Shown piece after piece: positions 1 through 39,918 of a stretch of DNA of 39,918 nucleotides. Location of the stretch: NCBI GenBank assembly GCA_024280155.1, contig JAJRQQ010000098.1, forward strand, positions 1 to 39,918, in the 5' to 3' direction. The first letter of the stretch is position 1; every line of letters begins with the position of its first letter. This DNA comes from Bacteroidota bacterium (GTDB lineage Bacteria > Bacteroidota > Bacteroidia > Flavobacteriales_D > Crocinitomicaceae). A program made the translations under genes and the position numbers. The notes beneath the pieces are model-generated. The model was not told the DNA's origin and made no database searches. It worked only from the letters and a program-made list of their open reading frames with translations.

Positions 1-109
1 ATCAAGCCTTTTTTTGTATCTACCTAACTATAAACCTCTACGGTCTTCTGAGGTAGTTATCCGAACGATTTACCTTTAGTCAATTATGTTATCAATACAT
101 TGATAATTA

Positions 110-527
110 ATTGTGGACCAAGTGGTCTATTTACGTAATCTTGCTAAAGAAAAATACAACAAACCACTTTCGGAAATTGTGCAGATGGGAATGGGAGAAC
201 CTGAACCTCTTCTCAATTACAAAAAAACATACTTCATTCCATCGAATTAATTACTTCTGAGTAAGGTTTGTACGTGTTATTAAACCGAATTATCATTTCT
301 GCTGCCGGAATTGTAAAATTAATACGATTGAATACAACCCAATTGATGACGGAATTTTTCAACAAACTAGACGGAAAAGAACGAACGTTTTTGACAAACA
401 TTTAGAAAAAAGAAACTTCATCGAACATGTCAGAAGAAGTCGTGGAAAAGAGATCTATATAATATGTGGACAGTTGGTGAGTAGGCATGGTGCCATTTTG
501 AAGAATGAACGAGTGATGAAGAAGTAG
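110..527 (+). pseudogene. rlmN: Decayed rlmN (23S rRNA/tRNA adenine C2 methyltransferase) remnant
   Basis: Broken reading frames carry recognisable pieces of the C-terminal half of RlmN, the radical-SAM enzyme that methylates A2503 of 23S rRNA. The first frame, starting at 110, reads IVDQVVYLRNLAKEKY and continues into MGMGEP (with a duplicated EP) and LLNYK before stopping near 250. A second frame gives NRIIISAAGIVKLIR at about 282-330. The third gives EYNPIDDGIFQQ, then RRSRGKEIYIICGQL, and stops at 525-527. These match, in order, the MGMGEPLLNY, RITVSTAG, EYNPIDDG and RRSRGKDI..CGQL blocks of the family. The CxxxCxxC radical-SAM motif is not found in bases 1-109, and several indels and stops are present, so this is not one sequencing slip. 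Bases 1-109 and 528-697 hold nothing else I recognise. Confidence 0.8.
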
Positions 528-697
528 TTAAGGACAAACTGTTCTGCATTTCTATAATCATATCCTATCTAAAATTGACACCAAACTTCGACAATATACC
601 TTGCTGATAATATTGAATTTATCGAGACCTGTCAAAGCACTCTTGCTTTATTCTCAAATTTTACACTTTTTAACATCGCTCTACGCAATCAATCTTG

Positions 698-705
698 TAT
701 ATTTG
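698..705 (+). promoter_or_regulatory. Bacteroidota-type -7 element TATATTTG before polyprenyl synthase
   Basis: TATATTTG matches the TAnnTTTG consensus used by the primary sigma factor of Bacteroidota. No clear TTG lies 19-20 bases upstream. It overlaps a possible TTG start at 695, which argues that translation begins downstream at ATG 713 or ATG 731. Confidence 0.5.
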
Positions 706-712
706 TTCTGTG

Positions 713-1681
713 ATGACAGTCAAAAATATTATGGAGCCCATTTCTACTGAAATGGCAGAATTCGAAACGAGATTTCGCAACAGTATGCAGTCGAAAGTGC
801 CCATGCTGAATAAAATCACGCACTACATCATCAAGCGAAAAGGAAAGCAAATGCGCCCAATGTTTATCTTTCTCACAGCTAAAATGTTAGGAAACATCAA
901 CGATAAATCATACGATGCTGCAACACTGGTCGAATTATTACACACAGCAACACTTGTTCACGATGATGTTGTAGATGATGCGAATGAAAGACGAGGTTTT
1001 TTCTCTGTAAATGCACTTTGGAAGAATAAAATTGCTGTTTTGGTCGGCGATTATATGCTCTCAAAAGTTCTCCTACTTTCTATCGAGAATAAAAACACAG
1101 CAATGTTAGAAGTTGTTGCACGTGCTGTTCGAGAAATGTCTGAAGGTGAATTGTTGCAAATTGAGAAAGCTCGAAAACTTGACATCACAGAAGATATTTA
1201 TTTTGAAGTGATTCGGAAAAAAACGGCATCATTAATTGCTACATGTACCGAAGTTGGAGCTATTAGCGTTGATAGACTGGATGTTTCTGAAAAAATGAGA
1301 GATTTTGGTGAAGCTATTGGAATTGCTTTTCAAATAAAGGATGATATTTTTGATTATGGCGAACCGGGGAAAATTGGAAAACCAACAGGATTAGATATTC
1401 GAGAACGAAAAATGACTTTACCGTTGATTTATGTCTTGAATAATTCTACCCCCGAAATCAAGAAAGAATTAATTAATATTGTAAAGAATCACAACGAAAA
1501 CCCGAAGAAAGTCAAAAAAGCTATACAAATAGTAATTGATAATGGGGGGATTGACTATTCTTACAAGAAAATGATTGAATACAAAGAAAAAGCGATGAGT
1601 TTGATTGATTCCATACCGGATTCTGATGCAAAAAAATCACTGATTGGTTTAATTGAATACACAACAACAAGAACAAAATAA
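713..1681 (+). CDS. Polyprenyl (octaprenyl-type) diphosphate synthase
   Basis: This is an all-helical trans-isoprenyl diphosphate synthase. It condenses isopentenyl diphosphate onto an allylic primer to make the long side chain of menaquinone. Visible motifs are the substrate-binding KGKQMRP near residue 45, the first Asp-rich motif in LVHDDVVDDANERRG with its DDxxD, and the second in QIKDDIFDYG. The length of about 320 residues is normal for the family. A frame open from TTG 695 gives six extra residues, but the -7 promoter element at 698-705 lies across it. I therefore chose ATG 713 (MTVKNIMEPI); ATG 731 is also possible. The lipoprotein gene follows after 2 bases. The exact chain length cannot be read from sequence. 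Confidence 0.9.
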   Translation: MTVKNIMEPISTEMAEFETRFRNSMQSKVPMLNKITHYIIKRKGKQMRPMFIFLTAKMLGNINDKSYDAATLVELLHTATLVHDDVVDDANERRGFFSVNALWKNKIAVLVGDYMLSKVLLLSIENKNTAMLEVVARAVREMSEGELLQIEKARKLDITEDIYFEVIRKKTASLIATCTEVGAISVDRLDVSEKMRDFGEAIGIAFQIKDDIFDYGEPGKIGKPTGLDIRERKMTLPLIYVLNNSTPEIKKELINIVKNHNENPKKVKKAIQIVIDNGGIDYSYKKMIEYKEKAMSLIDSIPDSDAKKSLIGLIEYTTTRTK

Positions 1682-1683
1682 CA

Positions 1684-2165
1684 ATGAGAAAGACACTTAT
1701 TATTTTCACCATTTCATTACTTGCACTTTCTGCTTGTAAAGAAAAGAACAAAGATGTTCAGAAAAATGAATCTACTGTGAAAATGGATCAAACAGGGCAA
1801 GAAAATTCCGTCGAAATAGAAATGCCTGAAAAATTGAACCCACTGAGATTGAGCCTAATATCGAAATAAAAGATAATATTTACACAGAATATTACCCTGG
1901 CACTAATCACATTAAATTTCAAGGACCACAAGATAAAGGTGGGAAAAGGAATGGGAAATGGATGTTTTTTGACGAAAATGGAACAGAATTATCTATGACT
2001 ACATATAAAAATGGCAAACAACATGGTCCAACGATGGTGAAATATCCAAATGGAAATATTCATTATACAGGAGAGTATACCAATGACAAAACTACTGGGA
2101 TTTGGACGACATACAGTGAAATTGGAGAGGAATTGACCGTTAAAAACTTCGATGAGTTAAAATAA
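1684..2165 (+). CDS. MORN/YwqK-type lipoprotein, frameshifted
   Basis: The N-terminus (MRKTLIIFTISLLALSAC) is a lipoprotein signal peptide with the lipobox LSAC, so the product should be anchored to a membrane by its Cys. The original frame stops at 1869, but the coding signal resumes in another frame from about 1830. It carries MORN/YwqK-like units such as NGKQHGPTMVKYPNGNIHY and TGEYTNDKTTGIWTTY. Adding one A to the A5 run at 1829-1833 gives EMPEKIEPTEIEPN and one continuous protein of about 160 residues ending at 2165. Such repeats form short beta-hairpins; YwqK proteins are sometimes labelled antitoxins, but there is no support for that role here. The gene abuts dnaG with no gap. Most likely this is an intact gene with an undercalled homopolymer, otherwise a recent pseudogene. 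Confidence 0.75.
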
Positions 2166-4127
2166 ATGGCACATATTCCTCCACATATTGTTGATGACAT
2201 CATGCAAACTGCTCGTATAGAGGAGGTGATTGGAGATTTTGTGCAATTAAAAAGAGCTGGGGCAAATCTAAAAGGTTTAAGTCCTTTCACGGATGAAAAA
2301 ACGCCTTCTTTTGTTGTTTCACCAGCCAAGCAAATTTTCAAATGTTTTTCTACTGGGAAGGGAGGAAATGTCGCTTCATTTTTAATGGAGAAAGAACATT
2401 ATTCTTATCCCGAAGCATTGCGATGGTTGGCAGAAAAATATGGTATTGTTATTCCCGAAGACCGACCTGCGACTCCCGAAGAAATTGAGCGAAGGTCAGA
2501 AAGAGAAAGTTTGCACATCATTAATGAATTTGCTGCAGAACATTTTAAAAATAATCTTCACAATACAGATGAAGGAAAACGTATTGCCCTTTCTTACTTT
2601 CAAGAGAGGGGATACCGTCCAGATATTATTGAAAAATTTCAATTGGGATATTCCATCAATAAATCGGATGATTTTACTGCTGCTGCTCTTGCTAAAGGGT
2701 ATAAGTTGGAGTTCATGGGGAAAGTCGGAGTTACAAAAATTAAAGACGACAATAATTACTTCGATTTCTTCAGAGGTCGTGTAATGTTTCCGATTCATTC
2801 TGTTACTGGTCGTGTACTTGGTTTTGGTGGGAGAACATTATTCACCGACAAAAAAATTGCCAAATATTTCAATTCACCAGAGAGTACAATATATAACAAA
2901 AGTGAGATTCTTTACGGACTTCATTTCTCAAAAGGAGATATTATAAAATACGACAATTGTCTTCTTTGCGAAGGATACACTGACGTAATTAGCATGTATC
3001 AAGCAGGAATACAAAATGTCGTTTCTTCTTCGGGTACATCTTTAACGAAAGAGCAGATTCGTTTAGTTAAACGGTACACCAAAAACATTACCATTCTCTA
3101 TGATGGCGATAATGCAGGTATCAAAGCATCTTTCCGTGGAATTGATTTGATTCTCCAAGAAGGAATGAACGTAAAAGTCGTTCTTTTCCCGGATGGCGAA
3201 GATCCTGATTCATATTCTAAATCCGTCAGCACATCTGAATTAGAAAGTTACATTGAGGAGCATACACAAGATTTCATTTCTTTCAAAGCAGAAATTCTAC
3301 TTAAAGAACATGGTGACGATCCGATAAAACGTGCCTCTTTGATTAAAGAAATTGTACAATCCGTTTCCTTGATTCCCGATCAAATTACGCGAAATGTTTA
3401 CATGCAGACTATTTCAGATCGTTTTGATATCAGCGAGAACATTCTTTCCAATGAGATAATACACCAACGTCAAGACCATATTGCCAAAACGCATAATGCG
3501 CCTGAATTTAGAAACGTCCCTGTAGAAAAGCCTAAAAAACCGCTAGAACTAAAGAAAGAAATTGGAATTGAAATCACTGAGCGTGATATTGCGAGAATAC
3601 TTGTTCTTTACGGACCAAATGCTGTTTCTTTAGATCAATTGGATGAAGATGGGAAAAAAATAATTATTGAAACAAGTGTTGCTGAACTTATTTGCCATGA
3701 ATTAGACGTCGATGAATTGTATTTTGAAAATCCTATTTATAATAAAATTCATCAGACTGTAAAAGAAAAATTGGATGAAAAGATTTTTCTTAAATCTTCT
3801 GCTTTTACTCGTATGAATGAGCAGGAAATTGTGCGTTTTGTTACAGAAGTTGAAATGGATCATCAGGAAATTAGTCACAATTGGGCAACAAAGCACAATA
3901 TTTTTACAAAATCTGAAAAAGATAAAATTTATCAAGCTGTAATGGGGTCGATATATGCATTTAAATCGGCTAAGATTGAACAGCAAATCCGGAAAATTCA
4001 ACAAGAATTAAAGGAGAATGAGCAAGAGTTACCTACTGAAGTCATTATCGATATGCTTTCTGAACAACAAATTCTTGAGAATATTAAGATGGCATTTTCC
4101 GATAAATTGGGGAGAATTATTTTGTGA
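2166..4127 (+). CDS. dnaG: DNA primase DnaG
   Basis: DnaG makes the RNA primers for chromosomal replication in partnership with the DnaB helicase. The order is an N-terminal zinc-binding-domain fold (residues about 1-100), the catalytic RNA polymerase core with TOPRIM (CEGYTDVISMYQAG near 270 and LYDGDNAGIKA near 318), and a C-terminal helicase-binding region. At 653 residues the length is normal. In the zinc domain the usual Cys-Pro-Phe-His reads SPFTDEKTPSF and the usual CFxCG reads KCFSTG, so three of the four metal ligands are Ser, Thr and Thr. From memory, related Flavobacteria also have degenerate ligands here, so this looks like a lineage trait rather than damage. ATG 2166 follows the preceding stop directly and begins at the conserved IPPHIVDDI. 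Confidence 0.95.
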   Translation: MAHIPPHIVDDIMQTARIEEVIGDFVQLKRAGANLKGLSPFTDEKTPSFVVSPAKQIFKCFSTGKGGNVASFLMEKEHYSYPEALRWLAEKYGIVIPEDRPATPEEIERRSERESLHIINEFAAEHFKNNLHNTDEGKRIALSYFQERGYRPDIIEKFQLGYSINKSDDFTAAALAKGYKLEFMGKVGVTKIKDDNNYFDFFRGRVMFPIHSVTGRVLGFGGRTLFTDKKIAKYFNSPESTIYNKSEILYGLHFSKGDIIKYDNCLLCEGYTDVISMYQAGIQNVVSSSGTSLTKEQIRLVKRYTKNITILYDGDNAGIKASFRGIDLILQEGMNVKVVLFPDGEDPDSYSKSVSTSELESYIEEHTQDFISFKAEILLKEHGDDPIKRASLIKEIVQSVSLIPDQITRNVYMQTISDRFDISENILSNEIIHQRQDHIAKTHNAPEFRNVPVEKPKKPLELKKEIGIEITERDIARILVLYGPNAVSLDQLDEDGKKIIIETSVAELICHELDVDELYFENPIYNKIHQTVKEKLDEKIFLKSSAFTRMNEQEIVRFVTEVEMDHQEISHNWATKHNIFTKSEKDKIYQAVMGSIYAFKSAKIEQQIRKIQQELKENEQELPTEVIIDMLSEQQILENIKMAFSDKLGRIIL

Positions 4128-4150
4128 TGTAAGGTTTGTGCTTGATTCTT

Positions 4151-4197
4151 CACCCTTCACCCTTCACCCTTCGACAAGCTCAGGGCTCAGGGTTCAA
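4151..4197. repeat. Intergenic repeat: CACCCTT x3 followed by CGACAAGCTCAGGG
   Basis: Between the convergent dnaG and PKD-protein genes are three perfect tandem CACCCTT units (4151-4171). CGACAAGCTCAGGG follows, and then a second CTCAGGG. The string CTTCGACAAGCTCAGGG resembles a dispersed intergenic repeat I have seen in many bacterial genomes; this is recollection, not a search. No strong hairpin with a T-run is present, so it is not an obvious terminator. Confidence 0.5.
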
Positions 4198-4208
4198 GTA
4201 AGTTGAAA

Positions 4209-6881
4209 TTATCTTAAAACGTTTACCATTCCGACAACTTCCTTGTCTGGATTGATGGGTTCGCAGGTTGTCATATTAATTTTCCAGATGTATTCCCCAT
4301 TCTGCGCGAACTCACCTGTACTTACTTTTCCGTCCCAAGGTTGATTGACATTATTTGTCGTAAAAACAACTTCCCCCCAACGATTGAAGATTTGCAGTTT
4401 CCATTCTTCGACATCTAAATAAACAATGGGTAAAAATTCTTCATTCAATCCATCTCCATTTGGAGTAATTGTGTTAGGTGCATAGATTGTAAATGGTTCA
4501 ATGTAAACAAACTGATAAGCGGTATCTTTGCAACCAAATTCTGTGGTAACAATTTGTATTGGGCGATGCATTCCAGAAGTTAAATATTGATGCGTAGGGT
4601 TTGGTTCTGCACTAACAAGATCACCATCATCGAAGAAATAATGGTGATCTTGAGCAAGAGATGATTGGTCAGTAAAGACAACTTCTGAATTACAGATATC
4701 CGTTTCTGATGGAGTAACAGCAAAATTTGCTATTGGAGAAGGGTGAGCATTAACCAAATCCTGTTTTGTCAATGTTAATGTATCGATACAGCCCGCATTT
4801 GTCATGATGGTTAATGTGACGGGATAACTTCCTGCGGTATAATAAATATTCAATGGATTCTCCAAGTTTGACGTATTTCCATCTCCAAAATCCCAAAAAT
4901 ATTGAATACCTGTTTCTGCAAAGCTATAATTGATAAATTGAGCTGGGAAAGGTTCACATTGTAATCCATCTGCAATGGTGAAATTAATTTGTGGCTCTTG
5001 ATAAATGTAAATATTGTGTGTAACTGCCTCAGTACAAGTATTATGTAAGCCTGTTAAAGTGACTGGTAAAGAACCCGTTGCTAAAAAAGACACACCAAAC
5101 TCACTTGTATTATTCGAAGAAGTTATTGAAGCAAACGGCCCAAAATCCCAAGTGTAAATTGTATTCGGAGGACCGCTCACCTGCCCGATAAAATCAAAAC
5201 TATTATTAAATACACAAAGCGAATCTTGTGAAGTAAAGTCAACAATAATTGGGTCAAATAACTCGATGGTTTCTGTGGTTGTATCAGCACACGTTGGCGT
5301 TGAACTTGCGATTAGTTGAATCGAATAAACTCCTGCTGTTGGATAAGTTACAGTGGGTTCAAAAACATTCGATGGAGGAAGAGCAGAAGTTCCAAAATCC
5401 CATTGATAATTAATTGAACCTGTGGATAAATTTCCAAAAGGTACAGTGAGTCCTGCACATTCTATATCAGCAGGTAAATCAATAACGGCATGAGGTTCTG
5501 GGAAGATATAAATAGAATCTGTATAACTTGCTTGACATTGAGAGAATGCACCATTGAGTGTAACTGGAATAAAACCTGTCGTGGAAAAAATCACATTACT
5601 TACATTTAATGTTGTATCTCCATTTGTACTTGCATTTGGTCCAAATTCCCATAAAAAAGTAGTTTCAGAAGGAGGTCCGGTTGATGTTCCTATAAAATCA
5701 AAACTATTATCGAAGATACAAAGTGAATCGTTTGAAGTAAAAGAAACCTCGAAAAAGTTATTTACCAACACATCCATATATGCTGTATCCGTACAAGGCC
5801 AACCAGGGTTTACCACCAACATAATTTGATATTGTCCATTGCCAGGGTATGTATAAGAAGGAGCGAAAGCTGTACTCACATCCGTCGTTGTTCCTGCAAC
5901 GCCAGAATCCCAAGCATAATTAGTTCCACCGTACGAATTATTTACGAAATTCACTGTCAACCCATTGCAATAAGAAACAAAATCAGGTAAATCTGTTTGT
6001 ATGGGTAGAATAGCTTCCATTGAAATATTACAACTAAATACTTTAAATATAAAATCTCGAAGTGTTCGATTAATTACCACCCCATTTCTTATTTCTTCAA
6101 CTTGAATCCCAACAACATAAAGTCCTGTGAAATTTGGAGAAGCTGTTAGTACACCTGTCGTAGGGTCAATAGAAATACTTGATCCCGGTCCTAAAGGACT
6201 TGTCGCAGAATTAGTTCCATTCCAAAGAACATTATAATAAGGAGGAGCTGGTGGAGGGCTGGGTTGAGGTGCGCCACCAGAAGCACCAGCAAAAGGAGTA
6301 ACTAAAGAATAAACGAGCTGGTCACCATCAGGATCAACAGCGCTATGGTCGAAGATTAAATCATCATTATTGCAAAGTAAAAGTGGAGGATAATCATTAA
6401 AACGAGGACTGCTATTGATGTGATTACTATTTGCCATCGGAGGAACAACACAAGTCAATGTAAAACCAGTGTCATCCGGATTAACTAAGTTGGTGATATT
6501 TGGACCACGGCAACAGCGCTGGTAAGAAATTGTATAACCATTTACAGAAGGCGGTAAATTAATAATAGTAGTATAGAGAGTATGTTCTGTACAGATATCA
6601 TTCGGAGGCGTAACACAGGGATTATTAAAAACAACTGGAACATTTTGAGAACCGGTGTAAGGAACTTGCACATTCTGAATTAACGTTCCTCCATTAAAAA
6701 CACCGAGGCTTAATGGAGAATCGAAAGAGGCTCCAGTAGAATAACAATCTCTATACACTGAAATGTAGAATCTATAATTGTTATTGCCCAAATAATCATA
6801 ATAAATTTCTCCCCCCACAATATGAGAAGCATTTGCATTGAAAATGCAAAAAATAAAAGCGATATGGAGAATGATTTTCAT
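4209..6881 (-). CDS. Secreted PKD-repeat protein with type IX (gliding-motility CTD) sorting domain
   Basis: The N-terminus (MKIILHIAFIFCIFNANA) is a Sec signal peptide, followed by SHIVGGEIYYDY, typical of this Bacteroidota family. The middle holds several PKD-type beta-sandwich units, seen in repeated strings such as YAWDSGVAG, FLWEFGP, YQWDFGTSA, YTWDFGPF and YFWDFGDGNTSN, each followed by tyr/gly-rich SYTYPGNGQYQI-like segments. The last ~90 residues (YAPNTITPNGDGLNE, LQIFNRWGEVVF, WDGKV) form the gliding-motility-associated C-terminal domain, used as a type B signal for secretion across the outer membrane by the type IX system. It is probably a surface adhesin; the ligand is unknown. It stands alone, convergent with dnaG, with its own -7 element. 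Confidence 0.92.
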   Translation of the reverse strand: MKIILHIAFIFCIFNANASHIVGGEIYYDYLGNNNYRFYISVYRDCYSTGASFDSPLSLGVFNGGTLIQNVQVPYTGSQNVPVVFNNPCVTPPNDICTEHTLYTTIINLPPSVNGYTISYQRCCRGPNITNLVNPDDTGFTLTCVVPPMANSNHINSSPRFNDYPPLLLCNNDDLIFDHSAVDPDGDQLVYSLVTPFAGASGGAPQPSPPPAPPYYNVLWNGTNSATSPLGPGSSISIDPTTGVLTASPNFTGLYVVGIQVEEIRNGVVINRTLRDFIFKVFSCNISMEAILPIQTDLPDFVSYCNGLTVNFVNNSYGGTNYAWDSGVAGTTTDVSTAFAPSYTYPGNGQYQIMLVVNPGWPCTDTAYMDVLVNNFFEVSFTSNDSLCIFDNSFDFIGTSTGPPSETTFLWEFGPNASTNGDTTLNVSNVIFSTTGFIPVTLNGAFSQCQASYTDSIYIFPEPHAVIDLPADIECAGLTVPFGNLSTGSINYQWDFGTSALPPSNVFEPTVTYPTAGVYSIQLIASSTPTCADTTTETIELFDPIIVDFTSQDSLCVFNNSFDFIGQVSGPPNTIYTWDFGPFASITSSNNTSEFGVSFLATGSLPVTLTGLHNTCTEAVTHNIYIYQEPQINFTIADGLQCEPFPAQFINYSFAETGIQYFWDFGDGNTSNLENPLNIYYTAGSYPVTLTIMTNAGCIDTLTLTKQDLVNAHPSPIANFAVTPSETDICNSEVVFTDQSSLAQDHHYFFDDGDLVSAEPNPTHQYLTSGMHRPIQIVTTEFGCKDTAYQFVYIEPFTIYAPNTITPNGDGLNEEFLPIVYLDVEEWKLQIFNRWGEVVFTTNNVNQPWDGKVSTGEFAQNGEYIWKINMTTCEPINPDKEVVGMVNVLR

Positions 6882-6903
6882 TAAGTGACGTGGTAATTAG
6901 ACG

Positions 6904-6911
6904 CAAATATA
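6904..6911 (-). promoter_or_regulatory. -7 element (TATATTTG on minus strand) for the PKD protein gene
   Basis: CAAATATA on the plus strand reads TATATTTG on the minus strand, 22 bases before the start codon at 6881. No good TTG is found 19-20 bases further upstream. Confidence 0.5.
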
Positions 6912-7013
6912 ATTCATTTGTTGCTTTATTATTGGCTTTATATTTTAAATGGCACTCTTATCACTTATTGTGCCACAAAAACAGAATAAACCGATTCATT
7001 TATTTGGTTTGTT

Positions 7014-7021
7014 TATCTTTG
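7014..7021 (+). promoter_or_regulatory. -7 element TATCTTTG for the heme A synthase gene
   Basis: TATCTTTG ends four bases before ATG 7026. If used, the transcript would be leaderless or nearly so. The upstream TTG box is not evident. Confidence 0.45.
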
Positions 7022-7025
7022 TTGC

Positions 7026-8036
7026 ATGATTTTTTCTAAACAATATATTCGATTCAATTGGTTAACATTGGTTTTTATTTATTTGGTCGTAATTGCGGGC
7101 TCTTTTGTGAGAATAACAGGGAGTGGAATGGGCTGTCCAGACTGGCCAAAATGTTTCGGACAATGGGTTCCGCCAAGTGATGTTTCTGAACTTCCGGAAG
7201 ATTATAAGTTAATCTTTTCAAATAAGAGAGATAAAAAACTCAAAAAATTTGCTTCCTTTTTAGAAAAAATTGGAATGCATGAAACTGCAGATCAATTGAG
7301 AAACGATCCTTCTTTGAGAATTGAACAAGATTTTAACGGATCTAAAACTTGGACAGAATATGCCAATCGTTTATTTGGTTTTCTTGCTGGAAACGCAATG
7401 TTGGTCAGCTTTATTTGGCTGATTTGGAAATATAGAAAGCGAAAACTTATTCTTTTGGCAGGATTAAACCTCGTTCTAATAGGAATTGAAGCTTGGTTTG
7501 GATCTATTGTAGTAGCATCGAATCTTGTCCCATGGACAATCACTGTTCATCTTTTTCTTGCATTAATCATCATTGCATTGCAGATTTATTTCATTCGAGA
7601 AATCAGCCCTCAACAAAAAGAAAAAATCTCTCATCCAAAATGGATGTATACACTTATATGGATTTCTTTTGCGATTACGATTTACCAAATGTTTTTAGGA
7701 ACTCAAGTACGAGAGAGCATCGATGAATTGACAAAAATGGGATTTACAAGAACCTCTTGGACTTCAGAATTAGGTTTGCCTTTTTACATTCATCGTAGTT
7801 TTTCCTGGTTAGTGTTGGTATTCATTGTTGTTGTAGCATGGAAGAATGAGCAACTAAAAAAATATTCATCCATTCGTTTTTTATTCTTGTTTTTAGCCAT
7901 TGAACTGTTCTCTGGAGTTCTTCTTGCTTATTTTGATATACCAGGTCTTGTTCAGACGAGTCACTTAGTATTTGCGACCATTATTTTCGGGATTTTGACC
8001 ATGCTTATTTTTAGAAGTAAAATTTCTGTGACTTAA
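7026..8036 (+). CDS. ctaA: Heme A synthase, COX15/CtaA family
   Basis: This is a polytopic membrane enzyme that oxidises the C8 methyl of heme O to make heme A for aa3-type cytochrome oxidase. The N-terminal helix is followed by RITGSGMGCPDWPKCFGQWVP, the family's signature loop with its Cys pair. Histidines in later helices (TVHLFLA, YIHRSFSW, TSHLVFA) are likely heme ligands. The motif that carries the first His in Bacillus CtaA reads EYANRLFG here, with Asn; from memory this is common in Bacteroidota homologues. About eight membrane segments and 336 residues fit the family. No ctaB lies next to it. A -7 promoter element immediately precedes the ATG. Confidence 0.88.
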   Translation: MIFSKQYIRFNWLTLVFIYLVVIAGSFVRITGSGMGCPDWPKCFGQWVPPSDVSELPEDYKLIFSNKRDKKLKKFASFLEKIGMHETADQLRNDPSLRIEQDFNGSKTWTEYANRLFGFLAGNAMLVSFIWLIWKYRKRKLILLAGLNLVLIGIEAWFGSIVVASNLVPWTITVHLFLALIIIALQIYFIREISPQQKEKISHPKWMYTLIWISFAITIYQMFLGTQVRESIDELTKMGFTRTSWTSELGLPFYIHRSFSWLVLVFIVVVAWKNEQLKKYSSIRFLFLFLAIELFSGVLLAYFDIPGLVQTSHLVFATIIFGILTMLIFRSKISVT

Positions 8037-8063
8037 GTTACGAAAATTCCGTTTCTATTTCAA

Positions 8064-8071
8064 TATTTTTG
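8064..8071 (+). promoter_or_regulatory. -7 element TATTTTTG for the TauE/SafE gene
   Basis: TATTTTTG overlaps a potential TTG start at 8069, so translation most likely begins at ATG 8078. Confidence 0.45.
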
Positions 8072-8077
8072 CCGACT

Positions 8078-8862
8078 ATGTATATTTTTGGATTATTCTT
8101 ATCTCTTTTCATTGGACTTGTTTTAGGACTTGTCGGAGGTGGTGGGTCAATTTTGACTGTACCATTAGTTCATTATGTATTTGGAGAACCTATGTTACTT
8201 GCAACCAGCTACTCTCTGTTTGTTGTTGCAATGTCTGCTACTTTTGGATCTGTTCAAAGAATAAAAAACAAGGAGGTTGATTTTGAAAAAGCTTTAATCT
8301 TTGTTGTCCCGAGTATGCTAATAGCTGTTGCAATACGATTATGGATTATGCCTATCATTCCAAAAGATTTTGAAATTGGGGGGATTGACCTTCACCGTTC
8401 TACCGTTATCACAATTTTACTTATCGCCGTAATGCTTTATACGGCAATACGAACTCTTCTAAATAAGAAACCGCCAAAACCGGATCCTGTTTCAAAGCAA
8501 ACAATTATTCTTTTTGGAATATTAACGGGATTATTGAGTGGTTTTATTGGTGCGGGCGGCGGATTTATCATCGTTCCTATCCTCTTAGGAATGGGGTTAA
8601 ATATGAAAAAAGCAGTTGCAACTTCGATGTTTATTATTGCAATTCAATCAGGTGTTGCCATGATTGGAGACTTATTCAATCCTGAAATTCTTGAAATGGG
8701 AATCAATTGGCCTTTATTACTTGCTATAACTGGGGTAACTATTCTTGGTGTTTTTCTTGGGAATATCTTTCAGAAGAAAGTCTCAACAACATGGCTGAAA
8801 AGGCATTTAGCCTATTGCTCCTTTTTGTTGCATTAGGTTTAACATTAAAATTATTTATTTAA
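8078..8862 (+). CDS. TauE/SafE family membrane transporter, frameshifted near the 3' end
   Basis: This family of anion exporters (sulfite, sulfoacetate and related) has two homologous halves. Each half is visible here through its glycine-rich turn: LVLGLVGGGGSILTVPLVHY near residue 20 and LLSGFIGAGGGFIIVPILLG near residue 160. The called frame ends at 8836 with WLKRHLAYCSFLLH. Adding one A to the A4 run at 8798-8801 restores WLKKAFSLLLLFVALGL and a final hydrophobic helix ending at 8862, giving about 261 residues, the normal family size. I therefore treat it as one gene with a missing base rather than a truncation. The start is ATG 8078. The substrate is not predictable. Confidence 0.82.
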
Positions 8863-8905
8863 TTGCTTTTTATCAGAAAACAAGTCGAATTTTTAAAATT
8901 CTCAT

Positions 8906-8935
8906 TATATTTGCAGTCTCGATTTTTAAATCGAG
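8906..8935 (+). promoter_or_regulatory. tRNA promoter -7 element with leader hairpin
   Basis: TATATTTG at 8906-8913 matches the Bacteroidota -7 consensus. It is followed by a perfect 8-bp inverted repeat, CTCGATTT (8918-8925) and AAATCGAG (8928-8935), with a 2-base spacer. The hairpin would lie in the 5' leader of the tRNA transcript. Confidence 0.5.
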
Positions 8936-8966
8936 TATTTGAAATAAATTACTTGCAAAAGTAATT

Positions 8967-9040
8967 GGTCCTATAGCTCAGCTGGTTAGAGCACCTGACT
9001 CATAATCAGGGGGTCCATGGTTCGAGCCCATGTGGGACCA
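8967..9040 (+). tRNA. tRNA, anticodon CAT; probably tRNA-Ile2 (lysidine type), otherwise elongator tRNA-Met
   Basis: A complete 74-base cloverleaf. The acceptor arm GGTCCTA pairs with TGGGACC, with discriminator A. The anticodon arm CCTGA/TCAGG closes the loop CTCATAA, with CAT at 9001-9003. The T-loop contains TTCGAGC. CCA is not encoded. A CAT anticodon can belong to Met or to the Ile2 tRNA modified by TilS. The C4-G69 and C5-G68 pairs, U29-A41, and A37/A38 match known TilS recognition features and favour Ile2. The 3' end is the attachment site of the adjacent integrated element. Confidence 0.95.
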
Positions 9041-9084
9041 CAAACCACGTTTAACGACGTGGTTTTTTTATGCCTAAACATTGG
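9029..9084. repeat. Left attachment repeat (attL), 56 bp
   Basis: This 56-bp stretch recurs at 17890-17945 with a single mismatch (C at 9074, T at 17935). It begins in the T arm of the tRNA with CATGTGGGACCA, covers the tRNA 3' end, and contains the whole tRNA terminator. Such long tRNA-end repeats are typical products of tyrosine-integrase insertion. Confidence 0.93.
9042..9069 (+). terminator. Rho-independent terminator of the tRNA gene
   Basis: A perfect 9-bp stem, AAACCACGT (9042-9050) with ACGTGGTTT (9057-9065), loop TTAACG, and a run of seven T at 9063-9069. An identical copy lies in the right attachment repeat at 17903-17930. Confidence 0.85.
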
Positions 9085-9175
9085 TAATGTATGTGCATCT
9101 GTAAGCGTGGAAAGGTTTTGAGAGTGGATTATCCTCTTTGTATGTGTACTCTTGTGAATAGATGAGCAATAATGT

Positions 9176-9226
9176 TTTTCTACTTATTTTCTACCTTACA
9201 CAAAAGCGGTTTAAAAAAGTAGAAAA
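9176..9226. repeat. Left-end TTTTCTACTT motifs, candidate integrase arm sites
   Basis: TTTTCTACTT lies at 9176-9185 and TTTTCTACCT at 9187-9196, an 11-bp period. A third copy is inverted (AAGTAGAAAA, 9217-9226). They lie between the attachment repeat and the integrase start. The same pair with the same 11-bp period occurs just inside the right end. Bases 9085-9175 show no other structure I can name. Confidence 0.6.
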
Positions 9227-9254
9227 AAGTTGCTTTTAAACTAAAACCAGCAAC

Positions 9255-10445
9255 ATGAAAAAAGTACAATTCACATTTGACTTTGGCAGAAAGAAAAAAA
9301 ACAATAAAGGCTTAATTGAATTAAGAGCATATTTAAGTGGTAAACAGAAATACTTTACAACGAAAATGTATGTGCTACCAGTTGAATGGAACAAGAACAA
9401 ACAACAGATTGTACGTCATAAGAATAAAGACAATCTAAATGACCAATTAGATACGATTATTGAACGCTTAGAGAAATCACAAAGAAAAGCATCCGACAAT
9501 AATCAAATTTTCAACCTTGAAACGGTCAAGATCCTAATGAATAAAGAGAAACTAAAAACAAACTCTTTTACTGATTTTTCACTCAAAGAAATAGAAGAAG
9601 ATAATAGTTTAGTAAAAGGAACTAAACACTCTAAGAAAAATACACTAAATAAATTATTAATTTTTAATGAAAGTACCCCGGTCTTATTTGAACAAATAAA
9701 CTATTCATTTTGTCATGACTTTATAAATTACGTTAAAGGGTTAGGTTTTAGTCCAAGTACAGTACTTAAACATCATAAAAATTTCAAATCATTAATCGAA
9801 CTGGCAATAAAGAAAGGGTATTATCAAAAAAACAATCCACTAAAGGAAATTCATATAAAAGTTCCCATTAAAAGAGTTATTGCTTTATCAAAAGAACAAG
9901 TCAAGAATATTGAAAAATTAAAATTTGAACCGTATGAAAATCGTTTAGAATTATTTCGTGATATGTTTTTATTCTCTTGTTATACTGGTTTAAGAGTTTC
10001 AGATATAACAACTTTAAAACCTGAACATATCAAAGAAAAAGAAGATGGTATTTATATCGAAAAACAGACTATTAAAACAAAGAAAATTGCAATATTACCT
10101 TTAAGTCGGCTTTTTCCACTCAAAGAAGAAAACACATCTAAGCCTATTAAAATATTAAATAAACATCTTCAAAAGAATAATGATTTAGTATTCAAAAAAT
10201 ATTGTGACCAAGTGTATAACAGAGAATTGAAACAAATTGCATTTAGAGCGAAAATTAAAGACATTAATTTAACTGCTCACATTGGCAGAAAGACATTTGC
10301 AACTTTTATAGGGAATCACACTTCATTATCAGTATGGGAACTACAATATTTACTACAACATAGTAACATTAAAACAACTGAAAAATACGTTTTCACTGAC
10401 GAAAAAAGAATTAATGAAAGTTTGATTAAAACGGACTGGGAATAA
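9255..10445 (+). CDS. Tyrosine recombinase (site-specific integrase) of the tRNA-inserted element
   Basis: 396 residues, the usual size for Bacteroidota integrases. The N-terminus (to about 90) is an arm-binding domain with the pattern GKQKYFTTKMYVLPVEWNK. A SAM-like core-binding domain follows (about 105-205), then the catalytic domain. Catalytic residues can be seen: Arg I in CYTGLRVSDI, a Lys in the beta-hairpin IKTKKIAILPL, the HxxR box HIGRKTFATF, and LLQHSNIKTTEKYVF with its His and the nucleophilic Tyr. It lies directly beside the attachment repeat, as expected for the enzyme that inserts and excises the element. No clear TAnnTTTG promoter precedes it; candidate arm sites do, so its own expression may be affected by binding there. 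Confidence 0.95.
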   Translation: MKKVQFTFDFGRKKKNNKGLIELRAYLSGKQKYFTTKMYVLPVEWNKNKQQIVRHKNKDNLNDQLDTIIERLEKSQRKASDNNQIFNLETVKILMNKEKLKTNSFTDFSLKEIEEDNSLVKGTKHSKKNTLNKLLIFNESTPVLFEQINYSFCHDFINYVKGLGFSPSTVLKHHKNFKSLIELAIKKGYYQKNNPLKEIHIKVPIKRVIALSKEQVKNIEKLKFEPYENRLELFRDMFLFSCYTGLRVSDITTLKPEHIKEKEDGIYIEKQTIKTKKIAILPLSRLFPLKEENTSKPIKILNKHLQKNNDLVFKKYCDQVYNRELKQIAFRAKIKDINLTAHIGRKTFATFIGNHTSLSVWELQYLLQHSNIKTTEKYVFTDEKRINESLIKTDWE

Positions 10446-10455
10446 AAGTACAAGT

Positions 10456-10509
10456 CCCTTAATCATTAATTTATTTTGGTTAAGTCGTCGTAATAATGTA
10501 TATTAAGGG
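10456..10509. repeat. Spaced inverted repeat CCCTTAAT / ATTAAGGG after the integrase
   Basis: CCCTTAAT at 10456-10463 and ATTAAGGG at 10502-10509, 38 bases apart, in the gap after the integrase stop. No T-run follows, so it may be a protein-binding site or chance rather than a terminator. Confidence 0.3.
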
Positions 10510-10562
10510 CGTGAAATGTAACTTTTTATGCAATTTTGTATATACAAGTGTAATAAATTGCA

Positions 10563-10570
10563 TAGTTTTG
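10563..10570 (+). promoter_or_regulatory. -7 element TAGTTTTG for the toxin-pair operon
   Basis: TAGTTTTG fits TAnnTTTG. A TTG lies 24 bases upstream, a few bases longer than usual. It falls inside the first codons of the longest open frame (from 10528), so the start is better placed at ATG 10588. Confidence 0.45.
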
Positions 10571-10587
10571 CACCTCAATTAAAAAAT

Positions 10588-11142
10588 ATGATTTTAACTT
10601 CTGACATATCGCAACAAAGCAACCCTTTAAGTGTTACTGGTATTTTGAATTCTTTAAATGAATATATTGAAGAGGTAAAAACGTTGAATATTGAACGTAA
10701 AAAAGAGATTAAAGCAAAGGCTATCGAAGATGACAAAAAAAGTATAATTGATGACCTTCTCCATAATCCAGTTACTCAAAAGGCATTCTTCGATTTTTTA
10801 TATACAGAGATTCAAAGTATAACAAAAGAAGATCTATTAACCACTATTTCTCAAAAAGAAGCTTTTGAGTTCTGTGAGAGTTTTGGAAAAGATATTGAAA
10901 CGATGTCAAAATTTCAAAATAAGTATGGGAAAAGTGATTTCATGAATTTGAAAGAATTTTTTGCTTTTAATAGTGCATTGGCTTTAATTAATTCAATTGG
11001 AGAATTCTACAATTCAATGTATGAAATTGCTTACAATGAAAATAGAGAAGAATACCTTTCCTTCATTAAAAAGGAAATTTTAAATATAAAAGAAGAAAGG
11101 CTTAACGTCGACTCTGTTAATAGTTTTTTTGAAAGCATCTAA
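10588..11142 (+). CDS. Unrecognised helical protein, possible antitoxin partner
   Basis: About 184 residues from ATG 10588; an open frame continues upstream to ATG 10528 but contains the putative promoter. I recognise no family. It is predicted mostly alpha-helical and highly charged. It starts with a flexible segment, then a Lys/Glu-rich helix (EEVKTLNIERKKEIKAKAIEDDKK), then a more hydrophobic middle (FFAFNSALALINSIGEFYNSMYEI). There is no signal peptide or membrane segment. It ends 12 bases before the RelE/ParE-like gene, and a terminator follows that gene, so the two look like one transcript. The order, larger gene before a RelE-like toxin, suggests an antitoxin of unusual size, but this is inference from position only. 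Confidence 0.65.
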   Translation: MILTSDISQQSNPLSVTGILNSLNEYIEEVKTLNIERKKEIKAKAIEDDKKSIIDDLLHNPVTQKAFFDFLYTEIQSITKEDLLTTISQKEAFEFCESFGKDIETMSKFQNKYGKSDFMNLKEFFAFNSALALINSIGEFYNSMYEIAYNENREEYLSFIKKEILNIKEERLNVDSVNSFFESI

Positions 11143-11154
11143 CAGAAAGAAAGA

Positions 11155-11514
11155 ATGTATAAGTTTGTACCATTCAAAAAACTTCGTAAAGATTTAAAAA
11201 AAATCAAAAAGTCAAATTCAAAAGAATTTTATTCCGATTTAGAAAGTGTAATTAAAGCGATTGGAGATGACCCATTAAATTATGGTGTTCCATATACCGG
11301 TAAATTGGATGGGTATTTTAAAGTGGTTTTCGGTGAAAAACCTGAATACAGAATTATATACTCTTTTACAAATCTAGAAGATATAAAAACTAGACCCGAA
11401 GATTTTTTAGATTGTTTTATAGATGATGATTTTGAAAATTATGACGGGATTTATGAAGTATTCTATATAAGGACCAGAGAGGAATGTACAAAATTATATA
11501 AAAATGGTTTTTAA
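11155..11514 (+). CDS. RelE/ParE-superfamily toxin-like protein
   Basis: 119 residues with the RelE/ParE pattern: an N-terminal helix (FKKLRKDLKKIKKS), a second helix ending IKAIGDDP, then GVPYTGKLDGYFKVVFG and the beta-strand PEYRIIYSF, finishing with a strand/helix VFYIRTREECTKLYK. RelE members cleave mRNA on the ribosome, while ParE members poison gyrase; the sequence does not say which. The basic residues in the GKLDGYFK and EYRIIY strands and in the final helix are where the fold places its active surface. An acidic insert (about residues 76-100, with DFLDCFIDDDFENYD) separates the last two strands and is not typical. It is co-transcribed with the preceding unknown gene and closed by a terminator. 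Confidence 0.7.
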   Translation: MYKFVPFKKLRKDLKKIKKSNSKEFYSDLESVIKAIGDDPLNYGVPYTGKLDGYFKVVFGEKPEYRIIYSFTNLEDIKTRPEDFLDCFIDDDFENYDGIYEVFYIRTREECTKLYKNGF

Positions 11515-11520
11515 AATCTA

Positions 11521-11552
11521 ACCAGGACTTTTAAAGTACCTGGTACTTTTTT
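11521..11552 (+). terminator. Terminator after the toxin-like gene
   Basis: ACCAGG (11521-11526) pairs with CCTGGT (11539-11544). An inner CTTT/AAAG pairing extends the stem, and a T-run follows at 11547-11552. It separates the plus-strand pair from the minus-strand repressor. Confidence 0.6.
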
Positions 11553-11594
11553 AAAAAACATATAGAAATAATCAACTAAGATTTATTTTAGCTA

Positions 11595-12257
11595 TTAAAT
11601 AATATTCAGAGATATTTTTGCAACAATAATAAATAAAATTTTAATATCTTCTTTAGCAACAATGATGTCTTCTAAGGATTCATTTTCAGATTTCAATACT
11701 AAATTATTGTCTTTATTATCTTGTGTTATTCTTCTATAAATAAAAGAATAATCATTAAGAGAAATCATATAAAATCTTCCATATTCTATTGCATTTTCTT
11801 TTATATCATCTAAATCAATATTTTTAACCCCTATATAATCTCCATAATTAAAATGAGGTTCTAACGCTTTACTTTTAAGTAAAAGGAAAAACTGAGCATT
11901 ATTTGCTCCAGACTTTAACATAATAAACCCTTCTCGATATGAAGCAGCTTCTTTTGAGTTTGGAAATTCATAACTATTGTAATATTTTTCAAATTTTTCG
12001 TTAAAAATATAAATCACACCTTTTTCCTCTTCTTCAGTAGTTGGTATTATAGTGTTTAAAATAATCATATTTTCAAATTCTTTAAGTTCAATTTGAAAAA
12101 GGTCAGCTAATGGTTTTATGTATTTAGCAGGTATAGATTTTCTAGACATCCATGCACTAACAGTTGCTTGACTTACCCCAATCAAATCAGAAATACTATA
12201 CGTAGTAAATCCATTTTGCTCATATAATTTTTTGAAAGCATCTTTATTTATATCCAT
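11595..12257 (-). CDS. XRE-HTH / S24-like repressor with degenerate catalytic site
   Basis: 220 residues. The N-terminal helix-turn-helix (SISDLIGVSQATVSAWMSRK, about 22-41) should bind operator DNA. The C-terminal half resembles the LexA/CI S24 peptidase fold: LKSKALEPHFNYGDYIGV, then YGRFYMISLNDYSFIYRRI, then LVLKSENESLEDI. In active S24 proteins the first block contains the Ser nucleophile (S-M-x-P) and the second the Lys (VKR). Here the aligned positions read Ala (A-L-E-P) and Arg (YRRI). It would therefore keep the dimerisation fold but not self-cleave. It is divergent from the excisionase-like gene, and candidate operators lie in the 71-base gap between them. This is the probable master repressor of the element. 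Confidence 0.85.
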   Translation of the reverse strand: MDINKDAFKKLYEQNGFTTYSISDLIGVSQATVSAWMSRKSIPAKYIKPLADLFQIELKEFENMIILNTIIPTTEEEEKGVIYIFNEKFEKYYNSYEFPNSKEAASYREGFIMLKSGANNAQFFLLLKSKALEPHFNYGDYIGVKNIDLDDIKENAIEYGRFYMISLNDYSFIYRRITQDNKDNNLVLKSENESLEDIIVAKEDIKILFIIVAKISLNII

Positions 12258-12261
12258 AACA

Positions 12262-12304
12262 TTTGGCAGTTTAATTACAATTAACTACTTTTGACTACAA
12301 TTAA
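12262..12304 (+). promoter_or_regulatory. Promoter with overlapping operator-like direct repeats
   Basis: TTTG (12262-12265), 20 bases, then TACTTTTG (12286-12293) make a full Bacteroidota -33/-7 promoter firing toward the gene at 12329. The 9-mer TACAATTAA occurs at 12276-12284, between the boxes, and at 12296-12304, over the expected transcription start. The copies are exactly 20 bp apart, so on the same face of the helix. This is what a repressor-controlled promoter should look like. Confidence 0.65.
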
Positions 12305-12328
12305 TCATTATTAACAATAAATAATAAT

Positions 12329-12583
12329 ATGGAATCAAAAGTAAACAAAAATGATTTGTCTAACAAAGAGTTGTTAGCAGATTTAGAAATGATGAGTAAA
12401 AAAGAAGTTGCAGGACTCTTAAAGGTGTCAACAGCAACAATTGACAGATGGGTAAGACTAGGACTGTTAAAACGTGTAAAACTAGGAACAAAGCATCAAC
12501 AAGCTAGAGTCTATTTTCATTATTCTGATGTCGTAGCATTTAAAAATGAAAGATATGGTTTTAATACTCCAAAACATGGATAA
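12329..12583 (+). CDS. Excisionase-like helix-turn-helix protein
   Basis: 84 residues with a MerR/excisionase-type winged helix-turn-helix: MSKKEVAGLLKVSTATIDRW followed by VRLGLLKRVKLGTKHQQARVYF. The first part is the turn with its recognition helix (ATIDRW); the second is the wing. Bacteroidota elements carry such proteins as recombination directionality factors (the Orf2x/Xis2c type) or as transcription activators. Divergent placement from the repressor and an operator-overlapped promoter suggest that it is the first gene switched on when repression is lifted, driving excision. A hairpin terminator follows. It could instead be an AlpA-like activator; sequence cannot separate the two. Confidence 0.8.
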   Translation: MESKVNKNDLSNKELLADLEMMSKKEVAGLLKVSTATIDRWVRLGLLKRVKLGTKHQQARVYFHYSDVVAFKNERYGFNTPKHG

Positions 12584-12610
12584 CAAGTCACTTAGCCTAA
12601 GTAAAAGAAA

Positions 12611-12642
12611 AAAAGGTAGCGTCAAACTACCTTTTAGATTTG
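12611..12642 (+). terminator. Terminator hairpin overlapping a -7 element for the next operon
   Basis: A perfect 9-bp stem, AAAAGGTAG (12611-12619) and CTACCTTTT (12627-12635), with a 7-base loop. TAGATTTG at 12635-12642 matches TAnnTTTG and may start transcription of the recombinase operon at 12677; no TTG is seen at the right distance upstream. Confidence 0.55.
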
Positions 12643-12676
12643 CAACCTCCACTTAACAACCAATTAAAAGAAGATT

Positions 12677-13836
12677 ATGAACAAAAATAATGAATTTTTA
12701 CTAGACACCCCTAGAATTAGCTTTTTTCTAAGAAGCAACGGAGATAAACAAAAAACATTCATGCTGTATTGTAGGGTCACATTAAAAGGTACAAAAGCAG
12801 AATTCTCTTTAAAAGAAAAAATTAAAAAAAAGAACTGGAACCAATCATTACAAAAATATAATGGTTCACTGCATCGAACAGAGTACATTTCTACATTAAT
12901 AGAAACCGTAACATACAGAATTAAATCTTTAGCATTAATGAGCAGTTTTGAGGTTGCTAAAGATTTAGTCATTCAATTAACAAAAACATCAAATAAAGTA
13001 GTTTATGTGTCTGATTTAATTGTGAATTATATTGAAGCTGTTAAACATAACATTTCTGCAGGTACATTGAAAAATCATCAAATAAAACTGTCAAATTTCC
13101 TGAAATATGAAAAAAAATAGGAAGAAAACTTACATGTAATTCTTTTACAATTCCAGAGGGGAAAAAATTTATTGATTGGTATTGTGAAGAAAAGGCCACT
13201 AAAAATAGAGCCACAGCAAGTAGGAATGTATTGTTCTATCGAAAATCAATGATTCATGCTGTTGAGAGTGGACAAATTGAAAGCTTTAAATTATTTCACT
13301 TCAAAGGGTGTAATGATAAAAAAAAGCCAATAATCTACTTAACAGCAAAAGAGGTTGAAATTTTGTCTAATTATACATTTGAAAATCGTCTTCTTAAAAA
13401 TATTAAAGACCTTTTTTTATTTCAATGTTTCACAGGATTATCTTATGGGGACATTTGGTCTTCATGGAATTTAGAGATAACGGAAATTGGAAGATTTTTA
13501 AAAGGTAATCGCCATAAAAATGGTGCTTCATATTTTATCCCTTTAACCAAAGAAGCTGAACAGATACTTAAAAAGTATAATTATAAGCTTCCAATATATG
13601 ACAATGGGACTTACAATCGAATTTTAAAAGAAATAGCCGCTATTGTTGGAATTAAAAAAAGATTAACATCTCATACTGGCAGAAAGACATTTGCAACGCT
13701 TCAAGATTCTTTGGGATGGAGTCGAGAGTCCATTTCTAAAATGTTAGGTCATCGTTCATTTAAAACGACTGAAACATATTATTTAGGAGATAGCGACATG
13801 AGAATTACAAACGAAATATTAAACAGAAAAAAATAA
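12677..13836 (+). CDS. Second tyrosine recombinase, IntDOT-like, with a -1 frameshift at an A8 run
   Basis: Two frames make one recombinase. The first, 12677-13120, holds the arm-binding domain (TPRISFFLRSNGDKQKTFML) and the start of the core-binding domain, and stops right after an A8 run at 13110-13117. A frame open from 13111 supplies the rest: SFTIPEGKKFIDWYCEEK, the catalytic domain, the HxxR box HTGRKTFAT, and MLGHRSFKTTETYYLG with His and Tyr. Joining them by -1 gives about 386 residues, normal for the family. The Arg I position reads FTGLSYGDI, with Ser; the CTnDOT integrase is known for the same Arg-to-Ser change, so activity is possible. The A AAA AAA heptamer is in the right phase for -1 slippage, but a missing A in the assembly is equally able to explain it. 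It starts the operon running toward the replication genes. Confidence 0.82.
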
Positions 13837-13841
13837 AAGAC

Positions 13842-14102
13842 ATGAAACAAATAACAAAACAAAATCAAATTGAATTGAAAGCTGCAATCAATGACATCAC
13901 ATCAACAATTATGGAACATGATCATAATGAAATTATTAAAATTCTTTCAGAAGTACATAGAGACATGTTAAACTCAAGTAAATATGTCGATAAAAATGTT
14001 TTGGTCGAAAAAGGAAAAATTATTCTTGATTTAATGTATTGTATCGCAGAATATGGTAGAGTTCAAACAAATATTTTCATTAACGAACATATAAAAGATT
14101 AA
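13842..14102 (+). CDS. Small helical protein, unknown function
   Basis: 86 residues, no recognised family. It is predicted all-helical, with a hydrophobic core in ILDLMYCIAEYGRV and charged ends; there is no signal peptide or membrane helix. It lies 5 bases after the second recombinase and 34 bases before the DUF3987 gene, so it is part of the same operon. A small accessory factor for excision or replication, like the small ORFs between int and the primase in NBU-type elements, is plausible but unproven. Confidence 0.6.
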   Translation: MKQITKQNQIELKAAINDITSTIMEHDHNEIIKILSEVHRDMLNSSKYVDKNVLVEKGKIILDLMYCIAEYGRVQTNIFINEHIKD

Positions 14103-14136
14103 ATAAGTAATTAATAATCATACTACAATAATAAAA

Positions 14137-15488
14137 ATGATAGAAACCGAAAACGAAAATGGTGTTAAAATAACAACACTCCAAAATCTTGAAATGGATG
14201 ACTACAAGAAATTGAATCCTAACTCTTTTCCTTTTTGGGTTTTTCCAAAAGTTGTACAAAACATAATTAATGACGGAAATAAAAGCTTAGGTTTTCCAAT
14301 TGACTTTTTGAGTGCTTCTATTTTTTTGCTTGTGGTCTGGCTAATGGATTAACAACAAAAATTGAAGTTAAAAAAGGTTGGGAAGAAACTACTGTTATGT
14401 ATTTGGCAATTGTTGGTAGAGCAGGAACTAATAAAAGTCATCCTTTAAGTTTCGCATTAAAACCAATATTCAAAGCTGACAATTCCAATTATAATATTTA
14501 TGAGAATGAATTAGAGTTATACAACAGTCAAACAGAAAATAAAGGAACACCTCCAAGATGGACAAAAACAATCATTCAAGATATTACAATTGAAGCGGTT
14601 GCAGATGTACACAACTTCAATAAACGTGGATTAGGAGTATATGCAGAAGAATTAAACAGCTGGCTTAAAAACATGAGCCGTTATAACAGTGGTAGTGATT
14701 TAGAGTTTTGGTTGTCCAGCTGGAGTAGTAAACCAATAATCATTGACAGAAAAGGTTCAAAAAGCATTAATATTCCTCAATCCTTTATTTCAGTGATTGG
14801 AACAATACAAAATGAAATACTAATGGATATAACTGGAGGTAAAAACAGTAAGAACGGTTTTACAGATAGAGTTTTATTTGTAATACCCGATAATCTAAAA
14901 AAAGAAAAGTGGTCAGATGAATCAATCAGTGATTTGTCAATTGAAAATTATTCTAAAATGATTCAAGCAATTTTAGACCAGAAACCCCAATATGATGAAT
15001 TCAACAGAATAAAACCAAATGTTGTACGATATACTTTAGGCGCTAAAGAAAAGCTAAAAGAGTGGCAATCAATGAACACGGACAGATACAATGGTCAGAT
15101 TAACAATGCCCTAGACGGTGTTTATAGTAAAATGGAAACTTATATCAGTCGTTTTGCTTTAACTCTTCAAATCATGTTTGACGCATGTAATGATTTTACT
15201 ACCAATAAAGTTGAACTATTTGCAATTAATGGTGCAATTGAAATAGCTGAATATTTTATTAAACAATCAAATAAAGTTGGGATACAGAACAGAAAACAAA
15301 CACTATTAAACGAAAATCTAAAGAAAAAAGAGTTCTACAATGACCTACCAACAGAATTTGAAACGAAACAAGCAATTGAAATCGGAACTACAAAACCGTA
15401 TAATTTTAGTACACGAGTAATAGAAAGATTTTTAAGTGAAAAAACGCTCTTCACAAAGATTCAAAGAGGACAATATAGAAAAGACTAA
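14137..15488 (+). CDS. DUF3987 replication protein (P-loop helicase-like), frameshifted
   Basis: The frame from 14137 (FPFWVFPKVVQNIINDG) stops at 14352; the frame from 14397 continues the same protein. Adding one T to the T7 run at 14321-14327 gives SASIFFACGLANGLTTKIEV and joins them to about 450 residues. The P-loop reads VGRAGTNKSHPLS (GxxGxxKS). A family block follows: YAEELNSWLKNMSRYNSG, then WSSKPIIIDRKGSKSINIPQ and FISVIGTIQNEIL. DUF3987 proteins of mobile elements are thought to act in replication as helicase- or primase-associated ATPases. The mirrored repeat array starts 10 bases after its stop, and the TOPRIM gene lies beyond it. The break may be an assembly undercall. Confidence 0.82.
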
Positions 15489-15498
15489 ACGTATATAC

Positions 15499-15711
15499 CG
15501 TCGGAAGCGTCGGGAACGTCGGAAGCATGGCGGAAACATTATGAACAATGCGTTTTCACTGTAAAGTTATTTGGCGGAAATGTGGCGGAAGCGTCGGAAG
15601 AATTTAATAGTTTCCGCCACTTCCGCCAAATCATTGACGGAAAACCAAAACAAAGAAACTCAATAAAAACAAGAGTTACAAGCTTCACCCGACGTTTCCG
15701 ACGTTTCCGAC
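15499..15711. repeat. Mirrored GGCGGAA/CGTCGGAA repeat array, candidate replication origin
   Basis: Forward units: CGTCGGAAG (15499-15507), CGTCGGGAA (15508-15516), CGTCGGAAG (15517-15525), then GGCGGAAAC (15529-15537), GGCGGAAAT (15573-15581), GGCGGAAGC (15584-15592) and CGTCGGAAG (15592-15600). The reverse complements follow: TTTCCGCC (15611-15618), TTCCGCC (15621-15627), and GACGTTTCC twice (15691-15708). The inner block 15570-15590 and its mirror 15611-15630 can fold into a long stem; the outer CGTCGGAA runs face outer TTCCGACG runs. Much more GC-rich than its surroundings. Its position between two replication genes suggests an iteron-type origin. Confidence 0.65.
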
Positions 15712-15725
15712 ACACTATTTAAGAA

Positions 15726-16772
15726 ATGTATAAGTATCAATTAGAAAATAGCAGTAATACTCCTTTTAATTCAAAGAAGAAATATAAGTGTCCAGCTTGT
15801 AATAAAAGTCATCGTTTTACAAGATACATTGATGTTGAAACAAAAAACTATCTACACCATAGCGTTGGTATTTGTGACAGAACTGATAGTTGTAGTTATC
15901 AATACACACCGAAGCAATATTTTTCAGATAACAACATTGTCAACCCAAATTTCAAACGTACACCTCTAGGTAAGAAAATACAAACTCCCATAAGTTATAT
16001 TGAGCAAAATCTTTTAGAAGCGACCTTAAAAGCTTATACAACAAATAAATTGGTTACTTTCTTAAAATCCATTTTTGATAATGAAACTGTCAATAATCTA
16101 ATTTCATTATACAAAATTGGAACTTCTAAGAGTTTCGGCGGTGGTTCTACTGTGTTTTGGCAAATAGATGCAGACAATAAGATTCGAAGTGGTAAAATAA
16201 TTCTATACAACGAAAGAACTGGTAAACGTACAAAGAAAATAAACTGGGTACATTCTTTATTGAAACTGAAAGAATTTAACTTAACTCAATGCTTCTTTGG
16301 AGAACATCTTATCAGACAAAATTCAAAGCCTATTGCAATTGTTGAGAGTGAAAAAACTGCAATCATTAGTAGTGTATATTTTCCTAATTATAATTGGTTA
16401 GCTAGTGGCTCAATGCAAAATTTGAATATCAAAAAATTCAATTCCTTAAAAGGTCGTAATATTATATTATTCCCAGATACATCAACAAATGGAACAGCCT
16501 TTAATTTATGGTTAAAACGTTCCGAAGAATTAAAAGAATTAGGTGTAAACTGTATTGTCAATGACATTTTAGAAAAAAATGCAAACAATGACGAAAAAAA
16601 GAAAGGTTGTGATTTAGCTGATTATCTTTTAAAACATCCAATAAATGAATTTAGAGAATCAAATCAAAAAAAGATTATAACTCAAAAAGATAAAACTCTT
16701 TCAAAGATGATAAAATCTAATCCTGTGATATCAAATCTGATAGAAACTTTTGACTTATATTTAGAATATTAG
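15726..16772 (+). CDS. Zinc-finger/TOPRIM primase-like protein (DUF6371 type)
   Basis: 348 residues. The N-terminus has a zinc-ribbon: YKCPACNKSHRFTRYID with CxxC, followed by GICDRTDSCSY with a second Cys pair. The centre reads FWQIDADNKIRSGKIILYNE, a pattern found in element-borne primase-like proteins. The TOPRIM fold follows: IAIVESEKTAIISS with the catalytic Glu, and NIILFPDTSTNG with the Asp. The combination fits an element-encoded primase making primers at the adjacent repeat array, analogous to PrmN1 of NBU1. The start at 15726 is 15 bases after the last repeat. An inverted repeat follows the stop. No helicase domain is fused; the DUF3987 protein may supply it. Confidence 0.8.
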   Translation: MYKYQLENSSNTPFNSKKKYKCPACNKSHRFTRYIDVETKNYLHHSVGICDRTDSCSYQYTPKQYFSDNNIVNPNFKRTPLGKKIQTPISYIEQNLLEATLKAYTTNKLVTFLKSIFDNETVNNLISLYKIGTSKSFGGGSTVFWQIDADNKIRSGKIILYNERTGKRTKKINWVHSLLKLKEFNLTQCFFGEHLIRQNSKPIAIVESEKTAIISSVYFPNYNWLASGSMQNLNIKKFNSLKGRNIILFPDTSTNGTAFNLWLKRSEELKELGVNCIVNDILEKNANNDEKKKGCDLADYLLKHPINEFRESNQKKIITQKDKTLSKMIKSNPVISNLIETFDLYLEY

Positions 16773-16789
16773 TTGATATCTATTAATAT

Positions 16790-16830
16790 ACAAGGAATGT
16801 GACAACTTAATACACGTGTCACATTCTTGT
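16790..16830. repeat. Imperfect inverted repeat after the primase-like gene
   Basis: ACAAGGAATGTGACA (16790-16804) pairs with TGTCACATTCTTGT (16817-16830), with one bulged G and a 12-base loop. There is no T-run, so it is a weak terminator candidate. It may be a protein-binding or nick-region hairpin (oriT-like), given the mobilisation-like gene downstream. Bases 16831-17000 are AT-rich with nothing else I recognise. Confidence 0.5.
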
Positions 16831-17012
16831 AAATCAAAAATATTACACTTGTCATACACCGTTCACACAGCCATTCGCAAGGTAAATAATAACGTTTTGA
16901 TATCGTGTTTTTGAAATATTTCGGTTGTTTTCACAAAAAATACTTCAAGAAAATAATTGAATATTAATACATAACACTTCTTTAAAAAACAAATAATTCT
17001 ATTGTGCATAAA

Positions 17013-17071
17013 GTTGTACAACCTTACCTATTCTCGTCTATTGCACAGTGTTTTAGCTAGTCATATCTTTG
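17013..17071 (+). promoter_or_regulatory. Promoter of the ribbon-helix-helix gene, with upstream palindrome
   Basis: TTG (17041-17043), 20 bases, TATCTTTG (17064-17071): a full Bacteroidota promoter. The perfect 10-bp palindrome GTTGTACAAC lies at 17013-17022, just upstream of the -33 box. TGTGCA and TGCACA flank the region as an inverted pair. Autoregulation by the RHH protein is plausible. Confidence 0.6.
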
Positions 17072-17106
17072 TGTAAACAATTAATAACCAATTAAAAAAA
17101 ACAATT

Positions 17107-17763
17107 ATGTCAGAGGAAACTCAAAAAGAAACAGTTGAACAAACTGAAAACAAAAAACAAAAAGCACCAAAGCGTGTAGTAATCAGCATTAGTGTAACAC
17201 CTGAAGAAAAACGAAAAATTTCGGTAGAAGCATTAAAAGACTACGAAACATCTGTAAGTGACCTGATTAGAAGTCGAATGTTTATCAAACCTGAAGAACC
17301 AAAAGAAAGTGAAGATACTTCAACTGAAGAAGAAAATGAAATTGACATTTACAAAGAAGTCATTCAAGATTTGAAAAATGAAATCTCTGAATTGAAAGAA
17401 AGTAATCTTCAATTGAAGTTAAATGAAAATGCTTCAACAAATGAAGAAATAGAAGATGAAAAAGAAATCATTAAACCAACAGTTCCAAAAGAAAATATAC
17501 TATTCATTGAATTCAAACAAGACGAAGATGAAAAAAGTATTATTCAAAAAATTAAAGAATATCGTTCTGAATTATTTGAAAAACTAGACCCAAAACTGAT
17601 TGAAGATTTTAGTGATTTTGATAAGTTTTCTAAAATAATCTTCTTGAGAGGTTTGAAACGTTCTTATAACAATGGTATACTTAACGAAAGTACTGGATTG
17701 TATATTAGTGATATTCAAAAAGCTTCAAAACTAGAACAAATTGATTATTCAGAAGAAGTTTAA
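17107..17763 (+). CDS. Ribbon-helix-helix mobilisation-like protein (MobC/BtgA type)
   Basis: 218 residues. After a charged leader, the segment RVVISISVTPEEKRKISVEA and then YETSVSDLIRSRMF match the ribbon-helix-helix pattern of relaxosome accessory proteins: a beta-strand, then two helices with S.LIR. A long acidic coiled-coil follows (about 75-125: VIQDLKNEISELKESNLQLK), and the C-terminal ~90 residues are unassigned. In Bacteroidota mobilisable elements such a gene usually precedes the relaxase, but here the element ends 127 bases later and no relaxase is seen. It may therefore be a relic, an accessory for a relaxase in trans, or a partition/copy-control regulator. It has its own promoter and a strong terminator. 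Confidence 0.7.
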   Translation: MSEETQKETVEQTENKKQKAPKRVVISISVTPEEKRKISVEALKDYETSVSDLIRSRMFIKPEEPKESEDTSTEEENEIDIYKEVIQDLKNEISELKESNLQLKLNENASTNEEIEDEKEIIKPTVPKENILFIEFKQDEDEKSIIQKIKEYRSELFEKLDPKLIEDFSDFDKFSKIIFLRGLKRSYNNGILNESTGLYISDIQKASKLEQIDYSEEV

Positions 17764-17778
17764 TCCCCCCCAGAAAAG

Positions 17779-17810
17779 GCTCAAAAGATTTTATCTTTTG
17801 GGCTTTTTTT
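17779..17810 (+). terminator. Strong rho-independent terminator
   Basis: An 11-bp stem with one G-T pair, GCTCAAAAGAT (17779-17789) with ATCTTTTGGGC (17793-17803), loop TTT, then seven T. It ends the ribbon-helix-helix gene, and its T-run merges into the right-end TTTTCTACTT motifs. Confidence 0.85.
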
Positions 17811-17827
17811 CTACTTTTTTTCTACTT
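17807..17827. repeat. Right-end TTTTCTACTT pair, candidate integrase arm sites
   Basis: TTTTCTACTT at 17807-17816 and again at 17818-17827, an 11-bp period identical to the left-end pair and in the same orientation. The pair lies 62 bases inside the right attachment repeat. Bases 17828-17889 show nothing further. Confidence 0.6.
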
Positions 17828-17889
17828 ATTAAAAATGTCTTTTTGTAAAGTCTTTAATTAGTAGGGGTTTCTATAAATATTAATTGGTT

Positions 17890-17945
17890 CATGTGGGACC
17901 ACAAACCACGTTTAACGACGTGGTTTTTTTATGCTTAAACATTGG
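17890..17945. repeat. Right attachment repeat (attR), 56 bp
   Basis: A copy of 9029-9084 with one mismatch at 17935. It contains only the last 12 bases of the tRNA plus the terminator hairpin, so it is the duplicated end left by integration, not a second tRNA. Bases 17946-18060 beyond it have no recognisable feature. Confidence 0.93.
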
Positions 17946-18066
17946 ATCAAGACAAATTGTTGTGGGTTTTAAACATTTGCTTATACCATTGATTTATGGG
18001 ACAGTGTCCATAATTATATTGCAAGTCCATTATGATGTATGAATCTTTTTTAGAATAGTTTAGAAC

Positions 18067-18103
18067 AAAAAAAACACCCCAATTCAAAAGTGAAAAGGGA
18101 TGT
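18067..18103 (-). terminator. Terminator for the minus-strand lipoprotein gene
   Basis: On the minus strand ACATCCC (18103-18097) pairs with GGGGTGT (18080-18074), with one G-T pair, followed by seven T (18073-18067). It lies just after the stop at 18121. Confidence 0.65.
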
Positions 18104-18120
18104 AAAAAAAGAGTTTTTGT

Positions 18121-18597
18121 TTAAATTTCTTTTACAGAAGGTATGTATAATACTGTATAACTGATAGGGAATTTTTTAACCATTACATAATTATCAACGC
18201 TTCGGTTTTGGTCACATAATTTACAAGTTGTTGCATCAACAGTGTATCGAACAATTCCATTTAATGTGTCCTTTGATACATTACGTACAAATTCTGTTTC
18301 GCACTTAACGGTCATTGGGTTTGCTAAAATATAATAAGAATTCCAATCAACAGCTACTCTTGTTATACCACCATTAAAACTAACTTCAAATAAATCTGAA
18401 GGCGTACTAACGCCATCAAATAATTGAGTGTTGTAACTTGCAGTCATTGTTGCTCCTTTTGGGTAAATGACAACATCACTCACAATCTCTCCTGTATTTG
18501 TGTCGTCGTTTCCAACTTTACACTTTTCACACGAATTTGATAAAAATAAAAGTACAACGGCTGTGAGACTTAGTAGTAATGTTTTCTTTATTGACAT
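18121..18597 (-). CDS. Lipoprotein of unknown function
   Basis: 158 residues. The signal peptide MSIKKTLLLSLTAVVLLFLS ends in a lipobox-like SNSC, so a lipid-anchored product is expected. The mature part is beta-rich and has paired cysteines (CEKC at the anchor, CKLC near residue 130) that could form disulfides or bind metal. I recognise no family. It has its own promoter and terminator, so it is a single-gene unit. It is the first chromosomal gene right of the integrated element. Confidence 0.7.
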   Translation of the reverse strand: MSIKKTLLLSLTAVVLLFLSNSCEKCKVGNDDTNTGEIVSDVVIYPKGATMTASYNTQLFDGVSTPSDLFEVSFNGGITRVAVDWNSYYILANPMTVKCETEFVRNVSKDTLNGIVRYTVDATTCKLCDQNRSVDNYVMVKKFPISYTVLYIPSVKEI

Positions 18598-18625
18598 AAT
18601 GTTTCAGTTTTCAATTAGTTACTTG

Positions 18626-18656
18626 CAAAAATATCATTTTTTTATTCAAAAAACAA
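18626..18656 (-). promoter_or_regulatory. Promoter of the lipoprotein gene
   Basis: On the minus strand TTG (18656-18654), 20 bases, TATTTTTG (18633-18626): a full Bacteroidota promoter lying directly after the lptB stop, giving a leader of about 20 bases before 18597. Confidence 0.65.
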
Positions 18657-19385
18657 CTATTTCTTCCTTAATTCGAAATTCTGACCTAAGTAAACTTTCC
18701 GAACTTGTTCATCTGCGGCTAATTCTTCTGCTGTTCCCGATTTTAATATTGCTCCTTCAAAAAGCAGATATGCGCGGTCAGTTATAGATAGCGTTTCTTG
18801 AACATTATGATCTGTGATTAAGATACCAATGTTTCTTTTTTTGAGTTCAGAGACAATACTTTGTATATCTTCAACAGCGATTGGGTCAACTCCAGCAAAT
18901 GGTTCGTCTAATAAAACAAATTTTGGATCTGTTGCCAATGCGCGCGCAATTTCAGTTCTCCTCTTTTCTCCACCAGATAATCGGTTTCCTAAATTTTTTC
19001 TCACATGACCAAGACTAAACTCACTGATTAATTGTTCCAATCGATCTTCTCTTTCCGCTTTTTTTAGATCGGTCATTTCTAGGATTGCCATAATGTTATC
19101 TTCCACACTAAGTTTTCTGAATACAGAAACTTCTTGGGGTAAATAACCAATTCCCATTTGAGAACGTTTGTACATCGGCAAGTTTGTGATTTCTTTTTCG
19201 TCAAGGAATACTTTCCCAGAATCTGGTTTGACTAAACCTACAATCATGTAAAATGAAGTTGTTTTTCCTGCACCATTCGGACCAAGTAAGCCAACGATTT
19301 CCCCTTGATTTACCTCTACCGTTATGCCTTTAACGACATCTCTTTTTTTATAAGATTTTTTAATCTCTTTGGTGTGTAATTTCAT
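18657..19385 (-). CDS. lptB: LPS export ABC transporter ATP-binding protein LptB
   Basis: 242 residues. This is the cytoplasmic ATPase of the LptBFG complex, which extracts lipopolysaccharide from the inner membrane. Motifs in order: Walker [11 protein letters not shown], the Q-loop in [12 protein letters not shown], signature [15 protein letters not shown], Walker [14 protein letters not shown], and the switch His in [11 protein letters not shown]. The GEKRR signature and the length are typical of LptB rather than of amino-acid ABC ATPases. The gene starts 2 bases after the stop of the DUF5686 outer-membrane protein, so both are probably transcribed together. Confidence 0.93.
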
Positions 19386-19387
19386 AA

Positions 19388-21865
19388 TTAGAAATTTATA
19401 ACATATTTCGCTCTAATTCCAAAAGCTTTAATATCTGTGACTTGCACGCCAGGTGCTAAATGAGATAGTCTCCAAAAAACATCAACTCTGATTAACTTTA
19501 AGATATTCTCTACCCCCATAGAAACTTCCATATACGGTGTGTCTCCATATTGTTTTGTAAATGATGGAATCCGAAGAAGTTCTCCGTGTTTTGGAGAAAT
19601 TGTACCGTAAGCCATCCGAGCGCCCGTAACAAGTCTTAGTTTGAGTGTCTTATTGAAAGGGAGAAGTCTGTCAAAGAAAAAACCATCCCAATGATTTTCG
19701 ATGGTTGCTGCAATGTATTGATCTGAGATGAATTCGAAAAAGTTCATCATATTAAAAGCATTATCAAGTAGCCAGATAGATTGATTCCCTGTGTGCACTT
19801 TCAAAAAAGGATATGCGGATTGACCAAATATTTTCCCTACATTCACACCATAAATGATTCTTCCGAACACACCAATATGTACGTTTTGTTGAATAAAAAG
19901 ATCTACTTTTTGATAGTTGTAATCGGCACCAAAAAGATCCTTTACGCCAAAGATACCTTGTATTGAAAAGATTGGATACTTGGTGCGCAATGTTTTTCGA
20001 TCGAAATTCCCTGAAATAAATTCCTCATCTTTTGCCCATCTAAATCTTGCGGTAAATTCAGTTGTTTGAATTCGAGTGATTGTATCATCAATTCCTGTAA
20101 TTGGATTTGGTTTTTGGTAATTCGCTAGCCCAACCGCAGTATATTCTTTCCACTCAAATCCACCGTAAAGGATAATATCTTTTCTAAAATCTTTTTCTAG
20201 GTTAATGCCAATTTTTTCTACGAATGTCAACTTGTCCAAAGGGCCGGTTCTGAAAAGTGTACCGAAAGTAGAACCAACTGCTGCGGCACTAGGTGATTGA
20301 CCAATTTGCTCTAAGTCATAGTTGTAATACAACGAGAGCATTCCTCTTTTCTTCGGGGTTATGTTATATCGGATCGTTGCGCCATACTTAAATCGTTCGT
20401 CTCCAAACCCATATGCTAATCGCCCCCCTAATTCCAATCGTTTACTAAATTTATTGGAGGTACGTAACGCTAGACCCAATCGAAATGTTTCGACTTGATT
20501 GAAACTGAATAACGAAAAAGCATCTCCAATCTCGAGTTTGTTAATAGGAAAGTACCCTGTAGTTGCGAGATAAAGTCCATTCTTTAAAAAATTGAAAAAG
20601 GGTAAATTATTTAAAGAATCTACCATGTTATCGATCCCTTTTTCTTGTTGTGCTAGCGGTTTGTGTCGGACATTTGCCCAGTATTCATCTGACCTTAACT
20701 CTGCACTATCTAGAATAGTGACAGTGCTTGTGGTGTTGTAAAAACTGAGTGGACGTTTATTGTTAATTCGGTATTTCTTTCGGGACGAGTATCTGCGGCC
20801 ATACAATCCATAGACATTTGTTTTTTTTGTGATCTTTAAATCAGCAATCATTTTTTCCTGAGTCAGCATCCATACTTCATCTTCAACTTGCTCAAAATGA
20901 TGCTCGATATATAACCCTTGGACATAATTAATATTCACCCAAGGTGCTATGTCCATTTGGATTTGTTTAACGGCATAAGTCGTGTCATGAATCCACATCT
21001 CACCAACAAAAGTCATGTCGCCTGTTCTTTTAGGAACAAATTTCAATTGATAGCACCAATAGTTATCAATAAACATAGAATCTTCTAAGTAAAAGCGATA
21101 ATAAGAACGTGCGAAATTAGAAACAGGACTGATGAATGATTTATTGAAAATATGTAAGGAATTATCGTAAACATTTACATCTAAATACATGTCTCCCATA
21201 AATTGATTTAAATCTAGGTTTTCAATTCCGCTAATTTTGGAGGCCTTGACGATTTCCATTTTCTTTTTTGGGGATTTTCGATAGTAATAATCGGAAACCG
21301 ATTCGCTTAAAATAACGGGTAAATAACTTTTTCCATCATCTTCTTCGTCTAAGTAATCCATAATTAAATATAAACGCTTTACTACAGCTCTTTCTTGAAA
21401 ACTAGAATCAATGTTGTTTAAATCAAGTTGAATTTTATTGTAAACTTCATACTCATAAGAATCAAGTTTCTCCTTGTTATTAATCTTCTTATTGGCGATT
21501 ACTTTCTTATGTAGGATTGTTGAAGGTAATTCATCGGGAGCTCGAACAACTACTTCTTCAAAATCCGTGGATAAAATAGGTAGAGTGACATCAATGATTT
21601 GTTCTGTGTCTAGATCTACATGTTTTGAGATTTTTAAATACCCTGAAAAAGAAAAAGTAATGGAGTCGGAAGCATAATATGTTTCTAACATATAATGACC
21701 AAGTGTATCTGTTAGTGTTCCAATTTTCGTGTTTTGAAAACGGACTGTAACAAAAGGCATAGGCTCACCTGTTACTTGGTCGGTAACAATTCCTTCGATT
21801 TTTGTTGTCTGTGCAGAAGCAAAGAATGACAGGGAAAGTATGAGAAATAGTAAACTTGTTTTCAT
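19388..21865 (-). CDS. DUF5686 outer-membrane protein with carboxypeptidase-regulatory-like domain
   Basis: 825 residues. A signal peptide ([19 protein letters not shown]) is followed by a CarboxypepD_reg-like beta-sandwich ([19 protein letters not shown] through SFSGYLKI), as in the N-terminus of SusC-type proteins. The rest is the DUF5686 region, ending in many amphipathic strands and the terminal [11 protein letters not shown], consistent with an outer-membrane beta-barrel. There is no TonB box or plug domain that I can identify. Its function is unknown; the tight link to lptB hints at a role in the cell envelope, but this is association only. Confidence 0.88.
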
Positions 21866-21908
21866 TAAAAAAATTAAATTGTTTTAAAAGTAGGTAACTA
21901 AAACGAGA

Positions 21909-22706
21909 CTAAGCATTCCTTTGTTGCTCAATTTTTAATTTTTTTTCAACACGTGCAGAAACGAATATACTAGTTTCATAGAGTATTGCAATCGGGATAC
22001 CTACAATAATTTGACTAATGAGGTCAGGTGGGGTAATTACAGCCGAAAGAATTAGTATACCAATAATAGCATGCTTTCGATATTTTCTTAAGAATTCCGC
22101 GTTAAGTACGCCGAGTTTAGTAAAAAGGTAGGCAAGGACAGGGAGAAGGAATAATAGACCAGAGTAAAAAATAGTCGATAAGATCATACTCATGTATGAA
22201 GTAATAGTAAAAATATTCTGCAATTGATCAGATATCTGATAAGAACCAAAGAATTGAACACATAAAGGAGCTACGATAAAGTATCCAAAAGATATTCCTA
22301 AGAAGAATAATAAGCTCACATAAAGAACGATTCCTTTTGAGATGGTTTTTTCATTCTTTTTGAGCCCAGGCTGAATAAATGCCCATATTTGATAAAATAT
22401 AAATGGGAAAGCTAAAACTACACCACCTAAAATGCTCATCATTAGTGCATAAGAAAATTGACCCGTCATCGTCATACTTTGCATTTGTAAGGGGATTTCT
22501 TTTACGCAAATTCCAAAAAATTGACACATCAATTGAAAAGTGATGAAATCAGGTTCTTTCATAGATAGGAAAAGGTTCTCCATAATCCACCCTTGAAAAA
22601 ACCACAAACCAATTCCTAAAATTAGAACGACTATTGCAATTTTAATCAGCCTTTTTCTCAATTCTTCGAGGTGGCTAATGAACGTCATGTTTTTATCTTC
22701 TTCCAT
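21909..22706 (-). CDS. tatC: Sec-independent protein translocase TatC
   Basis: 265 residues and six predicted membrane helices. It is the TatC receptor, which binds twin-arginine signal peptides and, with TatA, exports folded proteins. Family features: an N-terminal cytoplasmic MTFISHLEELRKRLIK, the block FPFIFYQIWAFIQPGLKKNE after helix 2, and the C-terminal stretch RKHAIIGILILSAVITPPDL. The periplasmic loop between helices 1 and 2 is long, as in Bacteroidota. tatA is not next to it. A -7 element lies at 22718-22725. Confidence 0.96.
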   Translation of the reverse strand: MEEDKNMTFISHLEELRKRLIKIAIVVLILGIGLWFFQGWIMENLFLSMKEPDFITFQLMCQFFGICVKEIPLQMQSMTMTGQFSYALMMSILGGVVLAFPFIFYQIWAFIQPGLKKNEKTISKGIVLYVSLLFFLGISFGYFIVAPLCVQFFGSYQISDQLQNIFTITSYMSMILSTIFYSGLLFLLPVLAYLFTKLGVLNAEFLRKYRKHAIIGILILSAVITPPDLISQIIVGIPIAILYETSIFVSARVEKKLKIEQQRNA

Positions 22707-22717
22707 AATATTGTATG

Positions 22718-22725
22718 CAAAAATA
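22718..22725 (-). promoter_or_regulatory. -7 element (TATTTTTG on minus strand) for tatC
   Basis: CAAAAATA on the plus strand reads TATTTTTG on the minus strand, 12 bases before the tatC start. No matching TTG box was found. The rest of the gap up to recQ (22726-22882) shows nothing else. Confidence 0.45.
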
Positions 22726-22882
22726 ATTATTCTAAGTTAATACCTTCAGAAAAGTAATAATGAATAGAAGAAATGTTAAGAAAAAGTGTTTTATTTTAAT
22801 TTTATGAAGAAAGTTATTTTAATTAAGCGAATGATTAAAGATTTTTAGTATTTTTATTAAGAATTATACGATTAAATTCAAT

Positions 22883-25060
22883 ATGGTAAAAACGAATATT
22901 AAAGGAGCCTTAAAAACTTTCTTTGGTTTTGATAGTTTCAAAGGTGATCAGGAAAGCGTTATTAAGAATGTCCTCGAAGGCAATAATACTTTTGTAATAA
23001 TGCCTACGGGAGGCGGTAAGTCAATGTGCTATCAGCTTCCAGCGTTAATGTCTGAAGGTACTGCGGTGATAGTTTCTCCACTTATTGCTCTCATGAAAAA
23101 CCAGGTGGATGCTATAAGAAGTGTGAGTACTGATGAGTCAATCGCTCATTTTTTGAACTCGTCTTTAAATAAAGGAGAAGCTGCAAAAGTGAAAAGTGAT
23201 ATCACTGAAGGGAAAACTAAATTGCTTTATGTTGCTCCAGAATCTTTAACGAAAGAAGAAAACATACAATTTTTTAAAGGAATTAATATTTCCTTCTTTG
23301 CCATTGATGAAGCGCATTGTATTTCTGAATGGGGACATGATTTTAGACCTGAATATCGGAGACTAAGAGAGATTTTTGAAGAAATAACTTCTGTACCTAT
23401 TATTGCACTGACAGCAACAGCTACACCAAAAGTTCAATATGATATTCAAAAAAACTTGAATATGTTGGATGCTAAAGTGTTCAAATCTTCATTTAATCGT
23501 GATCACCTATATTATCAAATTTTTCCTAAAAAAGAAGTCGAAAAGCAAATCATAAGATACATTCGTACAAAAGAAGGGAAAAGTGGAATTATTTATTGTT
23601 TAAGTAGAAAGAAGGTTGAAGAACTGGCTGAATTACTTCAAGTAAACGGAATTAAAGCCCTACCTTATCATGCTGGATTGGATGCTGGAACGCGTGCAAG
23701 ACATCAAGACATGTTTTTGATGGAAGATACAGATGTCATTGTTGCTACAATTGCTTTTGGCATGGGAATAGACAAACCAGATGTTCGTTTTGTTATTCAT
23801 CATGATATTCCAAAATCATTGGAGAGTTATTATCAAGAGACAGGCCGCGCTGGTCGTGATGGAGGGGAGGGAGAATGCATTTCTTTCTATCAATATAAGG
23901 ATATTGAGAAATTAGAAAAATTTCTTCAAGGAAAACCTGTGGCAGAACAAGAAATTGGAAGGCAATTGTTGAATGAAATGTCTGCATATGCTGAAACTTC
24001 TGTTTGTCGAAGAAAAATGATTCTTTATTATTTTGGGGAAGAGTTTGATGAAAATAACTGTAATAACTTGTGTGACAATTGTCGCCACCCTAAGGAAAAA
24101 CATGAAGGAAAAGACCGGGTATTGCATTTATTAGAAGCAGTTGATGCATTGAAAGAAACACAGAGATCAAAGCATTACTGCTTGTTTTTGGCGGGAATAA
24201 ATAAATCAGATATTCAAGCGTACAAACATGATAAACTCCCTAATTTTGGTGTCGGGAAAGATAAAGATGTTAATTTTTGGAATGCAGTTATCCGTCAAAC
24301 AGTTGTTGCTGGTCTGCTTTCAAAAGACATCGAATCGTATGGAGTACTTAAAATAACAAAGGCTGGTCGAGAGTTTCTATCCAAGCCAACTTCATTTATG
24401 TTGATTAAAGAGCATGATTATTTGGTGTCGAATGATGAAACTGTAATAACAAATACAGGAGGTGCAGCTTTTGATGAAGCCTTGTATAATCAATTGGTGG
24501 ATTTGAGGAAAAGCATCTCGAAACAGAAAGATATTCCGCCATTTGTTCTTTTTCAAGAGCCTTCCCTGAAGGACATGTGTTTTCAATATCCAATTACAAT
24601 AGAGGAGTTGACAAATGTCCAAGGAGTAGGGCATGGTAAAGCTTCACGGTATGGAGGGCCATTTGTCGCCTTGATAAAACGTTATGTAGAGGACAATGAA
24701 ATTGAGCGCCCACAAGATATGGTCGTGAAATCGATTGTTAAAAAATCAGGATTAAAGGTTCAGTTGATACAAAATATTGACCGTAAATTACCTTTGGAAG
24801 ATATTGGTGATGCACAGGGGAAAAGCATAGATGAAGTTATTGCTGAAATTGAACAGATTGTAACTTCAGGGACTCGAGTTAATATTAATTATTACATCGA
24901 TGATATCCTAGACTCAGATTCTCAAGAGGATATATATGAATACTTTTCTGAAGCAGAAACCGATGATTTACAAGCAGCTTACGATGAATTTGAAGGAGAG
25001 TTTTCTGAGGAGGAATTGAGGCTGATGCGAATTAAGTTTATGAGTGAGATGGCGAATTAA
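22883..25060 (+). CDS. recQ: ATP-dependent DNA helicase RecQ
   Basis: 725 residues. A 3'-5' helicase acting in recombination and fork repair. Motif I PTGGGKSMCYQLPAL, motif II IDEAHCISEWGHDFRP, motif III ALTATATPK, motif VI QETGRAGRDGGEGE. The RQC zinc cluster follows with C...C..C..C (VCRRKMILYYFGEE and NNLCDNCRHP), then a winged helix, an HRDC-like region (LRKSISKQKDIPPFVLFQ) and a C-terminal helix-turn-helix extension (about 610-670) with an acidic tail. The extra C-terminal part makes it longer than E. coli RecQ, as is usual in Bacteroidota. Single-gene unit. Confidence 0.96.
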   Translation: MVKTNIKGALKTFFGFDSFKGDQESVIKNVLEGNNTFVIMPTGGGKSMCYQLPALMSEGTAVIVSPLIALMKNQVDAIRSVSTDESIAHFLNSSLNKGEAAKVKSDITEGKTKLLYVAPESLTKEENIQFFKGINISFFAIDEAHCISEWGHDFRPEYRRLREIFEEITSVPIIALTATATPKVQYDIQKNLNMLDAKVFKSSFNRDHLYYQIFPKKEVEKQIIRYIRTKEGKSGIIYCLSRKKVEELAELLQVNGIKALPYHAGLDAGTRARHQDMFLMEDTDVIVATIAFGMGIDKPDVRFVIHHDIPKSLESYYQETGRAGRDGGEGECISFYQYKDIEKLEKFLQGKPVAEQEIGRQLLNEMSAYAETSVCRRKMILYYFGEEFDENNCNNLCDNCRHPKEKHEGKDRVLHLLEAVDALKETQRSKHYCLFLAGINKSDIQAYKHDKLPNFGVGKDKDVNFWNAVIRQTVVAGLLSKDIESYGVLKITKAGREFLSKPTSFMLIKEHDYLVSNDETVITNTGGAAFDEALYNQLVDLRKSISKQKDIPPFVLFQEPSLKDMCFQYPITIEELTNVQGVGHGKASRYGGPFVALIKRYVEDNEIERPQDMVVKSIVKKSGLKVQLIQNIDRKLPLEDIGDAQGKSIDEVIAEIEQIVTSGTRVNINYYIDDILDSDSQEDIYEYFSEAETDDLQAAYDEFEGEFSEEELRLMRIKFMSEMAN

Positions 25061-25080
25061 ATTAATGTTTTTTAATTTGA

Positions 25081-25506
25081 TTATTTTGCTAAAATAAAAT
25101 GATGTACTCCGAATTCGTCCTGGGTTAGCATTTTTATTTGGTCTTTATTTATTAAAAGAATCCGATTTTTTTCAAAAGTAGAAATACTCCCGTCTGAATT
25201 CATTCTGTTTAAAATGAAATGCTCCCCATCATTCTCCACTTTATACTCACCAAAATCATTTTTAGAATTGACTTGACCAGAAACAACATAAGTCATGTCT
25301 AACTGATAAGAACAAAACTCATTTTTGCAATTTTCCAACTGGAAAGTTCCTTTAGCATCATATTTATAGGACAATCCTGAAAAGTTTTGAAAAGTGTAGC
25401 TGTATATCTTCCATTCTCCAGTTAGTTTTTTTAGAACACTTTTTTGTTTATTACAAGCTATAAGTCCTGAAATCAGAATTAAAAAAATGAATAAATTGTT
25501 TTTCAT
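25081..25506 (-). CDS. Lipocalin-like lipoprotein, unknown function
   Basis: 141 residues. The signal peptide MKNNLFIFLILISGLIAC ends in a lipobox with Cys 18. The mature part begins LTGEWKIYSYTF and alternates short strands, like the small lipocalin-like domains common in Bacteroidota (DUF4923/lipocalin_5-type); the assignment is by overall look only. It lies 24 bases after the M20 peptidase stop, so it may be the last gene of that operon. Confidence 0.7.
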   Translation of the reverse strand: MKNNLFIFLILISGLIACNKQKSVLKKLTGEWKIYSYTFQNFSGLSYKYDAKGTFQLENCKNEFCSYQLDMTYVVSGQVNSKNDFGEYKVENDGEHFILNRMNSDGSISTFEKNRILLINKDQIKMLTQDEFGVHHFILAK

Positions 25507-25529
25507 GTTTCTAGATTTTTATTTCTTTT

Positions 25530-26720
25530 TTAAGAAAATACAGACAAACACATAGTTTGTATACCAATTTTCAGAGCATCGTCGTCAATATTAAATTTGG
25601 AAGTGTGGACTCCGTGAGTTATACCTTTACTTTCATTGCGAACACCTAGCCTGAAAAAACAAACGGGTACTATTTGAGAATAAAAAGAGAAATCTTCAGC
25701 AGTTAAACGAATTGGTAATTCAACTACATTTTCACTCCCTAGAAATTCAACTGTTTTTGTACGGAGTGATTGTGTAAGTTTAGGATTGTTTTCTAAATAA
25801 GGATAACCTTTGCTTATTGTAACTTCCGCTTTTCCCCCCACAGAATTGGCAATCAATTCAGCACTGTTTATTATCAATTTTAATGCTTCTTCACGCCATT
25901 CTTCATTCATTGTTCGGAATGTGCCTTTTAAATATGCTTTTTCTGGAATAACATTGGTAGCTCCTAATGCTTCAAAATGCCCAAAAGAAAGTACGCAAGG
26001 AATTTTAGGGTCACATTTACGGCTAACAATTTGTTGAAGGTTTAAGATCATTGATGAGCCAATAACGATTGGATCAATGCACTGATGTGGCAATGCACCA
26101 TGTCCACCTTTGCCGTGAATTGTAATGTAAATCTCATCACAAGAAGCCATGTAGATTCCTTCTTTGAAACCGACTTTTCCAACTTCTAAATCTGGAAAAA
26201 CATGCAATGCATACATTTCTTTTACTGTAGGATTTTCCATTACACCATCTGCAATCATATATGTTGCACCTCCTGGGTTTTTTTCTTCACCGGGCTGAAA
26301 AATTAGTTTTACAGGATGAGGAAGTTGGTTTTTTAATTCAAATAAAATCTCAGCAGTCCCTAAAAGAATTGAAGTGTGAACGTCGTGACCACATGCGTGC
26401 ATTGTTCCATCATTCTTAGATTTGAATGAGAGATCATTTTCTTCTTGAATAGGAAGAGCGTCTAAATCAGCTCTCAATGCGATGCATTCATCATCTATTT
26501 TGTGATGAGTACCTCGAATAATGGCTACGATTCCTGTTTTACCGATGCCAGTTTCATGCTCTACCCCAATTCTTTCCAATTCTTTTGAAACAAACTTCAT
26601 CGTCTCATATTCTTCATAAGAAAGTTCAGGATTGGCGTGAATATATTCACGTATTCTCTTTACATCTTGAAAAATATTTTCAGTCTTTTCAAGAATAATG
26701 TTTTTTAATTCAAGATTCAT
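25530..26720 (-). CDS. M20 family amidohydrolase (N-acyl-amino-acid/hippurate hydrolase type)
   Basis: About 396 residues, two-metal M20D-type amidohydrolase cleaving N-acyl amino acids. Metal ligands sit in HACGHDVHTSILLG (Cys, His), PGEEKNPGGA (Glu pair), ALHVFPDLEVG (His), and ITHGVHTSKFNID near the end. The dimerisation domain contains HGKGGHGALPHQCIDPI. A start four codons further upstream (26732) is also open; I prefer ATG 26720 because family members begin at the NLELKN-like segment. It overlaps the 3' end of the TauE/SafE gene, indicating translational coupling. There is no signal peptide, so it is cytoplasmic. Confidence 0.9.
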   Translation of the reverse strand: MNLELKNIILEKTENIFQDVKRIREYIHANPELSYEEYETMKFVSKELERIGVEHETGIGKTGIVAIIRGTHHKIDDECIALRADLDALPIQEENDLSFKSKNDGTMHACGHDVHTSILLGTAEILFELKNQLPHPVKLIFQPGEEKNPGGATYMIADGVMENPTVKEMYALHVFPDLEVGKVGFKEGIYMASCDEIYITIHGKGGHGALPHQCIDPIVIGSSMILNLQQIVSRKCDPKIPCVLSFGHFEALGATNVIPEKAYLKGTFRTMNEEWREEALKLIINSAELIANSVGGKAEVTISKGYPYLENNPKLTQSLRTKTVEFLGSENVVELPIRLTAEDFSFYSQIVPVCFFRLGVRNESKGITHGVHTSKFNIDDDALKIGIQTMCLSVFS

Positions 26721-27102
26721 TGGATAGCCCATTTATACCCGAAAGTAGAAGTTTAATAGAGACAACGGCCATTATTCCACCGAAAATTAATTTGACAATT
26801 GAAGGGGAAATCTTTAGCGCAAGTTTTGAACCAATGTAACCACCAATAACAAATGTAAGTGCGATTATTAATCCAAATTTCCAATCCATTTGACCACTTT
26901 TTGAGTAGTTGATAACGGCAAAGATGCCAACCGGTAGAAGTAAGACGAATAAACTTGTACCTTGCGCTTCGTGTTGTGACATTCCTAAGAAATAAACAAG
27001 CGCAGGTACAATTAAGATCCCACCACCAACACCTACAAATCCACTGAGAATTCCTGCAAGAATTCCAATTAGAACTAAAATGATGATTGTTTGTGTTGTC
27101 AT
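26710..27102 (-). CDS. Half-size TauE/SafE membrane protein
   Basis: 130 residues with four predicted membrane helices and one copy of the family's glycine-rich turn (LSGFVGVGGGILIVPALVYF), ending IGSKLALKISPSIVKLIFG. This is half the length of classical TauE/SafE transporters (compare the full-length protein at 8078-8862), so it would have to work as a dimer. Such single-half forms are common in Bacteroidota. There is no frame sign of a lost second half: the stop is followed at once by the overlapping M20 gene. The substrate is unknown. Confidence 0.82.
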   Translation of the reverse strand: MTTQTIIILVLIGILAGILSGFVGVGGGILIVPALVYFLGMSQHEAQGTSLFVLLLPVGIFAVINYSKSGQMDWKFGLIIALTFVIGGYIGSKLALKISPSIVKLIFGGIMAVVSIKLLLSGINGLSNES

Positions 27103-27145
27103 ATTAATGATAAAGATAATTAAATCTATCTATTTTGCTAAACTC

Positions 27146-28111
27146 TTATTGAACGAGTAAGTTACATCCCCTTACGTCAGAATGGTCAAATCGTCCCATA
27201 ATTTTAAATCCCTCACTTGTTTTTTTTCCTAAATCTTGGGTTGCAATAAAAGAACAACTGTATAAATTGGCTAAATCAATGACGTTAATTCCACCAGTTT
27301 TTTCATCTAGAATATACGAAAAAGGGTCGTTAGTTTGCCTTATGAGTATTTTCATAATTGGACTAGTTCTGAAAATTTCATCAGCTGTACTGTATGCTTG
27401 CGATAAGAGCTCTGTCATTCCATACTCGGAAAATATCATTTCAGTTTTTAGCCCATTACGAAGAATTTGATGCAATTCAGCCTTGGTAATTTCTTTTCTT
27501 CGACCTTTCATTCCTCCAGTTTCTATGATAGTTGCTTTTTGAAATACATATTCGGATTCTGATAAATCAATTAATGCGTATGAAACACCAAATAGAATCA
27601 CTTTTTTACCTTCTTTAACTGCTTTTAGGTAATGAGAGTGTAACTTGTGAAAATCATCGAGAATAAAACCAGATAATTTATCATTGGATTGTTCGATGAA
27701 ATCATTGACCATATAGACCAAACTTGATTCCCCTTGTTCTAAATAATTTGGTAAGAGTGCTAATACAACGGTATTTTGAATTTCACCAATTATTTTTTCA
27801 TAATTAAAGCGAAATGATTTTTCGTACAAAGATTTTTTTGCAACAAAATGTTTCGATCTTATTCCTCCTGTTCCGCTTGATTTAAAAACAATTTCAGAAG
27901 ACATTTTTTCTGTAATAATTTCATGAGTCTTAAAGAATTCAATAGGTAGAAAAGGGATTTCGTAAATATTAGTAGGAGTTTTCCAATTTAAAAATTCGAC
28001 ATACTTCCGATAGATGTCACAATTTTTTATTTGCAAATGAAAAACCTTCAATGCCGTTTTTTCAAATTCTTCTTCAGAATTAATGGAGAAAATTTGATCG
28101 ATTAATTGCAT
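27146..28111 (-). CDS. LuxE-like acyl-protein synthetase / adenylate-forming protein
   Basis: 321 residues. It resembles LuxE, which activates fatty acids as acyl-AMP in the bioluminescence fatty-acid reductase, and related phenylacetate-CoA-ligase-like enzymes. Visible blocks: IYEIPFLPIEFFKTHEI, the phosphate-binding loop FKSSGTGGIRSKH, and the adenylate-binding FSEYGMTELLSQAYS. No luxC or luxD is present, so luminescence is not implied. In Bacteroidota, lone LuxE homologues often sit with surface-polysaccharide or lipid genes. Its stop codon is followed by 43 bases before the TauE/SafE start; its start overlaps the last base of the transporter gene. Confidence 0.82.
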   Translation of the reverse strand: MQLIDQIFSINSEEEFEKTALKVFHLQIKNCDIYRKYVEFLNWKTPTNIYEIPFLPIEFFKTHEIITEKMSSEIVFKSSGTGGIRSKHFVAKKSLYEKSFRFNYEKIIGEIQNTVVLALLPNYLEQGESSLVYMVNDFIEQSNDKLSGFILDDFHKLHSHYLKAVKEGKKVILFGVSYALIDLSESEYVFQKATIIETGGMKGRRKEITKAELHQILRNGLKTEMIFSEYGMTELLSQAYSTADEIFRTSPIMKILIRQTNDPFSYILDEKTGGINVIDLANLYSCSFIATQDLGKKTSEGFKIMGRFDHSDVRGCNLLVQ

Positions 28112-29352
28112 TAGTGTTTAATTTCTAATTCTTCGTTTGGATTATGTTTGTATTTGAATACAATTGCGAATATGAGCATGACTACTAATGAATATCCAGC
28201 AAAAATAAACCAAATATTTGTCCAATCCCTAACGTCATCAACAGTAAATAAATCCACGATGTACCCACTGCCGTATGCGCCAATGATAGCTCCAAGTCCG
28301 TTTGTCATGAGCATACATAACCCTTCTGAACTTGAACGGATTGATTGGTCTGCTTCTGTTTCGATAAAAAGTGAACCTGAGATGTTGAAAAAATCAAAAG
28401 CCATACCGTAAACAATCATTGAAAGCGTTAGGAAGATTGCTCCAGTTCCAGGGTCCCCTATTCCAAATAAAGCAAATCTTAAGACCCAAGCAAACATACT
28501 CATTAGCATTACCTTTTTAATGCCAAATTTCTTTAAAAAGTAAGGGATAGTCAAGATAAAAAGTGTTTCTGAAACCATTGATAGTGTAATGAACATCAAA
28601 GAATGTTCAACAATAAAATAGCCGTCATAATTAATGGTGAAATCTCTTAGAAAGCCATCACCCCACATGTTTGATATCTGTAAAACACAGCCTAAAAGCA
28701 TCGAGAAGACAAGAAAGATAGCCACTTTCTTTTTCTTGAAAAGCACAAAAGCATCTAATCCAAATTGCTGAACGAGAGTTTTATTTTTATTTGCTTTAGA
28801 TGGTTTGACTGAAGGTAAAGTAAAAGCAAAAACACCTAGAAGTATAGATGCTACTGCACTTATTATATATTGGTAATGAGTGATTCCAAGATCGAGCATG
28901 TCAACTGTCCAAACGGCAAAGATGAAACCAACAGTTCCCCAAACTCTAATTTTCGGGAAGACATTAACAATGTCTTCATCCTCTTTTTCTAAAATAGCAT
29001 ACGATAAAGAGTTTGTTAATGCAATTGTTGGCATATAAAACATTGAAGCTAAAAATACGATTGGATAAAAAGCAGAGAATGACGTTTGGGTTGAAAGTAA
29101 AATAAGTAAACCACCTAAGATAATATGACTTGTACCTAAAACGCGTTCTGTGTTTACCCACTTGTCAGCAACAATGCCGAGTAACGCAGGCATAAATAAT
29201 GAGGCAAAACCCATAGTGCCATAAACTGCTCCAATCTGTATACCTGTGAATCCAAGAGTTGCCCCAAGGTATGAACCTGTTGATAGTAGCCAAGCCCCCC
29301 AGGTGAAGTATTGAAGAAAATTTAAAATTGTTAGTCTGAGTTTAATTCCCAT
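28111..29352 (-). CDS. NupG-like MFS transporter (nucleoside:H+ symporter family)
   Basis: 413 residues with 12 predicted membrane helices. The start, MGIKLRLTILNFLQYFTWGA, and the following IGAVYGTMGFASLFMPALLGIVADKW match the NHS/NupG group of major facilitator proteins, which import nucleosides with protons. The mid-protein cytoplasmic loop (PSVKPSKANKNKTLVQQ) separates two six-helix halves. The GSLFIETEADQSIRSSSEGL segment in the second half is conserved in the group. The adjacent LuxE-like gene overlaps by one base, so they are co-translated. Substrate is by family only. Confidence 0.88.
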   Translation of the reverse strand: MGIKLRLTILNFLQYFTWGAWLLSTGSYLGATLGFTGIQIGAVYGTMGFASLFMPALLGIVADKWVNTERVLGTSHIILGGLLILLSTQTSFSAFYPIVFLASMFYMPTIALTNSLSYAILEKEDEDIVNVFPKIRVWGTVGFIFAVWTVDMLDLGITHYQYIISAVASILLGVFAFTLPSVKPSKANKNKTLVQQFGLDAFVLFKKKKVAIFLVFSMLLGCVLQISNMWGDGFLRDFTINYDGYFIVEHSLMFITLSMVSETLFILTIPYFLKKFGIKKVMLMSMFAWVLRFALFGIGDPGTGAIFLTLSMIVYGMAFDFFNISGSLFIETEADQSIRSSSEGLCMLMTNGLGAIIGAYGSGYIVDLFTVDDVRDWTNIWFIFAGYSLVVMLIFAIVFKYKHNPNEELEIKH

Positions 29353-29386
29353 GGGCTTGTAGTTTTAGGTTGCAGTTTTTGTTGAG

Positions 29387-29974
29387 TTATTGTTCTTTGT
29401 CTCGTTTTTTTATCTCATCCCTAATTTTTGAAGCAAGTTCATAGTCTTCATTTTCAATAGCGATGTCTAGTTCTTTTTTAAGTTCGTCTGTACTTTTAGC
29501 ATCGATTGTATCATTCTTTAGATCATCAATAGCTTCACTTAAAATATCATCTTCTTCGGGGTCTTCATCGAGTAGAACTCCAGCACTTGATAGGATTTCT
29601 TCTGTTGTGTAGATAGGAGCATTAAAACGGACTCCGATAGCTATAGCATCAGAGGTTCTGGCATCAATCTCAACGGTTTCACCATCTCTGGTGCAGATTA
29701 ATTTAGCAAAGAAAACTCCTTCGCTAAGATTATGAATATATATTTCTTTGATATTTATTTTAAATGCGGTTGAAAATGTTTTAAATAAATCATGTGTTAA
29801 TGGGCGAGAAGGTGTCATTTTTTCAAGTTCAACAGCTATTGCTTGTGCCTCAAATCCGCCAATAATAATAGGCAACCTCCTAAAGCCTTCTTTTTCAGAA
29901 AGCACTAGAGCATATGCGCCAGACTGAGTTTGGCTGTATGAAAGTCCAATTATTTTAAGTTCTATTCTATCCAT
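29387..29974 (-). CDS. Bifunctional nuclease (DUF151) domain protein with UVR motif
   Basis: 195 residues. The N-terminal ~135 residues are the BFN/DUF151 domain: VLSEKEGFRRLPIIIGGFEA, MTPSRPLTHDLF, and IDARTSDAIAIGVRFNAPIY. The tail (ELKKELDIAIENEDYELASK) is a UVR motif, as in UvrB/UvrC and in many Bacteroidota DUF151 proteins. DUF151 proteins in plants and Thermotoga have been linked to nuclease activity; the role in bacteria of this group is not established. A terminator of the etf operon lies just upstream, so this gene starts independently. Confidence 0.87.
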   Translation of the reverse strand: MDRIELKIIGLSYSQTQSGAYALVLSEKEGFRRLPIIIGGFEAQAIAVELEKMTPSRPLTHDLFKTFSTAFKINIKEIYIHNLSEGVFFAKLICTRDGETVEIDARTSDAIAIGVRFNAPIYTTEEILSSAGVLLDEDPEEDDILSEAIDDLKNDTIDAKSTDELKKELDIAIENEDYELASKIRDEIKKRDKEQ

Positions 29975-29993
29975 TGTATTCGTTTCTTTCGAT

Positions 29994-30029
29994 AAAAAGA
30001 AATAGGAAGCAAAAAGTTTTGCTTCCTAT
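29994..30029 (-). terminator. Terminator of the etfBA operon
   Basis: A perfect 13-bp inverted repeat, ATAGGAAGCAAAA (30002-30014) and TTTTGCTTCCTAT (30017-30029), with a 2-base spacer. On the minus strand it is followed by a T-rich run (29998-29994). A second weaker hairpin (GAGGAT...ATCCTC, 30043-30067) precedes it. Confidence 0.8.
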
Positions 30030-30077
30030 AATCAAAATCTCTTCGAGGATAAAATTAATATTAATCCTCAATAATTC

Positions 30078-31016
30078 TTAATTTGATGCTTTGAATTTTT
30101 TAATTGCTTCAGTTAATTTAGGAATAACTTCAAAAGCATCACCTAAAACACCATAATCTGCAGCTTTAAAAAATGGCGCTTCTTCATCTGTATTAATTAC
30201 GACGATTACTTTAGATCCATTTACACCGGCAAGATGCTGAATTGCACCTGAAATTCCTGCTGCAATGTACAAGTTTGGACGAATTGCTACACCTGTTTGG
30301 CCAACGTGTTCATGGTGAGGTCTCCATCCGATATCAGCTACAGGACGTGAACAAGCAGTTGCTGCTCCTAATTCTTTTGCTAAATCTTCTATCATTCCCC
30401 AGTTTTCTGAACCTTTCAATCCTCTTCCTGCAGAAACAACAATCTCAGCTTCGGGTAATGGAATTTCACCTTCAGGTTTCTTTGTTTCTAGTAATGTGAT
30501 TTTTGCATCTCCAGCATTACCATTGTATTCTTCTACTGAACAAGATGAACCATTTTCTTCAGGCTGGAAGCTATTTGGTAATAATGAAATAATTTTCTTT
30601 GAAGAGTTTATTTTTACGTTTCCAAAAGCCTTACCTGAAAAGACATTAACTTTTATCGTATCTCCTGTAGGTACATCAATTGCACCTGAAATCAATCCGG
30701 CTTTCAATCTTACAGACAACCTTGGAGCAACTGCTTTAGCAACGAGGTCATGTGAAAAAATAACAGTATTTGCACTCTCTGAATCAACTGCAGAAGCAAT
30801 TAAACGAGTAAGTTGTTGTGGGTCGTCAGATTGGATTGATCGGTCAACCAATACTTTTGAAGCACCATATTCTCCCAGCTTTGAAAGAAGAGCATCATCT
30901 GCCGAACCTGAAGTTAATGCTATAACTTCTTGTCCTAATTTTTTTCCGTATGTGATAGCTTCGTATGCAGTTTTTGCAAGGCCATCACGACTATTAATAT
31001 ATACTAATGTTGACAT
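30078..31016 (-). CDS. etfA: Electron transfer flavoprotein alpha subunit
   Basis: 312 residues. EtfA pairs with EtfB to carry electrons from acyl-CoA dehydrogenases to the quinone pool through FAD. The C-terminal FAD domain shows the family block VSAGRGLKGSENWG, then AACSRPVADIGWRPHHEHVG and QTGVAIRPNLYIAAGISGAI, then VVINTDEEAPFFKAADYGV. The N-terminal half is the nucleotide-like fold shared with EtfB. The start at 31016 is 10 bases after the etfB stop, so they are one operon, closed by the hairpin at 29994-30029. Confidence 0.95.
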   Translation of the reverse strand: MSTLVYINSRDGLAKTAYEAITYGKKLGQEVIALTSGSADDALLSKLGEYGASKVLVDRSIQSDDPQQLTRLIASAVDSESANTVIFSHDLVAKAVAPRLSVRLKAGLISGAIDVPTGDTIKVNVFSGKAFGNVKINSSKKIISLLPNSFQPEENGSSCSVEEYNGNAGDAKITLLETKKPEGEIPLPEAEIVVSAGRGLKGSENWGMIEDLAKELGAATACSRPVADIGWRPHHEHVGQTGVAIRPNLYIAAGISGAIQHLAGVNGSKVIVVINTDEEAPFFKAADYGVLGDAFEVIPKLTEAIKKFKASN

Positions 31017-31026
31017 AATTTTCGTG

Positions 31027-31767
31027 TTAAATAACTTTCGCTTCTTGGTGTAACAATTGAACTAACTCATCCATGTTGTTTGGGTCAATCATTTTACAAG
31101 CTGATTTCGCATCAGGTAAAGTGTAACCTTCGTAAGTTGTAAGTGGAGTGACTTCAGTGGGAGCAATAACGTTCAAAGGTTTTGTTCTTGCAGCCATAAT
31201 TCCTCGCATGTTTGGAATTCTTTGTTCTGCCATTCCTTTTGCACATGAAATAACAGCAGGGAACTGAACCTCAACAACTTGAACGCCTCCGGCGATCTCA
31301 GTTTCTAAAGTTACTTTTGTACCGTCAACATCCATTTTACTTGCCAAAGACACAAAAGGTAAATCAATAGCTTCTGAAATCATACCCCCGACTTGAGAAC
31401 CATTGTAGTTAATGGTTTCTTTTCCTGTTAGAATCATGTCGTAACTTCCTTCTTTTGCTAATTCTGCAATTTGCATTGCAACGAAATAAGCATCTGTCGG
31501 TTCTGCATCAATGCGAGTAGCATCATCTGCACCAATTGCCAAAGCTTTACGAATAACAGCATCATCTTGATTGGTTCCAACAGTCACAATTGACACTGTT
31601 CCTCCATTTGCTTCTTTTAATTCAAGCCCTCTAACTAGCGCATACCATTCATCATACGGATTTACAATATATTGTACTCCATTCTCATCAAACTTCGTAT
31701 TACCATCCGTAAAGGCTACTTTAGAAGTTGTATCTGGAGATTTACTAATACAAACAAGTATTTTCAT
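31027..31767 (-). CDS. etfB: Electron transfer flavoprotein beta subunit
   Basis: 246 residues. Typical features: MKILVCISKSPDTTSKVAF at the start, YIVNPYDEWYALVRGLELKE, the AMP-binding block ALAIGADDATRIDAEP, the LTGKETINYNGSQVGGM segment, and the recognition-loop region MRGIMAARTKPL. It forms the heterodimer with EtfA encoded next. The 231-base gap to the divergent pdhB should hold both promoters. I found a good -7 element only for pdhB; on the etfB side the best match is one base off consensus. Confidence 0.95.
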   Translation of the reverse strand: MKILVCISKSPDTTSKVAFTDGNTKFDENGVQYIVNPYDEWYALVRGLELKEANGGTVSIVTVGTNQDDAVIRKALAIGADDATRIDAEPTDAYFVAMQIAELAKEGSYDMILTGKETINYNGSQVGGMISEAIDLPFVSLASKMDVDGTKVTLETEIAGGVQVVEVQFPAVISCAKGMAEQRIPNMRGIMAARTKPLNVIAPTEVTPLTTYEGYTLPDAKSACKMIDPNNMDELVQLLHQEAKVI

Positions 31768-31957
31768 AAGAAATATTTTACTTTTTTTTAATGGCTACGA
31801 ATTTAGTTATTTATTAGAGAATATATACCATAATTAACGGTTTTATTTTTCTAGAAATCGTGTGTACACATAGTAATTTAATTTTTTTCATTTTTGACAA
31901 AACGATGAGATTTCTTTTTTATGTAGATTTATACCAATATATTAAATGTAAATTTAG

Positions 31958-31965
31958 TATTTTTG
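31958..31965 (+). promoter_or_regulatory. -7 element TATTTTTG for pdhB
   Basis: TATTTTTG lies 33 bases before ATG 31999. A TTG box at the usual distance is not evident. Confidence 0.45.
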
Positions 31966-31998
31966 AAAACTCAATTTTAGATTAAAACAGAACTTAAT

Positions 31999-32976
31999 AT
32001 GAAAACAGTACAATATAGGGAAGCTTTAAATGAAGCGATGTCAGAAGAAATGCGAAAAGATAAATCTGTCTTTTTGTTAGGAGAAGAGGTTGCTGAGTAC
32101 AATGGTGCTTATAAAGTTTCTCAAGGAATGCTGGATGAGTTTGGTGCAAAAAGAATTATTGATACACCTATTGCTGAACTTGGATTTACTGGTATTGCTG
32201 TCGGCGCCTCAATGAATGGTTTAAGACCGATAGTTGAATTTATGACTTGGAATTTTGCGATTCTAGCTGCTGATCAGATTATCAACAGTGCTGCTAAAAT
32301 GTTACAAATGTCAGGAGGTCAATACAGTTGTCCAATTGTTTTCCGTGGTGGAAATGGACAGGCTGGCCAATTGGGGGCGACACATTCTCAAAGTTTTGAA
32401 GCTTTTTATGCTCATGTCCCGGGTTTAAAAGTTGTTGTGCCTTCTAATCCAGCAGACGCTAAAGGGTTAATGAAAGCTGCGATTCGTGATAATGATCCTG
32501 TTTTAGTTCTTGAGTCAGAAAGATTATACGGTGTTAAAGGCGAGATTCCTGAAGGTGAATATATTGTTCCGATCGGTGTAGCTGATGTTAAAAAGAAAGG
32601 AAGTGATATTACAATTGTAACTTTTGGCAAAATTATAGAAGTAGCTTATCAGACTGCGGAAATTCTCGAAAAAGAAGGCATTTCTTGTGAAATTATAGAT
32701 CTCCGTTCGGTTCGACCTATTGATTATGGTACTGTAGTTGAGTCTATTAAGAAAACAAATCGTTGCGTTGTGTTAGAAGAGTCTTGGCCATTAGCTTCTA
32801 TTTCTTCAGAAATAGCATATCACCTTCAGCGTTATGCGTTTGATTATTTGGATGCGCCAGTGCAGCGAGTGACACAAACGGATACTCCTTTTGCATTTTC
32901 TCCAACATTGATAGAGGAAGCTTTGCCTAATGTTGACCGTTTGATTAAAGCGATTAAAGCAACTTTGTATAGGTAG
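31999..32976 (+). CDS. pdhB: Pyruvate dehydrogenase E1 component, beta subunit
   Basis: 325 residues. The beta subunit of the heterotetrameric thiamine-diphosphate E1, which decarboxylates pyruvate and acetylates lipoyl-E2. Visible blocks: YREALNEAMSEEMRKD, GLDEFG-type KVSQGMLDEFGAKRIIDTPI, EFMTWNFAILAADQIINSAA, the IVFRGGNGQAGQLGATHSQ potassium/cofactor loop, and LEESWPLASISSEIAYHLQR. The gene is alone: pdhA and the E2 gene are not in the neighbourhood, as is often the case for pdhB in Flavobacteriales. ATG 31999 is preceded by a -7 element. Confidence 0.93.
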   Translation: MKTVQYREALNEAMSEEMRKDKSVFLLGEEVAEYNGAYKVSQGMLDEFGAKRIIDTPIAELGFTGIAVGASMNGLRPIVEFMTWNFAILAADQIINSAAKMLQMSGGQYSCPIVFRGGNGQAGQLGATHSQSFEAFYAHVPGLKVVVPSNPADAKGLMKAAIRDNDPVLVLESERLYGVKGEIPEGEYIVPIGVADVKKKGSDITIVTFGKIIEVAYQTAEILEKEGISCEIIDLRSVRPIDYGTVVESIKKTNRCVVLEESWPLASISSEIAYHLQRYAFDYLDAPVQRVTQTDTPFAFSPTLIEEALPNVDRLIKAIKATLYR

Positions 32977-32979
32977 ACG

Positions 32980-33504
32980 TTAATCTCTCATCACTGTAGT
33001 TCCTGTGATTTTGAAGTCTATTATTTCGAATTCTACTTTGTTTGGATTTATGGTGTAAACTTGAAGTTTATCCGCTTTGTGGTTGATGTCTGGAAGGTTA
33101 AATCTGTATTTTATCTCTTTATAATCTTTATTGCTGGAGTCTTGGTGTATTTCAACGCTGTGCCAATCGTAGCAGTTAAAACGGCTACAGGTTTCTAGTT
33201 TTAAGTAGATAGGATTAGGAGAGGTGGATAGAAAACGAATTTTGAAGCTCACATCGATTCGAGTTTCGTCAGATTCCAGTTTATCCAATAAAACAATATT
33301 CTCTATTCTGGAGCCGATAGTGTCTTTGTGAAAACTTAGCTTATTCACCAAGTAAATTGGAATAATCTTTTGTACTTTATATAACCCTGAGTTCTCAACA
33401 TTGTCGATCCAATTTATATTTTTTCGGTTCATTAATAATCTGTCTTCATTGAAATTTTCTTTGTCTATTTTCCCAAAGGTGTAAAAGTATTGTTGCTTAC
33501 TCAT
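32980..33504 (-). CDS. Unknown protein coupled to a GT-C-like membrane protein
   Basis: About 174 residues from ATG 33504, chosen because it overlaps the upstream stop as ATGA and because the longer frame to 33624 lies entirely inside the upstream gene. The product begins MSKQQYFYTFGKIDKENF and has no obvious signal peptide. The second half is beta-rich with NPIYLKLETCSRFNCYDWHS and ends DFKITGTTVMRD, resembling the small jelly-roll domains that follow membrane glycosyltransferases, but I do not recognise a family. It is convergent with pdhB, with 3 bases between the stops. Confidence 0.65.
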   Translation of the reverse strand: MSKQQYFYTFGKIDKENFNEDRLLMNRKNINWIDNVENSGLYKVQKIIPIYLVNKLSFHKDTIGSRIENIVLLDKLESDETRIDVSFKIRFLSTSPNPIYLKLETCSRFNCYDWHSVEIHQDSSNKDYKEIKYRFNLPDINHKADKLQVYTINPNKVEFEIIDFKITGTTVMRD

Positions 33505-34739
33505 TCTTTCGTGGTGAATAATACCTTTTCGAATTGATAGGATTGAAAAATTGAAAGAATTGAAAGAAGAAATCCGATGAAGAGGAAGGTGAATTTGTGT
33601 GATTTTTTCGAAAGAGAAACCCATAGAAAAGCGATAGGGATTGTAAGAAATGGGTAAATATCCGTCATGACCCTAGACCCAAATGAGCTAGCGTACCACC
33701 AGCATTCCCAGCTACTCATTATGTATATGTATATGATGATGGTTGGAAAAAAAGCCCAAAATAGATTTTTATTCCTTTTATAAAGATGTGTAAGTCCAAT
33801 GAAAGATAGAATGAAAACGGGGCTATATATTAGCCATCCTTTTCTAAAAGAAAATAAGAAATCGGTTAGGTTCGGATCGATGATGACAAGTTCTTCAACA
33901 TGAAGGTTAGGCATCAGTATTTTTCCACCAATAAAAAACCAATAAGCTATTTGTGGTATGTTCCATAGTAATCCAAACAATGGATAGTAAGAGATTTGAT
34001 AAAATAGTGTTTTTAAGTTGGGGGAGTCTTTCCAAAGCAGGATTAAAGGTGTTAGTCCAAGCATGGCTTGAGTTGGGCGAATAGCAACTGTGATACCGAG
34101 GAAAAGAGCAGAATAAATTAGGTTTTTCTTTTGATTGTGCTTCTTGAATAAAATCAGGTGATATAAGAATATACTATTGAGTGCAAATATATATAAGTGT
34201 GGAAGGTCTTTTTGTAGAGTGAATGTAAGGAATATGTTTGATGAAAGGTAGAGTAATAATATGGTAAGGGCCGCTGTTTTGTCGTCGAATAGGAGTAGAA
34301 GTAGCTTTCGTAGATAGACTAACCCTATGATGCAAAATAGTAAGGCGTTAAGTATGAATCCCACAACGTATGGAAGGCTAAATCCATCGGTTTTGTACCC
34401 GAGTTTAATTGCAAAAAAATGACTAATTGTATATGCGGGTAGTTGCAAATAGGCTAAACCTATATGGTAGAGGTCGATATAGTTTCCGTTTGGCTGCTTT
34501 AGTAATTGGTAGGTTTCTATTCCATTACAATAGTGGTCTTGAATGTCTTGTGCCCAATCTTTGTCAATGTTTAATGTTTTGTTTTCAAATAGTGAAGGTA
34601 AATACATGTAGTAACCGAATCCATCGTATGCGCATATGCAAGTTTGTTTTTTTTGTGTAAAGTCACTTATTGTCGTAGAAAAATGGATTGTGAATACAAT
34701 TGAGATGAAAATTACAATAAGAGCAGATAATTTTTTCAT
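33501..34739 (-). CDS. Polytopic membrane protein, GT-C/PMT-like glycosyltransferase candidate
   Basis: 412 residues with roughly ten hydrophobic helices. The start is at the conserved-looking MKKLSALIVIFISIVFTIH. The first extracytoplasmic loop holds ICAYDGFGYYMYLPSLFENK with an Asp, placed as in GT-C enzymes where an acidic residue in loop 1 is catalytic. Later blocks are LGITVAIRPTQAMLGLTPLI and YIMSSWECWWYASSFGSRV. Such proteins usually transfer sugars from polyprenyl-phosphate carriers, but the donor and acceptor are not evident. It overlaps the downstream small gene by 4 bases. The stretch upstream (34740-34956) shows no recognisable feature. Confidence 0.75.
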   Translation of the reverse strand: MKKLSALIVIFISIVFTIHFSTTISDFTQKKQTCICAYDGFGYYMYLPSLFENKTLNIDKDWAQDIQDHYCNGIETYQLLKQPNGNYIDLYHIGLAYLQLPAYTISHFFAIKLGYKTDGFSLPYVVGFILNALLFCIIGLVYLRKLLLLLFDDKTAALTILLLYLSSNIFLTFTLQKDLPHLYIFALNSIFLYHLILFKKHNQKKNLIYSALFLGITVAIRPTQAMLGLTPLILLWKDSPNLKTLFYQISYYPLFGLLWNIPQIAYWFFIGGKILMPNLHVEELVIIDPNLTDFLFSFRKGWLIYSPVFILSFIGLTHLYKRNKNLFWAFFPTIIIYIYIMSSWECWWYASSFGSRVMTDIYPFLTIPIAFLWVSLSKKSHKFTFLFIGFLLSILSIFQSYQFEKVLFTTKE

Positions 34740-34956
34740 GGCAGAGCAAATATGCTATTTTTTTGTTTAAATCCAACAGCTTATTTCTTATAATTTGAGA
34801 GTTTCTTACTGGGTGTGCGAACTTTTTTTAAAAAACTATTGGAAACACACAATGATTGGTTATGTTTGTATATGCCTTTTGAAAGGTAAATTCTTTGTAG
34901 TTTTAAAGATGTGAACAGTCTATTGTGAAAAAAGAAAAAGTTTTTTCTCTACTTCC

Positions 34957-35008
34957 TTGATTTATAACTTTAATGTGCTATCTTTGCACCCCTAAAAGAG
35001 TTTTTAGG
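34957..35008 (+). promoter_or_regulatory. Promoter and leader hairpin of the str-S10 ribosomal operon
   Basis: TTG (34957-34959), 19 bases, TATCTTTG (34979-34986): a full Bacteroidota promoter. The early leader has a 7-bp inverted repeat, CCTAAAA (34991-34997) and TTTTAGG (35002-35008). It could be involved in ribosomal-protein feedback, but this is only positional. Confidence 0.7.
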
Positions 35009-35045
35009 AGAGTTTTATTATTAATTAAAGATAACAAGTATTTTT

Positions 35046-35420
35046 ATGCCAACTATACAACAATTAGTTCGCAAAGGGAGAACAGCGGTAGTGAAGAAGA
35101 GCAAGTCAGCAGCACTTGATTCTTGTCCTCAGCGTAAAGGAGTATGTGTAAGAGTTTACACCACTACACCTAAAAAGCCGAATTCGGCAATGCGAAAAGT
35201 AGCAAGAGTTCGACTAACCAACGGAAAAGAGGTGAATGCCTATATCGGTGGTGAAGGTCATAATTTACAAGAACATTCATTGGTGTTAGTGCGTGGTGGT
35301 AGAGTAAAAGATTTACCAGGTGTGCGTTATCACATTGTTCGTGGTGCAGAAGACACTGCGGGAGTTGAGGGTAGAACTCAACGTCGTTCGAAGTATGGAA
35401 CAAAAAGACCTAAACAATAA
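35046..35420 (+). CDS. rpsL: 30S ribosomal protein S12
   Basis: 124 residues. Contains QLVRKGR at the start, the decoding-site loop [17 protein letters not shown], and [17 protein letters not shown]. The two lysines where streptomycin-resistance changes arise (in TPKKPNS and RVKDLPG) are both Lys, the sensitive form. First gene of the ribosomal operon, about 60 bases after the promoter. Confidence 0.98.
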
Positions 35421-35422
35421 TC

Positions 35423-35441
35423 CTTTTAAATAGTTTAAAAG
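35423..35441 (+). other. AT-rich hairpin abutting the rpsG start codon
   Basis: CTTTTAAA (35423-35430) and TTTAAAAG (35434-35441) form an 8-bp stem with a 3-base loop directly before ATG 35442. It might tune rpsG translation; the AT-rich stem is weak. Confidence 0.35.
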
Positions 35442-35912
35442 ATGAGAAGAAAAAAAGCAAAAAAAATTGCCATACTTCCAGATCCAAAATTTAACGATGT
35501 TCAAGTAACAAAGTTCGTTAATAACTTAATGTTGGATGGAAAGAAAAGTTTGGCTTTCAGAATATTCTACGATGCAATCGATATGGTTGGAGAGAAAGTA
35601 GAGGAAGCAACAGGTTTAGAGACTTGGAAAAAAGCATTGGAAAACATTACTCCTCCTGTAGAGGTTAAGAGTAGACGTATTGGTGGTGCAACATTTCAAA
35701 TCCCAACACCTGTTCGAGAAAGTAGAAAAGAATCATTAGCTATGAAGTGGTTGATCGGTTTTTCACGTAAGCGTAATGAGAAAACAATGGCTCAGAAATT
35801 AGCTTTTGAAATTCTTTCAGCTTCGAAAGAAGAGGGTGCTGCTTATAAGAAAAAAGAAGACACATTAAGGATGGCTGAAGCAAATAAAGCGTTTTCACAT
35901 TTTAGATTCTAG
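35442..35912 (+). CDS. rpsG: 30S ribosomal protein S7
   Basis: 156 residues. The family pattern is clear: [60 protein letters not shown], and the C-terminal [11 protein letters not shown]. It nucleates the head of the 30S subunit on 16S rRNA. It lies 21 bases after rpsL and 3 bases before fusA. Confidence 0.98.
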
Positions 35913-35915
35913 GTA

Positions 35916-38021
35916 ATGGCAAAAAGAGATTTAACATATACACGTAATATTGGAATTATGGCTCATGTAGATGCTGGTAAAACAACAACTACTGAGAGAA
36001 TTTTATATTATACAGGTATTTCGCATAAAATTGGTGAGGTTCATGATGGGGCTGCAACAATGGATTGGATGGAGCAAGAGCAAGAAAGAGGTATTACAAT
36101 TACTTCTGCTGCTACAACTTGTTCTTGGAAATACGAAGGTGAAGAGTATAAAATGAATATCATTGATACTCCTGGTCACGTTGATTTTACGGTTGAAGTT
36201 GAGCGTTCTTTAAGAGTGTTAGATGGTGCGGTTGCATTGTTCTGTGCTTCTTCTGGAGTTGAGCCTCAGTCTGAAACGGTTTGGAGACAAGCTGATAAGT
36301 ATAAAGTTCCACGTTTGTGTTTCATCAATAAGATGGATAGAATGGGTGCTGATTTTTTTAGTACTGTGAGTCAAATTAAAGAACGTTTAGGAGGTAATCC
36401 CGTTCCATTGCAAGTTCCAATTGGATCTGAAGATGAATTCATAGGAGTTGTTGATTTAATTACAGGAAAAGGAATTACTTGGAATGATGAGGACATGGGG
36501 ATGACATACGAAGAGATGGAAATTCCTGAAGACTTGAAAGAAACTGTTCAAGAATACAGAGATTTATTGATTGAGTCAATTGCTGAATCTGACGATGTTT
36601 TAATGGAGAAATTCTTCGAAGATCCAGAGTCAATTACAGTTGATGAAATGATGAAAGCAATTCGTGTTGCTACGATCAATATGACTATTCAACCAGTAAT
36701 GTGTGGTTCGGCCTTTAAAAACAAAGGTGTTCAAACAATGTTGGATGCAGTTATGGCATTTATGCCATCACCTTTAGATATTGATGCAATTGAAGGAATT
36801 AATCCAGATACTGAAGAACCTGCTTTAAGAAAACCATCGAAAGATGAGCCTATGGCTGCTTTAGCGTTTAAAATCGCAACAGATCCTTTTGTTGGACGTT
36901 TGTGTTTCGTAAGATGTTACTCAGGTCAAATCGATGCTGGTTCTTATGTGTTTAATACTCGTTCGAATAAAAAAGAGCGTATTTCTCGTTTATTCCAAAT
37001 GCATTCTAATAAGCAAAACTCTATCCCAGCTCTTGAAGCAGGGGATATAGGAGCAGCTGTTGGATTTAAGGATATTCGTACAGGAGATACTTTGTGTGAT
37101 GAAAAGAATAAAATTGTTCTTGAATCAATGGATTTTCCAGATCCAGTTATTGGTATAGCTATTGAGCCTAAAACTCAAGCTGATATGGATAAATTAGGAA
37201 TGGGACTTAATAAGTTATCTGAAGAAGATCCTACTTTTCAAGTTAAAACAGATGAGGACTCAGGTCAAACGATTATCTCTGGAATGGGTGAGCTTCACTT
37301 AGAGATTTTAATTGATCGTTTGAAAAGAGAATTTAAAGTTGAGGTGAACGAAGGTGAACCACAAGTGTCTTACAAAGAAAATATTACCAAAGCAGTTGAT
37401 CATAGAGAAGTTTATAAGAAACAATCAGGTGGACGTGGTAAATTTGCAGATATCGTTGTTGTGATTTCTCCTCAAGACGATCCAGAGAAAACAGGTTTAG
37501 AATTTATTAATTCTATTAAAGGTGGTAATGTTCCTCGTGAATTTATTCCTTCTGTTGAAAAAGGATTTAAAATGTCTATGAAGAATGGAGTTATGGCAGG
37601 TTTCCCTATGGATGCAATGAAAGTTGAATTGAAAGATGGATCTTTCCATGCTGTCGATTCAGATGCATTGTCTTTTGAGATTTGTGCTAAAATGGCATTT
37701 AAAAATGCATTGAAACAAGCAGGTCCTAAGTTACTTGAACCGATTATGAAACTTGAGGTGGTAACACCAGAAGTTAACATGGGTGATGTAGTTGCGGATT
37801 TGAATCGTCGTCGTGGCCTGATGAAAGGTATGGATGATAGAAATGGAGCAAAAGTGGTTAAAGCTGATGTGCCATTATCTGAAATGTTTGGATATGTGAC
37901 TACTTTAAGAACGATTTCTTCTGGTAGAGCAAGTTCAACAATGGAATTCTCACACTATTCTGAGGCTCCAAAAAACATTGCAGAAACGGTAATCGCAAAA
38001 GTAAAAGGTGTAACAGCATAA
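35916..38021 (+). CDS. fusA: Elongation factor G
   Basis: 701 residues. The translocation GTPase of protein synthesis. G1 [15 protein letters not shown], switch/G2 around [17 protein letters not shown]3 [17 protein letters not shown]4 [11 protein letters not shown], then domains II-V, with [14 protein letters not shown] in domain II and [18 protein letters not shown] in domain III. Length and the position between rpsG and rpsJ identify it as the housekeeping EF-G rather than a TetQ-type protection protein or a duplicate. Confidence 0.98.
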
Positions 38022-38031
38022 TATTAAGCAG

Positions 38032-38337
38032 ATGAGTCAAAGAATAAGAATAAAATTAAAATCTTACGATCATAATTTAGTTGATAAATCAGCTGAGAAG
38101 ATTGTAAAAACAGTGAAGTCGACAGGTGCTGTTGTTAGTGGGCCAATTCCATTACCAACACACAAAAGAATCTATACAGTGTTGAAATCTCCACACGTAA
38201 ATAAGAAAGCTCGTGAACAATTCCAGTTATGTTCTTATAAACGTTTGTTGGACATTTATAGTTCTTCATCGAAAACGGTTGATGCGTTAATGCGCTTGGA
38301 ATTACCAAGTGGTGTTGATGTTGAAATCAAGGTATAA
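38032..38337 (+). CDS. rpsJ: 30S ribosomal protein S10
   Basis: 101 residues. [40 protein letters not shown], and [11 protein letters not shown] are the standard S10 blocks. It binds the 30S head and also serves as NusE in antitermination. It follows fusA by 10 bases; tufA, which lies between them in E. coli, is absent from this gap. Confidence 0.98.
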
Positions 38338-38371
38338 GTAATTTAGGTTTAATAAAATAAATAGTTAAAGT

Positions 38372-38995
38372 ATGCCAGGAATTATTGGTAGAAAAATCGG
38401 GATGACTAGCATCTACAGTGCCGAGGGTAAAGCAATGCCATGCACGGTGATAGAAGCAGGTCCTTGTGTTGTAACTCAAGTTAAAACACAAGACAGAGAT
38501 GGTTACGAGGCTGTTCAGTTAGGATTTGGAGATCGTAAAGAAAAAAACACTCCAAACTCTATGAAAGGTCACTTTAAGAAAGCTAAAACCGATCCAAAGT
38601 CGAAGTTAGTTGAGTTTAAAGGTTTCGAAGACAAAAATCTCGGAGACATTATTAACGTTGATATCTTCACGGAAGGTGAATTCGTTAGTGTAGTAGGAAC
38701 TTCTAAAGGTAAAGGTTTCCAAGGGGTTGTTAAAAGACACGGCTTTGCCGGTGTTGGACAAGCAACTCATGGTCAGCACAACAGATTACGTGCTCCAGGA
38801 TCAATTGGTGCAGCTTCTTACCCAGCTCGTGTATTCAAAGGAATGAGAATGGCAGGTCAAATGGGTAACGAACGTGTAACAATGGAAAATTTACAAGTTC
38901 TTAAAGTTCTTGCAGACAAGAATTTAATAGTAGTGAAAGGGTCAGTACCTGGACACAAAGGTTCAACCGTAATAATTGAAAGTAATGAAAATTAA
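38372..38995 (+). CDS. rplC: 50S ribosomal protein L3
   Basis: 207 residues. [20 protein letters not shown], the central loop [19 protein letters not shown], and the peptidyl-transferase-side extension [20 protein letters not shown]. The Gln/Gly-rich tip reads [16 protein letters not shown], including the Gln that PrmB methylates in E. coli. The 3' end overlaps rplD by 11 bases. Confidence 0.98.
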
Positions 38996-39611
38996 AGTAA
39001 CTAGTGCAAAAGGTGCAGCTACTTCAAAAGAAGTTAGCTTATCAAAAGATGTTTTCGGTATCGAACCAAATGACCATGCAATCTATCTTGATGTTAAGCA
39101 ACATTTGGCAAATAAACGCCAAGGGACGCATAAAGCAAAAGAGAGAGCTGAAATCACAGGATCTACTAAAAAGATTAAGAAACAAAAAGGAACGGGTGGA
39201 GCTCGTGCAGGTAGTATTAAATCTGGTACACGTATCGGTGGTGGTCGTATTTTTGGGCCTCGTCCAAGAAATTACCATTTCAAACTAAACGTGAAAACGA
39301 AAAGATTAGCACGTAAATCTGCATTCTCTTATAAAGTTAAATCAAATGATCTTATGATTATTGATGATCCTAAATTTGATGCAATCAAAACAAAGGATTT
39401 TGTAGCTTTAATCGCGAATCTTAAACTTGATACTACTAAAGTATTAATGATTTTAGGAGAAAAGAATGATAATATTTATTTATCATCTCGAAACCTTAAG
39501 AAAGTAAAAGTTGTAACAGCTGATTCTGTGAATACTTATGATGTGTTAAATGCACAAAAAGTGATCATGACGAAGAGTTCAGTTGAAACAATCGAAAATA
39601 TTCTAAACTAA
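38985..39611 (+). CDS. rplD: 50S ribosomal protein L4
   Basis: 208 residues from ATG 38985; a TTG three codons upstream (38976) is also in frame but less likely. Conserved loop region [20 protein letters not shown] and [18 protein letters not shown], which lines the exit tunnel. In E. coli L4 also represses its own operon. The overlap with rplC suggests translational coupling. Confidence 0.97.
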
Positions 39612-39618
39612 TATTAGG

Positions 39619-39915
39619 ATGAAGACAATAATTAAAAAGCCGATAATTTCGGAAAAAGCAACGGGTTTAAGTGAAACTTGTCATCGTTTCTCTTTCGTTG
39701 TTGATCCAAAGGCAAATAAAATAGAAATTAAAAATGCTGTCGAGAACATGTATGGAGTTCAGGTAACTGAAGTACGTACCATGAATTATGGCGGTGGGAA
39801 ATCCTCTACGAAATATACGAATAGAGGTATCGTTGAGCAAAAAAGTAAAAAATGGAAAAAAGCCATTGTTACTGTTGCAGATGGAGAGACGATTGATTTA
39901 TTTAATAACTTTTAA
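39619..39915 (+). CDS. rplW: 50S ribosomal protein L23
   Basis: 98 residues, complete; it ends 3 bases before the window edge. IIKKPIISEKATGLSE at the start, FVVDPKANKIEIKNAVENMY in the middle, with the loop MNYGGGKSSTKYTNRG. L23 sits at the tunnel exit and docks SRP and trigger factor. rplB is expected directly beyond the edge. Confidence 0.97.
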   Translation: MKTIIKKPIISEKATGLSETCHRFSFVVDPKANKIEIKNAVENMYGVQVTEVRTMNYGGGKSSTKYTNRGIVEQKSKKWKKAIVTVADGETIDLFNNF

Positions 39916-39918
39916 TCA

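Follow-up and report, generated by a model that had tools for sequence, protein, structure and literature searches.

How does an 8.9-kb island travel between cells when it carries an integrase and replication genes, and neither a relaxase nor a virion gene is recognised in it? The island in question lies in the window, the whole stretch of 39,918 nucleotides that was analysed. The most plausible answer, at odds a little short of even (about 0.45), is that it replicates itself, depends on a helper, shares its protein core with the PICMI satellites and is most likely moved by phage. Small Bacteroidota islands of this type probably need a passing virus, or some other mobile element, for their transfer.

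Insertion site and gene content

The island, of low GC content (0.286, with flanks of 0.355 and 0.348), occupies an intact tRNA-Met site between the 56-bp end repeats noted in an earlier sequence-only reading. The attL-like repeat (9029-9084, + strand) and the attR-like repeat (17890-17945, + strand) are identical at 55 of 56 bases, and homology stops at the repeat ends on both sides. This pair accounts for 26 of the 28 exact direct 20-mer repeats of the 39.9-kb window, the remaining two being a brief identity between the two integrase genes. Bases 1-13 of the repeat lie within the target gene, tRNA-Met(CAT) (8967-9041, + strand), which is left intact, and the other 43 bp hold its hairpin-plus-T terminator. 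A 26-base repeat segment, allowing up to two mismatches, occurs in two copies and in this genome only among the 60 genomes searched. TauE and tRNA-Met are also neighbours in relatives. The right-flank genes have no match in the 17 relative regions fetched, several of them short, nor the right-flank DNA within the TauE loci of relatives, and the empty site is therefore unreadable.

The tyrosine integrase int1 (9255-10445, + strand; Arm-DNA-bind_5, SAM_5 and Phage_integrase, PF00589, E 6e-14) stands beside the tRNA, as had been proposed. It is followed by an ORF that is likely cargo (10528-11142, + strand; weak PADLOC matches to AbiTi, E 0.0025, and Cas11a, E 0.0039) and by a ParE/RelE-like toxin ORF below the family cut-off (11155-11514, + strand), which the sequence-only reading did not mention. 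PADLOC gave weak or HTH-level matches only for defence genes in the window. The divergent repressor/excisionase-like pair is borne out by a repressor with HTH and S24 peptidase domains (11595-12257, - strand; PF00717, 2e-9) and an HTH_17/AlpA-excisionase-like regulator (12329-12583, + strand; PF12728, 8e-8; excisionase phrog_66, 3e-10). A second tyrosine recombinase, int2, is split by a frame change into an N-terminal piece (12677-13120, + strand; Arm-DNA-bind_5) and a C-terminal piece in a different frame (13231-13836, + strand). After a small ORF (13842-14102, + strand), the DUF3987 gene is likewise split into an N-terminal piece (14137-14352, + strand) and the main piece of a helicase-like protein (14397-15488, + strand; PF13148, 9e-40; phrog_2373). 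Neither int2 nor the split of DUF3987 had been noticed before. A repeat array (15489-15725) separates DUF3987 from a primase-like protein with a Zn ribbon (1e-20) and a PG0870-type DUF6371 domain (1e-59; 15726-16772, + strand). The latter had been paired with DUF3987 as a TOPRIM protein; DUF3987 holds, and no Toprim model matched the second protein at E 0.5, the Pfam name being DUF6371, so that Toprim is plausible only. The claimed excise-and-replicate gene set is likewise present, its completeness being uncertain because int2 and DUF3987 are frame-disrupted.

The replication cassette and its relatives

The array, previously described as origin-like, contains CGGAA/TTCCG 11 times in a stretch picked after inspection (Markov mean 1.1; none of 2000 simulations reached 11), and we regard it as a candidate replication origin. 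An array is again present upstream of DUF6371 in 38 of 74 loci, with a repeat unit that varies by lineage. In the same loci arrays precede other ORFs in 4 of 124 cases, helicases in 1 of 59 and integrases in 1 of 61, so that 38/74 compares with 6/244 for the pooled matched controls; random stretches gave 2/192. The array occupies a position that is conserved across the DUF6371 class.

Among the best 80 of 219 confirmed DUF6371 loci, a relaxase lies next to DUF6371 in 31 (IMEs); 40 are relaxase-free, as judged over at least 1.5 kb of sequence to the right of DUF6371, and 9 are cut. Twelve of the 40 (L103, L104, L108, L110, L111, L113, L114, L117, L119, L122, L146 and L151) have an att-like direct repeat at each end, at a spacing of 6.2-9.1 kb; the 21-24 bp direct repeats of L142 and L159 were excluded from the att sites. 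These relaxase-free, att-bounded relatives are of the same size as the island. Three of the twelve have a tRNA copy (tRNA-Arg in L119 and L122 of Flavobacteriaceae, tRNA-Val in L146). The commonest right-end gene of the bounded relatives encodes a ~195-aa protein (7/12), and none of the twelve has a match to the S24 repressor of the window. The survey supplies a concrete set of islands for testing, and two of these are carried by culturable flavobacteria, Bizionia saleffrena HFD and Aequorivita vitellina F47161.

In gut Bacteroidales a gene for a relaxase or a mobilisation protein comes after the helicase-DUF6371 module (L016, L019, L214, L215), with MobC present in 2 of the 4 records examined. 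The existence of relaxase-carrying relatives, which had been named as evidence for a deletion derivative, is borne out there, but not among the closest matches of the window: relaxase linkage is found for 0 of its 4 top DUF3987 and 0 of its 21 top DUF6371 matches, four of the latter being cut on the right (L102, L106, L112, L115). The margin is small, and rank tests that relate module similarity to relaxase status fall short of significance (p 0.28 and 0.18). In a quick-method DUF6371 tree of 107 rows, which omits L189 and L198 (short DUF6371 ORFs) from the 103 survey loci, a 42-row clade holds 34 of 36 relaxase-linked loci and the window falls outside it; this placement is weakly supported (82), and its sister rows include two relaxase-linked loci. 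Taken together, the survey suggests that one replication cassette serves conjugation-borrowing and relaxase-free islands alike, and interconversion of IMEs and satellites is therefore directly testable.

Comparison with known helper-dependent elements

The PICMI model of Vibrionaceae comprises an integrase, an AlpA/HTH_17 regulator, a DUF3987/DUF5906 primase and a fis site (PMC10803314). The island has the integrase (PF00589, E 6e-14), the AlpA-type regulator (PF12728, E 8e-8) and DUF3987 (PF13148, E 9e-40), in a gene that lies in two frames and has no listed DUF5906 match; both elements are small, and both are without terS or another packaging-redirecting gene and without recognised virion genes (PMC10803314). 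The sequence-only reading, which knew of no well-studied satellite family in Flavobacteriales with this gene set, needs amending: the PICMI core shares integrase, HTH_17 and DUF3987 (PMC10803314). The island differs in lying at tRNA-Met rather than beside fis and in adding DUF6371, the S24 repressor, a second recombinase and Bacteroidota-type content. PICMI is packaged as a concatemer in helper particles; for the island such packaging is a prediction. Titles and abstract openings of the open-licence literature yielded no described Bacteroidota phage satellite, leaving aside the marine VEIMEs named in PMC11389934.

The island has no recognised terminase small subunit or capsid-redirecting gene, nor the relaxase of its own that a canonical IME carries. 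PICIs are defined by terS or a capsid-redirecting gene, divergent regulators and their own primase-replication module. The island resembles them in its divergent regulators (11595-12583), whose regulation is predicted, and its replication module (14137-16772), with DUF3987 in two frames. Bacteroides IMEs such as L016, L019, L214 and L215 share the integrase, HTH, helicase (DUF3987 or AAA) and DUF6371; they differ in the relaxase or mobilisation protein after DUF6371, which the window lacks. L016 carries cfxA and presumably resembles Tn4555. The bounded Bacteroidota islands of 6.2-9.1 kb, relaxase-free by profile, share DUF6371 and, in those read whole (L110, L119, L122, L146), integrase, HTH and helicase. 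They differ in their integrases and sites, in varied right-end genes and, in some, in an AAA helicase or one that we take to be D5-like.

Proposed transfer by phage

The absence of relaxase, conjugation and virion genes noted earlier agrees with local profiles, which found no relaxase among the window ORFs, and with the lack of a recognised virion gene in the island. In the source MAG (88.8% complete) there is no match to the relaxase PF03432, the terminase PF03237 or the conjugation ATPase TIGR03783; among 14 control genomes 1, 6 and 0, respectively, were above the cut-off, so the TIGR03783 search is without a positive control. As the MAG has no PF03237 terminase, no resident helper is seen. 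Terminase matches in the window are HTH-level only: the HTH_17 ORF matches phrog_57 at E 3.8e-4, less well than it does the excisionase model, and the repressor matches PF06056 at E 0.006. Viral-contig scans gave no relative of the DUF3987 main piece or the right-end ORF; an exact copy of att was also absent from them.

The island would be excised by int1 and the HTH_17 factor under control of the S24 repressor, and the circle may be copied from the array, which has the DUF3987 helicase gene on one side and that of the DUF6371 primase-like protein on the other. It would then travel on the machinery of another element, the likeliest carrier being helper phage particles, as in PICMI and PICI. 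The satellite and the mobilisable unit already offered by the sequence-only reading are the right alternatives. For the satellite one may count the PICMI-core protein families without a detected relaxase, the best module matches unlinked to relaxase, a DUF6371 outside the relaxase clade, relaxase-free bounded relatives, some with terminase-small-like proteins, a circle-like virus-database contig (L183), and the recurrence of the array. Against it would count the lack of an evident packaging gene in the window and of a terminase in the MAG, the 2/12 terminase-matching relatives, the weak tree placement, the absence of viral-contig relatives and the two frame-disrupted genes.

Downstream of DUF6371, PHROG terminase-small matches are found in two of the twelve bounded islands (L103, E 2.6e-4; L110, E 4.4e-4, both weak) and in virus contigs (L182, 2.9e-6; L184, 6.2e-10); L104 has a protein of the same family, itself without a match. 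For the L103/L104/L110/L182 family the terminase reading was tried and not retained: PHROG supports it for 3 of 4 members (2.9e-6 to 4.4e-4), a DNA-packaging small subunit comes first, at a weak E 0.013, when the L182 family model is compared with viral models, and fold searches gave nothing below E 0.001, PDB folds being led by sigma-factor HTH folds. PDB sequences lend it no support, phage records hold no relative, and viral contigs give no support beyond L182 itself. The terminase-like protein of L184 is better supported. L183, a virus-database contig of 7,810 bp, has 127-bp terminal repeats and a single att copy, as expected of a circle.

A wider proposal may be entertained tentatively, and we would sooner doubt than accept it: Bacteroidota, including Flavobacteriaceae, would carry an undescribed broad satellite family on a helicase-iteron array-DUF6371 cassette common to relaxase-carrying IMEs, relaxase-free islands with terminase-small-like or other right ends, and phages, the window being a minimalist member that packages without its own terminase. 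If this is true, a single replicon core would change its type of helper by exchanging the module at its right end.

The right end and other explanations

An unlikely but serious alternative is that the island borrows a relaxase. An inverted repeat (16789-16831) would be its oriT, and the 218-aa ORF (17107-17763, + strand), an orphan with a ribbon-helix-helix-like N-terminus, would be a NikA/MobC-like recruiter of a conjugative element's relaxase. Both sit where relatives have a relaxase, the mobilisation genes of relaxase-carrying relatives following directly after DUF6371, and in the relaxase-free L118 a weakly NikA-like ORF holds the same right-end position, without BLASTP similarity to that of the window. 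The NikA-like match (E 0.014) is, however, 16 bits against a family cut-off of 27, and a profile of 11 class MobC proteins does not retrieve the ORF at E 0.1. The ORF has no PHROG match and no convincing relative in 399 genomes; the one weak match is presumably flagellar. PDB sequence matches were weak and resembled coiled-coil noise, and a single-sequence AlphaFold2 model (mean pLDDT 39) was unusable. The hairpin ranks highest of 25 gaps compared (12 relaxase-linked, 12 relaxase-free and the window), with 10 uninterrupted pairs and 9 in the next, but none of the other gaps searched was as long (334 nt vs 138-260). Against 200 shuffles each, the 150 nt that include the hairpin gave the better fold in 198 comparisons as RNA and in 192 as DNA. 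The hairpin could also be a terminator or operator. The MAG, albeit incomplete and with a weak ATPase control, has no relaxase or Bacteroidota-type conjugation ATPase. Relaxase-less IMEs with an oriT and accessory protein are described (PMC5704250, PMC11389934). The SXT-mobilised MGIs among them (PMC5704250) share with the island an integrase and the lack of a relaxase; their oriT resembles that of the helper, whereas the island has a predicted oriT-like hairpin only.

Improbable, to our judgement, is a decaying remnant, a formerly mobile IME or satellite that has since become fixed in the chromosome. Its evidence is that int2 and DUF3987 each lie in two frames, that no close copy of the element was found, and that the right-end ORF is an orphan. 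A similar frame change affects the adjoining host TauE gene, measured against one relative, and another host ORF pair resembles a frame-split gene; a sequencing or assembly error is plausible because of these. The single-base difference between the att repeats and the open frames of int1, S24 repressor, HTH_17 and DUF6371 also speak against decay.

Very improbable is a composite of separate histories, a tRNA-Met element (int1 plus cargo) with a nested int2-replication element: the two recombinases are distinct, int1-like integrases lie at tRNA-Gln with different cargo in two same-genus genomes, and int2, HTH, DUF3987 and DUF6371 belong to the gene types of the class, but the window repeat search revealed no further pair of long direct repeats within the island, and paired recombinases precede DUF6371 in 7 of the best 80 of 219 loci.

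Boundaries and gene order

The MAG that holds the window amounts to 2.86 Mb in 114 contigs and is 88.8% complete; the window is one entire contig. The island (9029-17945) has a GC content of 0.286 versus about 0.35 outside, and the 56-bp end repeats proposed at the tRNA in the sequence-only reading are indeed direct, 55/56 identical and flank the 8.9-kb segment. The left repeat starts within the final 13 bases of tRNA-Met, which is intact, and spans the tRNA terminator. From the left, the island carries the tyrosine integrase int1 (9255-10445), two ORFs (unknown or toxin-like), a leftward S24 repressor, an HTH_17 regulator and a second tyrosine recombinase, int2, in two frames (12677-13120 and 13231-13836). 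It is followed by a small ORF and by DUF3987, which is likewise split between two frames; a repeat array then precedes the primase-like DUF6371 protein (15726-16772), which has a Zn ribbon. 3' of DUF6371, an inverted repeat lies in a gap of 0.33 kb, and beyond this gap come a 218-aa ORF (17107-17763), a terminator-like hairpin and the second 56-bp repeat. Gene content and database hits are of Bacteroidota type.

Relatives of the island

A profile-guided scan of genome contigs for DUF6371 confirmed 219 relatives, and the survey retained the best 80. Among these 80 best loci, a relaxase lies within 4.5 kb in 31 and is absent in 40, and the right side is cut in 9. PF03432 was cross-checked on 43 records representing 44 loci (34 of the 40 relaxase-free and 5 of the 9 cut ones, besides 2 relaxase-linked and 3 viral); matches occur somewhere in 12 of the 43, at positions that could not be placed safely relative to the DUF6371 loci, so the relaxase-free claim rests on the local profiles. 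In a quick DUF6371 tree, one 42-row clade (support 99) holds 34 of 36 relaxase-linked loci; its other 8 rows do not bear that label. The window protein falls outside this clade, in a group of unstarred support (82) to which several virus contigs and the remaining two relaxase-linked loci, L131 and L133, also belong.

In 9 of 99 survey loci (L103, L104, L108, L110, L111, L113, L114, L117 and L151) the module is flanked on both sides by an 18-base core, TTTTGTATCGGAAAGTAA (≤3 mismatches), the two copies being direct and 6.2-9.1 kb apart. Three further loci, from 34 examined, are bounded by 48-49-bp tRNA repeats: L119 (Bizionia) and L122 (Aequorivita) at tRNA-Arg, 8.1 and 8.3 kb, and L146 at tRNA-Val, 6.7 kb. 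All 12 bounded loci belong to the relaxase-free list; paired cores were found in 0 of 31 relaxase-linked loci, many with short flanks. The virus-database contigs L182 and L183 have one core copy each, with terminal repeats of 127 bp in L183 and none in L182. Such terminal repeats would fit a circle, but also a concatemer or an assembler overlap; presence in a virus database is no proof of packaging. This att core sits outside tRNA genes and is common to Bacteroidota islands of different families (the nine loci, L182 and L183).

Candidate origin

A 6-mer repeated above Markov expectation (p ≤ 0.01) was sought in the 220 nt before DUF6371. Such an array is significant in 38 of 74 loci (13/28 relaxase-linked, 25/46 others) and not in the other 36, compared with 2/192 random stretches and, in matched controls from the same loci, 4/124 before other ORFs, 1/59 before helicases and 1/61 before integrases. 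The unit varies (GTTACA, TGCAAA, ACTGCA, CTGAAA; CGGAAA in the window), and switches from direct to inverted in L108, L117 and, mostly, the window. A fixed position with a changing unit is the pattern that would be expected of a replicon's own origin; the array is a candidate origin.

Right-end genes

Twenty-nine of the 40 relaxase-free loci, together with three viral contigs, supplied 53 right-end proteins for comparison. Three match phrog_24579 (terminase small subunit) at E 0.001 (L182, 2.9e-6; L103, 2.6e-4; L110, 4.4e-4), that of L184 matches phrog_309 at 6.2e-10 and two more terminase-small families, and two match DUF5681. A protein of ~195 aa is shared by 12 loci, including 7 bounded ones; it has no match in the phage records searched and five in plasmids (best 36% identity, E 2e-24). 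The window carries neither type. For its 218-aa ORF, 399 genomes gave no convincing relative, the sole other genome match being presumably flagellar, and the plasmids and viral contigs searched gave none.

L184 (1-4734), a virus-database contig, has 125-bp terminal repeats. It encodes a helicase-like ORF, DUF6371, a small HTH-like ORF and the terminase-small-like protein, and no integrase was seen in it; it is possibly a plasmid-like satellite. DUF6371 occurs too in the 10-57-kb virus contigs L187, L188, L191 and L196, beside what we take to be terminase genes.

Mode of transfer

Protein families of the core of PICMI, minimalist phage satellites of Vibrionaceae, are present in the island. Terminase matches within it go no further than HTH level: the HTH_17 ORF matches phrog_57 at E 3.8e-4, and the repressor matches PF06056 at E 0.006. 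The type PICMI is also without terS, sid and ppi (PMC10803314), and a missing packaging gene thus does not rule out a satellite. We tentatively favour a phage-moved island, at a probability of 0.45. No described Bacteroidota phage satellite was found among open-licence titles and abstract beginnings, and DUF6371 turned up in one paper; PMC12324425 describes a different marine element.

A less likely reading is an integrative mobilisable element borrowing a relaxase, to which the hairpin in the gap after DUF6371 and a weak NikA-like match would point. The earlier claim of no visible relaxase holds, as profiles from the survey's three relaxase clusters match no window ORF. PF03432, PF03237 and TIGR03783 have no match in the whole MAG, whose incompleteness can hide a helper; the TIGR03783 cut-off was passed by no control genome.

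That the island is a remnant appears unlikely. Both DUF3987 pieces align, in different frames, to two intact relatives. The adjoining host gene TauE has a similar frame change near its 3' end versus one of two relatives, as apparently do host ORFs 33501-34739 and 32980-33624, which suggests indel errors in this assembly (8800-8862 and 32980-34739). Since host genes show comparable changes, the int2 and DUF3987 breaks are not counted as decay. A composite origin is very improbable.

Other inserts in the genus

The TauE-tRNA-Met site hosts other inserts within the same genus (L087, 1358-7208; L210, 7722-12838). In genome G027 the integrase of the insert is 396 aa long, and tRNA-Met is matched a second time, over 71 nt, at a distance of 5.8 kb; in genome G018 a different integrase adjoins the tRNA. 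Integrases like int1 adjoin tRNA-Gln in two same-genus genomes (L206, 5191-15780; L207, 6471-10781), and one of these two inserts encodes a 2448-aa ORF, possibly akin to SpvB/Tc-type B proteins.
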